A stretch of DNA of 64,000 nt from Thermodesulfobium narugense DSM 14796 (lineage in GTDB: Bacteria; Thermodesulfobiota; Thermodesulfobiia; Thermodesulfobiales; Thermodesulfobiaceae), in assembly GCF_000212395.1 (NCBI RefSeq), contig NC_015499.1, positions 1,137,001 through 1,201,000 of the forward strand, in the 5' to 3' direction. Within the stretch, counting starts at the first letter, position 1, and every line of letters starts with the position of its first letter. The notes under the pieces were generated by a model, which was given only the letters and a program-made list of their open reading frames with translations, searched no databases and was not told the origin of the DNA. Both the position numbers and the translations under genes were made by a program. Of the stretch, positions 1 to 64,000 are shown piece by piece.

Positions 1-344
1 GCAAGATGAGTTTTTCCTACACCAGGAGGCCCAATAAGGAGAATGTTTTTTGTCTCATCAATAAACCTCATTGATAGAACTTCATTTATCAGTGTTTTAT
101 CAACTGATGAAGATGAAAAATCAAAGGTGTCTATAGTTTTTATCTTTGGAAAACCTGCAAACTTCAGCATAGTCTGTTTTGCTCTTTGATTTCTTGCTTC
201 ATATTCAGCTTCAAGCAGAAGACAAAGGAATTCAGCAAAGGATAAACTCTCTTTAGCTGCTTTATCTGCAAGAAAACTATAGTTTTCTAATATGCCCTTT
301 AATTTTAGATTTATGCAGTATTCTTCTATCCTTGAATTAAGCAT
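1..344 (-). CDS. istB: IstB-like ATPase of an IS21-type element (partial, 3' end outside window)
   Basis: IstB is the AAA+ ATPase helper of IS21 transposases. The visible N-terminal 114 residues include a helical lead and end in a Walker A motif, GPPGVGKTHL. The ATG lies inside the last codons of the upstream istA (shared bases ATGCTTAA), the usual translational coupling of istA and istB. The gene runs off the left edge, so its integrity is unknown. Its partner IstA has lost its N-terminus, so the pair is probably inactive. Confidence 0.8.
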   Translation of the reverse strand, partial: MLNSRIEEYCINLKLKGILENYSFLADKAAKESLSFAEFLCLLLEAEYEARNQRAKQTMLKFAGFPKIKTIDTFDFSSSSVDKTLINEVLSMRFIDETKNILLIGPPGVGKTHL

Positions 345-1056
345 AGTTGTCTTCTCCTATTAAGAGCTTTTCATACTCAGAAAGGTTTGTGTAGTAAGGA
401 TGAAAGCTTTTGTCCATGTAAACTTCTTTCTTACTGTTTTTATTACTATCTTTAATATTATTTTTATTACTATCTTTTTCACTTACAAATAGATTATTTG
501 GTACTTTACTTAAATAACTTAGTTCCTCTTTTAACATATCAAAGGGTTTTTTGTTTGTTGTTGCATGAATCCTGTTATTTGCACTGGTAAGCCAGGAAAA
601 TATATAGGCATTTAAGAGATCTGGTGTTATATCTATTGGCGTATTCTTTAGCTTTGCCTTCAATGGTTTATAAAAGTTATTTTTTAGATATAGATTGAAT
701 CTTTCAACCTTTCCCTTGGTTTTAGCTCTGTAGGGCTTACATAGTTTTGGTATAAATAGACCTTTGGAAAAATCAAAAAATTTGTTGTTAAAGCCATGTT
801 CATTTTGCCCATATTTATCTCTTTGAATTACTACAGATTTTAGGTTATCATAGAGTATAGTCTTTGGTATCCCGCCAAAGTAGTCAAACGCTTTTATGTG
901 GCAGGATTGGAATGTGTCCTGCCACATGTTGTCTGTAAAGTAAACAAAAGCTGCTCTTGAATAGGATAAAACCATAACAAAAGCATAGATTGGCTTCTTT
1001 CCACTTCTAACAGTTGTCCAGTCAACTTGAGCTTGAAAGCCTTTATCTGTGAGGTG
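337..1056 (-). pseudogene. istA: IstA transposase, 5'-truncated (IS21 family)
   Basis: The open frame carries the DDE/integrase core. QAQVDW, with the first catalytic Asp, lies at about 1020-1035; an Asp-Asn pair in YDNLKS lies near 840; KGKVERFN, with the catalytic Glu, lies near 710. The N-terminal HTH domain expected before QAQVDW is absent: the frame hits a stop at 1057-1059 and the sequence beyond belongs to an oppositely oriented IstA. The C-terminus is short and rich in Asn/Lys/Ser repeats before the istB overlap. IstA binds the element ends and catalyses strand transfer; this copy should not. Confidence 0.8.
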
Positions 1057-1062
1057 TTAAGG

Positions 1063-1762
1063 ATGGAAGACTGGGTAACAATAATTAATCTGAAGAAACG
1101 TAATCCAAGTATGGGAACAAGAAAGATTGCAAAGATTCTGGGAGTATCTCGCAATACTGTAAAAAGGGCTCTTAAGAGTGAAACCTATCCTTCCTATGAG
1201 CGGGAAAAGATGGTTTACAAGGAACTTGAACCATTTCATGAGTTTATCAAAGAGGCTTTTGTCTTTAAAAGACAACGAGTATCTGCAATCATATCTAACC
1301 TGAGATCTAAAGGCTACAATGGCTCTAACATAGCTGTTTACCGTTACATTAATGAACATTTCAAAGAGTTAAAAGGATATTTCTACAAAAACATACGAAC
1401 CATATGAAACATCTCTTGGTGAACAAATGCAATATGAAAGGAAAAGCAGAAAAACCATTTGACTTTATTGAGCACAACCTTATCAAAAATAATAATTTTT
1501 GATTCGTTTGAAGATTTTTATTTTAAGCTGAAGAGATTTCAAGAGGAATTTAATAATCTTTATCACAGCACTATTAAGGGAGTCCCTAATCAGTTCTTTG
1601 AAATAGAGAACTTTTAATTTCTTGCCTGAAAAAGAGTTATTTTTATCATCATTTCTTGAATCAAGAAAAGTAACTTTAGATTGTCTAATAAGCTACAATG
1701 GTAACAGATATTCTGTACCGCATTATTTTTCAGGTAAAGAGGCTTGGGTTATGTGTGCTTAA
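1063..1762 (+). pseudogene. istA: IstA transposase remnant with frameshifts and deleted catalytic core
   Basis: An ATG at 1063 with an upstream GAGGTG opens about 115 codons with a typical IstA HTH (GTRKIAKILGVSRNTVKRAL). A one-base shift in the A-run near 1387-1391 puts the next segment (TYEPYETSLGEQMQ) in another frame. Right after it the sequence jumps to GKAEKPF, so most of the DDE core is missing. Further downstream are FEDFYFKLKRFQEEFNN and, after another shift near 1615, the C-terminal ISYNGNRYSVPHYFSGKEAW ending in TAA at 1760-1762. That last part matches the C-terminal beta-domain of IS21-type IstA. Confidence 0.8.
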
Positions 1763-1788
1763 TATAAAAATGTTATTTATGGTATAAT
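1759..1788 (+). promoter_or_regulatory. Promoter of the RiPP-like cassette
   Basis: An extended -10 (TGG followed by a perfect TATAAT at 1783-1788) lies 43 bases before the start codon of the 63-residue precursor gene. A weak -35 (TTAATA, 4 of 6) sits 18 bases upstream. The -35 overlaps the last codons of the decayed IstA, so the promoter may partly derive from IS end sequence. Confidence 0.6.
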
Positions 1789-1831
1789 ACTAATATTAAT
1801 TAGAATAATCTAAATTTAAGGAGGTTGTGGG

Positions 1832-2023
1832 ATGTTAAGGGAAAAAGATTTGGCAAGAGCAAAGATTTCTATTTCAAAAGAGGAACTATTAACTGAAACT
1901 GGTTCCTACGATCACAGCATGCAAAGACGTTGGATTGGAAAAGATCTTAAGTTAATTAAGTACAGCATGAAAAGTTCAACTATGTTTGATGGAGAGTCTA
2001 AATCTACTGAAGCAGATTCTTAA
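1832..2023 (+). CDS. Putative graspetide (omega-ester/amide RiPP) precursor peptide
   Basis: A 63-residue peptide with a strong AAGGAGG ribosome site. It sits directly upstream of an MvdD-like ATP-grasp ligase and an ABC exporter, the position of graspetide precursors. Residues 1-44 would be the leader (charged, a probable helix around DLARAKISISKEELL). Residues 45-63 would be the core, rich in donors (S45, K47, S48, S49, T50, S56, K57, S58, T59) and acceptors (D53, E55, E60, D62). The core reads as two blocks, SSTMFDGE and SKSTEAD, each an ST followed by acid-x-acid. There is no Cys and no microviridin TxKYPSD-type core or PFFARFL leader motif. The precursor role rests on context and composition; I recognise no named family. 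Confidence 0.6.
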   Translation: MLREKDLARAKISISKEELLTETGSYDHSMQRRWIGKDLKLIKYSMKSSTMFDGESKSTEADS

Positions 2024-2032
2024 CTAACCTTG

Positions 2033-2065
2033 GTCCACGTCAACTTAGCTGACGTGGACTTTTTT
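2033..2065 (+). terminator. Intrinsic terminator/attenuator between precursor and modification genes
   Basis: A perfect 10-bp stem (GTCCACGTCA at 2033-2042 with TGACGTGGAC at 2050-2059), a 7-base loop and six T residues. It lies 10 bases after the precursor stop and 17 bases before the start of the ATP-grasp gene. No new promoter is visible between them, so partial read-through would give many precursor transcripts per enzyme transcript, as is common in RiPP operons. Confidence 0.85.
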
Positions 2066-2081
2066 AAGAAAGGGGATCTAG

Positions 2082-3029
2082 TTGTTATTTATATTTTCTA
2101 CCACATATGATACAACAGTAGATCTTTTGGTTTATTATATTGGGTCAGATAAAGTTTTTAGATTTAATACTGATATTTATAAGGATTATAAAATTTTTAT
2201 AGATGAAAATTCATTTAGAATTGAAGATCCTACAGGGAGAAGCATTACAAATAAAGAAATAAAAAAGGTATTATATAGAAAACCTCTAAAAGTGAAGGAT
2301 ATCTTTCCTGAAGAAAATTTACCGACTGAAGAAATATATTACGAGAAAGAAGTCTGGTATGTGATGAGAGAAATGATTAACCTTCTCTGGTCTGAAGAGA
2401 AGATCGTTTTGGTCGAGCCCCTTGTGGACTATAGAGTAGGAAAATTTGTTCAGCTAAGATGTGCAAAAAAATATTTTAATGTGCCTAAATTTATTTTTAG
2501 ATATGGTATTGATAAGTTATTAAGTACAAAGGGTGAAGTGATTATTAAAAGCTTAACATCAGAACCAATTTTTGATGATGGATCAGTTATTTTTGCTACA
2601 AAAGTAAAACAGGAAGAGTTGGATATTAGTTGTCCATGGTTTGTTCAGGAATATATTCATTCTCAAAAGGATATTACAGTTGTTTTTGTAAGAGATGAGA
2701 TTTTTGCTTTTGAGCTTGATAGGACTGTTTTTCTTGATAAAACTATTGACTGGAGAGAGTTATCGGTTGATGTTACTACTGATATGTGGGCTGAACACAA
2801 ACTTCCTGATTATATGAGAAATTCTATTTTTTCTTTTATGATGGATTTGAAACTTCACTTTGGTAGGTTTGATTTTTTGTACAATAATAATAAATATTAC
2901 TTTTTAGAAATAAATCCTAATGGCCAATGGGCATGGTTAGATTCTGAACGAAAAAATAAGTTGTTAGATAAAGTCATCAATGAGATATCTCCTGACACGC
3001 CTGTTTATAGTATACCCTACTTAAGATAG
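2082..3029 (+). CDS. ATP-grasp RiPP ligase, MvdC/MvdD-like (graspetide synthetase)
   Basis: A 315-residue ATP-grasp protein. The family activates Asp/Glu side chains of a precursor as acyl phosphates and joins them to Ser/Thr (ester) or Lys (amide), making macrocycles. The N-terminal part (VDLLVYYIGSDKVFRFNTD, residues 13-31, then LYRKP) follows the MvdD pattern of RxNTD then a YR/WYRR element. The C-terminal part has DWRE (about 226), a helix before LHFGRFDFL, and the metal/ATP-binding FLEINPNGQW (274-283), matching FLEINPxGxxxW of MvdD-type enzymes. The start is TTG, preceded by AAGGGG at good distance. The stop abuts the ATG of the exporter, so the two are co-expressed. Confidence 0.85.
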   Translation: MLFIFSTTYDTTVDLLVYYIGSDKVFRFNTDIYKDYKIFIDENSFRIEDPTGRSITNKEIKKVLYRKPLKVKDIFPEENLPTEEIYYEKEVWYVMREMINLLWSEEKIVLVEPLVDYRVGKFVQLRCAKKYFNVPKFIFRYGIDKLLSTKGEVIIKSLTSEPIFDDGSVIFATKVKQEELDISCPWFVQEYIHSQKDITVVFVRDEIFAFELDRTVFLDKTIDWRELSVDVTTDMWAEHKLPDYMRNSIFSFMMDLKLHFGRFDFLYNNNKYYFLEINPNGQWAWLDSERKNKLLDKVINEISPDTPVYSIPYLR

Positions 3030-4724
3030 ATGATAGAAGTCTCTAAATATTTTCTTAGATATAAAAAGATTATTTTTTTTATATTTCTTCAAATTGTTAT
3101 TATTCAAGTATTTCAACTTCTTAAACCATGGCCTATAAAGTATATATTTGATTATATTGTAGAAGAGAAAAACCTTCCCCTTTTCCATATAGATCATCTT
3201 CCTATTGATTTTCAACTTTTTGCTCTTTGTATAGCATTTGTTTTAATATACTTTTTATTAGGGGCTTTTGTATTAGCAAACAATATAACTAAAATGTCTT
3301 TTGGTAATAAAATACTGAACGATATTAGAATTGATGTTTTTCGAAAACTGCAGAAAGTTCAAATGTCTTACTTTAATAAAAAATCTGTTGGAGATCTTAT
3401 ATACAGAGCTATAAATGATACTCAAGCTATCCAAATTGTTGCAACGAAAATAATGTTTCCGCTTTTTTCTTCTACTATACTTCTTATTGGAATATTTATA
3501 GTAATATTCCAAATTAATAAAAAATTATTGTTTGTTTTCTTATTAACCATTCCATTTTTGTTTATTTCTATTTCTTTCCTGAATAAAAGTATTTATAAAA
3601 TCTCAAATAATTTAAGAGAAAAGGAAAGTAGATTGCTTTCTGCAATTGAAAATTATTTAAATAATATTTTTGTTATTAGACTCTTTAATATGGAGGATAT
3701 AGAGCATAAAAAACTAGAAGTTACAGGTCGTGAAGCCTTAAAATCCAATCTTCAACTTAACCTTTTTGAAACAATTCATGCATGGGTAGTTAACGTTTTG
3801 ATTGCTCTTGGAACTTCTTTAATACTTTGGATTGGAGTTAGGCAGGTTTTGAATAGTGAGTTAACAATAGGAGATTTAATAATTTTTATTTCTTATTTAG
3901 AATCTTTATATGGACCTATTAATAATATTTCACAGAGTATTAGCTTGTATTACGAATCACAATCTGGAATTAAAAGAATTTTATCTTTATTAAACGAAAA
4001 AGAAATAATTGTAGATGGCAGAAAAGTAATAAAGGATAACTCTATAGAAAACATTGAATTTAAAAACGTTTATTTTTCCTTCGATTCAAAAAAATATATA
4101 ATTAATAACGCTAATTTTAAAATCCTTCGTCATGAAAAAGTTGCTTTGCTGGGCAAATCTGGATCTGGAAAAACTACAATTGCATCTTTAATAGTTAGAA
4201 TTATTGAACCTTCGATTGGAGAAATATTAATCAACAACCTTAATATTAAGGACATAAAGATAAAATCTCTTAGAGAGAATATTTGCCTGGTAACTCAAAG
4301 GCCAATAATATTCAATGGAACTATTTTTGAAAATATAAACTATTCGAATAAAAGTGGGACAAGATATGACTTAGATGAGATCTTGGAAATTGTTTGTTTG
4401 GACAGTTTTGTAAGAAATTTGCCAGATCATTTGGATACACAAGTTGGGGAAAAGGGCGCAAAGTTGTCTGAAGGTGAGAAACAAAGAATATCTCTTGCAC
4501 GTGCGCTGCTTACAGATGCTGACGTGTTTATTTTTGATGAAGCTACTTCTGCTATTGACAAAGATACTCAAGATAAGATTTTTGAAAGAATTATGAAAAA
4601 ATTTGAAGATAAGACTATTCTTTATGCTACTCATAGGCTTGAGAATTTAAAGTATTGCGATTACGTTTTGTTAATAAAAGAGGGGAAAATTTTAAAAGCT
4701 GATAAATCAAGTTTAAAAATTTAA
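3030..4724 (+). CDS. ABC exporter, fused transmembrane and ATPase domains
   Basis: A 564-residue half-transporter. Six hydrophobic spans fill about residues 8-300. A nucleotide-binding domain follows with Walker A GKSGSGKTT (about 375), signature LSEGEKQRISLARALL (about 478) and Walker B VFIFDEATSAID (about 500). It probably works as a homodimer in the inner membrane. It has no N-terminal C39 peptidase domain, unlike many bacteriocin exporters, so it would not remove the leader of the cassette peptide; no protease gene is adjacent. The ATG directly follows the TAG of the ATP-grasp gene. The natural inference is export of the modified peptide. Confidence 0.85.
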   Translation: MIEVSKYFLRYKKIIFFIFLQIVIIQVFQLLKPWPIKYIFDYIVEEKNLPLFHIDHLPIDFQLFALCIAFVLIYFLLGAFVLANNITKMSFGNKILNDIRIDVFRKLQKVQMSYFNKKSVGDLIYRAINDTQAIQIVATKIMFPLFSSTILLIGIFIVIFQINKKLLFVFLLTIPFLFISISFLNKSIYKISNNLREKESRLLSAIENYLNNIFVIRLFNMEDIEHKKLEVTGREALKSNLQLNLFETIHAWVVNVLIALGTSLILWIGVRQVLNSELTIGDLIIFISYLESLYGPINNISQSISLYYESQSGIKRILSLLNEKEIIVDGRKVIKDNSIENIEFKNVYFSFDSKKYIINNANFKILRHEKVALLGKSGSGKTTIASLIVRIIEPSIGEILINNLNIKDIKIKSLRENICLVTQRPIIFNGTIFENINYSNKSGTRYDLDEILEIVCLDSFVRNLPDHLDTQVGEKGAKLSEGEKQRISLARALLTDADVFIFDEATSAIDKDTQDKIFERIMKKFEDKTILYATHRLENLKYCDYVLLIKEGKILKADKSSLKI

Positions 4725-4727
4725 TAG

Positions 4728-4756
4728 TTGACTAAAATGATAAATTTTTATACAAT
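4728..4756 (+). promoter_or_regulatory. Promoter of the nifS-iscU operon
   Basis: TTGACT at 4728-4733, a 17-base spacer and TACAAT at 4751-4756 make a good sigma-70-type promoter, 82 bases before the nifS start. It begins just after the stop codon of the ABC exporter, so the Fe-S operon can be transcribed separately from the RiPP-like cassette. Confidence 0.6.
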
Positions 4757-4760
4757 AAAA

Positions 4761-4779
4761 GTTGAGTAAATTAGTAAAC
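4761..4779 (+). promoter_or_regulatory. Possible Rrf2/IscR-type operator at the nifS transcription start
   Basis: GTTGAGTAAATTAGTAAAC is an imperfect 19-base dyad (arms GTTGAGTAA and GTTTACTAA) immediately downstream of the -10 box, where a repressor would block initiation. A related half-site, GTTGACTAA, overlaps the -35. IscR-like Rrf2 regulators of low-GC bacteria use TTGACT-like half-sites, so Fe-S-responsive control is plausible. No regulator gene lies nearby. Confidence 0.35.
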
Positions 4780-4838
4780 TATTTTGAAAAATAGAAATTA
4801 AGCAAACTTTTTAAAATAAGCATTAAGGAGGAATTAAG

Positions 4839-6047
4839 ATGAAAAAATCTATTTATATGGATTATGCAGCTACTACCTTTGTAAGACAAGAAGTTTTAGA
4901 TGAGATATTACCTTATTTTAAGGACTATTATTCTAATCCTTCATCCTTATATTCTTTTGCTGAAGATTCTAAGAAGGCAATTAAGTTGGCCAGACAAAGG
5001 GTTGCTAGTGTTATAAATTCTAAGGAGGAAGAAATTTATTTCACTTCAGGAGGTTCTGAAAGCGACAATTGGGCAATCAAGGGAATAGCTTTTGCCAATA
5101 AAGATAAGGGAAATCATATTATAACATCTCAAATTGAACATCATGCTGTATTAAATGCTGCTAAATTTTTGGAAAAAAATGGCTTTACTGTAACTTATTT
5201 GCCTGTAGACTCTGATGGTTTTATAAAATTAGAAGATTTGAGAAATGCCATTACGGATAAAACTATTCTCGTTTCCATAATGTTTGCTAACAATGAGATT
5301 GGCACTATTGAGCCTATATCTGAAATTGGAAAATTATGCAAAGAAAAGGGGGTTTACTTTCATACTGACGCGGTTCAGGTGGTGGGACATTTACCAATAG
5401 ACGTTGAATCGATGAATATAGATTTATTGTCTATGTCTGGTCACAAGTTTTATGGCCCAAAGGGTGTAGGGGTTCTTTATGTAAAAAAAGGAGTAAAAAT
5501 AGAAAATCTTATTCATGGCGGAGCTCAAGAAAAGGGGAAAAGGGCAAGCACAGAAAATGTGCCAGGAATTGTTGGTTTGGGCAAGGCTATTGAAATTGCA
5601 CAAAGCGAACAAAATTTTGAGATTAAGCGCCTAACTGCTTTAAGAGATAAATTGATTGATGGCATTTTAAATAAGGTTTCAAATACAAAACTAAATGGTC
5701 CAACAGGAAATTTAAGATTGCCTAACAACGTGAATATTAGTTTTCTTGGTGTTGAAGGCGAAACGCTGCTTTTTGATTTAGACGATGCAGGAGTATTTGT
5801 TTCTACAGGAAGTGCTTGCGCATCGGGTTCTCTAGAGCCTTCACATGTTCTTCTTTCGATTGGGTTATCTCATGAGTTAGCACATGGTTCAATAAGGTTA
5901 ACCCTAGGTTTGAATACCACAGAAGAAGATGTGGATTATGTTTTAGAAATATTGCCAAAAATTATAGAAAAAAGAAGGGCTATGTCTCCTATATGGAGTG
6001 AAATTGTTAGGAAGGAGGAAAAAATATCATGTACAGCGAAAAGGTAA
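4839..6047 (+). CDS. nifS: Cysteine desulfurase (NifS/IscS type)
   Basis: A PLP enzyme that takes sulfur from cysteine and passes the persulfide to an Fe-S scaffold. At 402 residues it has the class length. The N-terminal YMDYAATTFV, the SGGSESDN loop, the HH pair near 100, the PLP lysine in SMSGHKFYGPKG (K203) and the catalytic Cys in VSTGSACASGS (C327) are all present. An AAGGAGG site precedes the ATG. The last 19 bases overlap iscU, so the two are translationally coupled. The pairing with an IscU scaffold makes general Fe-S assembly the likely role; the window is rich in Fe-S clients (two FdhAB pairs, LipA). Confidence 0.95.
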   Translation: MKKSIYMDYAATTFVRQEVLDEILPYFKDYYSNPSSLYSFAEDSKKAIKLARQRVASVINSKEEEIYFTSGGSESDNWAIKGIAFANKDKGNHIITSQIEHHAVLNAAKFLEKNGFTVTYLPVDSDGFIKLEDLRNAITDKTILVSIMFANNEIGTIEPISEIGKLCKEKGVYFHTDAVQVVGHLPIDVESMNIDLLSMSGHKFYGPKGVGVLYVKKGVKIENLIHGGAQEKGKRASTENVPGIVGLGKAIEIAQSEQNFEIKRLTALRDKLIDGILNKVSNTKLNGPTGNLRLPNNVNISFLGVEGETLLFDLDDAGVFVSTGSACASGSLEPSHVLLSIGLSHELAHGSIRLTLGLNTTEEDVDYVLEILPKIIEKRRAMSPIWSEIVRKEEKISCTAKR

Positions 6048-6457
6048 TGGATCATTTTAGAAATCCAAGAAATGTAGGTATTATCTCTGATGCTGATGGA
6101 ATTGGTGAGGTTGGCAATCCTAGATGTGGTGACATTATGAAAGTGTACATAAAGGTCAAAGACAATATAATTGAGGACGTAAAATATGAAACTTATGGTT
6201 GTGCATCAGCAATTGCTTCTTCAAGTATTGCAAGTGAATTGATAAAAGGTAAAACTCTTGAAGAGGCTTGGAAAATTACAAACAAAGCTGTTGCTGAAGC
6301 GTTGGATGGTTTGCCGCCTATAAAAATGCATTGCAGTGTTTTGGCCGAGGAAGCTATACACAAAGCTATTAACGATTACCGTAAATCTCACAACCTTGAA
6401 TTGTGGGAAGAAAGAACGCATGCTGAAGTAATAAAGGAACATCAATGTAATAATTAA
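6029..6457 (+). CDS. iscU: Fe-S cluster scaffold protein, IscU/NifU N-terminal type
   Basis: A 142-residue scaffold on which NifS/IscS assembles [2Fe-2S]/[4Fe-4S] clusters. The three ligand cysteines are visible: C33 in NPRCGD, C58 in YGCASAIA and C102 in KMHCSVLAEEA, with the conserved Asp35. It is IscU-sized and lacks the ferredoxin-like and C-terminal domains of full NifU. Its own AAGGAGG site lies inside nifS. A hairpin follows after 20 bases, closing the operon. Confidence 0.93.
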   Translation: MYSEKVMDHFRNPRNVGIISDADGIGEVGNPRCGDIMKVYIKVKDNIIEDVKYETYGCASAIASSSIASELIKGKTLEEAWKITNKAVAEALDGLPPIKMHCSVLAEEAIHKAINDYRKSHNLELWEERTHAEVIKEHQCNN

Positions 6458-6477
6458 AATTTTGATTATATAGAATC

Positions 6478-6527
6478 AAATAACCACCCTTAGATTCATA
6501 TTATCAAGAATTTTGGGGTGGTTATTT
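6478..6527 (+). terminator. Hairpin terminator after iscU
   Basis: AAATAACCACCC at 6478-6489 pairs perfectly with GGGTGGTTATTT at 6516-6527. The loop is long (26 bases) and the T-run after the stem is weak. The symmetric sequence could act in both directions. Confidence 0.55.
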
Positions 6528-6966
6528 AACATAAAGAGTTGTATGCTCAAGCTTCATTAGAAACACTTTTGAGTTTCTGATAGTAGTTCAGTTTAGTAAC
6601 GTACAGAATTTTCTGTAAAAGTGAAATGATTATCAATAAAGAAAAATAGAAGGCCATCGTCCTCTGATAGAATATAAGTTAGCTAAACAAAAAAAATATC
6701 GGAGGGGACGATAACTAAATATATAATATTACCTTAGTGAATCAGAACAAAGCTAGTCAGATTTTTATGGAGCAAGATGAATCGTGGTCTACTGGTAATA
6801 AGTACTTTGATATGGATGAATATTGGCATAGGTAAGATTTATAATTTTGAAACAAGCCGTAATTATGTCAGAGGGCTAATTTACAGAAAAAATTGGACTT
6901 GATCTAATAAATTTAATTAATTTTTGTGTTAAAATTGACCATACAATAAACAATTTAGAGGATAAA
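6528..6966. other. Gene-free stretch, possible decayed insertion sequence
   Basis: No open frame here carries a recognisable domain. Local structures include a small hairpin AGAAAC/GTTTCT (about 6569-6588) and an imperfect inverted pair, ATCGTCCTCTGATA near 6657 and TATCGGAGGGGACGATA near 6697. Short frames of 30-45 codons between 6740 and 6900 have no recognisable motif. It could be a relic of a transposable element, but I cannot name one. Confidence 0.3.
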
Positions 6967-8082
6967 TTGACTAATTACGAAAAATTAACAATTTTTTCTA
7001 TTATTTCTATCGGTTTTATTCTTGGTTTCGCAGGCTCAATTTTTCCTAATCAGAAAGATTTACTTATCTGGGCATCTTCAACTTCTTTTCAAATTCAAAG
7101 ACTTCACATATTTTTCTTCAATTTAATTGCTGGAGGAACCACAATATTATGGTTTACAAAGAAAGAAATTAACTTTTCAAAAAGCACCTGGCTTTATTTA
7201 ATCACATCTTTTATTTACGCTTTGAGCGCATTTTTAAATCTTTATACGATTTCATTAATTTCTGGAATTCTCTTAATTGTTATAGTTGAAAGAGTAAGAA
7301 TCAAATATTTTGGCATATTTCCCAATGCTTTCTTTGATTATAAAGTCAGCGTTGGCAAAAAATTTCATCTTGCTTCCATACTTTGTCTTTCGATCGGAAT
7401 TTTCCTTGCCCAATTAACAATTTTAAATAATTATTTTATTAAAATAATATCTCCAGATATATTGCCATTAAATTATTTTTATTTAGGTTTTTCTTTTCCG
7501 TTATCTTTAATAATTTTTTCAATTATTTACAATCTGATAGATAGTAACAGCACTACGAGCCTTAGGTTACAAAAAGAAGTTGGTTTCTGGTTGGTTAATC
7601 TTGGTGTTATTATATTTTTCGTGTTCATAATTTTTAAAATAGTTATTGGAGAATTAGTTTGCGCTAGTATATTAATAATATATATATTTTTTACATTTTA
7701 TTTATTTATAAAAAATTCTCAATATTTAGAAAATAAAAAATTTTTGTTATCTGGTTTATTGTTTTTAACTATAACTTCTATTACAGGAGTTTTAATGATA
7801 TACTTACAATTTTCTTATCCTGATACCCAAAGTTATCAGGTTTTAAAAAGCTTTTTGCTCCAAATACATGGCTATTTAGCCCTTTACGGATGGTCTCTCT
7901 CTGGCTTAATTGTAATAATTCGAAAATTATATGTTAATAATATATTCAAAAATAACACAAACATAATAATACATTGGTTTTTACTAACCCTCTTAGTACC
8001 TTTTGGAATTTTTAACTATTGGTTTGCCCTTTTAGCTGCATTTTTATTTACAGTTTATTTTTGGAAAGTTCTTGTAAAATAA
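6967..8082 (+). CDS. Polytopic membrane protein of unknown function, upstream of SQR
   Basis: A 371-residue protein that is hydrophobic almost throughout, with about ten predicted membrane spans. Histidines occur within or at the ends of several spans (QRLHIFFFNL, KKFHLAS, LQIHGYLALYGWSLSGL, IIIHWFLL). That pattern recalls heme-binding membrane proteins, including oxidase subunit I relatives, but I see no diagnostic motif and do not assign a function. The start is TTG with AGAGGA upstream. It lies about 100 bases before a sulfide:quinone oxidoreductase on the same strand, so a role around quinone reduction or oxidation is possible. Confidence 0.55.
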   Translation: MTNYEKLTIFSIISIGFILGFAGSIFPNQKDLLIWASSTSFQIQRLHIFFFNLIAGGTTILWFTKKEINFSKSTWLYLITSFIYALSAFLNLYTISLISGILLIVIVERVRIKYFGIFPNAFFDYKVSVGKKFHLASILCLSIGIFLAQLTILNNYFIKIISPDILPLNYFYLGFSFPLSLIIFSIIYNLIDSNSTTSLRLQKEVGFWLVNLGVIIFFVFIIFKIVIGELVCASILIIYIFFTFYLFIKNSQYLENKKFLLSGLLFLTITSITGVLMIYLQFSYPDTQSYQVLKSFLLQIHGYLALYGWSLSGLIVIIRKLYVNNIFKNNTNIIIHWFLLTLLVPFGIFNYWFALLAAFLFTVYFWKVLVK

Positions 8083-8184
8083 ATATAAACTATAAACAAA
8101 TCATAATAATTATTTTTATAATCAAAACTTAATTTTTAATATATAATATTATAAATATTTTTTTTTTAAAGGTGGGATCCTTAA

Positions 8185-9630
8185 ATGTCAAAAATTGTAG
8201 TTCTGGGAGCTGGAATATCTGGGCACACCGCTTCGTGTTTTTTAAGAAAATATTTAAGTAAAGAACACCAAATTATTGTAGTATCCCCAACGAAAAAATA
8301 TAATTGGATTCCCTCCAATGTATGGGTAGGGGTAGGTGATATGAAACCCGAACAGGTGTTATTTGATTTAGAGCCAATTTATAAAAAAGCAGGTATAGAT
8401 TTTGTTAATGCAAAAGCAACCAAAATTTATCCAGAAGGGAACAAATATATTTCCTCCCCATTTGTGGTAGTAGAAGATATGAATTCTAAAGAAGAAAAAA
8501 ATATTGAATATGATTATTTAATAAACGCAACTGGTCCAAAACTAAATTTTGATGCTACAGAAGGCTTAGGTCCTTCCAGGAACTCTCAGTCAATATGTTC
8601 TGCTTCACACGCTGTTCAAGCGTGGGAAAACCTTAGCTCTTTAATTAAAGATATGAAAAATGGAAAAAACAAAACCATCGTTATAGGAGTTGGACATGGA
8701 ATGGCTACATGTCAGGGAGCAGCTTTCGAATACCTTTTTAATGTAGAATCAAAACTAAAAAGAGAAAAGGTTAGAGATAGAGCAAAAATAATTTACATGA
8801 CCAATGAATACGAACTCGGTGATTTCGGAATGGGCGGTCTGCATTTGAAATATGGTGGTTATATTGCTCACAGCAAAACTTTTACAGAATCACTTTTTGC
8901 CGAAAGAGAGATTTTTTGGATTAAAAGGGCTCATCCACTAGAAGTTGGAAAAAATAAGATAAAATATGAAACCCTTGATGGCACATTCCACGAGCAAGAA
9001 TTTGATTTCGCAATGTTAATACCACCTTTTGCTGGTGTAGGACTAAAAGCTTTTAATAAAAAGGAAGAAGATATAACCAGTTCTTTGTTTTTACCTAATG
9101 GATTTATGAAAGTAGATGGAAACTATAATCCTAAACCATATTCGGAATGGGATGCAGAAGATTGGCCCAAAACCCTTCAAAACCCAACATATAAAAATAT
9201 TTTTGCAATAGGAATTGCCTTTGCACCACCTCATCCAATTAGCAAACCAATGCAAAGTCCTAATAAAACAACAATTTCTCCCACAGCTCCCAGAACTGGA
9301 ATGCCTTCAGCAATGATGGGAAAGGCCGTAGCACAAAGTATATCCAACCTGTTAAAAGGAAAAGATAGGCCCCTACATACTGCAAGTATGGCAAAATTAG
9401 GTGCTGCATGTGTAGCCTCTACAGGAACTGGTCTTTTTTCTGGAACAGCCGTATCAATTATTGTCTATCCCATTGTTCCAGACTTCAAAAGGTTTCCTGA
9501 ATATGGTAGAGACCTTAACTTTACCTTTGGTGATATAGGTCTAGCTGGGCACTGGATTAAACTTCTTTTACATTATGCCTTCATATACAAGGCAAAGCTA
9601 AACCCATTTTGGTATATAATCCCTGAATAG
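8185..9630 (+). CDS. sqr: Sulfide:quinone oxidoreductase
   Basis: A membrane-associated FAD enzyme that oxidises sulfide to polysulfide/sulfur and reduces quinone. The N-terminal dinucleotide fold is VVLGAGISGHTAS (residues 5-17). The three cysteines that define SQRs appear in family-like settings: C138 (SICSASHA), C176 (MATCQGAAFE) and C409 (GAACVASTG). The C-terminal 50 residues (AGHWIKLLLHYAFIYKAKLN) look like the amphipathic membrane anchor. At 481 residues it is at the long end for SQRs. The start has AAAGGTGGGA. In an anaerobe it may detoxify sulfide or feed the quinone pool. Confidence 0.85.
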   Translation: MSKIVVLGAGISGHTASCFLRKYLSKEHQIIVVSPTKKYNWIPSNVWVGVGDMKPEQVLFDLEPIYKKAGIDFVNAKATKIYPEGNKYISSPFVVVEDMNSKEEKNIEYDYLINATGPKLNFDATEGLGPSRNSQSICSASHAVQAWENLSSLIKDMKNGKNKTIVIGVGHGMATCQGAAFEYLFNVESKLKREKVRDRAKIIYMTNEYELGDFGMGGLHLKYGGYIAHSKTFTESLFAEREIFWIKRAHPLEVGKNKIKYETLDGTFHEQEFDFAMLIPPFAGVGLKAFNKKEEDITSSLFLPNGFMKVDGNYNPKPYSEWDAEDWPKTLQNPTYKNIFAIGIAFAPPHPISKPMQSPNKTTISPTAPRTGMPSAMMGKAVAQSISNLLKGKDRPLHTASMAKLGAACVASTGTGLFSGTAVSIIVYPIVPDFKRFPEYGRDLNFTFGDIGLAGHWIKLLLHYAFIYKAKLNPFWYIIPE

Positions 9631-9643
9631 CGAGGTGTTTAAG

Positions 9644-9802
9644 ATGGTAGAAAATAGAAAGCCTTATGAGCAAGCGTTTTTTGCATCAAAACCTTTATGG
9701 TTTACAAAATTCTTGAGAACTTTCTTCTTTTGGCAATTAATTAAATTTATGATTATCAACTTTAAAATGACCCTTATGCTGTTGAGATCACATAGAGGCT
9801 AA
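9644..9802 (+). CDS. Small conserved-looking protein co-translated with SQR (52 aa)
   Basis: ATG at 9644, 13 bases after the SQR stop, with GAGGTG as ribosome site; stop TAA at 9800-9802. The peptide is basic and aromatic-rich, with a hydrophobic/amphipathic stretch (residues 17-47: WFTKFLRTFFFWQLIKF, then MIINFKMTLMLL) that could be a membrane-surface helix or a single span. No family recognised. Tight coupling to sqr suggests a small subunit or anchor of the SQR. Confidence 0.6.
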   Translation: MVENRKPYEQAFFASKPLWFTKFLRTFFFWQLIKFMIINFKMTLMLLRSHRG

Positions 9803-9812
9803 AGTACCGACA

Positions 9813-11159
9813 TTACATCTCATTTAAAGCCTGTAAAATAATATCAAGGTCTTTAGAATATACTGTTTTCATATCCAGAAAATAATAGTCATTTAATACC
9901 CTGCCTACTATAGGGGTATTCCTTCTTGACAAAAAAGTTTCCACATCTTTTGTAGATAAAATGTTATGCTTAATACCAAGGCCTATAGTCTTAAAAGAAC
10001 TTCTAGGGGTAGACCCTCCTCCTAATCTTCCCTCACTTTCAAGAACTTCTAAGGCAAGATTTTTGTTGTTAACGTTGTTCAGAATATATTTTGCATCTTG
10101 CATCATTTCGTTAATTGTTTTTGAAAGCATTCTATAAACAGGTATTTCTTCGTGCCTTTTTTCCAGATAAAGTCTTAATGTCCCCTCAAGCGCACATAAA
10201 GTCATTTTATCAACTCTCAGAACTCTCATTAGAGGATTTTTTCTAATTTTCTCAATTAGTTCATTTTTACCTAAAATTATTCCACATTGCCCTGCTCCTA
10301 GAAGCTTGTCTCCAGAAAAACTTACAATATCTACCCCTTTTTGAATGCTTTCCTGCACAGTCGGTTCGTAATTTAAGCCGTATTTTCTTAAATCAACTAG
10401 ACAACCACTCCCTAAGTCTTCAAAAAGCAATAAGTTTTTTTTCTTTGCAAGAGATGATAATTCATCAATTTCTACGCTTTTAACAAATCCTTCCTGATAA
10501 AAATTGCTTTGATGAGCTTTCATAATTGCTCCCGTTAATTCGCTAATGTTGTTTTCATAATCTCTCAAATGAGTTTTATTAGTTGTTCCTACTTCCTTAA
10601 GAATTGCACCAGAAGAGGTTATAACATCTGGAATTCTGAAAGAACCTCCAATTTCTATAAGTTCAGATCTAGATATTAATACTTCTTTTCTATTAAGAAG
10701 AGTATTTAAAACTATATAAACAGCCGCAGCATTATTATTTACAACCGTTGCATCTTCAGAACCAGTAAGAGCCATAAGTATTTCTCTAATTAACGAATCT
10801 CTTCTTCCTCTTTTGTTATTGAAAAGATCGTATTCAAGATTAGAATAATTAGTAGCTATTTCTACCACTTCTTTAGCAACCAGATCACTTATAGGAGACC
10901 TGCCAAGATTGGTATGCACAATAATCCCTGTAGCATTAATAACCTTTCTTAAAACAGATTTATTAAAAAAATTTAACCTTATCTTTACATTTTCTATAAT
11001 CTTATCTCTCTTAATTTCTTTACCGCTTTTAATATCTTCTCTTGCTCTTTCAACTTCTCTTTGACTGATCAATACACACAAGTCATGGGGGACATTAATA
11101 TCGCTTTTTTTTATTTCCTCAAGAATATAGGATATAGAAGGAAGTTGAGAAAAATCCAT
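9813..11159 (-). CDS. selA: L-seryl-tRNA(Sec) selenium transferase
   Basis: A PLP enzyme that converts seryl-tRNA(Sec) to selenocysteinyl-tRNA(Sec) using selenophosphate. At 448 residues it is close to the family length. The fold-type I pattern is clear: N-terminal INATGIIVHTNLGRSP, the SGDKLLGAGQCG segment with the PLP lysine, and the R-rich LMRVLRVDKMT. It is the second gene downstream of the RND pump and follows an unknown ORF by 7 bases. The window also has a UGA-containing formate dehydrogenase gene (42342-45335), a matching client. selB, selC and selD are not in the window. Confidence 0.95.
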   Translation of the reverse strand: MDFSQLPSISYILEEIKKSDINVPHDLCVLISQREVERAREDIKSGKEIKRDKIIENVKIRLNFFNKSVLRKVINATGIIVHTNLGRSPISDLVAKEVVEIATNYSNLEYDLFNNKRGRRDSLIREILMALTGSEDATVVNNNAAAVYIVLNTLLNRKEVLISRSELIEIGGSFRIPDVITSSGAILKEVGTTNKTHLRDYENNISELTGAIMKAHQSNFYQEGFVKSVEIDELSSLAKKKNLLLFEDLGSGCLVDLRKYGLNYEPTVQESIQKGVDIVSFSGDKLLGAGQCGIILGKNELIEKIRKNPLMRVLRVDKMTLCALEGTLRLYLEKRHEEIPVYRMLSKTINEMMQDAKYILNNVNNKNLALEVLESEGRLGGGSTPRSSFKTIGLGIKHNILSTKDVETFLSRRNTPIVGRVLNDYYFLDMKTVYSKDLDIILQALNEM

Positions 11160-11166
11160 CTTTTAT

Positions 11167-11691
11167 CTACCTGAATAAATTATTAAATTTACATTCAAAC
11201 CTAAAATTGCCCAATTTATTTTCAAAAATTATTTCTTCCTTCTGCAAAGGAGAAAATAAACTTTCAGAGAGATCAAAGAGATACAAACAACGAACGTCAA
11301 TGTGTTTTTCGATAAAAAAATCCGAATCGAGTTTAGAAAGAAAATCTTTTAAGTTCATAGAAAGATCTCTATAATAAAATGTGCACAAATCAATATTTTC
11401 TAAAATATCCCTTAAGGAAAATAAATTCCTTGACATATTGTAAAAACTTACTTCCTTGACATCAAATTTTATTCCCTTTGAAATAAAAGTTTTTCCTGAA
11501 CCAAAAAGTATTGAAAAAAAGGGCGAGACCTTTATACTTTCCAAATCATCATCAATACTTGAAAGCTGCAAAACCCTGTAATTTGGAAATCGTACAAAAT
11601 TGTTATCTTTTACTCTAAATATTTCAAAAACTTCATGTATTACTGGAAAAGAGCCAATATTATTTCTAAAAGTAAATTCTAAAAAAGCCAA
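11167..11691 (-). CDS. Hypothetical protein upstream of selA (174 aa)
   Basis: I do not recognise this protein. It has no signal peptide or membrane span and is rich in Phe, Ser, Asp and Leu, with a predicted mixed alpha/beta pattern. It contains a GSGKT string (SILFGSGKTFIS), but the surroundings do not resemble a P-loop NTPase, so that is probably chance. It lies 63 bases after acrB and 7 bases before selA, so it is probably co-transcribed with selA. Confidence 0.55.
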   Translation of the reverse strand: MAFLEFTFRNNIGSFPVIHEVFEIFRVKDNNFVRFPNYRVLQLSSIDDDLESIKVSPFFSILFGSGKTFISKGIKFDVKEVSFYNMSRNLFSLRDILENIDLCTFYYRDLSMNLKDFLSKLDSDFFIEKHIDVRCLYLFDLSESLFSPLQKEEIIFENKLGNFRFECKFNNLFR

Positions 11692-11754
11692 AATTCTACA
11701 TCTCCCTCTAAATTATTACTAAATTTAATATTACTTTGAAATTATAACTAAAAT

Positions 11755-14700
11755 CTATTTTCTTCTGAAGATCTTATAAGCTACCTTTTCCACAGCTATA
11801 TATAAGACTGGAATTATAAACACACCTATAAAAGTACCAGTTAGCATGCCGCCTACTACAGAAGTACCCATAGCAATTCTTGCACCAGAACCTGCACCAG
11901 ATGCAATTGCTAGGGGTAAACAACCAAAAATAAAAGCAAAAGAGGTCATAAGAATTGGCCTTAACCTTACCTTTGCAGCTTCTACAATAGCCTCAATCTG
12001 GCTCATTCCAGCCTCTTCTCTCAGCCTTGAAAACTGGATTATCAAAATTGCATTTTTGGCAGCAAGACCAATGAGCATTACAAGTCCAATTTGCATATAC
12101 ACGTTATTATTAAGATGCCTTATGTATTGGAAGAAAGTTGCACCAAACATCGCAGTGGGTACCGACAATATTACACTTATAGGAACAAACCAACTCTCAT
12201 ACAAAGCCGCAAGACACAAAAATGCAAAAATTAAAGATAAGGCAAAAAGAATAGGAGCTTTTTGGCCAGATTTTTGTTCCTCCAAGCTTAAATCTGCCCA
12301 ATCATAAGAGAAAGTTGGAGGCAAAACTTTATGAGCCACCTCAACCAAAGCTTGCATAGCCTGACCTGAGCTATAGCCGGGAGCGGGATTGCCACCAATT
12401 TGAATTGCCCTATAATCATCAAATCTTTGTATTACCGATGGAGCATCTGTAAGTTTTGCAGTTGCAAGAGTACTTAAAGGTATCATTTTACCCTCGGAAT
12501 TTCTCACATAAAAAAATTTTATATCATCGGGATTAGTCCTAAATTGAGGCAAGGCTTGCATGGTTACTTTATAAGTCTTTCCATACAGATTTATATCGTT
12601 AACCTCAAGACCTCCATAAAAAGTTTGCATTGTATTGAAAACATCAGTAAGAGGGATACCTAACTTTTTTACTTTGTCTCTATCAATGTTATAGGTATAG
12701 CCAGGCGTATTTGCATTAAACGTTGAATAAATTGTTCCAATTGCAGGCATCTTTTTTGCTTCATTAATAAATTCTTTAGAAATATTATCCATTTCTTGAA
12801 AACTTGCTTCTCCGCCTCTATCCTCAAGCATTATAGTAAAACCACCTCTTGTCCCAATTCCAGGTAAAGAGGAGGGCAGCAGTGGCAAAACTGTTGCATT
12901 AGGAAATTGTTGAGACTTAATAAATATTTGTCTTAAAATGCTTTGTGCAGATAACTGTTGTGTTGTTCTTTCATCCCAGGGTTTAAGTCTTATGAAAATA
13001 ATTCCCGTACTTGAATCAGCAGCAAAAGTCAAAAAGTTTATGCCGTTGACACATGTAACAGCATAGACGCCGGGAATTTGTCTAATTACTTGACCTATCT
13101 CATTTATTTCATTAGAAGTGACGTTCAAACTTGTGCCTTCCGGCAGTGAAATTGCTGCAATAAGATAACCCTGATCCTCATCTGGAACAAAAGAAGTTGG
13201 AAGCTTGGAAACAATAAAAAATGTAACAGCAGTTAGTAGTAAAATAAATATCAAGCCCCATTTGGCTTTTCTTACCAATTTATAAACTATTTGAGAGTAT
13301 TTAGAAATAATTTTTTCGAAGACCTCATTAAATTTGTCAAAAAACTTAGCAAGCAAGCCTTTGTGTTTGTTTGGATCGTAAGGTGTGAGTATCCTTGCAC
13401 ACAACGTAGGTGTAAGAGAAAGTGCTACAACAACAGAAAGTATCATTGAAACAGTTATAGTCAATGCAAATTGCTTATATAAAACTCCCATGGTTCCCCC
13501 AAAAAACGCAACAGGTATAAAAACAGAAGCCAAAACAAAAGCAATTGCCACTATTGCAGCAGAAACTTCTTTCATAGCTCTTTGTGCAGCTTCAAATGGA
13601 GTCATATTATCATATCTAATATGATGTTCAACCGCCTCAATAACAACAATTGCATCGTCAACTACTAAACCAATTGCCAAAACCATAGCAAAAAGTGTAA
13701 GTGTGTTTATAGAAAAGCCAAATACAAGAAATGTAGAGAAGGTACCTATCAACGATACTGGCACAGCAAGCATTGGAATAAGAGTCGCTTTCCAAGAATG
13801 CAAAAAGACAAAAATTACTACCATAACCAAAAGCAAAGCTTCAAATAAAGTTATTAAGACCTCTTTCAATGACTCTCTTATAAAAAGCGTATTGTCTACT
13901 ATAATTTCATACTTCATATCAGGAGGAAAGTTTTTTGAAGCATTTTGTATAATTGCCTTACACTGATCTACAGTTTTCAAAGCATCTGCATCAGGAGTTA
14001 GCTGCACTCCAAAAGATGCCGCATTATACCCATTCATAGTTGAGTTATAAACATAGAATCTACCACCTAAGTTAACTCGAGCAATATCCCCCAACCTCAC
14101 AATGGAACCATCAGGATTAGCTCTTACTATAATATTTTCAAATTCTTGAGGAGTACTTAATCTACCCTTTACCCTAGTAATATATTGAAACGTCTGATCA
14201 GCAGGTATTGGCATTTGACCTATAGTACCTGATGCTGCTTGAACGTTTTGCTCCTTTATTGCGTTATAAACGTCCGTTGTAGTTATACCTAATTGAGCCA
14301 TTTTTTCGGGATTTAACCAAATTCTCATTCCAAAGGGCGATCCATACATCATTACCTGACCAACACCCTTTACCCTTTGTAATTGCTGAACTATATTGAT
14401 ATTCCCATAGTTCGCTAGAAAAGTAGAATCATATGTTCCTTTGGGAGAATAAAGCGAAAAAACAAGAGCATTTTGAGGTGTAACTTTCATTACATTGATT
14501 CCGTATTGAACTACTTCAGGCGGCAATAGGGGAGATGCCTGACCTACTCTATTTTGAGTTTGCACGGTAGCTATATCCGGGTCTTTACCAAGCTCGAATT
14601 GAACTTGCAAGGTATAACTCCCAGCATCAGTGCTTGTGGATAGCATAGAGACCATGCCCTCAACACCATTTACCTGGTCTTCCATCTGCTGTGCAACTGT

Positions 14701-14877
14701 TTGTTCTACTGTTTGAGCATTTGCAGCAGGATAACTTGCTATAACGTTAACCTGGGGGGGAGTAATTTGAGGATAAACTGCAATTGGCAAATTTACCATT
14801 GCAAGAAGCCCAACCAGAACTATTATTAACGAAACTACAATCGCAAAAATTGGGTTTTTAATAAAAAATTGTGCCAT
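11755..14877 (-). CDS. acrB: RND multidrug efflux pump, inner-membrane subunit (AcrB/HAE1 family)
   Basis: A 1040-residue proton-driven exporter, full length for the AcrB group. It has the standard start (FFIKNPIFAIVVSLIIVLVG), 12 membrane spans in two halves and two large periplasmic loops. Proton-relay residues are present: the Asp pair in GLVVDDAIVVIEAVEHH and the Lys in GLAAKNAILIIQFSRL. FVPDEDQGYLIAA starts the second periplasmic half as in AcrB. It forms a trimer with AcrA and TolC, whose genes lie just upstream with a 3-base gap. Confidence 0.95.
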   Translation of the reverse strand: MAQFFIKNPIFAIVVSLIIVLVGLLAMVNLPIAVYPQITPPQVNVIASYPAANAQTVEQTVAQQMEDQVNGVEGMVSMLSTSTDAGSYTLQVQFELGKDPDIATVQTQNRVGQASPLLPPEVVQYGINVMKVTPQNALVFSLYSPKGTYDSTFLANYGNINIVQQLQRVKGVGQVMMYGSPFGMRIWLNPEKMAQLGITTTDVYNAIKEQNVQAASGTIGQMPIPADQTFQYITRVKGRLSTPQEFENIIVRANPDGSIVRLGDIARVNLGGRFYVYNSTMNGYNAASFGVQLTPDADALKTVDQCKAIIQNASKNFPPDMKYEIIVDNTLFIRESLKEVLITLFEALLLVMVVIFVFLHSWKATLIPMLAVPVSLIGTFSTFLVFGFSINTLTLFAMVLAIGLVVDDAIVVIEAVEHHIRYDNMTPFEAAQRAMKEVSAAIVAIAFVLASVFIPVAFFGGTMGVLYKQFALTITVSMILSVVVALSLTPTLCARILTPYDPNKHKGLLAKFFDKFNEVFEKIISKYSQIVYKLVRKAKWGLIFILLLTAVTFFIVSKLPTSFVPDEDQGYLIAAISLPEGTSLNVTSNEINEIGQVIRQIPGVYAVTCVNGINFLTFAADSSTGIIFIRLKPWDERTTQQLSAQSILRQIFIKSQQFPNATVLPLLPSSLPGIGTRGGFTIMLEDRGGEASFQEMDNISKEFINEAKKMPAIGTIYSTFNANTPGYTYNIDRDKVKKLGIPLTDVFNTMQTFYGGLEVNDINLYGKTYKVTMQALPQFRTNPDDIKFFYVRNSEGKMIPLSTLATAKLTDAPSVIQRFDDYRAIQIGGNPAPGYSSGQAMQALVEVAHKVLPPTFSYDWADLSLEEQKSGQKAPILFALSLIFAFLCLAALYESWFVPISVILSVPTAMFGATFFQYIRHLNNNVYMQIGLVMLIGLAAKNAILIIQFSRLREEAGMSQIEAIVEAAKVRLRPILMTSFAFIFGCLPLAIASGAGSGARIAMGTSVVGGMLTGTFIGVFIIPVLYIAVEKVAYKIFRRK

Positions 14878-14880
14878 AAA

Positions 14881-16053
14881 TTACTTTATACCCAAAGACT
14901 CAGGAGTAACCTCTATGACCTTAACAGTAGTTCCAGTAGGAGCCTTCTGGAACCCTTCAACAATAACGTTGTCGCCAGGCTTGAGTCCCTCTTCTACAAC
15001 CCAGAGAGAGCCTATTCTCGGTCCCATTTTTACAGGGATCATTTGTGCCTTGTTATTACTGTCAACGATAGTGACAAAAGTTTTATCTAGAATTTGCTGA
15101 ACTGCCATCTGTGGCACAAGAATAGCATTTTTCAAATGTCCCTCCAAAAGAACTACCTTGGCAAACATACCGGGAACAAGAATATTATCAGGATTTGGGA
15201 AAAGCGCTTTTATTGAAAGGGTACCTGTATTCTGAGTAAGTCCTCTATTTATTTCAGTTATTTTCCCAGGATACTTATAGGTTGTTCCATCAGAAAGCAC
15301 AAGTTTAACATTTTTTCCTACATCGCTATTAATTGGATCAATGCCATTTTTAATCATATTTAGATAATCATTTTCGGAAATACTGAACAATACATACATC
15401 GGATCAGGTGATGACAAAGTACACAACACAGTCTGACCGGCAGTAACAAACGCGCCTAAGCTCAAATCATCTCCTACACCCAGCTTACCACTAAAAGGTG
15501 CAACAATTAACGTATCACTCAAATTATCTTCAGCCTGCTTCAGATTTGCTCTCATTGCTTCCACGATTTGATAATCTTGCTTGGCAATTGATGTGGCAGT
15601 ATCTGAAGTCTGTTGAGGAACAGCATCCTGAGCAGCAAGAATTTTATATCTATCAGCATCAAGCTTTGCATTCTCATAATTTGCAATTGCCTGTGCCAAC
15701 TGTGCTTTTGCCTGAAGAACAGCGGCTTCATAGGTTCTTTTATCAATTTGAAATAGAGGTTGACCTTTCTTAACTACTTCACCGCCCTTTATATACTTTG
15801 CAACTATATTACCGGAAACTTTGGCTCTGATTTGAACGTCGTTTACAGCTTCTACCTGCCCTACATAATCCTGATACACGTCAGTGTCCCTTACTATAAC
15901 TTTCATTGCCTTAACTACTGGCATTTGGCTTACAGGTGTATTCCTCTTGTTGAGAAGGCTAAGGGTTAAGCCTAAAACTATAAGAATGCCAATAACCAAA
16001 GATGCTATTAAAACTTTTCTTTTAGAAATATTTTTTAACATATTTTTTAACAT
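14881..16053 (-). CDS. acrA: RND periplasmic adaptor (AcrA/MexA type)
   Basis: A membrane fusion protein linking AcrB to TolC. It has one N-terminal hydrophobic segment (VLIASLVIGILIVLGLTLSL) and no lipobox Cys, so a membrane anchor is more likely than a lipid anchor. It continues with the lipoyl-like half-motifs (VEAVNDVQIRAKVSGNIV and DTLIVAPFSGKLG), a coiled-coil hairpin between them, and the beta-barrel region ending NAILVPQMAVQ. The start region has a tandem ATGTTAAAAAAT, so the second Met is an alternative start. Third gene of the tetR operon. Confidence 0.93.
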   Translation of the reverse strand: MLKNMLKNISKRKVLIASLVIGILIVLGLTLSLLNKRNTPVSQMPVVKAMKVIVRDTDVYQDYVGQVEAVNDVQIRAKVSGNIVAKYIKGGEVVKKGQPLFQIDKRTYEAAVLQAKAQLAQAIANYENAKLDADRYKILAAQDAVPQQTSDTATSIAKQDYQIVEAMRANLKQAEDNLSDTLIVAPFSGKLGVGDDLSLGAFVTAGQTVLCTLSSPDPMYVLFSISENDYLNMIKNGIDPINSDVGKNVKLVLSDGTTYKYPGKITEINRGLTQNTGTLSIKALFPNPDNILVPGMFAKVVLLEGHLKNAILVPQMAVQQILDKTFVTIVDSNNKAQMIPVKMGPRIGSLWVVEEGLKPGDNVIVEGFQKAPTGTTVKVIEVTPESLGIK

Positions 16054-16055
16054 AT

Positions 16056-17390
16056 CTAATCTAATCCAATTGCCTTATACAAAGCTGCCTTTGCAACCTG
16101 ATAGTCGAATTTGGCTTGAGCATATTGAGTTTGAGAAGTTGAAAGTTGAGCCTCTGCATCCAACACCTCTGAAATAGTGTTTACACCTGCTTGATATCTA
16201 ACTCTTGCTAATCTCAAGCTTTCCTCAGCTTCTGATACAGATTGAGCAATAGTATCAATTCTTTGTTTTGCAGACAAAAGGTTTAGAATTGCTTGTTTCA
16301 CATCCAGCTTAACTTGATCGAAAATTTGTTTTTCATAGTCTTCTTGTGTTCTATACGCTATTATTGCCTGTTGGATTTGACTTCTAATAACGCCGCCATT
16401 ATAAATTGGTATAGTCATCTCTACCACTGCACCCCAATCCTGATTATTGGGGAAAAAGTGATTATCTACCCATTCTTTATATGCGGTAACAGTAAAATCA
16501 GGAAGTCTTTTGGTCTTTGCTACCCATATAAGCTTCTTTGCAGCCTCTGCAGCAAACCTTGCAGCCCTAAGATCAGGTCTAAAAGAAACGGCCTTTGCTG
16601 TTAAATCGTCCACACTGCCAGTTATGTTAGGCACATCCTGATCCTTTGCTAGAATTAATTTTGTATTCATTGGATATCCTATAAGGTTATTTAAAGAAGA
16701 ATAAGCTAGATCTCTTTGGTTTTTAGCATCAAGCAAATTTTGCTTTATTTGAGCTAAAGCTACCTGAACTCGTAATACATCTATTTTAGCCGCTGTTCCA
16801 GCATTATACATAGCTTGAGTAACCCTTAGTTGTTCTTCAATCTGCTTTAGATCTGCTTCTTGAGAGGCTACGTTGTCTTCTGCTTGCAAACATTGAAAGT
16901 AGGCTTTTGTAACCTGATATGTCAAATCTTGAACTGCACTTCTATAATTTTCCTCAGCTTCTCTTACGTTTAGCCACGCAGCAGATCTTTGTTCCCAAAT
17001 TTTCCTCCAGACGTCAAACTCATATGTTAAAACAGCCCTATGATCATAAGTAGTTTTATAACCTGTCGGAACCTTGCCTATTCCTGGAACCATAATGGCA
17101 GGAGCACTTTTTAACTCAGTATAGGTTGATTGCCAATTTAGATGGGGAACAAGGTAACCAGACACTTCGTGCGCCTGCATCCTTGCATTTCCAATTTTTT
17201 CTCTATCCATTTTTAACAAAGGACTATAGTTTTTTGCAAGTTCTATTGCTTTGTCAAGTGTTAAGCTTAATTCTTGAGGATTAGTAGGTTTATATTCCAA
17301 AACTTCTTCTTTTGATTGTGCAACGCCAGGAAGAGATACGAAAACAAAAAATAAAACAAATAAAGTAAAATAAGTAATTTTTATTCTCAT
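16056..17390 (-). CDS. Outer-membrane efflux protein (TolC family)
   Basis: A 444-residue outer-membrane channel of the tripartite RND pump. It has a signal peptide (hydrophobic residues 7-22, cleavage near VAQS) and two OEP repeats of coiled-coil helices, with typical tails (YQAGVNTISEVLDAEAQLSTSQTQY and YNAGTAAKIDVLRVQVALAQ). ATG overlaps the tetR stop by four bases (ATGA), so regulator and channel are translationally coupled. Its presence supports an outer membrane. Confidence 0.9.
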   Translation of the reverse strand: MRIKITYFTLFVLFFVFVSLPGVAQSKEEVLEYKPTNPQELSLTLDKAIELAKNYSPLLKMDREKIGNARMQAHEVSGYLVPHLNWQSTYTELKSAPAIMVPGIGKVPTGYKTTYDHRAVLTYEFDVWRKIWEQRSAAWLNVREAEENYRSAVQDLTYQVTKAYFQCLQAEDNVASQEADLKQIEEQLRVTQAMYNAGTAAKIDVLRVQVALAQIKQNLLDAKNQRDLAYSSLNNLIGYPMNTKLILAKDQDVPNITGSVDDLTAKAVSFRPDLRAARFAAEAAKKLIWVAKTKRLPDFTVTAYKEWVDNHFFPNNQDWGAVVEMTIPIYNGGVIRSQIQQAIIAYRTQEDYEKQIFDQVKLDVKQAILNLLSAKQRIDTIAQSVSEAEESLRLARVRYQAGVNTISEVLDAEAQLSTSQTQYAQAKFDYQVAKAALYKAIGLD

Positions 17391-17953
17391 TTAATCAACC
17401 CCGAAGTCAAACCTGAAAAAATCATTTGCCATATTTCCTTCTTGTCCAATTTGATCTCTTCCCCTTTCAAGACTAAAGTTGTAAAAAATACAAGATTTCC
17501 CCATATAAACAGCGAAATCACCCTTTCATTAATTTCCCTAATTATATTTGCCTTTGTAAGATTTCTTACAATCTTATCTAGGTCTTCTATTATATACTTA
17601 TCCCTCATGCTCCTTAGCTCACTATAGAAAGTCTTGTCACCAAGCGAAAGGCCATCCAAGACTAAACTGCCCAATTTACTTGCAAGCTCCCAGTTATCAA
17701 AATAATCATATACAAAAGCTCTCAGGCTCAGTATGCTCTTAAAATCTTTATCTGACCAAAGTATTTCTGACAATTTTCTAAAGGCATACTCTATAGTCGA
17801 GTAAAACAAATCTCTTTTGGAATTAAAGTACAGATATACTGTACCCTTCCCTATATCTGCTTCTTTAGCAATATCACTTATTCTGACTTGAGAATATCCT
17901 TTTTGGGAAAAATACTCAAGTGAAACTTTTAAGATTTTATCTTCTATACTCAT
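17387..17953 (-). CDS. TetR-family repressor of the RND operon
   Basis: A 188-residue regulator. The N-terminal HTH is typical (FSQKGYSQVRISDIAKEADI then GKGTVYLYFNSKRDLF, residues 14-50). The C-terminal ligand domain is variable. I place the start at the ATG with GGAG six bases upstream; an in-frame GTG 21 bases earlier would lie inside the operator. A TetR-type dyad lies 15 bases upstream, so it should repress its own operon until a pump substrate binds. Confidence 0.85.
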   Translation of the reverse strand: MSIEDKILKVSLEYFSQKGYSQVRISDIAKEADIGKGTVYLYFNSKRDLFYSTIEYAFRKLSEILWSDKDFKSILSLRAFVYDYFDNWELASKLGSLVLDGLSLGDKTFYSELRSMRDKYIIEDLDKIVRNLTKANIIREINERVISLFIWGNLVFFTTLVLKGEEIKLDKKEIWQMIFSGLTSGLIK

Positions 17954-17967
17954 ATATCTCCATACTA

Positions 17968-17981
17968 TGACCAATCAGTCA
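17968..17981 (-). promoter_or_regulatory. TetR-type operator upstream of the RND operon
   Basis: TGACTGATTGGTCA (read on the minus strand) is a near-perfect dyad of the TGAC-N6-GTCA type common for TetR-family repressors. It is 15 bases before the tetR start codon. A TTGACA lies about 65 bases upstream of the dyad (near 18036-18041), but I could not pair it with a convincing -10. Confidence 0.6.
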
Positions 17982-18276
17982 GTTTCTTAAATTTTAAACC
18001 ACAAAAATTGTTTTGTAAATATCACGCATATTAAATTGTCAAAAAAATATTATATTTATATTATATTAACATAAATAAATACATTTCACACTAAATCTCA
18101 ATTTGATTTTGAAATTCAAAAATTTTACAACAACATTAAACACATTAGCAAAAAGTTTATCACAAAAAATCAACGTTTAAAGCCCAAAAAAACTTTCATT
18201 TTGAAAAAACTTCCTTTAAATTTTAGTATAAACTACTTAAAATCTAGTCAATATATTTAATCTAAAATTAAAATAT
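17982..18276. other. AT-rich intergenic region between the RND operon and tRNA-Leu
   Basis: About 295 bases, very A/T-rich, with no open frame worth calling. It should hold the divergent control regions for tetR (left) and the tRNA-Leu cluster (right). No hairpin or repeat stands out. Confidence 0.5.
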
Positions 18277-18303
18277 TTGACAGTATTTTGTAAATATTGT
18301 AAT
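18277..18303 (+). promoter_or_regulatory. Promoter of tRNA-Leu(CAG)
   Basis: Perfect -35 TTGACA (18277-18282), 15-base spacer and TGTAAT (5 of 6) ending 11 bases before the mature tRNA 5' end. The spacer is shorter than ideal. Confidence 0.45.
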
Positions 18304-18314
18304 TTAAAAATATA

Positions 18315-18401
<87 letters not shown>

Positions 18402-18430
18402 TCAATAATAAAATATAAAATGAGGTAAAA

Positions 18431-18724
18431 ATGACTATGGCTATACATATTAACGATGATGCAAAATCATATATTGCTAGAAATGGGAATACGATTTATT
18501 TTGACGACTATCCTACAATTGGAACTTGTGTAGGAGATATCAAATTTCCTCCATCTGTTAAAGTGGGTATACCAAGAGAACCATCAAAGTTTGAAGCTAC
18601 AAAAATAGATGGGATAACTGTATATCTTCCTAAAGACGTTCAATACAATCGAAACTTGACGATTAAACTTAAAAAGTCATTAGGGAAATATCAGCTAGTA
18701 ATTGACGGCTGGAAATACGTTTGA
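18431..18724 (+). CDS. Small HesB-like / CC/Se-motif-family protein
   Basis: 97 residues. The layout (MAIHINDDAKSYIARNG, then a Cys motif, PPSVKVGIP, KIDGITVYLP and a C-terminal GKYQLVIDGWKYV) resembles the small CC/Se-motif proteins distantly related to HesB/IscA. Where relatives have CC or a selenocysteine, this one has a single Cys in TIGTCVGD (about residue 33) and no UGA. The function of the family is not established. It sits between two tRNA-Leu genes and may be co-transcribed with them. GAGG lies seven bases before the chosen ATG. Confidence 0.55.
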   Translation: MTMAIHINDDAKSYIARNGNTIYFDDYPTIGTCVGDIKFPPSVKVGIPREPSKFEATKIDGITVYLPKDVQYNRNLTIKLKKSLGKYQLVIDGWKYV

Positions 18725-18764
18725 CTTTTCAAATTTTTTGTTATATATTTTCTCTATCATCTAT

Positions 18765-18851
18765 GCCGAGGTGGTGAAATTGGCAGACGCGCTGGACTCA
18801 AAATCCAGTATCCTCACGGATGTGTGGGTTCGAGTCCCACCCTCGGCACCA
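18765..18851 (+). tRNA. tRNA-Leu(CAA)
   Basis: An 87-base class II tRNA. Acceptor GCCGAGG/CCTCGGC, anticodon stem CTGGA/TCCAG with loop CTCAAAA (anticodon CAA), long variable arm, T-loop TTCGAGT, encoded CCA. It is close in sequence to tRNA-Leu(CAG) 450 bases upstream. Only three bases separate it from the stop codon of the convergent EAL gene. Confidence 0.97.
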
Positions 18852-18854
18852 TTT

Positions 18855-21800
18855 TTATGTAGTCCTTATTAACTCTTCGAATTCTTCCTCGGGCATAGGT
18901 TTTGCCAAGAGAAATCCTTGAACGTATTCGCACCCTAATTCTTCTAATATTTTTAGCTGATCTAAAGTCTCCACCCCTTCAGCAACAGTTTTTAAATTAA
19001 GCCTTTTGTTTAAGAATATAATACTCTCAACAATTGATTTTGCTCTTATATCCTTTTCTATATTGCTTAAAAATGATTTGTCAATTTTTAATGAGTCGAA
19101 CTTAAGTTTGTAAAGATAATTAAATGAAGAAAAACCAGTACCAAAATCATCCAAATATATGAAAACACCTTCTCTGCTAAACTTCTTCAGTATAATTAAG
19201 CAGCGTTCAAAATCTTCAACAAACGTTCTTTCAACAAGTTCAACAGAAAACATCCCTCTGTGAATTCCATACTTTCTAATAGTATAAATTACATATCGCC
19301 TAAAACTTTCATCTTTAAAACTTCTTTCGGATAGGTTCACTGAAATTGGTATCATCTTTTTTTCTTTTTTCTCCCAATCTTTTAATTTACTACAAACGCT
19401 GTCAACCACAAACTTTTCAACATCCATTATTCGACCCATTTCTTCTAAAACAGGAATAAAATTCATAGGCAAAATTATCTGCCCATCGCTCTTCCACCTC
19501 AGCAAAGCTTCTGCTCCAACAATACTTTTATCCTTTATTGAAAATATAGGCTGATAATAAAGAATAAATTCTTTATTAATAATAGCTTTTTCTAATTTAG
19601 ACTTTAGATCAAGTTTTATCCTTGCACTTTGTTCAAAATCCTTCTTATAAAATCCTATCCTTTTGTCTTTATTACTTTTAATACTGCCCAACCCAATATT
19701 AGCTCTTTCAACAAGAAGTTGTGCATTTTCACCATCATTTGGGAAAAAGCTAACTCCGAAGTTAAAAGATACTAAAATCTCTTTTTTCTTTGGGGTATCA
19801 TAAGGTTTTTCAAGAACCAAATTAAGTTTTGAAATTATGTTCAAAACATCTTCTAAAGTTGCAATATCTTCTAACAGAATAACAAACATATCTGATTCTA
19901 ATTTTCCTATTAGATCGTACTCTCTTATTGTTTTTCTAATTCTATTAGCTATCTCACACAAAATTAAATCCCCTGTATAAAATCCATAGGCTTGATTTAT
20001 TGAAGAAAAACCAATCGGGTTTATTATGCATACGCTTGCGAGTTTTTTTTCATATTTTGCAATACTGAGAAATTCATCAGCATTTTCAATAAATTTGTTT
20101 CTGTTTAATAACCCCGTTAAGGGATCGTAATCCTTTAGCCTTTGCAAACTATCCTCAAGTGATTTTGCCTGTGTGATGTCTTTACCTACTGCTACATAAA
20201 ACCTTACTTCGCCTCTAATCAAAAAAGGCGTAATTGTTGTATAACTGTAAATCTTTTCGCCATCTTTAGATCTGTAGACAAAAAAATCAGAAAACTTTTG
20301 TCCACTTCTAATAGTTCTATAAAATCTTCTCGCAAACCCCAGACTCTGAGATCTTGAAGATATGATTGAATGGTGCTTTCCTATAAGTTCATCCCTGGCA
20401 TATCCAAATATTTTTTCGGTATTGTCGTTTACATAAACTATTTTAAAGTTCTTGTCTGTAATCATCACAAAATCGCTTCCAGAATTAAGAGCCGTAGAAG
20501 TCATAGCGTTAAATCTTTCCATTTCAATTTTACCTAAAGCAAAACTTATGTCGCTACCTATTTCATTTAAAAGCTTTATTATATCTGGAGTAAAAAAATC
20601 CTTTTTAGCAGAACAACAAACTATTGAACCAATAACTTTATTATTTTTAAAAATTGGTATTGCTGCACAGGCATTCAGAAAGATAAAACCTTTAAACCTT
20701 TCCTTAATTTCTTCAGTCTTTGATGAAGTTATTAAGTCATTATAATAAGAAATTTCTTTATTTTTTATTGAAAGAGCGCTAACAAAACCTTTTTCTATCA
20801 AAACATAAAACTCTTCTTTATAACTTTCTTCAATAAACTTTAAAAAGTCCCTATATTGAGTGCTAAAATCATCTTCTTGATAGTAGAAATTATAGAGTTT
20901 TAATTTATTCTCATCATCAATTACAGTAAAGTAAACAATTGAAAAACCAGCATCCTTTACCAATATTTCATTCATCATCTGATATAAATCCCTAATAGAG
21001 TCGGCTCTAACAATAAGTTGATTTATATCTGAAAGGGTCACATATAATCTTGTCAACTCTGATATCTTTTCTTGCTGGAGCTTTTCTTTGGTAATATCTC
21101 TTGAAAGTTCCACAAATCTATAAACTTTGTTATCAAAGAAAACTGGAATAAAAATAGTATCTAAGTAAAATACACTTTTATCTTTAGATTGCCTTACAAC
21201 TTCGCACTCACATCTTTCTCCCTTAGAAATCTTATCAATCAGCTCGTTGTAAAGATTTTCTGGATAAAAATCAGAAATAAACATCGACAGTTTGTTTCCT
21301 ATAATCTCATCTGCACTATAACCAGAAATTTTTTCAACAGCCTTATTTACGTGCAGGATTGTTCCAGTTTCATCCGCTATTAAAAACCATTCCGGAGATT
21401 CTTCCATCGCCTCACTAAGTAGCTTTATATTTCTCTCTTTATCAATTTTTTCTAGAGCAAAAGAAATGTCAACCTTTATTTCATCAAGAATTCCCATATA
21501 TTCTTCGCTGAATAGATCTGGTGTCCTTGAGTATATTATCAATATAAATTCAACTTTATTACCTTTAAAAAGCGGAATAGAACAAGCAGAACGAATTCCA
21601 AATTTTTTATGATATATTGCCCATGGACTCATTAATTCAGATTTTAAAGTGTCAGAGATCAGAAAAATATTTCCTGATCTATAAGCATTGCCCACTGTTC
21701 CTCTACCTTCAGGAATTTTTTCATCAACCGAAATAGTAACCTTTTTAAAGTTGTCAACTAGGACTTCAGGGATATTCTTTGCAAAAAACTTCAATCTAAA

Positions 21801-22337
21801 AAGTTTGTTAGAATCTATATAACCAAGAAATGCGCCGGCGTAGCCGAGTTTATCGACTAATAAATCGCACAAAGCCTGAAGAAGTTCATCTTCTCTATCT
21901 ATTTTTATAGCAAGCCTATTTATCTCTTTTATTGTGTATAAAATTGTATCAAGATTTTTCTCTTTCGATATTGGCTCTACTAGACCACTTATCTCAACAG
22001 ATTTTTCATCTTTAGCCACAACTGTTATATTAAGTCTAAGCCATATATAATTTTCCTCACTAGTCTTAAAACGAAATTCATACTTGAGACTTTCTCCGGC
22101 ACCCATGGATAAGATTTTCTCAATAAGTTCATCTCTATCATCTGGAAATATGTTTTCAACAAAAAGATTATTCTCAACTAATCTTTTGTCACTAAATCCA
22201 CCTATAGCTTTGTCCTTAGAGTTATCAAAAAAATTTAAGCTATCTATTATTAGACTTCTATTTTTAAAGATAAATTTAGAAGTAAACAATACCCCCGAAA
22301 GATTATTGATAATGGATAAAATAATATTATTATCCAT
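18855..22337 (-). CDS. Multi-sensor c-di-GMP phosphodiesterase (PAS/GAF/GGDEF/EAL)
   Basis: A 1160-residue cytoplasmic sensor protein with no clear membrane span. Order: PAS-like (about 15-120), GAF (135-300), PAS (310-425), GAF (430-595), PAS (600-720), GGDEF (725-885) and EAL (900-1150). The GGDEF active site is degenerate (GKLESDMF in place of GGDEF), so it should not make c-di-GMP. The EAL domain looks active: GAEALLRW, NLSERSF, LDDFGTGFSSFNYL and AEGVETLDQL are all present. The expected reaction is hydrolysis of c-di-GMP to pGpG under control of ligands or redox signals sensed by PAS/GAF. It follows thrS by 47 bases. Confidence 0.9.
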   Translation of the reverse strand: MDNNIILSIINNLSGVLFTSKFIFKNRSLIIDSLNFFDNSKDKAIGGFSDKRLVENNLFVENIFPDDRDELIEKILSMGAGESLKYEFRFKTSEENYIWLRLNITVVAKDEKSVEISGLVEPISKEKNLDTILYTIKEINRLAIKIDREDELLQALCDLLVDKLGYAGAFLGYIDSNKLFRLKFFAKNIPEVLVDNFKKVTISVDEKIPEGRGTVGNAYRSGNIFLISDTLKSELMSPWAIYHKKFGIRSACSIPLFKGNKVEFILIIYSRTPDLFSEEYMGILDEIKVDISFALEKIDKERNIKLLSEAMEESPEWFLIADETGTILHVNKAVEKISGYSADEIIGNKLSMFISDFYPENLYNELIDKISKGERCECEVVRQSKDKSVFYLDTIFIPVFFDNKVYRFVELSRDITKEKLQQEKISELTRLYVTLSDINQLIVRADSIRDLYQMMNEILVKDAGFSIVYFTVIDDENKLKLYNFYYQEDDFSTQYRDFLKFIEESYKEEFYVLIEKGFVSALSIKNKEISYYNDLITSSKTEEIKERFKGFIFLNACAAIPIFKNNKVIGSIVCCSAKKDFFTPDIIKLLNEIGSDISFALGKIEMERFNAMTSTALNSGSDFVMITDKNFKIVYVNDNTEKIFGYARDELIGKHHSIISSRSQSLGFARRFYRTIRSGQKFSDFFVYRSKDGEKIYSYTTITPFLIRGEVRFYVAVGKDITQAKSLEDSLQRLKDYDPLTGLLNRNKFIENADEFLSIAKYEKKLASVCIINPIGFSSINQAYGFYTGDLILCEIANRIRKTIREYDLIGKLESDMFVILLEDIATLEDVLNIISKLNLVLEKPYDTPKKKEILVSFNFGVSFFPNDGENAQLLVERANIGLGSIKSNKDKRIGFYKKDFEQSARIKLDLKSKLEKAIINKEFILYYQPIFSIKDKSIVGAEALLRWKSDGQIILPMNFIPVLEEMGRIMDVEKFVVDSVCSKLKDWEKKEKKMIPISVNLSERSFKDESFRRYVIYTIRKYGIHRGMFSVELVERTFVEDFERCLIILKKFSREGVFIYLDDFGTGFSSFNYLYKLKFDSLKIDKSFLSNIEKDIRAKSIVESIIFLNKRLNLKTVAEGVETLDQLKILEELGCEYVQGFLLAKPMPEEEFEELIRTT

Positions 22338-22384
22338 ATTCGTTATTGAAGCTCAATACTTTTCCTCTATAAATCATTTTTATA

Positions 22385-24205
22385 TTATTTACCAGAAGGA
22401 ATCCTTGCTTCCAGTGATAATCTCTTTAAAAATTCTTCTATGCTCATTTGTCCTTCGTCTTTCATACCCCTTGTCCTAAGCGATATTAACTTTTCATCAA
22501 GTTCCTTTTTCCCTATCACCAATATATATGGAATCCTGTTTAACTCTGCATCCCTTATTCTGTACTTTAAGGTTTCGTTTCTTTTATCAACTTTAACCCT
22601 ATAATCTTCTTTAGACAGCTTCTTTTCAACTTCAGAAGAATATTCTAAGAGTTCTGAGTCTTCCTTAACAGGAATAATTATTATTTGTATAGGAGAGAGC
22701 CAAGCTGGGAACACACCCGCATAGTTTTCTATTAGCGCACCAAGGAATCTTTCCATACTTCCAACTACCGTTCTGTGAATCATCACAGGCCTTTTTTTAG
22801 TACCATCCTTATCGGCATATTCAAGATTAAACCTCTCTGGAAGCGCAAAATCTACCTGAATAGTAGGACCAGTCCACTTTCGCCCAAGCGCATCTATTAG
22901 TTCTACTTGAATCTTTGGCCCGTAAAACGCACCATCTCCATCAATTATCTCGAATTCAATATTTTTTTGTTTAAGAGCACTAATCAATGAATTTGTTGCA
23001 AGATTCCACTGCTCATCTGTACCTATCGAGCCATCAGGTCTGGTACCCACAGAAACTACATATTTAAATCCAAAAAGCTCCATCATATCCTTTGCAAAGT
23101 TGAGAACCCCTATTATTTCATCCTGAAGCTGTTCATTCGTACAGAATATGTGAGCATCATCCTGAGTAAAACCTCTAACTCTCAAAAGGCCATGCAACGC
23201 TCCTGATCTCTCAAACCTATACACCGTTCCAAGTTCAAAAAATCTTATAGGCAAATCTCTATAGCTTCTAGTTTTAGAGTTGTATATCATCATATGACCA
23301 GGACAATTCATAGGCTTTACTGCATATTCCTGCCCATCATTTTCAAATATGTACATATTTTCTTTGTAAAAATCAAAATGCCCTGAAATCTTCCAGATCT
23401 TTAAATTCATCATATGAGGAGTATAAACTATCTCATAACCCCTTTTAACGTGTTCCTTCCTTAAATAGTCTTCAATAATAGTTCTAATAACTCCCCCATT
23501 GGGATGCCACAGGATAAGACCAGCTCCTACTTCATCAGCCATGCTATAAAGATCTAGTTCTTTACCTAATTTCCTGTGATCTCTTTTATATACTTCCTCC
23601 AACCAATTAAGATGATTTTTTAAGTCTTCTTCTGTCCAAAAAGCAGTTCCATATATTCTCTGGAGCATCTCCCTTTTTTCGTCACCCCTCCAATATGCTC
23701 CAGCTACATTTAGCAATTTAAAATGTTTTATCTGACCGGTAGAAGAAAGATGAGGTCCTCTACATAGATCTATAAAATTTCCCTGTTTGTATATGCACAC
23801 GTCATCATCAGGAATATCTTTTATCAGCTCTAATTTATAATCTTCTTTAAGATCGGAAAATAATTTAATTGCATCTTCTTTCTTAAGACACATCTTTGTA
23901 ATCTCAAGATCTCTTTGGGCTATTTCTTTCATCTTTTTTTCTATTATCTCAAGGTCTTCAGGCGTAAAGGGTTCTTTTCTATATATGTCATAATAAAAAC
24001 CGTTTTCTATAGAGGGACCAATTGCAAGCTTTGTTTCAGGAAAAAGTTCTTTTACAGCTTGAGCCAAAAGGTGGGCTGCAGAATGTCTTAAAACATCCAA
24101 AGATTCTTTATCTTTATCGGTAACAGGTTTTAAAGATTCTCCTTCTCTATAGTCTCTGAAATCAACAAGTTTATCGTTGTCTAGATAACAAATAATTTGA
24201 GACAT
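22385..24205 (-). CDS. thrS: Threonyl-tRNA synthetase with a shortened N-terminal TGS region
   Basis: Charges tRNA-Thr. The editing domain starts at residue 40 (RHSAAHLLAQAV, Zn/editing His pair) with the editing Cys in DLCRGPH. The class II core has motif 2 (RFERSGALHGLLRVRGFTQDD), catalytic Cys/His in MNCPGH and motif 3 (MIHRTVVGSMERF). The C-terminal anticodon-binding domain is complete. The usual TGS domain of about 60 residues is cut to roughly 30. I chose the ATG at 24205, six bases after GGAGG; the TTG one codon upstream is the alternative. Function should be intact because TGS is not catalytic. Confidence 0.95.
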   Translation of the reverse strand: MSQIICYLDNDKLVDFRDYREGESLKPVTDKDKESLDVLRHSAAHLLAQAVKELFPETKLAIGPSIENGFYYDIYRKEPFTPEDLEIIEKKMKEIAQRDLEITKMCLKKEDAIKLFSDLKEDYKLELIKDIPDDDVCIYKQGNFIDLCRGPHLSSTGQIKHFKLLNVAGAYWRGDEKREMLQRIYGTAFWTEEDLKNHLNWLEEVYKRDHRKLGKELDLYSMADEVGAGLILWHPNGGVIRTIIEDYLRKEHVKRGYEIVYTPHMMNLKIWKISGHFDFYKENMYIFENDGQEYAVKPMNCPGHMMIYNSKTRSYRDLPIRFFELGTVYRFERSGALHGLLRVRGFTQDDAHIFCTNEQLQDEIIGVLNFAKDMMELFGFKYVVSVGTRPDGSIGTDEQWNLATNSLISALKQKNIEFEIIDGDGAFYGPKIQVELIDALGRKWTGPTIQVDFALPERFNLEYADKDGTKKRPVMIHRTVVGSMERFLGALIENYAGVFPAWLSPIQIIIIPVKEDSELLEYSSEVEKKLSKEDYRVKVDKRNETLKYRIRDAELNRIPYILVIGKKELDEKLISLRTRGMKDEGQMSIEEFLKRLSLEARIPSGK

Positions 24206-24323
24206 CAAGACCTCCAGATTGTATTATTGATAGATAATTAAATATACCACAAATTTAATTAAAAGTTTATTGCATGAGGATTTAAAGATATTGAAAAAAG
24301 CTGACTAATGGGGGCACTTTGAA

Positions 24324-24399
24324 TGGTGGGCGGTGTAGGAATCGAACCTACGACCTCTTGCATGTCAAGCAAGCGTTCCAACCACTGAACTAACCGCCC
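24324..24399 (-). tRNA. tRNA-Val(GAC)
   Basis: A 76-base cloverleaf on the minus strand. Acceptor GGGCGGT/ACCGCCC, anticodon stem CTTGC/GCAAG with loop TTGACAT (anticodon GAC), T-loop TTCGATT, encoded CCA. Confidence 0.96.
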
Positions 24400-24482
24400 T
24401 TCGAATATTGAAATATTATATCATAAAACAAAAAGAGTCAAGCTGATGATATTATAATATTATTTTCTCATTAAATAATTAT

Positions 24483-25367
24483 TTACTGTATACTCTTTAA
24501 AATTTTCTCGTATGACTCGTTTCTTTTAGAAAATTTATTTGAATACATTGATATATCAGCTCTTTTAAAGATACTTTCAAATTCTTCTTCTCTTGCATTT
24601 CCAACAGAATAGCCCATACTAAAATACAAAGGAACACTAATTCTATCCTTTAAATCTAAGTAAACTGATTTAATTCTCTGTATCAAATTTTCCATCAAAT
24701 TAATATTTGCATGAGGAATAAGTATTGCAAACTCATCTCCTCCTACCCTACAAACTATATCGCTCTTACGAAAAGCCTTCCTAAGTATCTTAGCTATTCC
24801 TTGCAATGCCTTATCTCCAGCATGATGACCCAAAGAATCGTTGATTAACTTCATACCGTCTACGTCAAATACAAATACGCCTATCGGGTCCATTCTCCCA
24901 TCACTATACTTTTTTATTTCATTTTCAAAATAGTTTCTATTGTAAAGTCCCGTCAATTCATCGTGAAAACTTAAATATTTTAACTTTTCATTTTGTTGAT
25001 ATATATTTGACAAATCTTGAAAAACACAAAATCTATAAAAATTTTCATCAACTTTTACTAAATCCGAAATTAATAGAATATGCCTAAATTCATGATTTAA
25101 TCTTTTTGTAAATACAAGAGAAATAGTATTTATCTTTTTTTCGAATTGTTCAATTAATCTTTTAATAATGTTATCGCCATCTTTACCAAAAAAACTATTA
25201 TCCAGATTTATAGAATGATGTCCAAAAAAAGAAGAAAATTTTTTACTTTTTCCGATTATATTAAAACTTTCATCTATCACGCATATTACTAAGGAAGACA
25301 GATCAAAAAACACGCATTCTGAACTTTTAAGCGCTTTACATACTTTTTCCTGAATATCTTTCTCCAC
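24483..25367 (-). CDS. Diguanylate cyclase (PAS-like sensor + GGDEF)
   Basis: 294 residues. The N-terminal 125 residues look PAS-like and soluble. The GGDEF domain (about 130-290) begins YLSFHDELTGLYNRNYFE and has an intact active site (CRVGGDEFAIL) and a product-inhibition I-site, RKSD, five residues upstream. It should make c-di-GMP from two GTP. It is separated by thrS from the EAL protein that would degrade the same messenger. The start is GTG with GAGAGGAAG upstream. Confidence 0.88.
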   Translation of the reverse strand: MEKDIQEKVCKALKSSECVFFDLSSLVICVIDESFNIIGKSKKFSSFFGHHSINLDNSFFGKDGDNIIKRLIEQFEKKINTISLVFTKRLNHEFRHILLISDLVKVDENFYRFCVFQDLSNIYQQNEKLKYLSFHDELTGLYNRNYFENEIKKYSDGRMDPIGVFVFDVDGMKLINDSLGHHAGDKALQGIAKILRKAFRKSDIVCRVGGDEFAILIPHANINLMENLIQRIKSVYLDLKDRISVPLYFSMGYSVGNAREEEFESIFKRADISMYSNKFSKRNESYEKILKSIQ

Positions 25368-25462
25368 CTTTCTTCCTCTCCGAAATAAATAAAAGTTTTC
25401 ACAAAAATATCATTTTGTTATAAGTTTGTCAAATATTATTATTAAGTTTATTAAATAAAAAT

Positions 25463-26356
25463 TTATGAAACTCTTACAAAAAACTGCTGGTTATTTACAA
25501 ATTCTACTCTTAGCAAATTTTCATCAAGTAGATAACTTATATATGCCAAAATAGAGAGTCTCATCAATACATTCGTAGCCATATCCTTTATTGTTATATT
25601 AAACTTATCGTATATAAGATTTAGGAGCTCTATTTCAGATACTTCTTTGAAACAAATGTCTAAAATAAACTCTAAAATTTGATTAATAATTCTTTCATTT
25701 TCATTAAGAACGTCAAGATAGTTTTCAAAAAGGTCACCATGCGAAGGTATTATTCCCTTGAATTTAGAATTTTTTAAGAAATTAAGAGTTTGTAAAGTTC
25801 CTTTTATGTCCGAGTTAAGTGGTATTTTGTGCTTAGCTAAAAATTCATAAGAGATAAAAGAGTCAGCAGAGAAAAGATAGTTTTCAAATAAAATACCAAT
25901 TTGTCCAAATGAATGACCAGGCAGCTCAACAATTTCAAAATTTATGTTTTCAAAGCTTATCTTGCCGTGATCAACAATTTTGTCAACATTAATTTTCTTA
26001 CCAAGAAAGAATTTTTGATGAAGGATTTTAGGAGGATTGGCGCCACAAAAAAGATATATGGGTTCCATCAATGGATATTCCAGTATAGATTTAGCAGGAA
26101 GAGTTGAAAGCACTTCAGTATTAAGATGTTTTACAAACCATGAAGCACCTCCAAAGTGATCGGCATGAGCGTGAGTAATAATTATTTTTTTGGGAATAAT
26201 TTTCTCAGCGTCTAGTATTTTGAATGCTTTTTTTGCATTATCGTCATCAATTCCTGCATCAATCAATATAGCTTCCTTTTTTTCATTTAACAAAAAACCT
26301 ATGTTTACATTGGATTTTATATACCCTAAGCGATCGTTTATATAAATTAATTGCAT
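25463..26356 (-). CDS. Metallo-beta-lactamase-fold hydrolase
   Basis: About 297 residues. The zinc motif THAHADHFGG is clear, followed by a downstream His (ELPGHSFGQ), the bridging Asp (SADSF) and a final His (IPSHGD). A C-terminal helical extension of about 90 residues resembles the winged-helix tail of lactamase-like B2 proteins. The substrate is unknown; glyoxalase II-like thioesters or nucleic acids are possible. I start at the ATG with GGAGG six bases upstream; an in-frame ATG 12 bases earlier overlaps that site. Confidence 0.8.
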   Translation of the reverse strand: MQLIYINDRLGYIKSNVNIGFLLNEKKEAILIDAGIDDDNAKKAFKILDAEKIIPKKIIITHAHADHFGGASWFVKHLNTEVLSTLPAKSILEYPLMEPIYLFCGANPPKILHQKFFLGKKINVDKIVDHGKISFENINFEIVELPGHSFGQIGILFENYLFSADSFISYEFLAKHKIPLNSDIKGTLQTLNFLKNSKFKGIIPSHGDLFENYLDVLNENERIINQILEFILDICFKEVSEIELLNLIYDKFNITIKDMATNVLMRLSILAYISYLLDENLLRVEFVNNQQFFVRVS

Positions 26357-26424
26357 AACTACCTCCATTAAAAGATAAATAAAATATTAAGCAAATTATA
26401 ACTTTGTTTTGATAAAATAAAAAT

Positions 26425-27687
26425 ATGAAAAACTTATTTGAAAGTGAAATTTCTTTGTCTCAAGCTATTCGTCCCAAAAACTTAGATGAATTCCTGGGAC
26501 AAAGTCACCTATTAAGGAAAGATGGTACTATCTATAAAAGTATTGTAAACGCAAAATTAAGAAGTGTAATTTTATATGGACCACCCGGAGTAGGGAAAAC
26601 TACCCTTGCAAAAATAATTGCCTCTTATTCAAAAGCTAATTTTGAAATCTTAAATGCAGTACTAAGTGGAGTACCAGAACTAAGAAAGATTATAGAAAAA
26701 GCAATAGATGACAAAAAAAGAGGCATAGAAACCTTACTTTTTGTGGACGAGGTTCACCGATGGAACAAAGCTCAACAAGATGCTCTGCTTCCTGTTTTAG
26801 AGGATAATACTATCAGATTCGTAGGAGCTACTGTCGAAAATCCTTTTTTCTATATAATTAAACCATTACTTTCAAGATCGCTGTTACTTACACTTCACCC
26901 TCTTAATAAAGAGGACCTTAGTAAGTTATTTGATAGAGCAATAAATTATTATAAGAGGTATAAAAATAAAGAAATTATTTTCGATATGCAAACAAAAGAA
27001 TTAATAATCAACCTTGCACAAAAGGACGCAAGATATTTATTAAACATTATTGAACTAATCGTAGAATCTTCAGAAGAAGATACAATAAGGCTATCAAAAG
27101 ATGCCTTAGATGGAATAATTGAAAAAAAGCTTTTGTTCGACAAATCTAGCGATCAACACTATGATACAATTTCTGCCTTTATAAAATCTATAAGGGGTAG
27201 CGATCCTGATGCTGCTATTTACTATCTTGCTTTGATGCTAAACTCAGGAGAAGATCCAAGGTTTATAGCTCGAAGGCTTATAATTCTTGCATCAGAAGAT
27301 ATAGGCATGGCCGATCCATATGCTATAACAATTGCTGTATCCACACTCGATGCAGTAAACTTTGTAGGTCTCCCAGAAGCAGAAATAAACCTTGCCCATG
27401 CCACAGTATATCTCGCGTGTGCGCCAAAAAGTAACACCGCATATATAGCGCTAAATAACGCAAAAAAATCCATTCAAGATGAAGAAATATTAAAAATACC
27501 AGAACACCTCAAAAATATTCATACAGAAGATTTAAAAAATAGATACCTTTATCCTCACGACTTTCCAGATCACTTTGTGAGACAAAGGTATCTATCCGAA
27601 AATAAGAAATTTTACTACCCTTCAGATGTAGGCTTTGAAAAGAAAATAAAAGAGAGAATACAAAAATTATGGGGCGATGAAAAATAG
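26425..27687 (+). CDS. rarA: Replication-associated recombination protein RarA (MgsA)
   Basis: A 420-residue AAA+ ATPase acting at stalled replication forks. The N-terminal SLSQAIRPKNLDEFLGQ is the usual RarA opening. Walker A is YGPPGVGKTTLAK (about 53-65), Walker B is LLFVDEVHRWNKAQQDALL, and the arginine-finger/sensor region includes GATVENPFF. The C-terminal tetramerisation part contains SIRGSDPDAAIYYLALML and MADPYA, typical of the family. It ends one base before the convergent UPF0173-like gene. Confidence 0.93.
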   Translation: MKNLFESEISLSQAIRPKNLDEFLGQSHLLRKDGTIYKSIVNAKLRSVILYGPPGVGKTTLAKIIASYSKANFEILNAVLSGVPELRKIIEKAIDDKKRGIETLLFVDEVHRWNKAQQDALLPVLEDNTIRFVGATVENPFFYIIKPLLSRSLLLTLHPLNKEDLSKLFDRAINYYKRYKNKEIIFDMQTKELIINLAQKDARYLLNIIELIVESSEEDTIRLSKDALDGIIEKKLLFDKSSDQHYDTISAFIKSIRGSDPDAAIYYLALMLNSGEDPRFIARRLIILASEDIGMADPYAITIAVSTLDAVNFVGLPEAEINLAHATVYLACAPKSNTAYIALNNAKKSIQDEEILKIPEHLKNIHTEDLKNRYLYPHDFPDHFVRQRYLSENKKFYYPSDVGFEKKIKERIQKLWGDEK

Positions 27688-27688
27688 T

Positions 27689-28333
27689 TTATTTTTCAAA
27701 AACTGCTTTCATAACAACCAACTCTTTTTCTTTGTTTCCAGGTGTTATCTCATATTTACATGAGTTAATCCTATTTACACCATATTTCCATGCTGCTAAA
27801 AATTCATTTAACGTTTTAATTGGAAATTCATTTCCAGTCAATTTATAGTGCATTGGAACAATTTGTTTTGGATTAATCATATCTACAATCTTCAACACCT
27901 CATCTGGTCCAATTGTATAAAACCCACCTACAGGAATCAAAAGCAAATCAAGGCTTTCATATGGCTTCAAAGAACCCTTCGATGGAACTTCCCCTAAATC
28001 GCCCATGTGAGCAAGACTTACTCCGTCAGCAGTTATTTTAAAAGCAACTACCTTACCTCTCTCCTTACCTGCATTGTCGTCATGGTTAAATATATGACCT
28101 TCAATAGAAAGATCTTTGAATTCAAATTTGCCAGCATCCTTAAATACTTTCGGATTTCCTTTAACAACGTTAACCGCATTGTGATCAAAATGATCGTGAG
28201 ATGTAAAAACTACATCAACTGGCACAGAAGGCAAAGGATATCCAACTTTTTCATTAAAGGGATCAAACATAAATCTTGTGCCAGCTTTTGTCTCACATAC
28301 GAAACAGGAATGTCCAAAGTATTCAATTTTCAT
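27689..28333 (-). CDS. UPF0173-type metal-dependent hydrolase (MBL fold)
   Basis: 214 residues. It starts MKIEYFGHSCF as UPF0173 members do and carries the zinc motif TSHDHFDHN (about 44-52), a GDLG (LAHMGDLGEV) and a C-terminal His (VPMHYK). The function of this family is not settled; it is a short, single-domain member of the metallo-beta-lactamase superfamily. GGGAGG precedes the ATG. Confidence 0.82.
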   Translation of the reverse strand: MKIEYFGHSCFVCETKAGTRFMFDPFNEKVGYPLPSVPVDVVFTSHDHFDHNAVNVVKGNPKVFKDAGKFEFKDLSIEGHIFNHDDNAGKERGKVVAFKITADGVSLAHMGDLGEVPSKGSLKPYESLDLLLIPVGGFYTIGPDEVLKIVDMINPKQIVPMHYKLTGNEFPIKTLNEFLAAWKYGVNRINSCKYEITPGNKEKELVVMKAVFEK

Positions 28334-28500
28334 CTTTTAACCTCCCGAAAAAATAGAATTTTTTATTATTTTTCGTTTACAGATTTAACTACTTACTTAA
28401 TTATTAAATATTATTTTAAATCAAAAATAAATTAAAATGATAGAATAACCTTGTTACTTATGCTTTCATTTTCACGTATTCTTTTGAAGAGGTGATAATA

Positions 28501-29526
28501 ATGAAAATTTTGATTGCTGGAACTGGAGCTTTAGGAATGCTATTTGCAGCATATCTATCAGAAGAGCATGAAGTTCAGCTTTTTGGATTTAGTAAAAATG
28601 TAGACTTTATAAACAACAATGGAATAAAAGTTCTAACACCGCACGGCACAAAAAATTATAAAAACGTTAGAGCATTTAGCAACCCAAAATCAATTGAAAA
28701 TGAAAAGTTTGATCTATTAATTACTGTCGTAAAATCTTTTGCCACAAAAGACTATTACGACGCTCTCGAAAGTGTAAGAACAAATATCTCTTATGCGCTT
28801 TCTTTTCAAAACGGTATAAAAAAGGAAGAAGAACTGATAAATTTTATAGGCAAAGATAGGGCCATCTCTTCAGCGTGTACCATAGGCGCAACTTTTACAG
28901 ATAAAGGGGTTGTCAATTATACTTCTCCTGGCTCTATATGGCTTTCGTTATACGAAAAAACAAACTCATCCACAAAATTTCTTGAAGACTTATCTCAAAC
29001 TTTTGCTGACATCAACTTCCCAGCAAACATTGAAAGTGACCCATACGGTCTTGTGTGGAACAAACTTGTATTTTACAGTGCAGGCGCAGCAGTAGGTTGT
29101 TTGACTTTGCTTCCATATCATATGATATGGAGTTCAAATAGCCTTTGTAAAGTCTTTCTGGATGCATTAAAGGAAGGAAAAGTTATTGCAGAAAGCGAAG
29201 GAATAAAACTTTTTGATATGAAAGGACTTGAAGTAATTAGTTTAACCACTTCACTTAGTGAAGACGAGGCCACAGAGATATTGAACGGTAAAGCGAAACA
29301 ACTCGAAACAAAAAACTTAAAGGATTTAAGGGTATCGATGTCTGTTGACATTTTAAGACAAAAGAAAACAGAACTAGAATTTACTTTAGGAGAGCTCTAT
29401 CACAGAGGAGTAAAAAATAAACTTATCACACCTGTAATTCACACATCATATCATGTGGTAAAGGGATTAGAAGAGCTTTATCTCAACAAAGAAAGAAATT
29501 TCTTGTATAAATACAGGTTAATATAA
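28501..29526 (+). CDS. panE: 2-dehydropantoate 2-reductase (ketopantoate reductase)
   Basis: An NADPH-dependent step to pantoate and coenzyme A. The N-terminal Rossmann motif is LIAGTGALGMLFAAYLS (residues 4-20). NxxxKL-type catalytic Lys (VWNKLVFYSAGAAV) and a C-terminal helical domain with SMSVDILRQKKTELEF and SYHVVKGLE follow. I use the ATG at 28501 with GAGGTG upstream; a GTG nine bases earlier lies within that site. The tolC ATG directly follows the stop codon. Distant family paralogs reduce other keto acids, so the exact substrate is inferred. Confidence 0.85.
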   Translation: MKILIAGTGALGMLFAAYLSEEHEVQLFGFSKNVDFINNNGIKVLTPHGTKNYKNVRAFSNPKSIENEKFDLLITVVKSFATKDYYDALESVRTNISYALSFQNGIKKEEELINFIGKDRAISSACTIGATFTDKGVVNYTSPGSIWLSLYEKTNSSTKFLEDLSQTFADINFPANIESDPYGLVWNKLVFYSAGAAVGCLTLLPYHMIWSSNSLCKVFLDALKEGKVIAESEGIKLFDMKGLEVISLTTSLSEDEATEILNGKAKQLETKNLKDLRVSMSVDILRQKKTELEFTLGELYHRGVKNKLITPVIHTSYHVVKGLEELYLNKERNFLYKYRLI

Positions 29527-30897
29527 ATGACATCAAGAACAAAGGAAAATAAATATATCAAAAGGATCATGTTTATCTTTTTACTATTGTTGATATCTTT
29601 AGTAAGTTACAACTTTTTACCACCTTTACAAGTACAAGCAGCCTACGCAGCTGACTCAAACGAAACAAACGTTTTAACGCTTGAAGATGCGCTCAAAATT
29701 GCAAAGGAAAACAACAAGACCCTTCAAGCACAATACTATCAGATGCAATCTGCAAAGGAAACGTATATCCAAGCATTAGGTTATAGATTGCCAAATATTA
29801 CAGGATCTCTTAGCTACGAAAGGATTAGAGCAATGTCAACAAATAATGCATCTTATGGCTCAAAGGATAATTTTTCTTACTCCTTAGATGCAAATCAGCT
29901 TCTTTATGATTTTGGAGCAACAAATTCATACATTCAAAGCGCCTATCATTCATATAAGCAAAGCGAAAAACAATATCTTGACACATTGAGGCAAATAGAA
30001 TACCAAGTAAAACAAAGCTATTTAAATGTCTTATCTGCTGAACAACTTTATGACACCGCGAAAGAAGGTTTAGATCTTGCTAATTTAATCTTAAAATATA
30101 CTCAATCGGAATTTGATGTAGGTTTAGTTGCCAGATCAGACGTTCTCTCAGCAGAAGTTGAGGTTCAAAACGCAAAGATTTCGCTTTTAAATGCTAAAAA
30201 TCAAATTAACGTAAGTCTTGCAAATTTAGCAAATGTATTAGGTTACGATCCTAGAAAAAGCTTTACAATATCCAAAACAGCATATGAAACTCCTCCTAAA
30301 GCTATAGCATCAAACTTTGCAGATCAGATTTTTTCTATTGCAATAAAAAATAGACCAGATATTGCGGCAGCTATAGAAGGTATTGATGCTGCAAGATATA
30401 CCCTAAAAAATCTTAAAAGTTCTCTATATCCTAAAATTAATCTTGTTGGCGACTATTCAAGAAGCGACACCAAGTTTCCACCCGAAAATTATTCATGGTT
30501 TTACGGCATTACAGCAACAATAACTTTTTACAACGGCGGACAAAACCTTTCAAAAATCAGACAGGAACAGGATATTCTTAATTCTTTGATAAAAACAAAG
30601 GATAATTTGGAGGATTCTATAAAACTAGCCGTGTGGACAGATATCTTGAACCTAAACAACGCTTATTCTACATTTGAGCTTTCTGACGCAGCTGTAAAAA
30701 GCGCTCTTGAGAACCTAAGAGTAAACGAAGCTCAATATAGAGAGGGATTAAATTCTATAATTGATCTTACAACAGCTAGAAATAATTATATTTCAGCAAA
30801 AAATCAAAGAATTATAAATGAATACAATTACTACCTTAGTCTCGCTGCCCTTGAGAGAGACCTGGGTGTAAAATTTTTTAATATTGAAAATTACTAA
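29527..30897 (+). CDS. TolC-family outer-membrane channel of the ABC efflux operon
   Basis: 456 residues. A long N-terminal basic lead and hydrophobic segment (IMFIFLLLLISLVSYNF) end near VQAAYAA, a signal peptidase I-like site. Two OEP coiled-coil repeats follow (DALKIAKENNKTLQAQYYQ opening; the YREGLNSIIDLTTARNNYI tail). It starts directly after the panE stop codon. With the next four genes it forms a MacAB-TolC-like tripartite exporter. It is only distantly similar to the RND-linked TolC at 16056-17390. Confidence 0.88.
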   Translation: MTSRTKENKYIKRIMFIFLLLLISLVSYNFLPPLQVQAAYAADSNETNVLTLEDALKIAKENNKTLQAQYYQMQSAKETYIQALGYRLPNITGSLSYERIRAMSTNNASYGSKDNFSYSLDANQLLYDFGATNSYIQSAYHSYKQSEKQYLDTLRQIEYQVKQSYLNVLSAEQLYDTAKEGLDLANLILKYTQSEFDVGLVARSDVLSAEVEVQNAKISLLNAKNQINVSLANLANVLGYDPRKSFTISKTAYETPPKAIASNFADQIFSIAIKNRPDIAAAIEGIDAARYTLKNLKSSLYPKINLVGDYSRSDTKFPPENYSWFYGITATITFYNGGQNLSKIRQEQDILNSLIKTKDNLEDSIKLAVWTDILNLNNAYSTFELSDAAVKSALENLRVNEAQYREGLNSIIDLTTARNNYISAKNQRIINEYNYYLSLAALERDLGVKFFNIENY

Positions 30898-30931
30898 TCT
30901 TAGGAAACAAATTATTGCATAAGGAGGAGAA

Positions 30932-32038
30932 ATGTTAAAGTTCTTTAAAAAGAAAAAAGTAATAGCTATAACTGCCGCCTTAATAATAATTCTTGCAATT
31001 GTATTGTACGGTTATAACACATATATAAACAATATGAAAAAATTACAACAAGAAGTTAAAACGGCACAAGTAACAAAAAGGACTATTACAGAAGTGGTAA
31101 ATTCAACTGGTACTATCAATCCACAAGTTGGCGCTCAAATTAACGTAGGAGCTAGAATTACAGGACAAGTAATAAAACTAAACGTACAGGTAGGAAGCGT
31201 AGTTCAGGCAGGAGAGGTTTTGGCTGAAATTGACCCAAGACCACAAATAGCTGCTCTTGAACAAGCTAAGTCGAATTATCAAGCAGCCCTAAGTAACTAT
31301 AATTATGCAAAGGTAACCTATGAAAGATATGCCAAATTATTTGAAGAAGGGCTTATTTCAAAAGATAAATATGACAATGCAAAAGCTAACTATTTAGCCC
31401 AAAAGGGTGCCGTTGATGCCGCTAAGGCAGCTGTCAATACCGCACAGGTAAACCTTGAATACTGTACAATTACAGCTCCAATAAGCGGAATGGTTTCAGC
31501 AGTTACTACACACCAGGGAGAAACAGTAGTATCCGGATTGAACGCCCCAAACTTTGTAACAATTGATGACCTTGATAAGCTCGAAGTAGATGCCTCAGTT
31601 GACGAAACAGATATTGGAAAAGTAAAGGTGGGAATGCCTGCTACATTTACAGTTCTTGCTTATCCTGACAAAACGTTTACAGGAACTGTTGCAGCAATAT
31701 ATCCAACTTCAACTGTGGTAAGTAACGTTGTTTACTATACAACGGTAATAAAAATTGATTCAAATCCTGAACATCTTTTGAGGCCAGGGATGACTGCAAA
31801 CGTAAATATAAAAGTTCAAGAAAAGAAAGATGTATTAGCAGTACCAAATCTTGCTCTAAAAACATTTGGTAATCAAACAGTGGTTTTTGTAGAAACAAGC
31901 CCAGGAGTTTTTGAAAAAAGAGTAGTTAAAACTGGCATTTCAGATCTAGATTACACTGAGATAACCAGCGGCCTAAAAGAAGGAGATAAAGTGATTGTCG
32001 GAGATATTCCAGAAAGCTTACTAAAAAAGATAAAATGA
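30932..32038 (+). CDS. Periplasmic adaptor of an ABC exporter (MacA/HlyD family)
   Basis: 368 residues. One N-terminal membrane span (VIAITAALIIILAIVLYGY), then the first half-lipoyl motif (NVGARITGQVIKLNVQVGS), a coiled-coil hairpin (about 95-165), the second half-lipoyl motif (CTITAPISGMVSAVTTHQGE) and beta-barrel parts ending SGLKEGDKVIVG. It would hold the ABC permeases to TolC. GGAGGAG precedes the ATG; the last four bases overlap the ATPase gene. Confidence 0.9.
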   Translation: MLKFFKKKKVIAITAALIIILAIVLYGYNTYINNMKKLQQEVKTAQVTKRTITEVVNSTGTINPQVGAQINVGARITGQVIKLNVQVGSVVQAGEVLAEIDPRPQIAALEQAKSNYQAALSNYNYAKVTYERYAKLFEEGLISKDKYDNAKANYLAQKGAVDAAKAAVNTAQVNLEYCTITAPISGMVSAVTTHQGETVVSGLNAPNFVTIDDLDKLEVDASVDETDIGKVKVGMPATFTVLAYPDKTFTGTVAAIYPTSTVVSNVVYYTTVIKIDSNPEHLLRPGMTANVNIKVQEKKDVLAVPNLALKTFGNQTVVFVETSPGVFEKRVVKTGISDLDYTEITSGLKEGDKVIVGDIPESLLKKIK

Positions 32039-32775
32039 GCGAAAAAATTATAGAATTAGAAAACATACAGAAGGTTTATAAATCCGGCACTCTTGAAACT
32101 GTTGTTTTAAGAGGTATAAGCTTTGTCATCAACAAGGGTGAATTTGCTTCTATTATGGCACCATCCGGAAGTGGAAAAACAACTCTAATGAACATAATAG
32201 GGTTATTGGATAGACCCACAGGTGGAAAATACTTTCTGGATAACAAGGAGGTCTCAAAACTATCAGATAACGAACTAGCTCATTTAAGAAATCAATATAT
32301 AGGCTTTATATTCCAACAATTCCATCTTTTGCCCGATCTTACGGCAATTGAAAATGTCTTGCTTCCTTCTGTCTATGCAAAAAATCCTCCACCAGACATC
32401 AAGGATAGGGCTAAAAAATATCTTGAAACAGTAGGTTTAGGAGAAAGATTAAATTTTTATCCATCTGAGCTATCAGGTGGTCAACAACAAAGAGTTGCTA
32501 TAGCAAGGTCTCTTATCAATAGTCCTAAGTTAATTCTTGCCGATGAACCAACAGGTAACCTTGATCCACAATCTGGCATGGAAATATTGTCTGTCTTCCA
32601 AAAGCTTAATGAAGAAGGCATAACAATATTGATGGTCACCCACTCACCTGAAATTGCACTTTTTACAAAAAAGGTAATTACCCTTAGCTTTGGCAAAGTG
32701 CTTAAAGAAGATATTGTGAAAAATCCCAAATCTGCTCAGGAAGAATTACAAAAGATGTATGTGATTAATACATGA
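32035..32775 (+). CDS. ABC transporter ATPase (MacB/LolD type)
   Basis: A 246-residue nucleotide-binding protein. Walker A MAPSGSGKTTLMN (about 40), Q-loop IFQQFHLLPDLTAIENV, signature LSGGQQQRVAIARSL and Walker B LILADEPTGNLD are intact. This subfamily powers mechanotransmission-type export of peptides, antibiotics or lipoproteins. Its ATPase is separate here, whereas MacB fuses it to the permease. It overlaps both neighbours by four bases. Confidence 0.93.
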   Translation: MSEKIIELENIQKVYKSGTLETVVLRGISFVINKGEFASIMAPSGSGKTTLMNIIGLLDRPTGGKYFLDNKEVSKLSDNELAHLRNQYIGFIFQQFHLLPDLTAIENVLLPSVYAKNPPPDIKDRAKKYLETVGLGERLNFYPSELSGGQQQRVAIARSLINSPKLILADEPTGNLDPQSGMEILSVFQKLNEEGITILMVTHSPEIALFTKKVITLSFGKVLKEDIVKNPKSAQEELQKMYVINT

Positions 32776-33980
32776 TTATAAAAATTCTTTCTTCAGCAAT
32801 TAAAATAAACTTAAAACAAGGCTTGAAGGTTTTCATTATGATCTCTGGAATATCTCTTTGTATTCTTGTAATTACTTTAGTAACATCAATAAGCCTAGGT
32901 GCAAGGCAGCTTGTAAACGAAACTCTTCAGCAATTTGGCCCAACTTCTATAATAGTTTTTGCAGGTGGCAGAAGACAACCAGGACAGCCTTTCCAAAGAT
33001 CTACAACTATGACATTAGACGATGTTCGCTCAATAAAGGATCAAATAAGTGGCATTGTAGCAATAGATCCCGAAGCAAACAGCAATATGAATGCAAAATA
33101 TGGAGCACAAAACATAGATACTAATATCTCAGGTGCAACACCATCATTCACTACCGCATGGGATTGGAACGTAGCTGAAGGAAGATTTTTTACCGAAAGA
33201 GAAAATGCTTCCATGTCAAGGGTAGCTGTAATCGGAACTACAGTTGCAAAGCAGTTATTTCAAGGAGAAAATCCACTTGGTAAGCTTATCAGAATTGGCA
33301 CTACACCATTTACAGTAATTGGAGTATTAAGTTCACTTGGCACTACACCAAATGGTATGGATAGAGACAATAGAATTGTAATTCCACTTAACACTATGTT
33401 AAAAAGAATGCTAAACCAAACATATATAACAATGATGAGAATAAAATTTGCACCAGGCACTAATATTAACGTTGTAGCAGGAGAAATTAGTACAATCCTA
33501 AGATACAATCACAAACTTACTGCATCAGGTCTTCCAGATGACTTTACAATCATAACTCCTGATCAAGTAATGGAATTCTTAAACAGAATAAATTCAACTT
33601 TAAATATTTTTCTCGTTGTTTCAACAATAGTTGCAATAGTTATAGGCTCTGTTGTTGTTTCAAATATAATGCAGGCATCTATTTCTGAAAGAGAAAAAGA
33701 GATTGCTCTTAGAAGAGCGTTTGGGGCTACAAAATCACTTATTGTAACACAAGTTTTCCTTGAAATATTTGTGATCAGCATTATTGGTTCAGTTTTTGGA
33801 GCAACCTTAGGGGCTTTACTGGGAGTAATAATGGAACATTTCACAGGAATTCACGTTTCAATTAGTCCATTGCTGTTTCTTGTCGCATTTAGCGTATCTA
33901 CAATAATAGCATTAATTGCTGGAATTCAACCAGCAATAAAAGCTAGTTCATATGATCCAGCAGTGGTCTTACAAAGATGA
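32772..33980 (+). CDS. MacB-like ABC permease, first of two
   Basis: 402 residues. One N-terminal span (about 19-42), a large periplasmic MacB_PCD domain (about 45-270), then three spans of the FtsX domain, with the family helix ISEREKEIALRRAFGATKSLIVTQVFLEIF. ATG overlaps the ATPase stop. It probably forms a heterodimer with the next gene product, each partner giving four spans. Confidence 0.9.
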   Translation: MIIKILSSAIKINLKQGLKVFIMISGISLCILVITLVTSISLGARQLVNETLQQFGPTSIIVFAGGRRQPGQPFQRSTTMTLDDVRSIKDQISGIVAIDPEANSNMNAKYGAQNIDTNISGATPSFTTAWDWNVAEGRFFTERENASMSRVAVIGTTVAKQLFQGENPLGKLIRIGTTPFTVIGVLSSLGTTPNGMDRDNRIVIPLNTMLKRMLNQTYITMMRIKFAPGTNINVVAGEISTILRYNHKLTASGLPDDFTIITPDQVMEFLNRINSTLNIFLVVSTIVAIVIGSVVVSNIMQASISEREKEIALRRAFGATKSLIVTQVFLEIFVISIIGSVFGATLGALLGVIMEHFTGIHVSISPLLFLVAFSVSTIIALIAGIQPAIKASSYDPAVVLQR

Positions 33981-35197
33981 ACAATTTCTTTATTAACTTT
34001 TCACAGGCTTTAAGAAGCATCTCTAGAAGAAAAAGAAAGTCTATACTTGCTATTTTAGGTTTTTTAATCGGTATAAGCGCTACAGTCATAATTGCAAGTA
34101 TAAGTTCTGGAGTAAAAGAGAAAACAATTGAACAGATAAAGAGTATGGGCAGCAATATGATAGTAGTTACAGCAGGACAGCTCAAAATAATGGGAAATAG
34201 ACCACATCAGGTCGGAAACGTAACCACTCTTACTCCCCTGGACTATACAATTCTAAAAAAGGATCTACCAAATGCAAAAATTGCAGCAACACAACAAAAA
34301 ACATTTACAGTAAAATTCTCTGATTACAGCGCACAAACTACTATTATAGGTGCAACTCCAAGTCTGTTTAGCGTAAGAGGATATACAGTAAGTATGGGAA
34401 GAGAATTTACTTCCAGAGAGAATAGGCTTCGTGAAAGAGTAGCGATAATTGGTAGAACAGTAATACAAAATCTAAATGCAATACCAGAACAGCTTCTTAA
34501 TGCAACAATTTTCATAAACAATATCCCTTTTAGAGTTATAGGAATACAAGACCCTGTAGGAATTGATATTGGCGGACAAGATGAAGACAATCAGATAATC
34601 ATCCCACTTGATACAGCTTTAGATAGGGTTCTTAACGTTACATATATTAATAATATTTACATTAGCGCACCACAAGAATATCTTATGAGTTCATATAAAG
34701 ACGAAGTAATTAGGATTCTCAGAAAAAATCACAAACTTACAGACGACCAACAAAACGATTTTACCGTTCAGGACCAAAGCGACATAATTGCAGCTCAAAC
34801 GAAATCTACTCAGACACTTGATAACCTTACTGTGGCACTGGCCATGATAGCAGTCTTCATTGGCGGGTTAGGAATTGCTGCTGTTTTACTTGTCGCAGTA
34901 AAAGAACGAACCAAAGAAATAGGTGTTAGAAAATCATTTGGTGCTACAAAACAGGATATTCTCACACAATTTTTTATTGAAGCAGCAATACTTTCTGGTT
35001 CTGGAACAATTTGTGGTATATTAATAGGTTTGCTAATAACTTTTATAATAACTTTGTTTACAAAAATGCCTTTTGTAGTTCCATTTAACATCTTAATTCC
35101 CTTAATATTTATAGCATTTTTAATGGGAGTATTATTTGGAACAATACCAGCAAAAAAAGCTGCAGAAGTAGATCCTATAAGAGCCATTTACTCATAA
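33977..35197 (+). CDS. MacB-like ABC permease, second of two
   Basis: 406 residues with the same plan as its upstream partner: N-terminal span after RSISRRKRKSILAILGF, MacB_PCD domain, and FtsX spans with VKERTKEIGVRKSFGATKQDILTQFFIEAA. It overlaps the first permease by four bases. The two share the fold but have clearly diverged, suggesting an asymmetric transporter. It is the last gene of the operon, followed by a hairpin terminator. Confidence 0.9.
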   Translation: MNNFFINFSQALRSISRRKRKSILAILGFLIGISATVIIASISSGVKEKTIEQIKSMGSNMIVVTAGQLKIMGNRPHQVGNVTTLTPLDYTILKKDLPNAKIAATQQKTFTVKFSDYSAQTTIIGATPSLFSVRGYTVSMGREFTSRENRLRERVAIIGRTVIQNLNAIPEQLLNATIFINNIPFRVIGIQDPVGIDIGGQDEDNQIIIPLDTALDRVLNVTYINNIYISAPQEYLMSSYKDEVIRILRKNHKLTDDQQNDFTVQDQSDIIAAQTKSTQTLDNLTVALAMIAVFIGGLGIAAVLLVAVKERTKEIGVRKSFGATKQDILTQFFIEAAILSGSGTICGILIGLLITFIITLFTKMPFVVPFNILIPLIFIAFLMGVLFGTIPAKKAAEVDPIRAIYS

Positions 35198-35249
35198 AAA
35201 ACTTCTGAGATTTTTAATATCAAAACCCCAGAAGTTTTAATTTTTATTT
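35198..35249 (+). terminator. Terminator between convergent ABC-efflux and fdh operons
   Basis: AAAACTTCTG (35198-35207) pairs with CAGAAGTTTT (35229-35238), followed by a T-rich run on the plus strand. On the minus strand the left arm is followed by T residues too, so it probably serves both operons. Confidence 0.7.
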
Positions 35250-35258
35250 CAAAATTAT

Positions 35259-35912
35259 TTATTGCTTCTTTAGCTCTTCATACCACAAAGCATTATGCTT
35301 CATTACGTACTCTTCATCAATCATTCCATTCCCAAGCATTGTACCAAGTTCTTTTCTAGAACTAGGATTAATTGCTCCGAGATAAAAGTGGACAATAATT
35401 GCTGACCCCAAAAAAGTGCCGCAAAAAACGTGGACAATAATTGCTACTTGTATTAAATATCCTGGAAAAGATGCATAAAAGAACATCATCGAACCTGTAA
35501 GTCCAAGACATAAGGAAAATATAATTATTATCCAACCTAAAAGTTTTTGGCCTGCATTAATCTTGCCCTGTGGGGGTATTTCTTTTGCCTTTATAATTGG
35601 AGAAAGATATCCCCCAAAAACCTTCATCCATTTTTTGTCTTCAGGAGTGAAAGTACTAATTAATTTCATAAAACCTGAAAATAATTTGAAGTTAAATATT
35701 GCATACAAAAGAGGCAGCAAAAGATAGAAAAAACCAAGATATTTATGAACAAAAGCAGCATTTCTGAGACTTCCAAAAGGTAGACTCATAACGTTCATTG
35801 GAGGATAAAACAATGACAACCCAGTCCACAACATGGTTATAAAGGTTATAAGATGTAACCAATGAAATATTCGGGTAGCTTTTTTATGTTTTTCAATCAT
35901 CCTCTTTGCCAT
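35259..35912 (-). CDS. fdhI: Formate dehydrogenase cytochrome b subunit, copy 1
   Basis: A 217-residue di-heme-type membrane subunit that passes electrons from the FdhAB pair to quinone. It has four hydrophobic spans with histidines in or near them (IFHWLHLITFITMLWTG, FVHKYLGFFY, IVHVFCGTFLGSAIIVHFYLGA). The C-terminus (GTMLGNGMIDEEYVMKHNALWYEEL) is nearly the same as in copy 2. The ATG shares one base with the fdhB stop codon (TAATG). Confidence 0.9.
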   Translation of the reverse strand: MAKRMIEKHKKATRIFHWLHLITFITMLWTGLSLFYPPMNVMSLPFGSLRNAAFVHKYLGFFYLLLPLLYAIFNFKLFSGFMKLISTFTPEDKKWMKVFGGYLSPIIKAKEIPPQGKINAGQKLLGWIIIIFSLCLGLTGSMMFFYASFPGYLIQVAIIVHVFCGTFLGSAIIVHFYLGAINPSSRKELGTMLGNGMIDEEYVMKHNALWYEELKKQ

Positions 35913-36691
35913 TACTGATCGCCTCCTTTATTTCCTGCCTGTATAAGCCTGTGGAGAAACACAAGTCCAGCAGCACCGCCTAACATGACCAACCCCAGTG
36001 GGTGCATAATATTTTTCCAAATGAGAGTATTTGCTGGAAAAACTGGATTTTTCGGCAATCCATATTTTTCGGGCTCATATTTAAGTATAGATAATACTCC
36101 TAGCCCTCCTAGTATGTTTTCTCCATAAAGATTTGCTTCTGTAAACCCTTCTTTTTTCAAGACCTCTACTCTTTCTTTACCTTGTTTTACAAGATCATCT
36201 CTTTTTCCAAAATAAAGTGCACCACCTAAGCATGCCTTCACACATGCAGGAGTAGAAGTCTCGTCAGACTTACTGCCATCAATAACTCTTGAATAACACA
36301 TATCGCATTTATTTATTACCTTACCAATTTGAGGAATTCCAAAGGGACATGCACTGTGACAATAACCACATGCTATACATTTGTTCACGTCAAAGGCAAC
36401 TATCCCATTCTCTGCCTGAAAAAGAGCTCCACTTGGGCAGGCTTTTACACAGGCAGGCTCTCCACAATGAAAACATTGATACTTTAAAAAGTTAAAGTTC
36501 TGTTTTTCTGTGAAATCATCATAAAAATTTATGATCATACGCGTATGCGGATTCAGGCTTGGTGGATTGGTATAAAAACCTGTAAAAGTAGTTGGATCGG
36601 TTTTCTGATCGTTCCATTGTTTACAAACAGACTGGCACCCTCTACAACCCATGCATTTAGAAGAATCAAACATATAGGCCACTCTTTCCAT
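35912..36691 (-). CDS. fdhB: Formate dehydrogenase iron-sulfur subunit, copy 1
   Basis: A 259-residue electron-transfer subunit with four [4Fe-4S] clusters. Cys groups: CMGCRGCQSVC (N-terminal), CFHCGEPACVKAC, CIACGYCHSACPFG and CDMC with a late CVKAC. One C-terminal span (PLGLVMLGGAAGLVFLH) would anchor it in the membrane facing outside. It follows fdhA by two bases. It carries electrons from the Mo/W site in FdhA to the heme subunit. Confidence 0.93.
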   Translation of the reverse strand: MERVAYMFDSSKCMGCRGCQSVCKQWNDQKTDPTTFTGFYTNPPSLNPHTRMIINFYDDFTEKQNFNFLKYQCFHCGEPACVKACPSGALFQAENGIVAFDVNKCIACGYCHSACPFGIPQIGKVINKCDMCYSRVIDGSKSDETSTPACVKACLGGALYFGKRDDLVKQGKERVEVLKKEGFTEANLYGENILGGLGVLSILKYEPEKYGLPKNPVFPANTLIWKNIMHPLGLVMLGGAAGLVFLHRLIQAGNKGGDQ

Positions 36692-36692
36692 C

Positions 36693-39689
36693 TTAGGCCC
36701 TCCTCAAGTTAATCATCAAAGCTTTTGATTCCTGAATCTCAGAAGTTGGATCTCCAACATTTTCAGTCATAAGATTAGCTGAAAAAATTTCATTTTTACC
36801 GCTATCAGGATCGATTCCTACAAACCCCCAATGCCACGGTATACCTACTATATGAAACTTTTTGCCGTCAATTATCACAGGCTGCAACCTAGACGTTACA
36901 CAAGCTTGAGCCTTTACTTTGCCCCTAATAGATTCAAGCTCTACTTTGTCTCCGTTTTTAATTCCAAGTTCTTTTGCTAATTCAGGATCTATTTCAGCAA
37001 ATACTTGTGGCATTTCTTCAACCAAAATTGGAATTTTTCTAGTTATAGATCCACTTTGATAGTGTTCAGTCAATCTATATGTAGTACATATATATGGATA
37101 TTTCGGATCGTTTAAAGGAGCGTATTTATCAATATCTGATTTGAAAATTATAGCTACAGGATTATTTTGTACAGGACTTAAAAGATTTTTCACAGGAGCT
37201 TCAATAGGCTCATAGTGTTCTGGGAAAGGACCATCCTTAACCAGACCTGATGGCACAAAGAGTCTTCCTCCACCTTCTGGTATCATTATGAAAGGAGCAT
37301 CACCACCAGGAGCATCCGGCGCCTTTGTTGGAAGAAAATCTGGCACATCTGGACCAGTCCATTTTTTTTGAGCAGCATCCCATTTTATAACAGTTAGTTT
37401 TGGATTCCAAGGTTTGCCTTCAAGATCACAGCTAGCTCTATTGTAAAGAATTCTTCTATTTACAGGCCAAGACCATGCCCACTCAGAATTAAGCCCTATT
37501 CCCTCTTTTTCAGGCTTTCTTCTTGCAGCCAGATTTCCAGCAGGAGGATACACACCAGAATATATCCAACAGCCACATGCCGTAGAACCGTCGTCTTTGA
37601 GAGCTGCAAAACTAACTAACTGCTTTTTTGTACTTACCTCAAACCCATTAATCTCTTTTAAAACAGAATCGATATCATATTTATCTCCACCATAACCCCA
37701 TGTTAAGTTAAGCATGCCTTCAGGTGAAGGAGTAGAAGGATCATCTTTAAACTGTTTTTTTAAACCAACCACTAGCTTATCCAATATAACCATATCTTCT
37801 TTTGATTCATACATAGGTTCTATTGCCTTATACCTCATCTGAAGCCATCTGGAAGTATTAGTAGCTGAGCCATCCTTCTCAACAAAGGATGAAACTGGCA
37901 ACATAAAAACTTCAGTCTTTATGCCTTTTGGATTTGCGCCCGGCCTTTTCCAGAAATTTGCAGTCTCAGTTTCAAAAAGATCTGCAACCATAAGCCACTC
38001 AAGATTTTCCAAAGCTTTGCCAGTTTTATCTCCAAGCGGACTTGATACCAGAGGATTTTGTCCCCAGATCATCATTCCCTTTATCCCCTCATTTTTATAC
38101 AAATTATCCCAAATATACATCCAGGAAGCAGGTTTGGACCACTTTGGAAGCCAATCATATCCAAAATCGTTTTCTTTTGTTGCCGCATCCCCAAACCATG
38201 CTTTAAGCATGCTGACGACAAATTTTGGTGCATTAGACCAATAACAATCAGGAAGTGTAATCTTTTTTAGATATTCTTTAAAATTTGGATGAAGTTTTTC
38301 ATTGGGAGCTGCTAGATATCCGGGTAAAGAATTATACAAAAGAGCCATATCCGTTGAGCCTTGAACGTTAGTCTCACCCCTCATAGCATTTACACCACCA
38401 CCAGCCATACCTATGTTACCTAATAAAAGTTGAATAATACAAAAAGCTCTAATGTTTTGTGTACCAATTGTGTGCTGAGTTAAACCCATTGCATACATCA
38501 ATGTGCCAGATTTATCAGGCGCACCAGTGGAGCTATACAACTTAGCTATTTCAAGAAATGTTTCTTTGTTTATGCCTGTAACCTTCTCCACAACTTCAGG
38601 AGTATATCTAGAATAATGTACTTTCATTTTTTGAAAAACACAGTTTGGATCTTTAAGGGTCATATCCCTTAGTGGCTTATTATCAGGTCCAGTTTGGTAG
38701 GCCCAGCTTGCATAATTATAGGTTTTACTTTTTATATCCCATCCTGAAAAGTATCCATCCTTAAAATCATATTCAGGTTTTAAAAGATATGAAGCATTTG
38801 TGTAGTGCTTTACATAAGTTTCTTGATATTTATTATTCTGAAGAATATAGTTTATCAAACCCCCGAAAAAGGCAATATCAGTTCCAGGCCTTATTTGCGC
38901 ATAGATATTTGAAAGTGCAGAAGTTCTAGTAAATCTTGGATCTACAGAAATGACTTTCCCACCACGTTCTTTACACATATTAATATATCGCGCGCTGCCT
39001 GGATGATTTTCTGCAGGATTTCCACCACAAATCATTATTACATCAGAATTTTTCACATCTATTAGCGAATTTGTCATTGCCCCTCTCCCAAAACTAGGGC
39101 CTAATGCTGTAACAGTAGAAGAGTGGCAGATTCTTGCCTGATGTTCAAGATATACAATGCCTAATGCTCTAGCAAATTTAGCAAACAGATAACATTCATC
39201 AGTGCCGTGAGCTGCTCCTCCAAGCATCGCAAGCCCCTCAGTTCTATTTACTGTTACTCCGTTTGACGTCTTTACAAACGAACTATCTCTGGTTTTTTTG
39301 ATTCTTTTGACAAGCTCAGAAATAGTCCAATCCCAGCTTTTCTCTTCCCACTTGTCAGAACCAGGAGCCCTATACATTGGTTTTTTCAACCTCAATGGGC
39401 TATCGTAAATACTAAAACAGGTAGAACCCTTTGCACAAAGCCCGCCTTCGCTATTTGGATTATCTGGATCACCTTCTATGTTTACCACTTTACCACCTTT
39501 GGAATATACCAACAGTCCACACCCAACCCCACAATAAATGCACACAGAATTAGTAACCTTGGTATCCTTTAGCTTAAAAGGTATACTTGCGTGCGCTAAT
39601 TTTGGTACAGCTACATTACCATCTAATACCATCATTGAAGCACTAACAAAGGAAAACTTAAGAAAATCCCTTCGATTAAATTTCCCCAT
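36693..39689 (-). CDS. fdhA: Formate dehydrogenase catalytic subunit, Cys form, copy 1
   Basis: A 998-residue molybdopterin (Mo or W) enzyme that oxidises formate to CO2. It begins with a Tat signal (NRRDFLKFSF, cleavage near LAHA), so it folds in the cytoplasm and is exported. One [4Fe-4S] site, CIYCGVGCG plus a distal Cys in GGLCAKG, lies at about 52-90. The catalytic position, residue 188 in QARICHSS, is Cys (TGC at 39126-39128); the paralog at 42342-45335 has UGA there. The rest is very similar to that paralog. First gene of fdhA-fdhB-fdhI. Confidence 0.95.
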   Translation of the reverse strand: MGKFNRRDFLKFSFVSASMMVLDGNVAVPKLAHASIPFKLKDTKVTNSVCIYCGVGCGLLVYSKGGKVVNIEGDPDNPNSEGGLCAKGSTCFSIYDSPLRLKKPMYRAPGSDKWEEKSWDWTISELVKRIKKTRDSSFVKTSNGVTVNRTEGLAMLGGAAHGTDECYLFAKFARALGIVYLEHQARICHSSTVTALGPSFGRGAMTNSLIDVKNSDVIMICGGNPAENHPGSARYINMCKERGGKVISVDPRFTRTSALSNIYAQIRPGTDIAFFGGLINYILQNNKYQETYVKHYTNASYLLKPEYDFKDGYFSGWDIKSKTYNYASWAYQTGPDNKPLRDMTLKDPNCVFQKMKVHYSRYTPEVVEKVTGINKETFLEIAKLYSSTGAPDKSGTLMYAMGLTQHTIGTQNIRAFCIIQLLLGNIGMAGGGVNAMRGETNVQGSTDMALLYNSLPGYLAAPNEKLHPNFKEYLKKITLPDCYWSNAPKFVVSMLKAWFGDAATKENDFGYDWLPKWSKPASWMYIWDNLYKNEGIKGMMIWGQNPLVSSPLGDKTGKALENLEWLMVADLFETETANFWKRPGANPKGIKTEVFMLPVSSFVEKDGSATNTSRWLQMRYKAIEPMYESKEDMVILDKLVVGLKKQFKDDPSTPSPEGMLNLTWGYGGDKYDIDSVLKEINGFEVSTKKQLVSFAALKDDGSTACGCWIYSGVYPPAGNLAARRKPEKEGIGLNSEWAWSWPVNRRILYNRASCDLEGKPWNPKLTVIKWDAAQKKWTGPDVPDFLPTKAPDAPGGDAPFIMIPEGGGRLFVPSGLVKDGPFPEHYEPIEAPVKNLLSPVQNNPVAIIFKSDIDKYAPLNDPKYPYICTTYRLTEHYQSGSITRKIPILVEEMPQVFAEIDPELAKELGIKNGDKVELESIRGKVKAQACVTSRLQPVIIDGKKFHIVGIPWHWGFVGIDPDSGKNEIFSANLMTENVGDPTSEIQESKALMINLRRA

Positions 39690-39939
39690 TCATTTCACTC
39701 CCTTGATAGTGAATATATTTTTTAATTTCAAAACACTATCAAGTTTATAATAACATATTAAATTGGTAAAATAATCATTATCAAATTTAAATATTTTAAA
39801 AAAATGCTTATAAATGCTTATATAAATAAAATATTTTTATACCATCGTTATGAAAATCAGGAGTTTTTTACAAATTGAACATTTATAAGTAATTTTACAA
39901 TAAAATATTATAAAAAAGACTTATTATTAATAATAAATA

Positions 39940-40725
39940 TTATTTGCTAATCCAAGAAGCGGCGTAAAAAATCTTAAACCATGAAGGCCTAAAATCCATA
40001 TCTTTCATCGATATGTCTAAATTCCAGCTGGATAGATAAAGCAAGGGATAAAGGTGTGTATCCTCATTTTTCTCCCTTAAGTCAAGAACCTTTAAATACA
40101 TCCCACAAGCTTCACAAACCTCTACTCTCCATCCAGGAAGCTCATCTGCGCTATAATATCTCATAGACTTTTGTTCTTCATCAGCACATAGAGGGCAAAC
40201 TGTCCTCCTGTGTCCCCATCTCGTATAACAGGTAGAACACACCAAACTTTTTTTCCCGTCTCCCTCAATAAAGCCTATGCCAGCACTTGAACCACAAACA
40301 GGACAAACTGGCTCATACCATTTTGCAAGGTTACATCTTTTCGAAAGTATTTCACCAATATAAGAATAGATAGAAGAATAAACTAGTAGCTTTACAAAAC
40401 CAATTTTATCCTCAGATAAATTCAATTTATCAAATATTGTCAAACTTTTTTCATCAAAACGTACTTTTTCCTTAATTCCAAAATCATCCTTTACAATTTT
40501 CGCCAAAAAATTTAAATCCTTTTTGTACATTTTTAATTTAAATAATTCTAAATAAGACCTTCCTTCGTCAAATACTTTTTTAAATTCTTCTGTATCAATG
40601 CTTTCTTCAGGTATAAAGTCAATTATTTTGGTCAACAAACTTTCCCTACAGGAATAGTATTTATCCCAAAATTCGACCACAGACTCTAATATTGGATACT
40701 TTTCAACAAATTTTGTTAAATTCAT
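39940..40725 (-). CDS. fdhE: Formate dehydrogenase accessory protein FdhE
   Basis: A 261-residue cytoplasmic maturation factor of Tat-exported formate dehydrogenases. The C-terminal half has the four CxxC pairs of FdhE rubredoxin-like domains: CPVCGS, CSTCYTRWGHRRTVC, CPLC and CEACGMYLKVLD. The N-terminal half is helical. It lies between the two fdh operons on the same strand, after a strong hairpin, so it may serve both enzymes. GGAGG precedes the ATG. Confidence 0.9.
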   Translation of the reverse strand: MNLTKFVEKYPILESVVEFWDKYYSCRESLLTKIIDFIPEESIDTEEFKKVFDEGRSYLELFKLKMYKKDLNFLAKIVKDDFGIKEKVRFDEKSLTIFDKLNLSEDKIGFVKLLVYSSIYSYIGEILSKRCNLAKWYEPVCPVCGSSAGIGFIEGDGKKSLVCSTCYTRWGHRRTVCPLCADEEQKSMRYYSADELPGWRVEVCEACGMYLKVLDLREKNEDTHLYPLLYLSSWNLDISMKDMDFRPSWFKIFYAASWISK

Positions 40726-40819
40726 CCATAACCTCCAGTAATTTGACTAACTTAGACAAATTTTTAAAAACAAAATTATCAGTTCATAATTATTCTGCTA
40801 TTATTAAACGTTAACAAGA

Positions 40820-40855
40820 TTTGAGTGCAAAGTCAAATTAGACTTTGCACTCAAA
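40820..40855 (-). terminator. Strong hairpin between fdhI copy 2 and fdhE
   Basis: A perfect 15-bp stem (TTTGAGTGCAAAGTC with GACTTTGCACTCAAA) and a 6-base loop, about 55 bases downstream of fdhI copy 2. On the minus strand it is followed by TCTTGTTAAC rather than a clean T-run, so it may be a partial terminator or an mRNA-stabilising 3' structure. Confidence 0.6.
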
Positions 40856-40910
40856 TTAAATTTTATTTACTTCTATTTAACACTTAATCTACTTAATTTT
40901 TAAAAGTTTA

Positions 40911-41561
40911 CTATTTTTTCAACTCCTCATACCACAGAGCATTGTGATGCTTCACATAATCTTCATCTATCATGCCGCTTCCAAGCATTGTCCCCAGTTC
41001 TTTGTTCGAAGTAGGATTGATCGCAGCAAGGTAAAAATGAACTATTACTGCAGCCCCCAAGAATGTGCCACAAAATACGTGAATCATTATAGCTATTCGA
41101 ACAAGTAGTCCAGGGAAAGACGCATAATAGAACATTATCAATCCTGTTAAACCAAGCAAAATTGAAAACACTATTATTATCCACCCTAAAAGCTTTTGTC
41201 CTGCATTGTATTTCCCCTGAGGTGGGACTTCATCAGCCTTTATTATAGGATGCAAATAACCGCCCAATATAGAGAGCCATTTCTTATCCTCAGGCGTAAA
41301 CGTACTAATTGTTTTAAAGAAATTGGAAAACAGTTTAAAGTTCCAAGAAACATAAATTATTGGAAGAATTACATAAAACCATCCAAGATATTTGTGAATA
41401 AAGGCTGCGTTTCTAAGACTTCCAAATGTCATGCCTAGCACATTAGTCCATGGATAAAACAAGGAAAATCCTGTCCATAACATGATTATAAAAGTTATAA
41501 GGTGCAGCCAGTGAAAAATCCTTGTATTCTTTTTGTGCTTCTCAATCTTATTTGCAGCCAC
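40911..41561 (-). CDS. fdhI: Formate dehydrogenase cytochrome b subunit, copy 2
   Basis: 216 residues, four membrane spans, with the same His pattern as copy 1 (IFHWLHLITFIIMLWTG, FIHKYLGWFY, MIHVFCGTFLGAAVIVHFYLAA). The start codon is GTG, sharing its G with the fdhB stop (TAGTG); copy 1 uses ATG there. It donates electrons to quinone for the selenocysteine enzyme. Confidence 0.9.
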   Translation of the reverse strand: MAANKIEKHKKNTRIFHWLHLITFIIMLWTGFSLFYPWTNVLGMTFGSLRNAAFIHKYLGWFYVILPIIYVSWNFKLFSNFFKTISTFTPEDKKWLSILGGYLHPIIKADEVPPQGKYNAGQKLLGWIIIVFSILLGLTGLIMFYYASFPGLLVRIAIMIHVFCGTFLGAAVIVHFYLAAINPTSNKELGTMLGSGMIDEDYVKHHNALWYEELKK

Positions 41562-42340
41562 TACTGTTCACCTCCCTTTTTCCCCAGGTTGAGCGCCCTA
41601 TGAAGCACAACAAGGCCAGCTGCGCCTCCTAGCATTATTACTCCCAAAGGATGCAATATCCCTTTCCACAAGCCAATATCATTAGGAAACACAGGTTCTT
41701 TTGGAAGACCATATTTTTCAGGAGAATATTTTAGTATAGCAAGAACTCCGAGCCCTCCAAGTATATTTTCTCCATAAAGATTGGCTTCCGTATAGCCTTT
41801 CTTTTTCAGAACCTCAACTCTTTTCTTACCTTGCTCAACCAAATCACTTCTCTTTCCAAAAGTAAGTGCACCTGCAGGGCAGCTTTTTACACATGCTGGA
41901 ATAGAAGTCTTATCAGACTCAGAGCCTTCCATTACTCTTGAATAACACATGTCACATTTGTTTATTACCTTGCCAATTTGAGGAATTCCAAAGGGACATG
42001 CACTGTGACAATAACCACAAGCAATGCACTTATTTTCGTCAAATGCTACTATTCCGTTTTCCGCTTGGAAAAGAGCTCCGCTTGGACATACCTTTACACA
42101 TGCAGGATCTCCGCAATGAAAACACTGATATTTCAAAAAGTTAAAATTTGGATCTGGAGTAAAGTTGTCATAAAATTTTATAATCATCCTCGTATCAGGA
42201 TTCAGGCTGGGCGGATTGGTATATACCCCCTTAAACGTCGTAGGAACAGTCTCTTGATCGTTCCATTCTTTACAAATACTTTGACATCCTCTACAACCCA
42301 TGCACTTAGAAGAATCATACATATAGGCCACTCTTTCCAT
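41561..42340 (-). CDS. fdhB: Formate dehydrogenase iron-sulfur subunit, copy 2
   Basis: 259 residues, same length and Cys layout as copy 1: CMGCRGCQSIC, CFHCGDPACVKVC, CIACGYCHSACPFG, CDMC and CVKSCPAGAL. C-terminal span PLGVIMLGGAAGLVVLH. In the last Cys group it keeps the canonical CxxxCPxGAL, where copy 1 has CLGGAL. Two bases separate it from fdhA. Confidence 0.93.
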   Translation of the reverse strand: MERVAYMYDSSKCMGCRGCQSICKEWNDQETVPTTFKGVYTNPPSLNPDTRMIIKFYDNFTPDPNFNFLKYQCFHCGDPACVKVCPSGALFQAENGIVAFDENKCIACGYCHSACPFGIPQIGKVINKCDMCYSRVMEGSESDKTSIPACVKSCPAGALTFGKRSDLVEQGKKRVEVLKKKGYTEANLYGENILGGLGVLAILKYSPEKYGLPKEPVFPNDIGLWKGILHPLGVIMLGGAAGLVVLHRALNLGKKGGEQ

Positions 42341-42341
42341 T

Positions 42342-45335
42342 TTAGGCCCTCCTCAAGTTAATCATCAAAGCTTTTGATTCTGGAATGAGGCTAGTCGGAT
42401 CGCCAACATTCTCTGTTACAAGATTCGCAGCATAAGATTCGTCTTTACCACTATCTGGGTCTATACCAACAAAGCCCCAGTTCCATGGGATTCCAACTAC
42501 ATGATATTTTTTGCCGTTGATTACCATAGGCTGAACTCTAGTAGTGACACATGCTTTTGCCTTAACTTTTCCCCTTATAGATTCCAATTCTACATCGTCG
42601 CCATCTTTAATTCCCAGCTCTTTAGCAAGCTCTGGATCAATCTCAGCAAATACTTGTGGCATTTCTTCTACAGTTACAGGTATTTTTCTTGTTATTGCAC
42701 CAGATTGATAATGTTCTGCAACTCTATAAGTAGTACAAATGTATGGATATTTTGGATCGTGAAGTGGAGCGTATTTGTCTATATTTGATTTGAATATCAA
42801 AGCAATTGGATTGTTTTGAACAGGGTTTACTTTATTTTCAACAGGGGATTCAATTGGCTCATAGTGTTCAGGGAATGGCCCATCTTTTACCAGTCCGCCT
42901 GGCACAAATAGTCTGCCCTGCCCGCCAGTTAGCATGATAAAAGGCAAAGTACCTCCTGGATCTGTGGGAGCTTTTGTGGGCAAGAAATCAGGTACATCTC
43001 TTCCAACCCATTTTTTCTGTGACGAATCCCACTTTATTACATATTTTTCTGGATTCCATGGGTTGCCTTCTAGATCACATCCTGCTCTATTATATAAAAT
43101 TCTTCTGTTCACAGGCCATGCCCAACCCCATTCAGGATTAAGTCCCAACCCTGTTTTTTCTGGCTTTCTTCTTTTCGCAAGGTTCCCAGCAGGCGGATAC
43201 ATTCCAGAGTATATCCAACAACCACTCGTTGTAGAACCATCGTCTTTTAGCGCTGCAAAGCCCGGAACTTGTTTTTTAGTTGCTACTTCAAACCCATTAA
43301 TTTCTTTAAATACCTCATCAGCGCTGTGGTTATGACCACCATAGTTCCACGTTAAATTCAGTATTGCTTCTGGATTTGGCGTTGACGGATCTGCTTTTAC
43401 TAACTCTTTTATCTTATATATCAGATCGTGCAATATTACAGAATCTTCCCTACACTCATATAGAGGCTCAACTGCCTTGTATCTCATCTGAAGCCATCTG
43501 GAGGTATTTGTAGCTGAACCGTCTTTCTCTACCATTGAAGCTACAGGCAATAAAAATACTTCCGTTTTAATACTCTTTGGATCTGCATGTGGTCTTTTCC
43601 AGAAATTAGCAGTCTCAGTCTCAAACAAATCTGCAACCATTAACCATTCTAGATTTTCAAGAGCCTTACCCGTTTTTTCAGCAAATGGGCTGGATACCAA
43701 TGGGTTTTGACCCCAAATCATCATTCCCTTAATTCCTTCTTTTTTGTATAAATTGTCCCATATGTGCATCCATGAAGCAGGCTTAGACCACTTTGGCAGC
43801 CAATTATACCCGAAATCATTTTCTTTTGTAGCTGCATCACCAAACCATGCCTTAAGCATGCTTATAATAAACTTCGGAGCATTAACCCAATAACTATCAG
43901 GAGCAATAGATTTTTTAATAAATTCCTGAAGATTTGGATGCAATTTGTCGTTTGGTGATGGCAAGTAACCTGGAAGGGTATGGAACAAAAGGCCCATATC
44001 AGTAGAACCCTGAACATTTGCCTCACCCCTCATAGCGTTTACCCCGCCACCAGCCATACCCATATTTCCTAACAGAAGCTGAATTATACAAAAGGCTCTG
44101 ATGTTCTGCGTTCCCACAGTGTGTTGAGTAAGACCCATAGCATAAATTAAGCATCCTGACTTATCTGGTGCTCCTGTGGAAGAATAAACTTCAGCAATCT
44201 TTAGAAAAGTTTCTTTTTTCATTCCAGTAACATTCTCGACTACTTCTGGCGTATATCTTGAGTAGTGCTTTGCCAGTCTTTGAAACACACAATTTGGATC
44301 TTGGAGTGTCATGTCTTTCAAGACTTTTTTATCTGGTCCTGTTTGAAATCCCCAGGTTGCATAATTGTACATCTTTTTTGCCTCATCCCATCCAGAAAAA
44401 TGGCCATCTTTGAAGTCAAATTCAGGATTCAACAACCATGAGGCATTAGTATAATTCTTAAGATAAATTTCCTGATATTTTTTGTTTTGAATTATATAGT
44501 TGATTAAACCACCAAAAAATACGATATCTGTTCCTGGTCTTATTGGCGAATATATATCAGAAAGCGAAGAAGTTCTCGTAAACCTTGGATCTACAGAAAT
44601 AACTATCCCACCTGAATCCTTGCACATATTAATATATCTTGCTATAGCAGGGTGATTTTCAGCAGGATTTCCCCCACAAATCATAATTACATCTGAATTT
44701 CTTACATCAGTTAAAGGATTTGTCATTGCACCTCTTCCAAAACTTGGACCCAAACTGGTCACTGTGGAAGAGTGTCATATACGTGCCTGATGTTCAAGAT
44801 AAACTATCCCAAGCGATCTTGCAAATTTAGACAATAGATAACATTCATCAGTATCATGGGATGCCCCTCCAAGCTGAACAAGACCTTCGGTTCTGTTTAC
44901 TGGAACTCCCCCCACTTCCTTAACAAAGGTTTCATTCCTTGTTTTCAGGATTCTTTTTGCTACCTCATTAATAGTCCAGTCCCAGCTCTTTTCTTCCCAT
45001 TTATCAGAACCAGGTGCTCTATACATAGGTTTCTTCAATCTCAGAGGATTGGAATAAACGTAGAAAGACGTTGCACCTTTTGCACAAAGTCCGCCTTCGT
45101 TGTTAGGATTGTCAGGATCGCCTTCAATGTTTACTACTTTACCATCTTTTGCATAAACAAGAAGTCCACATCCTACACCACAGTAAATACATACTGAAGG
45201 ACTTACTTTAGTGTCTTTTAACTTGAAGGGTTTTACAGAAGCCTGTGCAGGCACAGCAATATTGCCGTCCATTACCATTGCTGTAGCGCCAGCAAACGTA
45301 AGCTTTAAGAAGTCCCTCCTTCTAAGCTTCCCCAT
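42342..45335 (-). CDS. fdhA: Formate dehydrogenase catalytic subunit, selenocysteine form, copy 2
   Basis: A full-length gene of 997 residues read through an in-frame TGA at 44775-44777, codon 187, in QARI-U-HSS. The Cys paralog has TGC at the same site and the frame continues with high similarity on both sides, so this is selenocysteine, not a nonsense mutation. The Tat signal is RRRDFLKLTFAG. The [4Fe-4S] motif is CIYCGVGCG plus GGLCAKG. A hairpin starts five bases after the UGA. Sec enzymes usually oxidise formate faster than Cys forms. Together with selA this shows a selenocysteine-using organism. Ordinary gene callers would split this gene in two. Confidence 0.95.
44732..44772 (-). promoter_or_regulatory. 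Bacterial SECIS-like hairpin after the fdhA UGA
   Basis: Starting five bases after the UGA, CTCTTCCA pairs perfectly with TGGAAGAG. An apical stem, GACC/GGTC, closes a six-base loop, AGTTTG, about 18 bases from the UGA. Position and shape fit SelB-binding SECIS elements of bacterial fdh genes. In the Cys paralog the lower stem survives only with wobble pairs and the apical stem is lost. Confidence 0.75.
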
Positions 45336-45546
45336 TCATTTCACTCCCTTTTTTGAGACATATATAAAAATAAATTAAAGAAAATAAGAATAAATAGCAT
45401 TTTTATAAAAATTTACATAACTTACTTTATATTTTACAACCCACTTTGATAAAAAAAACAACTATTTTTAATAAAACTTACTTATATTACACTAAATTAT
45501 ATTTATTTGTATTTTCCCAATTTAGATATATTAAACACTTTTAAAA

Positions 45547-46917
45547 CTACACTAAAGCGCTAAAAATTATCTCAGAAAGCGTTGGGTGAGCATAAATTAT
45601 GTTCTTTAGCTCAGTTACATTTGCTTTACTTTGCATTGCAATAGCCATAATATGAACTAACTCGTATGCCATAGGACCTATAAACATGGCACCAAGTATA
45701 ATCTCATCTTCAGAAGTAAGGACCTTAAAAAAGCCTGAATTTTGACCCATAATAAGTGCTTTTCCATTGCCTTTAAAAAATGCCCTGTATGTTTTATAAG
45801 AAATTCCTTTTGATTTCAGGTCTTCTTCTGTTAATCCAATACAACCTACACCAGGATCTGTAAATACCACCCTTGGCAAAAGTTCATAATTAACACACTC
45901 AGTTTCGCCAAGTATTTTTTTTGCAACAAATATTCCTTCTCTAGTAGCTACATTGGCTAGCATTGGAGTTTTTATAATATCTCCTACTGCATATACGTTA
46001 CTGTTATTTATGCTAAAATCATTCTCTGTAATTATGTAATCCCTTTCGGTTTTTGCATTAATAGCCTCCAAATTCAGATCCTTTGTATTAGGTCCTCTTC
46101 CTACAGAAACTAATATAATATCCACAAGAGCCTCTTTAACTAAATTACTTTTTCTATTTTTAAAATTAACCAATATCTTTTCATCTTTGTTTTGAACATT
46201 TACAATCTCTGAATCAGTATTTACAGATATATTTCTCTTTTTAAATTCTCTCAGAAGAGTGCGAGAAACCTCATCATCTTCTACTCCCATTATCTTAGGT
46301 AAAAATTCCACAATTGTTACGTTTGATCCAAAATAATTTAGTAACGACGCAAACTCACAACCTACATATCCTCCTCCAACAACAAGAATGTCTTTTGGCA
46401 AGTTTTTCAACTTTAAAAGACCGCTACTTGAAATAATTTTATTTTCATCGATATTCAAAGTTGAAAGACTTTTTGGATATGAGCCTGTTGCTAAAACAAT
46501 GCTATCAGCAAAATAATCAACACCGTCAACCCTTACTGCATTATTAGTTACCAGCATCCCCTTACCAAAGATCATATTAACTTTTGACCTTTTCAGTCTT
46601 GAAATTATTCCCTGTCTCAATTGAGATTTCTGATCCTCTAAAAGCTTCACTGCATTAGAATACTCTATTCTGAAGTCAACATTGAAAACATCTTTGTATT
46701 CTTTCATTCTTTGTACCAAATGAGCGCTTTCAACTAGCGACTTTACAGGAATACATCCTTCATTTAAACATGTACCGCCAATATTTTCTTCAGATTTATC
46801 TACCAAACATACACTTTTTCCTCTTTCTCCTAAATAAAGCGCACATTCATAGCCTGCTGGTCCAGCACCAAGAATAATCGCATCAAATTTATTTTCCAAC
46901 CTCAACTTCTCCCACAA
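45547..46917 (-). CDS. lpdA: Dihydrolipoamide dehydrogenase (L-protein)
   Basis: A 456-residue flavoprotein that reoxidises the lipoyl arm of GcvH with NAD. FAD fold AIILGAGPAGYECALYLG, redox disulfide GGTCLNEGCIPVKS (about 47-60), NAD fold ILVVGGGYVGCEFAS, and the C-terminal interface HPTLSEI with the catalytic His. It overlaps lipA by 16 bases and is the last gene of the glycine cleavage operon. With no pyruvate dehydrogenase E1/E2 genes nearby, the glycine system is its likely partner. Confidence 0.93.
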   Translation of the reverse strand: MWEKLRLENKFDAIILGAGPAGYECALYLGERGKSVCLVDKSEENIGGTCLNEGCIPVKSLVESAHLVQRMKEYKDVFNVDFRIEYSNAVKLLEDQKSQLRQGIISRLKRSKVNMIFGKGMLVTNNAVRVDGVDYFADSIVLATGSYPKSLSTLNIDENKIISSSGLLKLKNLPKDILVVGGGYVGCEFASLLNYFGSNVTIVEFLPKIMGVEDDEVSRTLLREFKKRNISVNTDSEIVNVQNKDEKILVNFKNRKSNLVKEALVDIILVSVGRGPNTKDLNLEAINAKTERDYIITENDFSINNSNVYAVGDIIKTPMLANVATREGIFVAKKILGETECVNYELLPRVVFTDPGVGCIGLTEEDLKSKGISYKTYRAFFKGNGKALIMGQNSGFFKVLTSEDEIILGAMFIGPMAYELVHIMAIAMQSKANVTELKNIIYAHPTLSEIIFSALV

Positions 46918-47771
46918 GATAAATATTTTTGTGCGTTATATGAGCTTCTTACATATGGAGCACTTTCAACATGTTTAAAACCAAAGTTTCGTGCAATTTC
47001 TCCTATTTCTTCAAATTTGTCTGGATGAACGTATTCATAAACCTCGACATTCTTCAAACTTGGTCTTAAATATTGCCCTATACTAATAAAATCACAGTTA
47101 ATTTTAATAAGCCTTTCAAAAACTTCCTTTAATTCGTCCATCGTTTCTCCCAAGCCAAGCATTATCCCAGTTTTTGTAAAGACATTTTGAGATAATTTTT
47201 TAACACTTTCTAAAACATATAGGGATCTCTCAAATGAAGCCCCTTTCCTAATAGCATAAAGTCTTGGAACAGTTTCCAGATTGTGACCAAAAATCTCAGG
47301 ATTTAACCCAATTACTGTTTTAATTGAATCAGTATCACCCTTGAAATCAGGCACTAAAACTTCGATAGTAACATTTGGATTAAGATTTCTAATAGCTTTT
47401 ATAGTGTTTGCAAAGTGAAGTGCTCCGCCATCAAAAATGTCATCCCTAGTAGGGGATGTGATTACTACATGAGAAAGATTCAGTCTTTCTACAGCTTGAG
47501 CTACTCTTTCTGGCTCATACGGATCTAAAGGTTTTAGTAAATTTTTATCCTTAGCTTTCTTTACATTACAAAATTCACAAGATCTCGTACATACATCACC
47601 CATTATTAGAAAAGTAGCATGTCTATTACTAAAACACTCTGATATATTAGGACACCTTGCTTCTTCGCAAACAGTGTTTAACTCCAAATCTTTTAGTAAA
47701 ACTCTTGTATAGTTCTCCGTCTTTTGACAAACTTTCTTATGAAGCCACGCAGGTTTCTTTTTCAATACCAT
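46902..47771 (-). CDS. lipA: Lipoyl synthase
   Basis: A 289-residue radical SAM enzyme that inserts two sulfurs into the octanoyl group on GcvH. The auxiliary cluster Cys are CEEARCPNISEC and the SAM cluster is CTRSCEFC. The C-terminal RSSYNAQ holds the conserved Ser ligand of the auxiliary cluster. The start overlaps the upstream transferase gene by 35 bases. Its placement next to gcv genes implies local lipoylation of GcvH. Confidence 0.95.
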   Translation of the reverse strand: MVLKKKPAWLHKKVCQKTENYTRVLLKDLELNTVCEEARCPNISECFSNRHATFLIMGDVCTRSCEFCNVKKAKDKNLLKPLDPYEPERVAQAVERLNLSHVVITSPTRDDIFDGGALHFANTIKAIRNLNPNVTIEVLVPDFKGDTDSIKTVIGLNPEIFGHNLETVPRLYAIRKGASFERSLYVLESVKKLSQNVFTKTGIMLGLGETMDELKEVFERLIKINCDFISIGQYLRPSLKNVEVYEYVHPDKFEEIGEIARNFGFKHVESAPYVRSSYNAQKYLSCGRS

Positions 47772-48525
47772 CCCTATTCCAACTTTCAGATAAATATTTT
47801 TTCTCTCTCAAAAAAGAAGCAAGCCTAATTTCCTCTTTTGTTGGTTCACAAAAATCTAAATCAACTTTCATTTCCTTACTAAAAAACGTTGCAAGACCTT
47901 TGAGTGCGCTCTCATAAGATATATCTTGAACCCAATCTTGAAGCGAATTTCCATGCTCATAAGGCTTAGAAAGATTTCTTCTACTCTTTACTGGGATAGA
48001 ACCATGTTGGAATATTACATCGTGAGAGCGCTTTTGTGCATTCCCCCCAACCTTTTGGCCATCTATTAAAATATCATACTTTTCCTTACCCTGATAACAC
48101 AATATTGGGTTTTTCTCCGAATCAGCATTTTCACACTCACATGCCCATTTGGCATTTAGATTTAAAGAATTATAGAAGTCCAACACAAAAGAAGTCAATT
48201 TTTTGTAAGAGTCAACTACAGACAAATTGCCCAAATGTTCTTGAGAACAAACAATAGAGTATGAAATTTCTTCATGATGGTACAAAGCATTCCCCCCCGT
48301 CAACCTTCTAACAAAAAAACCTTCCTCGTGAGACAAAAAAACCTTGTTAATATCAGATATTTTTTGAAATCTCCCCACTGATAAAACTGAAGGATGCCAA
48401 AAATAAAATCTTATTACAGGTTCTCTTTTCTTTAAGAAGGTTAAATATAAAGCTTCGTCAATAGCCATATTATAATCACCACTTAATGGAGACGAAACTA
48501 TAAATCTAAACCTCTTACAAGACAA
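47737..48525 (-). CDS. lipM: Lipoyl/octanoyl protein transferase (LipM/LplA family)
   Basis: 262 residues of the BPL/LPL fold. It carries RRLTGGNALYHHEEISYS (lipoate-binding loop) and a Lys motif in DGQKVGGNAQKR. A Cys in NPILCYQGKEKYD matches the acyl-carrying Cys of LipM-type octanoyltransferases, which favours transfer of octanoate from acyl carrier protein rather than ATP-dependent lipoate ligation. No separate LplA C-terminal domain is evident. Starts at TTG with GGAAGGG upstream. The 35-base overlap with lipA indicates tight coupling: LipM loads octanoate, LipA sulfurates it. Confidence 0.8.
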   Translation of the reverse strand: MSCKRFRFIVSSPLSGDYNMAIDEALYLTFLKKREPVIRFYFWHPSVLSVGRFQKISDINKVFLSHEEGFFVRRLTGGNALYHHEEISYSIVCSQEHLGNLSVVDSYKKLTSFVLDFYNSLNLNAKWACECENADSEKNPILCYQGKEKYDILIDGQKVGGNAQKRSHDVIFQHGSIPVKSRRNLSKPYEHGNSLQDWVQDISYESALKGLATFFSKEMKVDLDFCEPTKEEIRLASFLREKKYLSESWNRDGIEKETCVAS

Positions 48526-48623
48526 TCTAAGTCCCTTCCTTCTTAAATATTTAAGATATATAAATCATACTTTTTTATTAAATTATTCAATATTATACAG
48601 CTTATTCCAAAATTCATAATATT

Positions 48624-50057
48624 TTAAGCTTTAACAACTAAATCTTTAGCAGCTTTTGTTTCGTCTGGTCTTGAAATAACAGTTGTTTTGGGAAGTTCTT
48701 TAAAAGCTACAGGATTTTGCTCTGCTAATTTAACCGCATCAATAATAGCACCTATAAATTTATCAAGAGTTTCTTTCGATTCTGTTTCAGTTGGTTCAAT
48801 CATAAAAGCTTCCTTTACTATCAAAGGAAAATATATCGTAGGAGGATGAAACCCTCTATCTATAAGAAACTTTGCAAAGTCAAGAGCGCTTGCACCCTTT
48901 TTTGCCATTTCAGAAAGAGAAAACACGCACTCATGCATGCAAGTTCTATCGTATGGAAGCTTTAAATAACCCTTAAGTCTATTCATTACATAATTTGCAT
49001 TCAAGACTGCCATTTCTGCAGAATATTTAATACCCTCAGTTCCAAGAAGTTTAATGTATAAATATGCCTTTAAAATAACAGCAAAGTTTCCAAAAAATGA
49101 CGAAATGTGACCAATAGATTTATCTGAGTTCGATACGACTACTAGAGAGTCACCTTCTCTTTTTACCCTAGGAATAGGAAGAAAATCTTCAAGAAATTTC
49201 TTAACTCCTACCGGGCCAGCTCCAGGGCCTCCGCCGCCATGTGGAGTGCCAAAAGTCTTGTGCACGTTAACGTGTATAACGTCAAACCCCAAGTCACCCG
49301 GCCTGACCTTTCCCATTATTGCATTGAGGTTTGCACCATCATAGTACATTAATGCTCCAACAGAATGAGCTAAATCAGAAATCTCTTTTATGTTCTTCTC
49401 AAATAAACCCAAAGTATTAGGGCATGTCATCATTACTGCGGCCACATCAGTATCAAGATGTTTTTTTAGCTCATCTACATCCATTTCCCCTTCACTATTT
49501 GAAGGTATTGTAACTACCTCATAGCCTACCATAGATGCACTTGCAGGATTTGTGCCGTGGGAAGAATCGGGTACAATAACTTTGGTTCTCTTTGAATTTC
49601 TTGATTTGTGATAGCTAGAGATAATCATAATTCCAGTTAGCTCACCGTGAGCTCCAGCCATTGGATTAATAGTAGCATAGTCCATTCCTGTTATCTCACA
49701 CAAAATGTCTTGGAAGTCTGAAATAAGTTCAAGAGCACCCTTACACCTATCAATACTATCTGGCAATATAGACAAAAATGGGTGAAGATTTAAAAATTCA
49801 GGGATATTTGCAGCTTTTTCTAAAATTTTTGGGTTATACTTCATCGTACAAGAACCCAATGGATAAAATTGAGTATCCACAGAAAAATTCAATCTGGAAA
49901 GATTGATAAAATGTCTTATAAGATCTAGTTCTGATACCTCAGGCAAATTAAGTTCTGATCGAGAAAGCTCACCTGGAAAATCTTTCAAATTTACGTCTGA
50001 TTCAGGCAAGTTAAAAGACTTTCTACCGCTCTTCGACTCCTCAAATATTAATTTCAT
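48624..50057 (-). CDS. gcvPB: Glycine decarboxylase P-protein, subunit 2
   Basis: A 477-residue PLP subunit of the two-part P-protein. PLP lysine in VNVHKTFGTPHGGGGPGAGP, substrate-binding SSHGTNPASASM, and the QFYPLGSCTMKYNPK motif. ATG overlaps the gcvPA stop (ATGA) with GGAGG directly upstream; an in-frame ATG 24 bases earlier is inside gcvPA and less likely. It decarboxylates glycine and loads aminomethyl on GcvH, or runs in reverse as glycine synthase. Confidence 0.95.
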   Translation of the reverse strand: MKLIFEESKSGRKSFNLPESDVNLKDFPGELSRSELNLPEVSELDLIRHFINLSRLNFSVDTQFYPLGSCTMKYNPKILEKAANIPEFLNLHPFLSILPDSIDRCKGALELISDFQDILCEITGMDYATINPMAGAHGELTGIMIISSYHKSRNSKRTKVIVPDSSHGTNPASASMVGYEVVTIPSNSEGEMDVDELKKHLDTDVAAVMMTCPNTLGLFEKNIKEISDLAHSVGALMYYDGANLNAIMGKVRPGDLGFDVIHVNVHKTFGTPHGGGGPGAGPVGVKKFLEDFLPIPRVKREGDSLVVVSNSDKSIGHISSFFGNFAVILKAYLYIKLLGTEGIKYSAEMAVLNANYVMNRLKGYLKLPYDRTCMHECVFSLSEMAKKGASALDFAKFLIDRGFHPPTIYFPLIVKEAFMIEPTETESKETLDKFIGAIIDAVKLAEQNPVAFKELPKTTVISRPDETKAAKDLVVKA

Positions 50058-51376
50058 AACATGGCCTCCAAAATAGAGCATACGTTATCAATCTTTTCTT
50101 TTGACATCTTTTCAGTTATGTTTATCAAAATGTCTTTTTCTGAACCACCAAACAGGTATAGTGGAACCCCAAAAGCAATATTCTTTGATAATAGTGCTAA
50201 AAAAATCTCTTTAGCAGGCTTATTAAATTCGACAACAAATTCATTAAAAGTAGTTGCATTGTTCTTTATGTTTAAACCTAATTCTATCAACTTTTTCTTC
50301 ATATATTCGCTTTTACTAAAATTTATTTGAGCTAATTCTTTCAAGCCGTTTTTCCCAAGAGAACACAGATAAACCAGAGCCCTCAAAGCACATAGTCCTT
50401 CATTAGAGCATATATTAGAGGTCGCACGATGTCTTTTTATGTGTTGCTCTCTAGCTTGGAGAGTTAAAACGTAGGCTTTTTTATTATTTCTATCCAATGT
50501 TTCGCCCACAATCCTACCAGGCATATTTCTAATGTATGCCTTTTTGGTTACCAAAAAACCAAAATATGGTCCTCCAAACGAAAGCGGATTTCCAAGTGAT
50601 TGTCCTTCACCAGTTGCAATATCTACTCCCATCTGGCCAGGCGTTTTAACAATTCCTAAAGAAATAGGATATACGCTTGATACTGCCAAAATTCCCTTTT
50701 CATGGGCAAAGTTGACAAGCTCAGTCCAATCATGAACGCTTCCATAAAAAGTTGGGTTTTGAAAAACAAAACAAGCCACGTCAGAATCAAGCATAAATTT
50801 TATCTTATCAAAATCTGGTTCAATCCCATTTGTTTCAACTTCGATTAATTCATATGGCAAAAATTTTAAATACGTCTTGACTATATTTCTGTATATTGGG
50901 TTAACGCTTTTGTCCATTATTATCTTTTCTCTTCTAGTGATTCTAAGCGACATTAAAACAGCTTCTGCAAGAGCAGTTCCGCCATCGTAGAGAGAGGCAT
51001 TTGTCACCTCAAGGTCAGTTAAATTACAAATAGCAGTCTGATACTCAAACAGCGCTTGTAGAGTTCCCTGAGAACATTCTGGTTGGTAAGGAGTATATGC
51101 AGTATAGAACTCAGATCTTGATGCAACAAAATCAACCACACTTGGAATTATGTGATCGTATAGACCCGCACCAATAAAGTGATATGATATTAAATTATTT
51201 TTTTTGGCCAGATCTAAAATATGATTGTATCCTTCATGTTCAGAAATTCCTTTACCCAATTTTTTAAAATTAATTTCTTCGACAGGAAGATCTTTAAACA
51301 AATCATCAACTTCATTTACATTACAAACAGAACACATTTCCTTTATGTCTTCTTGTGTATGTGGACAAAAATTCAT
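50054..51376 (-). CDS. gcvPA: Glycine decarboxylase P-protein, subunit 1
   Basis: 440 residues, the catalytically complementary half of the split P-protein. It has the family landmarks FIGAGLYDHIIPSVVDF, YTPYQPECSQGTLQALFEYQ, GEGQSLGNPLSFGGPYFGF and REQHIKRHRATSNICSNEGL. It starts three bases after the gcvH stop. The N-terminal CPHTQEDIKEMCSVC, with two Cys pairs, is a local extension of the usual start; the Cys may be incidental. Confidence 0.95.
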   Translation of the reverse strand: MNFCPHTQEDIKEMCSVCNVNEVDDLFKDLPVEEINFKKLGKGISEHEGYNHILDLAKKNNLISYHFIGAGLYDHIIPSVVDFVASRSEFYTAYTPYQPECSQGTLQALFEYQTAICNLTDLEVTNASLYDGGTALAEAVLMSLRITRREKIIMDKSVNPIYRNIVKTYLKFLPYELIEVETNGIEPDFDKIKFMLDSDVACFVFQNPTFYGSVHDWTELVNFAHEKGILAVSSVYPISLGIVKTPGQMGVDIATGEGQSLGNPLSFGGPYFGFLVTKKAYIRNMPGRIVGETLDRNNKKAYVLTLQAREQHIKRHRATSNICSNEGLCALRALVYLCSLGKNGLKELAQINFSKSEYMKKKLIELGLNIKNNATTFNEFVVEFNKPAKEIFLALLSKNIAFGVPLYLFGGSEKDILINITEKMSKEKIDNVCSILEAML

Positions 51377-51378
51377 TT

Positions 51379-51753
51379 TTAGTCCAGCTCCTTAATATAG
51401 TTTTCATATGATGCCTTGTCCATAAGATTATTAAGCTCGCTAGGGTCAGAAACCTTAACCTTTGCTATCCAACCTTCTTCTTCTGGACTCTTGTTTATAA
51501 TTTCAGGTTCATTTTCCAATTTACTATTCACTTCAATTATTTCTCCACTTACAGGAGCATACACATCACTAGCAGCTTTCACAGACTCAATAGTACAGAA
51601 TATACTAAATTGCTTAATTTCAGTGCCAACTTCTGGCAATTCAACATAAGTAATATCTCCTAGCTGATGTTGAGCATAATCTGTAATTCCAATCGTTCCT
51701 ACATTGCCATCTATTTCTAACCACTCGTGATCTTTTGAATAATATCTTGACAC
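51379..51753 (-). CDS. gcvH: Glycine cleavage H-protein
   Basis: A 124-residue lipoyl carrier that shuttles the aminomethyl and reduced lipoyl arm between P-, T- and L-proteins. The lipoyl lysine is K59 in TIESVKAASDVYAP. DHEWLEIDGNVGTIGITDYAQHQLGDITYVELP is typical. It is the substrate of the lipM and lipA products encoded in the same operon. Confidence 0.97.
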   Translation of the reverse strand: MSRYYSKDHEWLEIDGNVGTIGITDYAQHQLGDITYVELPEVGTEIKQFSIFCTIESVKAASDVYAPVSGEIIEVNSKLENEPEIINKSPEEEGWIAKVKVSDPSELNNLMDKASYENYIKELD

Positions 51754-51786
51754 AGATATTCCTCCTTTTAAAGTAATATTTTTATT

Positions 51787-52878
51787 TTATTTTCTAAGAG
51801 ATCCATCTTTATAAAACGGTATTTTTTCAACTACAGCTTTAATTATTACTCTATCTTGAGACAATTCTAAAATTGTATTCTCACTACTATATTGAGGTTT
51901 TACATAGCCCATACCAATTCCCTTTCCTAGCGATGGGGAAAAGCCTCCACTAGTCACATATCCAATATCCATACCATCTGCAAAAATCTTATAACCATGT
52001 CTTGGAGCCCTTCTGCTATCACAGACAAAACCTACTCTTATTTTTTCTAACTCAGTCTCTTTTTGTTTCAAAAGCGCTTCTTTGCCTACAAAATCTTTAT
52101 CAAGGTGAACGAAATAAGAGAGATCAGCCTCTAATGGTGTAGTGTCTTCATCAAGATCACTACCATACAAAGGGTAACCCATTTCAAGTCTTAGCAAATC
52201 TCTTGCACCAAGCCCAGCAGGCTTTATTCTTTCATCTTTAAGTAAATCGTTCCAAACATCAACACAAATAGTTGACGGCATATATATCTCAAAGCCTAGT
52301 TCTCCCGTATATCCAGTTCTTGAAAGTATCACTTCTTGATTCATAAGGCTGGTTTTAGTAAAAGAAAAATATTTTAACTCATCTATAATCCCTGGAAAAT
52401 ATTTTCTTAACAGTTCTCTTGAAAGAGGGCCCTGAACATCAAGCTTTGAGGTAGTTTCTGATCTATCTTCAAAAATAAAGTTGCCCTTTAAAACACTTTT
52501 AATAACGTTAAAATCATTATCCTTTGTACCAGCATTTACTACCATCATAAGTTCATCAGCGCTTAATCTGTAAACAATACAATCGTCTACAATTCCCCCT
52601 TTTTCATTCAAAATTAAACCATACCTGCACTTTCCTACATTAATTGTGCCAATTTTAAAAGAAAAAGCCATTTCAATATTTGTATTTGCCAGATCACCTT
52701 TAAAATAAAATTCGCCCATATGACAAGTGTCAAAAAGCGCAGCACTTTTTCTACATTGCATATGTTCTTCAATTATACTCTCATATTGGATTGGCATATT
52801 CCATCCCCCAAAGGGTGCCATTTTTGCTTTTAGCTTAATGTGTTCAGCCTCAAGCGGTGTCGATTTTAAATTCTCCAT
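51787..52878 (-). CDS. gcvT: Glycine cleavage T-protein (aminomethyltransferase)
   Basis: 363 residues. It transfers the one-carbon unit between aminomethyl-GcvH and tetrahydrofolate, releasing ammonia. Landmarks: MAPFGGWNMPIQY, FDTCHMGEF, DDCIVYRL, SRTGYTGELGFEIYMP and the C-terminal GYVTSGGFSPSLGKGIGMGYV. There are only 12 bases between it and rdgB, so no glycine riboswitch fits there. GGAAGGTGA precedes the ATG. Confidence 0.95.
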   Translation of the reverse strand: MENLKSTPLEAEHIKLKAKMAPFGGWNMPIQYESIIEEHMQCRKSAALFDTCHMGEFYFKGDLANTNIEMAFSFKIGTINVGKCRYGLILNEKGGIVDDCIVYRLSADELMMVVNAGTKDNDFNVIKSVLKGNFIFEDRSETTSKLDVQGPLSRELLRKYFPGIIDELKYFSFTKTSLMNQEVILSRTGYTGELGFEIYMPSTICVDVWNDLLKDERIKPAGLGARDLLRLEMGYPLYGSDLDEDTTPLEADLSYFVHLDKDFVGKEALLKQKETELEKIRVGFVCDSRRAPRHGYKIFADGMDIGYVTSGGFSPSLGKGIGMGYVKPQYSSENTILELSQDRVIIKAVVEKIPFYKDGSLRK

Positions 52879-52890
52879 CGTTTCACCTTC

Positions 52891-53481
52891 CTATTTTCTT
52901 AAGATTTGTTTTAAGTTTTCACTTAATTCTCTAAGTGCTCTGCCTCTATGACTTATCTTTTCTTTTTCTTCAAGTGAAAGTTCAGCCATACTTTTCTCAT
53001 AGCCTAAAGGAATAAAAATTGGGTCATAGCCAAAACCATTTTCACCCTTCGGTTCAAACCCAATATGTCCCTCACAAACTCCTTCTGCCTGACAAATAAT
53101 TTTATTCTCGTAAAGAATAAAACAAGCCCTAAATCTTGCAGACCTCTTTTCAAATGGCAAATTCCCAAGAAGTTTTAATATGCCCATACATTTTTCCAAA
53201 TCTGTTACATCGCCAAAAAACCTTGATGACAAGACACCTGGTTTTTTGTCCAGTGCATCAACTTCAAGGCCAGAATCATCAGCTAATGAGGCAATATTGG
53301 TAGCCTCATAAAACGCTCTAGCTTTTATCAAGGCATTTTCACAAAACGTAGAACCCGTTTCTTCTGGATCAATAAGGCAATTTATTTCTGAAGGCAATAC
53401 AAAGTCAAAGTTATATTTGGACAAAACGTTAACAATTTCTTTTATTTTATTTTTATTATTAGTAGCAAGAAGTAATTTCAT
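52891..53481 (-). CDS. rdgB: XTP/dITP pyrophosphatase (RdgB/HAM1)
   Basis: 196 residues. It hydrolyses deaminated purine nucleotides (dITP, XTP) to keep them out of DNA and RNA. The opening LLLATNNKNKIKEI, ADDSGLEVDALDKKPGVLSSRF, GFGYDPIFIPLG and a C-terminal SHRGRAL are the family motifs. The ATG overlaps the dtd stop (ATGA). House-cleaning gene inside a long operon that continues into gcvT. Confidence 0.95.
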   Translation of the reverse strand: MKLLLATNNKNKIKEIVNVLSKYNFDFVLPSEINCLIDPEETGSTFCENALIKARAFYEATNIASLADDSGLEVDALDKKPGVLSSRFFGDVTDLEKCMGILKLLGNLPFEKRSARFRACFILYENKIICQAEGVCEGHIGFEPKGENGFGYDPIFIPLGYEKSMAELSLEEKEKISHRGRALRELSENLKQILRK

Positions 53482-53927
53482 AAGTTCATCCTTGTATCAA
53501 AAATAAGTGTTACAGGGCCATCGTTTACAAGAGAAACCTGCATATGTTCTCCAAAAAATCCTTTTTTTACAACAGTTTTTTCTTTTAAAACATTAAACAT
53601 ATATTCAAATAGTTCGTTTGCTCTGTTTGGCTTCTCAGATCTCTCAAAACTAGGCCTTAAACCTTTTGAGGTATTGGCAAGTAACGTAAATTGAGGGACA
53701 ATCAAAAGCTCGCCTTTTATATCAAGAAGGGAAAGATCCAAAGGCATCCTTTCAGATTGAAAAAGCCTTAATTTACATATTTTTTCACAAAAAAGAGAGA
53801 TTTCTTCTTCTTTATCTTCTTTTTCAAAATTTATTAACAAAACTAGACCCTTGTTTATCGACGAATATAAATTCTTTTCGCTTACACTGACACTTGCACT
53901 TAGCACTCTTTGGGCAACAACCCTCAA
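53478..53927 (-). CDS. dtd: D-aminoacyl-tRNA deacylase
   Basis: 149 residues. It removes D-amino acids (and glycine mis-charged on tRNA-Ala) from tRNAs. Catalytic-site motifs: LLIVPQFTLLA (SxxQFTL type) and NDGPVTLIFDT (GPVT). It starts MRVVAQRVLSASVSV from a TTG codon, the only start that preserves the family N-terminus. Confidence 0.93.
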   Translation of the reverse strand: MRVVAQRVLSASVSVSEKNLYSSINKGLVLLINFEKEDKEEEISLFCEKICKLRLFQSERMPLDLSLLDIKGELLIVPQFTLLANTSKGLRPSFERSEKPNRANELFEYMFNVLKEKTVVKKGFFGEHMQVSLVNDGPVTLIFDTRMNL

Positions 53928-53979
53928 AACTTACCACATCCCCCTTTGTTGTTCAAATTTTTTCAACAACCTTTCTCTG

Positions 53980-54900
53980 CTAATTAGTTTTGTGAGCAAG
54001 AGAAACAATCTCTTCTACTCCTTTCAAGCCATTTTCTAATAAAAACTTTCTAATACCAATAGAGATCTCGTCCAACAAATCCGGATTGTTATAAAAGCTA
54101 GAACCAATTCCAATATAATTTGCTCCTGCCATAAACATTTCTATAGCAGATTCAACAGAATATACACCCCCAACGCCAATAATCGGTAACTTCGTAGCTC
54201 TTCTCAAGTCCCATACACATTTAAGAGAAGTAGGTAAAAGAGCCGGACCAGATAAGCCACCGTGTATATTGCCTAAAAATGGTTTTTTTCTATTTATATC
54301 AATTCTCATTCCAGGTAAAGTATTAATTGCACAAAAAATATCTATTCCCTCACCCTCCAGTGAAACTCCCATTTCTTTAAAATTAGATAGCGGAGACAAT
54401 TTTGCAATCAAAGCCTTTTTCCACACTTTTCTTACCTTTTTGCAAACTTTAACTGAATCCTTTACATTAGAGGAAAAAGTGACGCCAGCGCTTTTTAAAT
54501 TTGGACAGGAAAGGTTCAATTCAAGAGCAATAACATCATTTTCTATTTCAGTTACTCTATTTGCCAGGTATTCAAAGTCATCAACTGTTTCACCAGATAT
54601 ACTAAATATTAATGGACAATCTAAGAAAAAATTTTTTATAGTGGGAAAAAGTTTTAAATATTCATCTATACCAGGATTTTGAAGCCCAATGGAGTTTAGC
54701 ATTCCTGCGGGAGTTTCAACTATTCTTGGTAGTATATTTCCTTCCCTTTTTTTTGTAGTAGCAGTTTTTAAAGTAAAGGCACCAAATTTTTTAAGTTCAT
54801 AATCACTGCTTACATCATATCCCAAACCAAATACCCCAGAAGGTGCTATAAAAGGGTTTTCAAGAACTACATCAGAAAAAATTACTTTTAAATTAGACAT
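53980..54900 (-). CDS. pyrD: Dihydroorotate dehydrogenase, class 1B catalytic subunit
   Basis: 306 residues, an FMN enzyme of pyrimidine synthesis. Motifs: FIAPSGVFGLGYD, GLQNPGIDEYL, LNLSCPNLKSAG (the active-site Cys of class 1), AINTLPGMRIDI, GGLSGPALLP, GVGGVYSVESA and GSSFYNNP. Class 1B enzymes pair with PyrK, which is not in the window. I take the ATG at 54900; a TTG 36 bases upstream has no ribosome site. Probable first gene of the operon leading into gcv, separated from dtd by 52 bases. Confidence 0.92.
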   Translation of the reverse strand: MSNLKVIFSDVVLENPFIAPSGVFGLGYDVSSDYELKKFGAFTLKTATTKKREGNILPRIVETPAGMLNSIGLQNPGIDEYLKLFPTIKNFFLDCPLIFSISGETVDDFEYLANRVTEIENDVIALELNLSCPNLKSAGVTFSSNVKDSVKVCKKVRKVWKKALIAKLSPLSNFKEMGVSLEGEGIDIFCAINTLPGMRIDINRKKPFLGNIHGGLSGPALLPTSLKCVWDLRRATKLPIIGVGGVYSVESAIEMFMAGANYIGIGSSFYNNPDLLDEISIGIRKFLLENGLKGVEEIVSLAHKTN

Positions 54901-55049
54901 AAAATACCCATTCTGAAATCGAATATATCCCCTCAAAATTTAAAATAAAACCTAAAAAATTAAGAATTTTACAAAAAACTTTAGATATCAGTTCACTTAT
55001 CTCCCTTTAAAATTGCCAAAATATATTAATTTAAAATTTTTATACTTTA

Positions 55050-55124
<75 letters not shown>

Positions 55125-55140
55125 ACGAATTTCTCTCTAT

Positions 55141-55404
55141 CTATTTTTTTGCAACTGGGCACTTTGCGCCTTCTATTGAGAGAGACCCTTCACCATTGGA
55201 TGAGGATTTGCCTGCACTGTTTTTCGAATTAGCCGAATCTGTCACATAAAAACCAGAGCCTTTAAATACTATAGGTACAGGCACAAAAATCTTTTCGGAA
55301 GGACTGCCACACTCAGGGCATAAAACTTCCGATTCATCATTGATCGAACGATTTAGCTCAAATTTATTTCCACAACCTTTGCACTTATAAACGTAAGTTG
55401 GCAT
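55141..55404 (-). CDS. FmdB-family zinc-ribbon protein
   Basis: About 87 residues. MPTYVYKCKGCGNKFE followed by CPECGSPSEK gives one zinc ribbon; the next part is a low-complexity Ser/Asn/Lys tail. The family is annotated as putative regulatory (FmdB, from formamidase operons), with no firm function. Three ATG codons stand in tandem after AAGGAGG; spacing favours the third, which gives the family MPTYVY start. Confidence 0.85.
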   Translation of the reverse strand: MPTYVYKCKGCGNKFELNRSINDESEVLCPECGSPSEKIFVPVPIVFKGSGFYVTDSANSKNSAGKSSSNGEGSLSIEGAKCPVAKK

Positions 55405-55623
55405 CATCATCCCTCCTTAGATTTAAAATACAAAAAATATTATAAACTAAAAATTATTATTTGTTAACAAAAAAATTTATTTATATAAATATTATCAACC
55501 TTTTCAATCCCAATTGCAAATGAAGTAATATAAGAATTTTTTATTTACAAAACAATTTTTTGTATTAAACAAATTGATATTATAATAATTACAAAGATTA
55601 AATATATTACAGGGAGATAAATT

Positions 55624-56211
55624 GTGAAAAAAATTATAAGTTCAGACATAAATAGGCTAGACAGGCTTCCTCCAGGTCAAAGGTGGGTTGAAAAACCAAT
55701 TATATACGACATAAAAAGCGTTCCCGAAATAGATCTTACATCTTTTAGATTAAAAATATTTGGCATGGTAGAAAACGAATTAATAATTAGCTTTGACGAT
55801 CTTAAAAAATTAGAACCAATAGAACTAACTGCCGATTTTCACTGCGTTACCGGATGGAGCGTAAAAAACGTGATATGGAAAGGAGTTCAAACAAAAGAAC
55901 TCGCAAAGATTTGTAAACCAAAAGAAAGTGCAAAGTATGTTTTAGTTCATTGTCGGGAAGGATATGCTACCAATTTCCCTTTGAAATATCTTTTAGAAGA
56001 AGATTCTATCTTTGCATGGGAAATGAATTCGATGCCAATCCCAAAATCACATGGCTATCCTTTAAGAATAGTAATACCTAAGTTATATGCATGGAAGAGT
56101 GCCAAATACGTAGAATCAATAGAACTAGTTGAACATGATACACCAGGATTCTGGGAAGAAAGAGGATACCATATGAGAGGCGATCCCTGGCTTGAAGAAA
56201 GATATGGATAA
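55624..56211 (+). CDS. Molybdopterin-dependent oxidoreductase (sulfite oxidase-like fold, cytoplasmic)
   Basis: 195 residues, a short form of the SUOX/YedY molybdopterin domain. The metal-ligand Cys is in DFHCVTGWSV (about residue 79). HGYPLRIVIPKLYAWKSAKYV is the cofactor-binding block and GFWEERGYHMRGDPWLEERY the typical end. No Tat or Sec signal, so it should act in the cytoplasm. The substrate is unknown. GTG start with GGGAG upstream. It ends exactly where the convergent DUF445 gene ends, with no gap. Confidence 0.88.
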   Translation: MKKIISSDINRLDRLPPGQRWVEKPIIYDIKSVPEIDLTSFRLKIFGMVENELIISFDDLKKLEPIELTADFHCVTGWSVKNVIWKGVQTKELAKICKPKESAKYVLVHCREGYATNFPLKYLLEEDSIFAWEMNSMPIPKSHGYPLRIVIPKLYAWKSAKYVESIELVEHDTPGFWEERGYHMRGDPWLEERYG

Positions 56212-57816
56212 TTATTTAAAAAGACTCATTACTACCTGAATAATACCCAGCAAAGCTCCTATCGGAACTCCTAATAGTTCTATTATTCTAAATTCTTTGT
56301 CCATTATGCCAAAAACGAGCCTTTCCATCTCCTCTACTGAAAAACTGTCTATTTTTTCCTTCACTATTAACTTTACATCTACATGAGATATCAAAAGGGA
56401 TATCCAATCCTTAATATATACATATAACCTGTCAATTATGTCTTTTAAAATTAGCTCAATATCCAACCCCATATTCTCAAAAAAAAGGACAATATTGCCG
56501 ATCCTTCTTGAAAGGAAATATTCAACAATTGCATTAACTTTTTTATTTGCTTTATCAGAGCCCAAAATTTCATAAAGCCAGATCTTAAAATTTTCTCTTT
56601 TAGCAAGATACAAATTTTTAAAATAAATTTTTTCTTTATTCTCATAAAGATAATTTAGCAAACCGAATAAAACTTTTTCAAAAACATCATAATTAAAGTA
56701 ATCTAAAATTTTAAGATTATATATTTTAAGCTTTAAATCATCAATATTTGGTTCAAAAAATGTAAATACCTTACCATAAGAATTAAAAAAGCTATCAGCT
56801 GTTATAATTTCGTTTATTTTTTTTCTCATCAATTCATTTACGCTTAATTCTATACCCTCAATAATAACTTCGTTAGAACTTATCTCATCTCTTAGTGTAG
56901 CAACAAATTTTTTGATCTTATCAGAAATATAATTAGGAGCAAAAACATTTGTATAGAAAAACAAAGCCTCTTCTACAATACCTTTTTTGGAAGCTCTGAT
57001 TTCTTCTTCTATAAAAGATGCTATTTTCTCTACAAACTCATCATCACTTAATTTTGTATATAACCAATTAATAATAAAATTTACTATTAACTTTGAACTG
57101 GGTATTATTTCGTTTAAACTCATTTCTGATAACCTTGAATAAAGCACTTCCTGAAAGTCACTTTGCAGGTACTGCTTTATCTTATTACAAATTAAATCAA
57201 GGTTTTCATTACCAAATATGTCAGCTAAAGTTTTTTCAGCCAAAAGAGTATCAAATTTTTCTTTTATATTATTTCTCGAAGTTATTATTTCAGTTCTTAT
57301 TTTTTCTAAATTAACAAGTTTATTTAATGGATTGGACAATATCTTTAAAATAATAGAATCAATGAAAAGCACTATAATGCTTAAATTTTTTTCATACAAT
57401 CTTACAAACATAGATCTAAATCTTGAAGATTTATCCTTAAAGCAATCCTTCGCAGTTCCAAAATCATTGTTCAGTAAAGAATATAGAAAATCTACCAGTG
57501 ATTTTTTTACTCTCTCAGATTTATTTTCAAGCATGTTCATAATAGAATCGTGATTTATTAACTCTTTTTCAACTACACTTGAGAGCCTTTCACTTATTTC
57601 TAATTTTGATTTTGGCACTATCCCCTGATAACCAAATCTCTTTTTCTTCGGATTAAATATCATCCATACTGCAACAACATTAGTAACGTATCCCACAAGT
57701 GCACCAAGAAAGATTGGCATTATCAGCAAAAAAAACTCAAATTTAAACATATTTCCAAAAATGAACAAAAGAACATATGGTATTAATAAAGAAAAAAACA
57801 CCCTATCGAATTTCAA
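56212..57816 (-). CDS. DUF445 membrane protein
   Basis: About 534 residues. Two N-terminal spans, then the family motif GALVGYVTNVVAVWMIFNPKKKRFGYQGIVPK (summarised: GYxTNxxAxxMIFxP), a long helical region and a C-terminal span after the repeat LLGVPIGALLGIIQ. The function of DUF445 is unknown. I choose a TTG start after GAGGGTGA; an ATG 48 bases upstream has no ribosome site. Convergent with the molybdopterin gene. Confidence 0.8.
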   Translation of the reverse strand: MKFDRVFFSLLIPYVLLFIFGNMFKFEFFLLIMPIFLGALVGYVTNVVAVWMIFNPKKKRFGYQGIVPKSKLEISERLSSVVEKELINHDSIMNMLENKSERVKKSLVDFLYSLLNNDFGTAKDCFKDKSSRFRSMFVRLYEKNLSIIVLFIDSIILKILSNPLNKLVNLEKIRTEIITSRNNIKEKFDTLLAEKTLADIFGNENLDLICNKIKQYLQSDFQEVLYSRLSEMSLNEIIPSSKLIVNFIINWLYTKLSDDEFVEKIASFIEEEIRASKKGIVEEALFFYTNVFAPNYISDKIKKFVATLRDEISSNEVIIEGIELSVNELMRKKINEIITADSFFNSYGKVFTFFEPNIDDLKLKIYNLKILDYFNYDVFEKVLFGLLNYLYENKEKIYFKNLYLAKRENFKIWLYEILGSDKANKKVNAIVEYFLSRRIGNIVLFFENMGLDIELILKDIIDRLYVYIKDWISLLISHVDVKLIVKEKIDSFSVEEMERLVFGIMDKEFRIIELLGVPIGALLGIIQVVMSLFK

Positions 57817-57900
57817 TCTATCACCCTCAGCAAAATTGATTAAAAGCAATTTTAAATATAACATATAAGATATGAATATTTAAAATTTAAGGAGTATACA

Positions 57901-58563
57901 GTGATTTCAAAACAATTTGAAAAAAATATCATGACACTTGGAGAAGAAGATCAAACAAAACTCTTTCAATCTACAGTCTCTATTATTGGAATGGGCGGTC
58001 TTGGGGGCTTTGTACTCGAACACCTTGTTAGATTAGGAGTAGGTCATATAAAAATTGTAGACAAAGACGTTTTTGAGGAATCAAACTTAAATAGACAAAT
58101 TCTTTCGGATATGAATTCCCTTGGCAGACAAAAGGTAGAGATAGCAAAAATCAGAGCAAAAAACATTAACAAAGAAGTAATAATAGATTCTTTTGATACT
58201 GAATTCACAGAAAAAAATGCAATAGAAATATTAAAGGGATCAAACGTCGCAGTAGACGCACTCGACAACAACAATTCTAGATTACTTTTGTTTAAAATAG
58301 CCAAAAGCCTTGGCATACCGGTGGTACACGCAGCAGTTTCAATGACCTCTGGAGAGGTAAGGGTTTTCTTCCCTGAGGACGAGATAATTGACTTTAAGAA
58401 AAATAAGGGGACAGAAGAATATAAAGGAACAATTTCACCTACTGTAGCAGTAGCTGCATCAATTCAAGCTATGGAAGTAGTAAAAATTTTGACAAATAAA
58501 GGCAGCATGCTAAAAAATGGTTTGTACTTTGATTTGAAGGATAATTTTTATTCTGTAATTTAG
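57901..58563 (+). CDS. ThiF/MoeB/HesA-family adenylyltransferase
   Basis: 220 residues. An E1-like enzyme that adenylates the C-terminal Gly of a ThiS/MoaD-type protein. ATP-binding SIIGMGGLGGFVLEHLVRLGVG, the Arg finger in ESNLNRQIL, DxD (VAVDALDNNNSR). The two CxxC zinc pairs of MoeB and ThiF are missing and no catalytic Cys is evident, so it is the short HesA-like form. GTG start after AAGGAG. The molybdopterin enzyme nearby suggests cofactor sulfuration, but thiamine synthesis is equally possible. Confidence 0.82.
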   Translation: MISKQFEKNIMTLGEEDQTKLFQSTVSIIGMGGLGGFVLEHLVRLGVGHIKIVDKDVFEESNLNRQILSDMNSLGRQKVEIAKIRAKNINKEVIIDSFDTEFTEKNAIEILKGSNVAVDALDNNNSRLLLFKIAKSLGIPVVHAAVSMTSGEVRVFFPEDEIIDFKKNKGTEEYKGTISPTVAVAASIQAMEVVKILTNKGSMLKNGLYFDLKDNFYSVI

Positions 58564-58644
58564 TAAAAATATGAATATTGTGTATCACAAAATTCAACCA
58601 ATTTATCACGTCTTTAAAGCCTAAAATTTAATCCTTCATAATTG

Positions 58645-58653
58645 TGATATACT
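58645..58653 (+). promoter_or_regulatory. Extended -10 element upstream of the serpin gene
   Basis: TGATATACT (TG, one base, TATACT) 33 bases before the serpin start. No clear -35 at the expected distance, which is common for extended -10 promoters. Confidence 0.4.
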
Positions 58654-58686
58654 AAATTTAAATAAATCAAAAAGGGGTGGTGTGTT

Positions 58687-59865
58687 TTGAAATTTCTCTA
58701 TTTTTTATTGGTCCTTTTACTTGTAATGACTATTCGATCAAGCGCTTATGCTATAGACGAGCTTTCAAGTCTTTCAGAAAATAGCAATACCTTTGCCTTT
58801 AATATTTTTAAAGAATTAAATTCTGATAAAAATATAGTCTTCTCGCCTTTCAGTATATATACAGCTCTTTCTATAGCATCTTTGGGAGCAGGCGGAACAA
58901 CTAAGGATGAATTTGACAAAGTTCTAAACAACAATTTGTCTCTTGAACAGTTCCATCAGTCTTATAAAGATATAATAAAAAGCGCCTCGATTGGATCAAA
59001 TAAGTTTAATATTGCAAATGCTCTATGGCTTGACAATGGTTTCCAACCAGAGGAAGATTTTTTGAACAGTGCCACCACCTTATTTGATTCCCACGTTGAA
59101 AGCTTAGACTTCAAAAACAATCCAAAAAATAGCTCAGACACAATAAACTCATGGATAGAACAAAACACAAACGGCCTTATAAAAAATTTGTTAAGTCCAA
59201 GTAGTATAAGCAGTAATACTCGCATGATTATAACCAACGCAATATATTTTAAGGGCAATTGGGAAAGGGCATTTGATCCCAAAGAAGATTCAGAACTAAA
59301 TTTCTATGTTGAACCAGATAAACCAGTAAAAACAACTTTTATGCAGCAAAACGGAGCCTTTTTTTACTGCGAAAATCAATCAGTAAAGTTGTTGCAGTTA
59401 AACTATGAAGGAAATAGTCTTTCATTAATAATAATTTTGCCAGAAAAAGACATAGACAACTTCATAAAAAATTTAAGTGATGAAGAGTTTAGATCATTAT
59501 TGAGAAGTATGAAACCTGAGGAGTTAAATATAAAAATTCCCAAATTTAAATTCATTTTTTCATCAGATCTAACTAAGCAACTAATCGATTTAGGAATAAA
59601 GTCAGCTTTTACCACAAGTGCTGATTTCTCTGGTATAAGTAAGTCTCAGAATCTCTACATTTCTGACGTTATCCACAAAGCATACATAGATGTGAACGAG
59701 ACTGGCACAGAAGCTGCTGCATCTACATCTGTGGGATTTACTACAACAGCCTTTAATCCTTTTCCAGTAAAAAATTTTATAGCAGACCGTCCTTTTGTTT
59801 TCGCGATAATGGATAACAAAACAAAAACGTTGTTATTTTTAGGAAAGATATTAAATCCGCAATAA
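58687..59865 (+). CDS. Secreted serpin (serine protease inhibitor)
   Basis: 392 residues. N-terminal signal peptide (FLYFLLVLLLVMTI, cleavage after AYA). The serpin body carries NIVFSPFSIYTALSIASLGA, TNAIYFKGNWERAFDP, LYISDVIHKAYIDVNETGTEAAAST and RPFVFAIMDNKTKTLLFLGKILNP. The hinge GTEAAAST is of the inhibitory type. The scissile region, counted from the hinge, is around GFTTTAF, small or aromatic at P1, suggesting an elastase- or chymotrypsin-like target; the loop is about four residues longer on the P' side than in alpha-1-antitrypsin. TTG start after GGGGTGG. Bacterial serpins are rare and often thermophile-borne. Confidence 0.9.
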   Translation: MKFLYFLLVLLLVMTIRSSAYAIDELSSLSENSNTFAFNIFKELNSDKNIVFSPFSIYTALSIASLGAGGTTKDEFDKVLNNNLSLEQFHQSYKDIIKSASIGSNKFNIANALWLDNGFQPEEDFLNSATTLFDSHVESLDFKNNPKNSSDTINSWIEQNTNGLIKNLLSPSSISSNTRMIITNAIYFKGNWERAFDPKEDSELNFYVEPDKPVKTTFMQQNGAFFYCENQSVKLLQLNYEGNSLSLIIILPEKDIDNFIKNLSDEEFRSLLRSMKPEELNIKIPKFKFIFSSDLTKQLIDLGIKSAFTTSADFSGISKSQNLYISDVIHKAYIDVNETGTEAAASTSVGFTTTAFNPFPVKNFIADRPFVFAIMDNKTKTLLFLGKILNPQ

Positions 59866-59881
59866 ATTGGGAGGTTACTTT

Positions 59882-60988
59882 ATGAAATTATTAAAATTTT
59901 TCCCTGTTTTTAGTATTTTTTTGATTTTTCTATTCTCAGTGTCTTTTGCATCAGTATCATATGCAAGTATTGAGTGCGGACAAAATGACATTAATTGTGT
60001 TTTGACCTCTATTGATAAATCTGATTACGTGAAATTTACCAAATCTGAAACTGAGTACGGACTAAATATAGAGGAAAGCAAGTTTACTATAGAAGCCAAT
60101 AATTCAGGAGATAATATTACACCGTGGTTCCTAGGGCATCAAATCCCAGAAGAAGCCAAATATTATGTAAAGGGCACTTTAACCTTATTTAGGGGTTTTA
60201 AAGAAACGCCGGAAAACTCAATATTTAAAACTCTCGTCGAACAGTATCCAGATTTAAGGAATAAAGATTTATCATCTCTTGTAGGAGAAAGTTTCGAATG
60301 CATATTTAAAACTAAAGATGAATTAAAAGATTTCCTTACAAATGGCCTCAATGAGAAATACGTTAGCGATGGCAAATTAATCTCAGATCTTGAAAAAATA
60401 GAAAACATAAAATCCGAAAATTGGAGACCAATTGAACACACAGTAGTAAAAAAACCTGCAATATATCTTTATCCTACCGCAGATAGCACAATTACTGTGT
60501 CAATAGACCCGAACGGCACGATTACAAAAACAATTCCTGACTATAAGGGGAAGTGGACTGTAAACGTTACAAAGAATGGCAAAATAGATAAAAAATATGA
60601 CTATCTCTTTTACGAAGCTACTCTAAATGATAGCTTCACGCCAAGCGAAGGTTGGATTGTAAGCTATAACGATCTTAGTTTGTTTTTCGACAAATTTCTG
60701 CCAATCTTAGGTTTAAATAAGAAAGAGGCTGCTCAATTTAAAGAATATTGGCTAAAGAATCTAAAAAGAGCTAACTACTATCTAATAAGCCCGGTATCAA
60801 AAGAATTTATTGAAAACAACCTAAAGTTAGAAGTAACTCCTAATCCAGATACTGTAATAAGAGTAATTTTATACTTCAGTCCTCTTGACAATCCCATCAA
60901 CATACAGACGCCTGTTTTAGAGAAACCAACAAGAAATGGTTTTACAGTTGTAGAATGGGGAGGCATTCTGGGAGACAAAGTAAAATAA
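59882..60988 (+). CDS. Secreted protein of unknown function, serpin neighbour
   Basis: About 368 residues. Signal peptide (FFPVFSIFLIFLFSVSFA, cleavage near SYA). A recognisable but uncharacterised block begins KPAIYLYPTADSTITVSIDPNG and runs through PDYKGKWTVNV to YDYLFYEA; similar blocks occur in secreted proteins of many bacteria with no assigned role. A single Cys pair near the N-terminus (ECGQNDINC) may form a disulfide. It starts 16 bases after the serpin stop with GGGAGG, so the two are probably co-transcribed. Confidence 0.7.
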   Translation: MKLLKFFPVFSIFLIFLFSVSFASVSYASIECGQNDINCVLTSIDKSDYVKFTKSETEYGLNIEESKFTIEANNSGDNITPWFLGHQIPEEAKYYVKGTLTLFRGFKETPENSIFKTLVEQYPDLRNKDLSSLVGESFECIFKTKDELKDFLTNGLNEKYVSDGKLISDLEKIENIKSENWRPIEHTVVKKPAIYLYPTADSTITVSIDPNGTITKTIPDYKGKWTVNVTKNGKIDKKYDYLFYEATLNDSFTPSEGWIVSYNDLSLFFDKFLPILGLNKKEAAQFKEYWLKNLKRANYYLISPVSKEFIENNLKLEVTPNPDTVIRVILYFSPLDNPINIQTPVLEKPTRNGFTVVEWGGILGDKVK

Positions 60989-61006
60989 AAGTTTAAAATG
61001 TATTTA

Positions 61007-61037
61007 ATGGGCGCAATTTCTTGCGCCCATATCTTTT
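61007..61037. terminator. Bidirectional terminator between the serpin operon and the porin gene
   Basis: ATGGGCGCAA (61007-61016), loop TTTC, TTGCGCCCAT (61021-61030), then ATCTTTTT on the plus strand. GC-rich stem in an AT-rich region; it lies between convergent genes. Confidence 0.85.
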
Positions 61038-62662
61038 TAGAAGCTTACATCCATCTGAATATAATATCTTTGATCGGTATCAAGCTGCATCGGGTTAAAA
61101 GTATAATATACTTGGTTTGCTACATCTGTAGCATAAGGCTTCTTGCCCTTCCAATATTCATAGTTAAACTTCAAAGTAGTATTCTTTGCTATAGGCAATA
61201 TATACCATACCTGATAGAAATCCTTCCAGGAGGTATCAGAGCTAGAGTAGAAAAATGCTACAGGGTTATACCACTTGTTGTTTCCGAAATAAAAATCTCC
61301 CCACAGATAACCCACAGGAAGCTTGTATAGCGCTCCAATTCTCCAAGCCCCGCCATTTACAGAATTCATTCCATAATAAGTGTAGTTGGATGAAGGACCG
61401 TTAATGCCAGCAGGCATATCTACGCTTGTGCCCTGATATCCAGCCCAGAAATTAACTCCGTAAAAGTTGAAATCAGATTGAATTGTCCACCAGTTATATT
61501 TTCCATATTGAGGATTAGAAGCCGAAGTAGACGTTACATTATTAGAAAAGTAAGTAAATTTAGGCATTGTGCCATAATCTGCTTCTAAGCCTATAGCATT
61601 AAAAATCTTAGACTTAAAGCTCGCAATATAAGCATCTCTGTCCTTTAAACCGTATGTTTCATTCTCTGCAGTAATCAAGCCATCATCAAAAAACTTAACC
61701 CAGGCAAGTGAAAGATTCGACTGTGGCAAGAAGTTATTTAGGTCAAACCTTACGATTGCCCCTTCAGTCTCTGAATCAAGAAAGAATTTATTGAAGTATT
61801 GACTATCAACCATAGTAGGCAGTCTACCAAGCAAAAAGGTTACTGGATATGGATTTAGATTCCAGGTTATAAACGATCTCTCTACAAATAGTCTATTGTC
61901 ATTATCATTGTATCCAGAAGTAATAGCTCCAGTATTTGGATTTCCAAATGGACTTGATAGATCACCTGTCCCATTTTTACCTGCGTTTTTCTCCATTGAA
62001 AGTCTAGCAGTATAAGATATGTTGTCTGCAACTGGCGCATTAACGTTTAATCTTATATAGTAGCGCATAAAAGTATCTTCTTTATCTAATGGCTTTACAG
62101 TTTGAGCGCCATTTGGATATAGACCGTTGACAACAGGCAAAACGTAAGATCCGTTAATTGTAGTACCAGGTAGATTTTGAGTTGTATACCCCAAAGAAAC
62201 TACTTTGTATGGCTCATCAAGTGCATAGAAAGTTTGCTTTCGATAGGCAAGCCTAAACCTTGCATCCCCAGTAAAGTTCACAGTATCAAGAGCTGCTTTT
62301 TTCTCAAGCGCTGCAACTCTGACGTTTAGCGATGCTAGTTCTGACTTAAACTCATCAGCTAGTTTCATAAGAGTTGCTATGTCGTTAGCGTTTAGCTCTA
62401 TCTTTTGATCCTGTGCATTTTGACCCTTTTCATACATATCGAGCATTCTTGCAACTACCATTGCCATCTCATAACGGGTGGCAAGTCTTTCACCTCTGAA
62501 AGTGCCATCTCCATAGCCTATAACCAGTCCTTTTGCCGCTAAGTCTTGCACTGCCTTGTATGCCCAAGAATTAGCCGGTACATCCGAGAATGGTCCTGCA
62601 AATGCAGATGAAGTTAACAAAAAAACGAATAATAAAGCAAAAAATAATGAAAATTTCCTCAA
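61037..62662 (-). CDS. SLH-domain outer-membrane porin
   Basis: 541 residues. Signal peptide to SAFA, then an SLH domain (GPFSDVPANSWAYKAVQDLAAKG then GDGTFRGERLATRYEMAMVVARML, about 22-90), a short coiled coil (about 95-130, LASLNVRVAALEKKA) and a beta-barrel of about 400 residues ending in the C-terminal aromatic Phe (IQMDVSF). This plan is that of OmpM/Slp-type porins, where the SLH domain tethers the outer membrane to the cell wall. TTG start with AAGGAGGAG. Probably an abundant envelope protein. Confidence 0.9.
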   Translation of the reverse strand: MRKFSLFFALLFVFLLTSSAFAGPFSDVPANSWAYKAVQDLAAKGLVIGYGDGTFRGERLATRYEMAMVVARMLDMYEKGQNAQDQKIELNANDIATLMKLADEFKSELASLNVRVAALEKKAALDTVNFTGDARFRLAYRKQTFYALDEPYKVVSLGYTTQNLPGTTINGSYVLPVVNGLYPNGAQTVKPLDKEDTFMRYYIRLNVNAPVADNISYTARLSMEKNAGKNGTGDLSSPFGNPNTGAITSGYNDNDNRLFVERSFITWNLNPYPVTFLLGRLPTMVDSQYFNKFFLDSETEGAIVRFDLNNFLPQSNLSLAWVKFFDDGLITAENETYGLKDRDAYIASFKSKIFNAIGLEADYGTMPKFTYFSNNVTSTSASNPQYGKYNWWTIQSDFNFYGVNFWAGYQGTSVDMPAGINGPSSNYTYYGMNSVNGGAWRIGALYKLPVGYLWGDFYFGNNKWYNPVAFFYSSSDTSWKDFYQVWYILPIAKNTTLKFNYEYWKGKKPYATDVANQVYYTFNPMQLDTDQRYYIQMDVSF

Positions 62663-62836
62663 CTCATCTCCTCCTTACGTAAAAACTAAAAAACTAAACT
62701 AATCTAAAATTCACCTCCCTCTTTAAAAAAGTTAGACCCCCACCCCATCTTTTAATAGATTTGAATTAGATTAAATTATAATTAAAATTAGATTAGTGTC
62801 AATAAATCGAATTGATAAAATTTTGCTGTACTTAAC

Positions 62837-63139
62837 CTACTTGTTCTTTTCAATTATCTCTTCTACTTCTTTTGCCCCCTCATCATAAAATTTTTCTTCA
62901 TCTGGAGATAGTTCTTTCAAAAGTCTTAAAAATTCTCCTGCATGCACTCTTTCTTCGTTTGCTATGTCTATAAGAACATCTCTAGCCAATTTGTTATCTG
63001 TAGATTCAGCTAACTGCGTGTATAATTGTATTGCTTCATACTCTGCAGCTACCATAAAACGTATAGCTCTTACAAGTTCCTCGTGTGTAATCTTGCTTCT
63101 ATTAGCAAGTCCTGCAAATGGTGTGCCAAAATCAGGCAT
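62837..63139 (-). CDS. Small ferritin-like protein, encapsulin-cargo type
   Basis: 100 residues, two helices of a half-ferritin. Metal ligands: Glu in AAEYEAIQLY and Glu/His in NEERVHAGEF. The layout (LVRAIRFMVAAEYEAIQLYTQLA, then ARDVLIDIANEERVHAGEFLRLLKEL) is very close to the ferritin-like domain fused to encapsulin in Pyrococcus and to free encapsulated ferritins. The C-terminus is highly acidic (EEVEEIIEKNK), without an obvious encapsulin docking tail. No encapsulin gene is in the window. It would store or oxidise iron. GGGGG precedes the ATG. Confidence 0.75.
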   Translation of the reverse strand: MPDFGTPFAGLANRSKITHEELVRAIRFMVAAEYEAIQLYTQLAESTDNKLARDVLIDIANEERVHAGEFLRLLKELSPDEEKFYDEGAKEVEEIIEKNK

Positions 63140-63250
63140 ATTGTAACCCCCTTTTTTATTTTTATATCAAAATCCTATCATAACTTTAAGAATTTACCTA
63201 ATTTATCTATTTTTAAATTAAAAATCATCTTTTAAACAAACCTAACCAAA

Positions 63251-64000
63251 TTAGACTCTTGTTCTTCTAATTTTTATTAAAGAATTTAAATAAATTAGCA
63301 CTAACGCTGCTAATATGAGAAATATTCCTATAATTTCATATTTTCCAGGAACTTCCCCAAGATGGTACCAAGCTTCTAAGATTGAAAAAATTGGAACAAG
63401 CAAAGAAGTCAATCCTAACACCGAAGGAGAGATATTTTTTAGAAGATAAAGCCACAAGAACCATGCAAAACCAGTTGCCAAAACCCCAATAAAAAATAAA
63501 GCAAGAACAAGTGTTAAATTAACTTCTATTGGTTTTGATATTTTAACAAAAAAAGAAAAGAAGAAAACACCTAAGAAACCAAATAACATCTGCCAGAAAG
63601 AAAGAGTAATGCCATCTATCTTTTCTTTACTCCTCCATATAAAAACAGCAACAATATTTGCTGCAGCCCATGACAGCCCTCCTAACAAGGCAGCAACATA
63701 ACTCAAAAGATTAGAATTTGAGGTCCACAGCTGTAAAATAAAAATGAGTCCTATTAAAGCTAAAACAAAGGATATCTTTTGTAAGATAGACAACTTTTCT
63801 TTTAAAAACATCACAGAGAAAAGAATGGTCCAAAATGGCATAGAATAAATAAGAAGGACTACCTTTCCAGCCCCGCCTTGAACTAGAGCTACATTATAAA
63901 AGATCATTAACAAAGAGTTTTGCAAAAAACCTAATATAATAATTAACCATATATTTTTTGGCATTGTTAATTTTTTTAAAGAAAGAACAATAACAAATAA
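63251..64000 (-). CDS. EamA/DMT-family transporter, 5' end outside window
   Basis: At least 250 residues, with the frame open to the right edge, so the true start lies beyond. About eight spans are visible with the two-EamA-repeat layout: NVALVQGGAGKVVLLIYSMPFWTILFSVMFLKEKL ends the first repeat (residues summarised by position) and PSVLGLTSLLVPIFSILEAWYHLGE the second. These proteins export or import small metabolites; the substrate cannot be told. Confidence 0.85.
   Translation of the reverse strand, partial: LFVIVLSLKKLTMPKNIWLIIILGFLQNSLLMIFYNVALVQGGAGKVVLLIYSMPFWTILFSVMFLKEKLSILQKISFVLALIGLIFILQLWTSNSNLLSYVAALLGGLSWAAANIVAVFIWRSKEKIDGITLSFWQMLFGFLGVFFFSFFVKISKPIEVNLTLVLALFFIGVLATGFAWFLWLYLLKNISPSVLGLTSLLVPIFSILEAWYHLGEVPGKYEIIGIFLILAALVLIYLNSLIKIRRTRV

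Follow-up and report, generated by a model that had tools for sequence, protein, structure and literature searches.

A predicted graspetide gene cluster with a single ATP-grasp ligase in Thermodesulfobium narugense

The window analysed here is a stretch of 64,000 nucleotides from the genome of Thermodesulfobium narugense DSM 14796 (NC_015499.1, positions 1,137,001 to 1,201,000). Near its start lie three adjacent genes, for a short putative precursor peptide, an ATP-grasp ligase and an ABC exporter, which form a three-gene cluster in this heat-loving, sulfate-reducing bacterium. In window coordinates, the locus features:

1759..1788, + strand: promoter-like site TTAATA-18-TATAAT with TG ahead of the second hexamer (10/12 matches; consensus match only)
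1818..1824, + strand: ribosome-binding site AAGGAGG of the precursor gene (read from the sequence; kept in 4/4 genomes)
1832..2023, + strand: putative precursor peptide gene, 63 aa (homologues in three sister genomes and a Chlorobiaceae MAG; dN/dS)
1964..2020, + strand: predicted core, residues 45-63, SMKSSTMFDGESKSTEADS (Ser/Thr/Lys/Asp/Glu conservation relative to the Chlorobiaceae homologue)
2032..2060, + strand: intrinsic terminator (putative attenuator) between precursor and ligase genes (hairpin; covariation in four sequences)
2082..3029, + strand: predicted ATP-grasp graspetide synthetase, 315 aa (NCBIfam, PDB profile, tree, fold, invariant residues)
3030..4724, + strand: ABC exporter with membrane and ATPase domains and no C39 peptidase, 564 aa (domain search; position in sister genomes)

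A sequence-only reading of this DNA had listed a 63-residue open reading frame with a strong ribosome site, a terminator behind it, an ATP-grasp gene with DWR and MvdD-type FLEINPxGxxW motifs, and an ABC exporter, and all of these were located as given above, with AAGGAGG 7 nt upstream of the precursor ATG. The ATTTATGGTATAATAC stretch around the promoter-like site is largely conserved across the three sister genomes, and among the four genomes of the genus the ribosome site is conserved, as is the greater part of the -10 region. The terminator helix is kept in 4/4 genomes, with 40/40 cells paired and two compensatory base-pair changes among the four genus sequences. The precursor itself is 86-92% identical to its counterparts in the three sister genomes and 59% identical to the Chlorobiaceae MAG homologue. 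Within the genus it shows almost no variation over residues 22-63 and none over residues 45-60, which are the same in 4/4 genomes despite differing codons. Values of dN/dS of 0.04-0.16 indicate strong purifying selection, and no second copy was found in the host genome. Because the DNA is AT-rich, the reading frame alone would be weak evidence. The case for it is strong because frame, hairpin, ligase and exporter are ordered alike in 4/4 genomes of the genus, because dN/dS in the frame is low, because the hairpin shows compensatory changes, and because a different phylum also has a homologous frame close to a homologous ligase. A precursor-like frame, anticipated in relatives, was thus found in all four genus genomes and in the Chlorobiaceae MAG.

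The ligase gene begins with a TTG codon that is conserved in relatives, and in its product DWR spans residues 223-225 and FLEINPNGQW residues 274-283. It is the only such ligase in the 1.9-Mb single-contig host genome, in keeping with the single ligase expected from the earlier reading. Nothing significant was found for it in Pfam. In NCBIfam it matched TIGR04185 (3e-29), TIGR04187 (2e-26) and TIGR04184 (4e-25), all far below the cut-offs, the models being those of the microviridin/SAV_5884 maturases MvdC, SAV_5884 and MvdD; such scores are expected for a new family, yet are no proof of function. The precursor matched no Pfam or NCBIfam precursor model. Searched against PDB sequences, a ligase profile matched only CdnC, AMdnB, 5ig8 and 5ig9, the last two being Microcystis macrocyclases named MdnB and MdnC in the structure comparison. 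An AlphaFold model derived from 45 ligases (pLDDT 92) resembled most closely MdnC (Z 26.2), AMdnB (25.3), PruB (24.5), CdnC (24.2), MdnB (24.0) and PsnB (23.2); the first nine PDB entries are graspetide synthetases throughout (four of them PsnB; Z 21.6-26.2), and RimK follows at 18.4, with RimK and LysX/ArgX at Z 16.9-18.4. Residues R66, K121, K156, D223, R225, D264, E276 and N278 do not vary among the 45 ligases, and D223, R225, E276 and N278 are among those expected in an ATP-grasp active site. Invariance of the PNGQWAW stretch is in part a product of selection, since this stretch served as the search pattern in the alignment scan described below. NCBIfam matches, PDB profile, tree and fold all place the ligase in the graspetide-synthetase branch of ATP-grasp proteins.

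The 19-residue tail contains four acids, as the earlier reading had counted, and ten Ser/Thr/Lys residues, not nine. Of its Ser/Thr/Lys/Asp/Glu positions 12/14 are identical in the Chlorobiaceae homologue and 13/14 are of the same chemical class, compared with 9/19 identical in the leader (tail 12/14 vs leader 9/19, Fisher p=0.027, uncorrected for the choice of core boundary and drawn from one diverged homologue). Among the other tail residues, 3/5 have changed; within the core alone, the contrast gives p values from 0.04 to 0.22, varying with boundary and measure. All four tail acids (D53, E55, E60, D62) are kept, as are the possible donors S45, K47, S48, S49, T50, S56, K57, S/T58 and S63. 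The two exceptions are S58, replaced by Thr, and T59, replaced by Asn, so that T59 cannot be an essential ring donor. The expectation that donors and acids are retained while other residues drift was thus borne out, T59 excepted, and conserved C-terminal Ser/Thr/Lys donors and Asp/Glu acceptors are present as judged from one diverged sequence.

Precursor, ligase and exporter occur in the same order in 4/4 genomes of the genus, the only genus by which the phylum is represented (four genomes), and an encoded precursor beside the ligase is thus conserved in relatives. A close-relative scan of genome contigs with the window ligase alone as query found nothing. The alignment scan of genome contigs recovered ligases in the Chlorobiaceae MAG (L013; 58% identity), in three Verrucomicrobia as well as a Gammaproteobacteria MAG (36-38%), and in many genomes of Kiritimatiellae type (about 30%). 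Positions 4310-4501 of L013 hold the 59% identical precursor homologue, MLTPKDLARPKGYISHAALVAETGNYDYETQSRWNGNDSNLVKWSTKSSTSWDGESKTNEADS, and only a transposase-like IS gene (L013:4747-5850) stands between it and the ligase. As the ligase was present in 1/98 genomes of the Chlorobia class, it may have arrived by horizontal transfer, or the contig may be misbinned; whichever its origin, this copy is independent and diverged. At E 1e-40 the ligase was present in 1/2 genomes of the order of the Gammaproteobacteria MAG and in 2/384 genomes of the Verrucomicrobia class. No relatives were found in viral contigs, and a plasmid search gave matches of only 21-31% identity.

The exporter is found at the same position in the three sister genomes (68-69% identity). 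Its membrane domain begins at residue 15, and no C39 peptidase domain was found in it. Neither a leader protease nor an acetyltransferase was found in the locus, in agreement with the earlier reading, and the precursor lacks a GG doublet (strict Gly-Gly scored). The sole C39-type domain found in the host genome is that of an RTX type I transporter. This 703-aa protein was considered as a leader peptidase and rejected: it adjoins RTX, TolC-like and HlyD-like proteins, the usual catalytic Cys near the N-terminus was not seen, and an HlyB-type exporter is its likelier identity. Its surroundings form a complete-looking type I secretion locus (L100:106-9182, genome 80105-89181), with a 1428-aa RTX-type protein and TolC-like, C39-type ABC and HlyD-like genes.

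Directly downstream of the cluster lie IscS/NifS and IscU/NifU genes (window 4839-6457), syntenic in 4/4 genomes. They were discarded as cluster members, being housekeeping Fe-S genes that are merely adjacent in the genus and have their own spacing and ribosome site. Window positions 1-1760, directly upstream of the promoter-like site, consist of mobile-element debris, which lies at the upstream edge of the cluster. Bases 1-1050 have two further genomic copies at 100% identity and represent an IS, recently active, that carries an integrase-core gene; bases 1051-1751 resemble pieces of an older IS found elsewhere in the genome. When window 1-15000 is compared with sister genome G001, a block containing a 371-aa membrane protein (6967-8082), the segment 8185-9630, a SelA-like gene (9813-11159) and an RND pump (11755-14877) is inverted and stands on the opposite flank of the cluster.

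In a midpoint-rooted tree the window ligase groups with those of L013 and the Gammaproteobacteria MAG (support 95/89), and this group joins Verrucomicrobia and Kiritimatiellae types in a 27-ligase clade (100/100). The microviridin-like Chryseobacterium ligases fall outside it, in a different clade (alignment score about 24 with the window ligase), and a Collierbacteria ligase (L043) falls in the other clade. Precursors of the Verrucomicrobia/Kiritimatiellae ligases have Thr-rich C-terminal cores with Asp-Asp. YDxxxQxR occurs in the Verrucomicrobia precursors as it does in the window precursor, and the Kiritimatiellae-type precursors (n=19) mostly start with MTPxDIAT, two with MSTPLDLAT. Alignment columns Thr30, Ser/Thr/Cys32 and Asp43-Asp44 are present in 19/19 Kiritimatiellae-type precursors and Thr27 in 17/19, with varying spacing residues; in most of these loci an ABC exporter lies upstream of the precursor. 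In five rumen/gut precursors (L022, L024, L026, L028, L032) Cys stands where the other 14 have Ser/Thr, and such a Cys could possibly be a natural thioester donor. One bridging Verrucomicrobia precursor (G373, L098:2451-2753, - strand), with LTPSALA, YDWQTQT and TATYSFNAIDDWNSD, combines window-type leader motifs with a Kiritimatiellae-type Asp-Asp core. Comparison of precursor profiles gave a weak 22% probability with the Verrucomicrobia set and no significant match with the Kiritimatiellae set; precursor homology across the whole clade is suggested by the ligase tree, by where the genes lie and by short motifs.

NCBIfam matches, the nine best PDB entries, the 100/100 clade and the tail comparison agree, and so support the graspetide-type cluster proposed in the sequence-only reading. 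The cluster very probably makes a graspetide by means of a single ATP-grasp synthetase, with rings in the C-terminal 19 residues, followed by export. A strong promoter and ribosome site would drive expression of the 63-aa precursor, and the terminator would pass only part of the transcripts, such that precursor outnumbers enzyme; the conserved terminator is a plausible means of providing more substrate than enzyme. The synthetase may bind the leader, the N-terminal DLAR/LTPxDLA stretch and YDxxxQxR being candidate elements. It would then phosphorylate Asp/Glu side chains of the tail, which nearby Ser/Thr/Lys would attack, a chemistry established for graspetide synthetases according to PMC13097080 and PMC8939145. 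Up to four ester or amide (macrolactone/macrolactam) rings could form, the four tail acids setting the maximum. The ABC protein would export the product. In view of the missing GG site and of an exporter without peptidase, the leader, if removed, would require an enzyme whose gene lies outside the cluster. Characterised graspetides are described in PMC8939145 as protease inhibitors, and by analogy one may guess at such an activity here, in which the conserved aromatic residue 52 could determine specificity.

A different product would result if the ligase were RimK-like and added amino acids to the C-terminus or side chains of the peptide without ring closure. RimK and LysX/ArgX are indeed the next structural matches, and the C-terminus of the precursor is acidic, but all six graspetide synthetases score clearly higher than RimK and the family models matched are those of peptide maturases. 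The Ser/Thr/Lys residues of the tail are moreover conserved along with its acids, which addition to acids would not need, and this reading appears improbable. Even less credence is due to the idea that the small frame is a regulatory leader peptide or a chance frame, with the true substrate elsewhere: the attenuator-like terminator behind it would fit, yet purifying selection acts strongly along the whole frame, its C-terminus is constrained, a homologue lies near a homologous ligase in another phylum within different flanking DNA, and the genome holds no second copy.

More weight, although well short of an even chance, attaches to a graspetide that is active as the entire 63-aa protein or as a longer C-terminal piece of it, an explanation that is compatible with the preferred one. 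The lack of a GG site and of a linked peptidase, the exporter without C39, the assignment of the genome's sole C39-type domain to the RTX transporter and the near-invariance of residues 22-63 in the genus all point this way. Against it, most characterised graspetides are cut from their leader, and in the Chlorobiaceae homologue the leader has drifted more than the ring-capable residues of the tail. To return to the preferred reading of a graspetide with rings in the tail, it may tentatively be extended, with less assurance than the reading itself: the window cluster would represent an undescribed graspetide group with a core folding as two short donor-acid blocks (KSST..D.E and SKS.E.D) and up to four rings, at one extreme of a broader clade, also undescribed (27 ligases in the tree, several phyla), in which a YDxxxQ/LTPxDLA-type leader is common, the core varies, and Cys at the Ser/Thr donor column of some rumen members would allow a natural thioester link.

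The locus would add to the graspetides a core and leader unlike any motif compared here, and, as far as the literature search shows, a new phylum: no report was found that names both graspetides and Thermodesulfobium, nor any graspetide report for the phylum. Its three genes are compact enough for a direct co-expression test, the likely thermostable synthetase could be a useful peptide-crosslinking tool, and the Verrucomicrobia and Kiritimatiellae precursors offer a natural series on how ring patterns change within one synthetase lineage.

Among known core motifs are TxKxPSD of the microviridins, the TTxxxxEE repeats of plesiocin and TxxTxxxExxDxD, none of which is matched by the window core. 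The microviridin group 1 systems (MdnB/MdnC, AMdnB, CdnC) are alike in ligase fold, ATP-grasp motifs and clustering of precursor, ligase and exporter, but use two ligases instead of one; TxKxPSD and the PFFARFL leader are absent from the window precursor, as the earlier reading had maintained, and a GG site and acetyltransferase are likewise lacking. In plesiocin (PsnB) and other single-ligase graspetides all linkages are made by one ligase, according to PMC8939145. PsnB is similar in this respect and in fold (Z 23), but TTxxxxEE repeats are absent from the window and PsnB was not found by the sequence search of the PDB. Branch 1 of the candidate-phyla graspetides, described in PMC8939145 with a TxxxTx(6-10)Dx(1-4)D core and a Phhx(1,2)h leader, also has short precursors with Ser/Thr donors followed by acids, but these core and leader motifs are absent from the window precursor, which has no proline at all and no Gly-Gly cleavage site. 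Among known precursors, roughly half have no Phhx(1,2)h and roughly half no double glycine (PMC8939145), so these absences do not exclude a graspetide.

The closest resemblance is to the Kiritimatiellae/Verrucomicrobia loci, which share the 100/100 ligase clade, a small precursor gene immediately ahead of the ligase gene, an LTPxDhA-like N-terminus and, in most Kiritimatiellae-type loci, a nearby ABC exporter. They differ in their core (TxxTx(S/T/C)...DD, against KSST..DGESKSTEADS in the window), in ligase identity to the window (29-38%) and in the exporter, which lies upstream there and downstream in the window and is 22-29% identical. PMC8939145 lists 174 graspetide families, and numbered groups are delimited in PMC13097080 by a synthetase network at alignment score 70 with 20 or more members. 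By our own estimate, made against the ligases gathered here, the window ligase scores 110 with the Chlorobiaceae ligase, 54-56 with its nearest others and 41 or less beyond. The close group linked at scores of at least 70 has five members (the genus and L013) and is probably unnumbered, because new numbered groups needed at least 20. With a leader and core that match none of the family models and published motifs compared, it most likely represents a new, small graspetide family.
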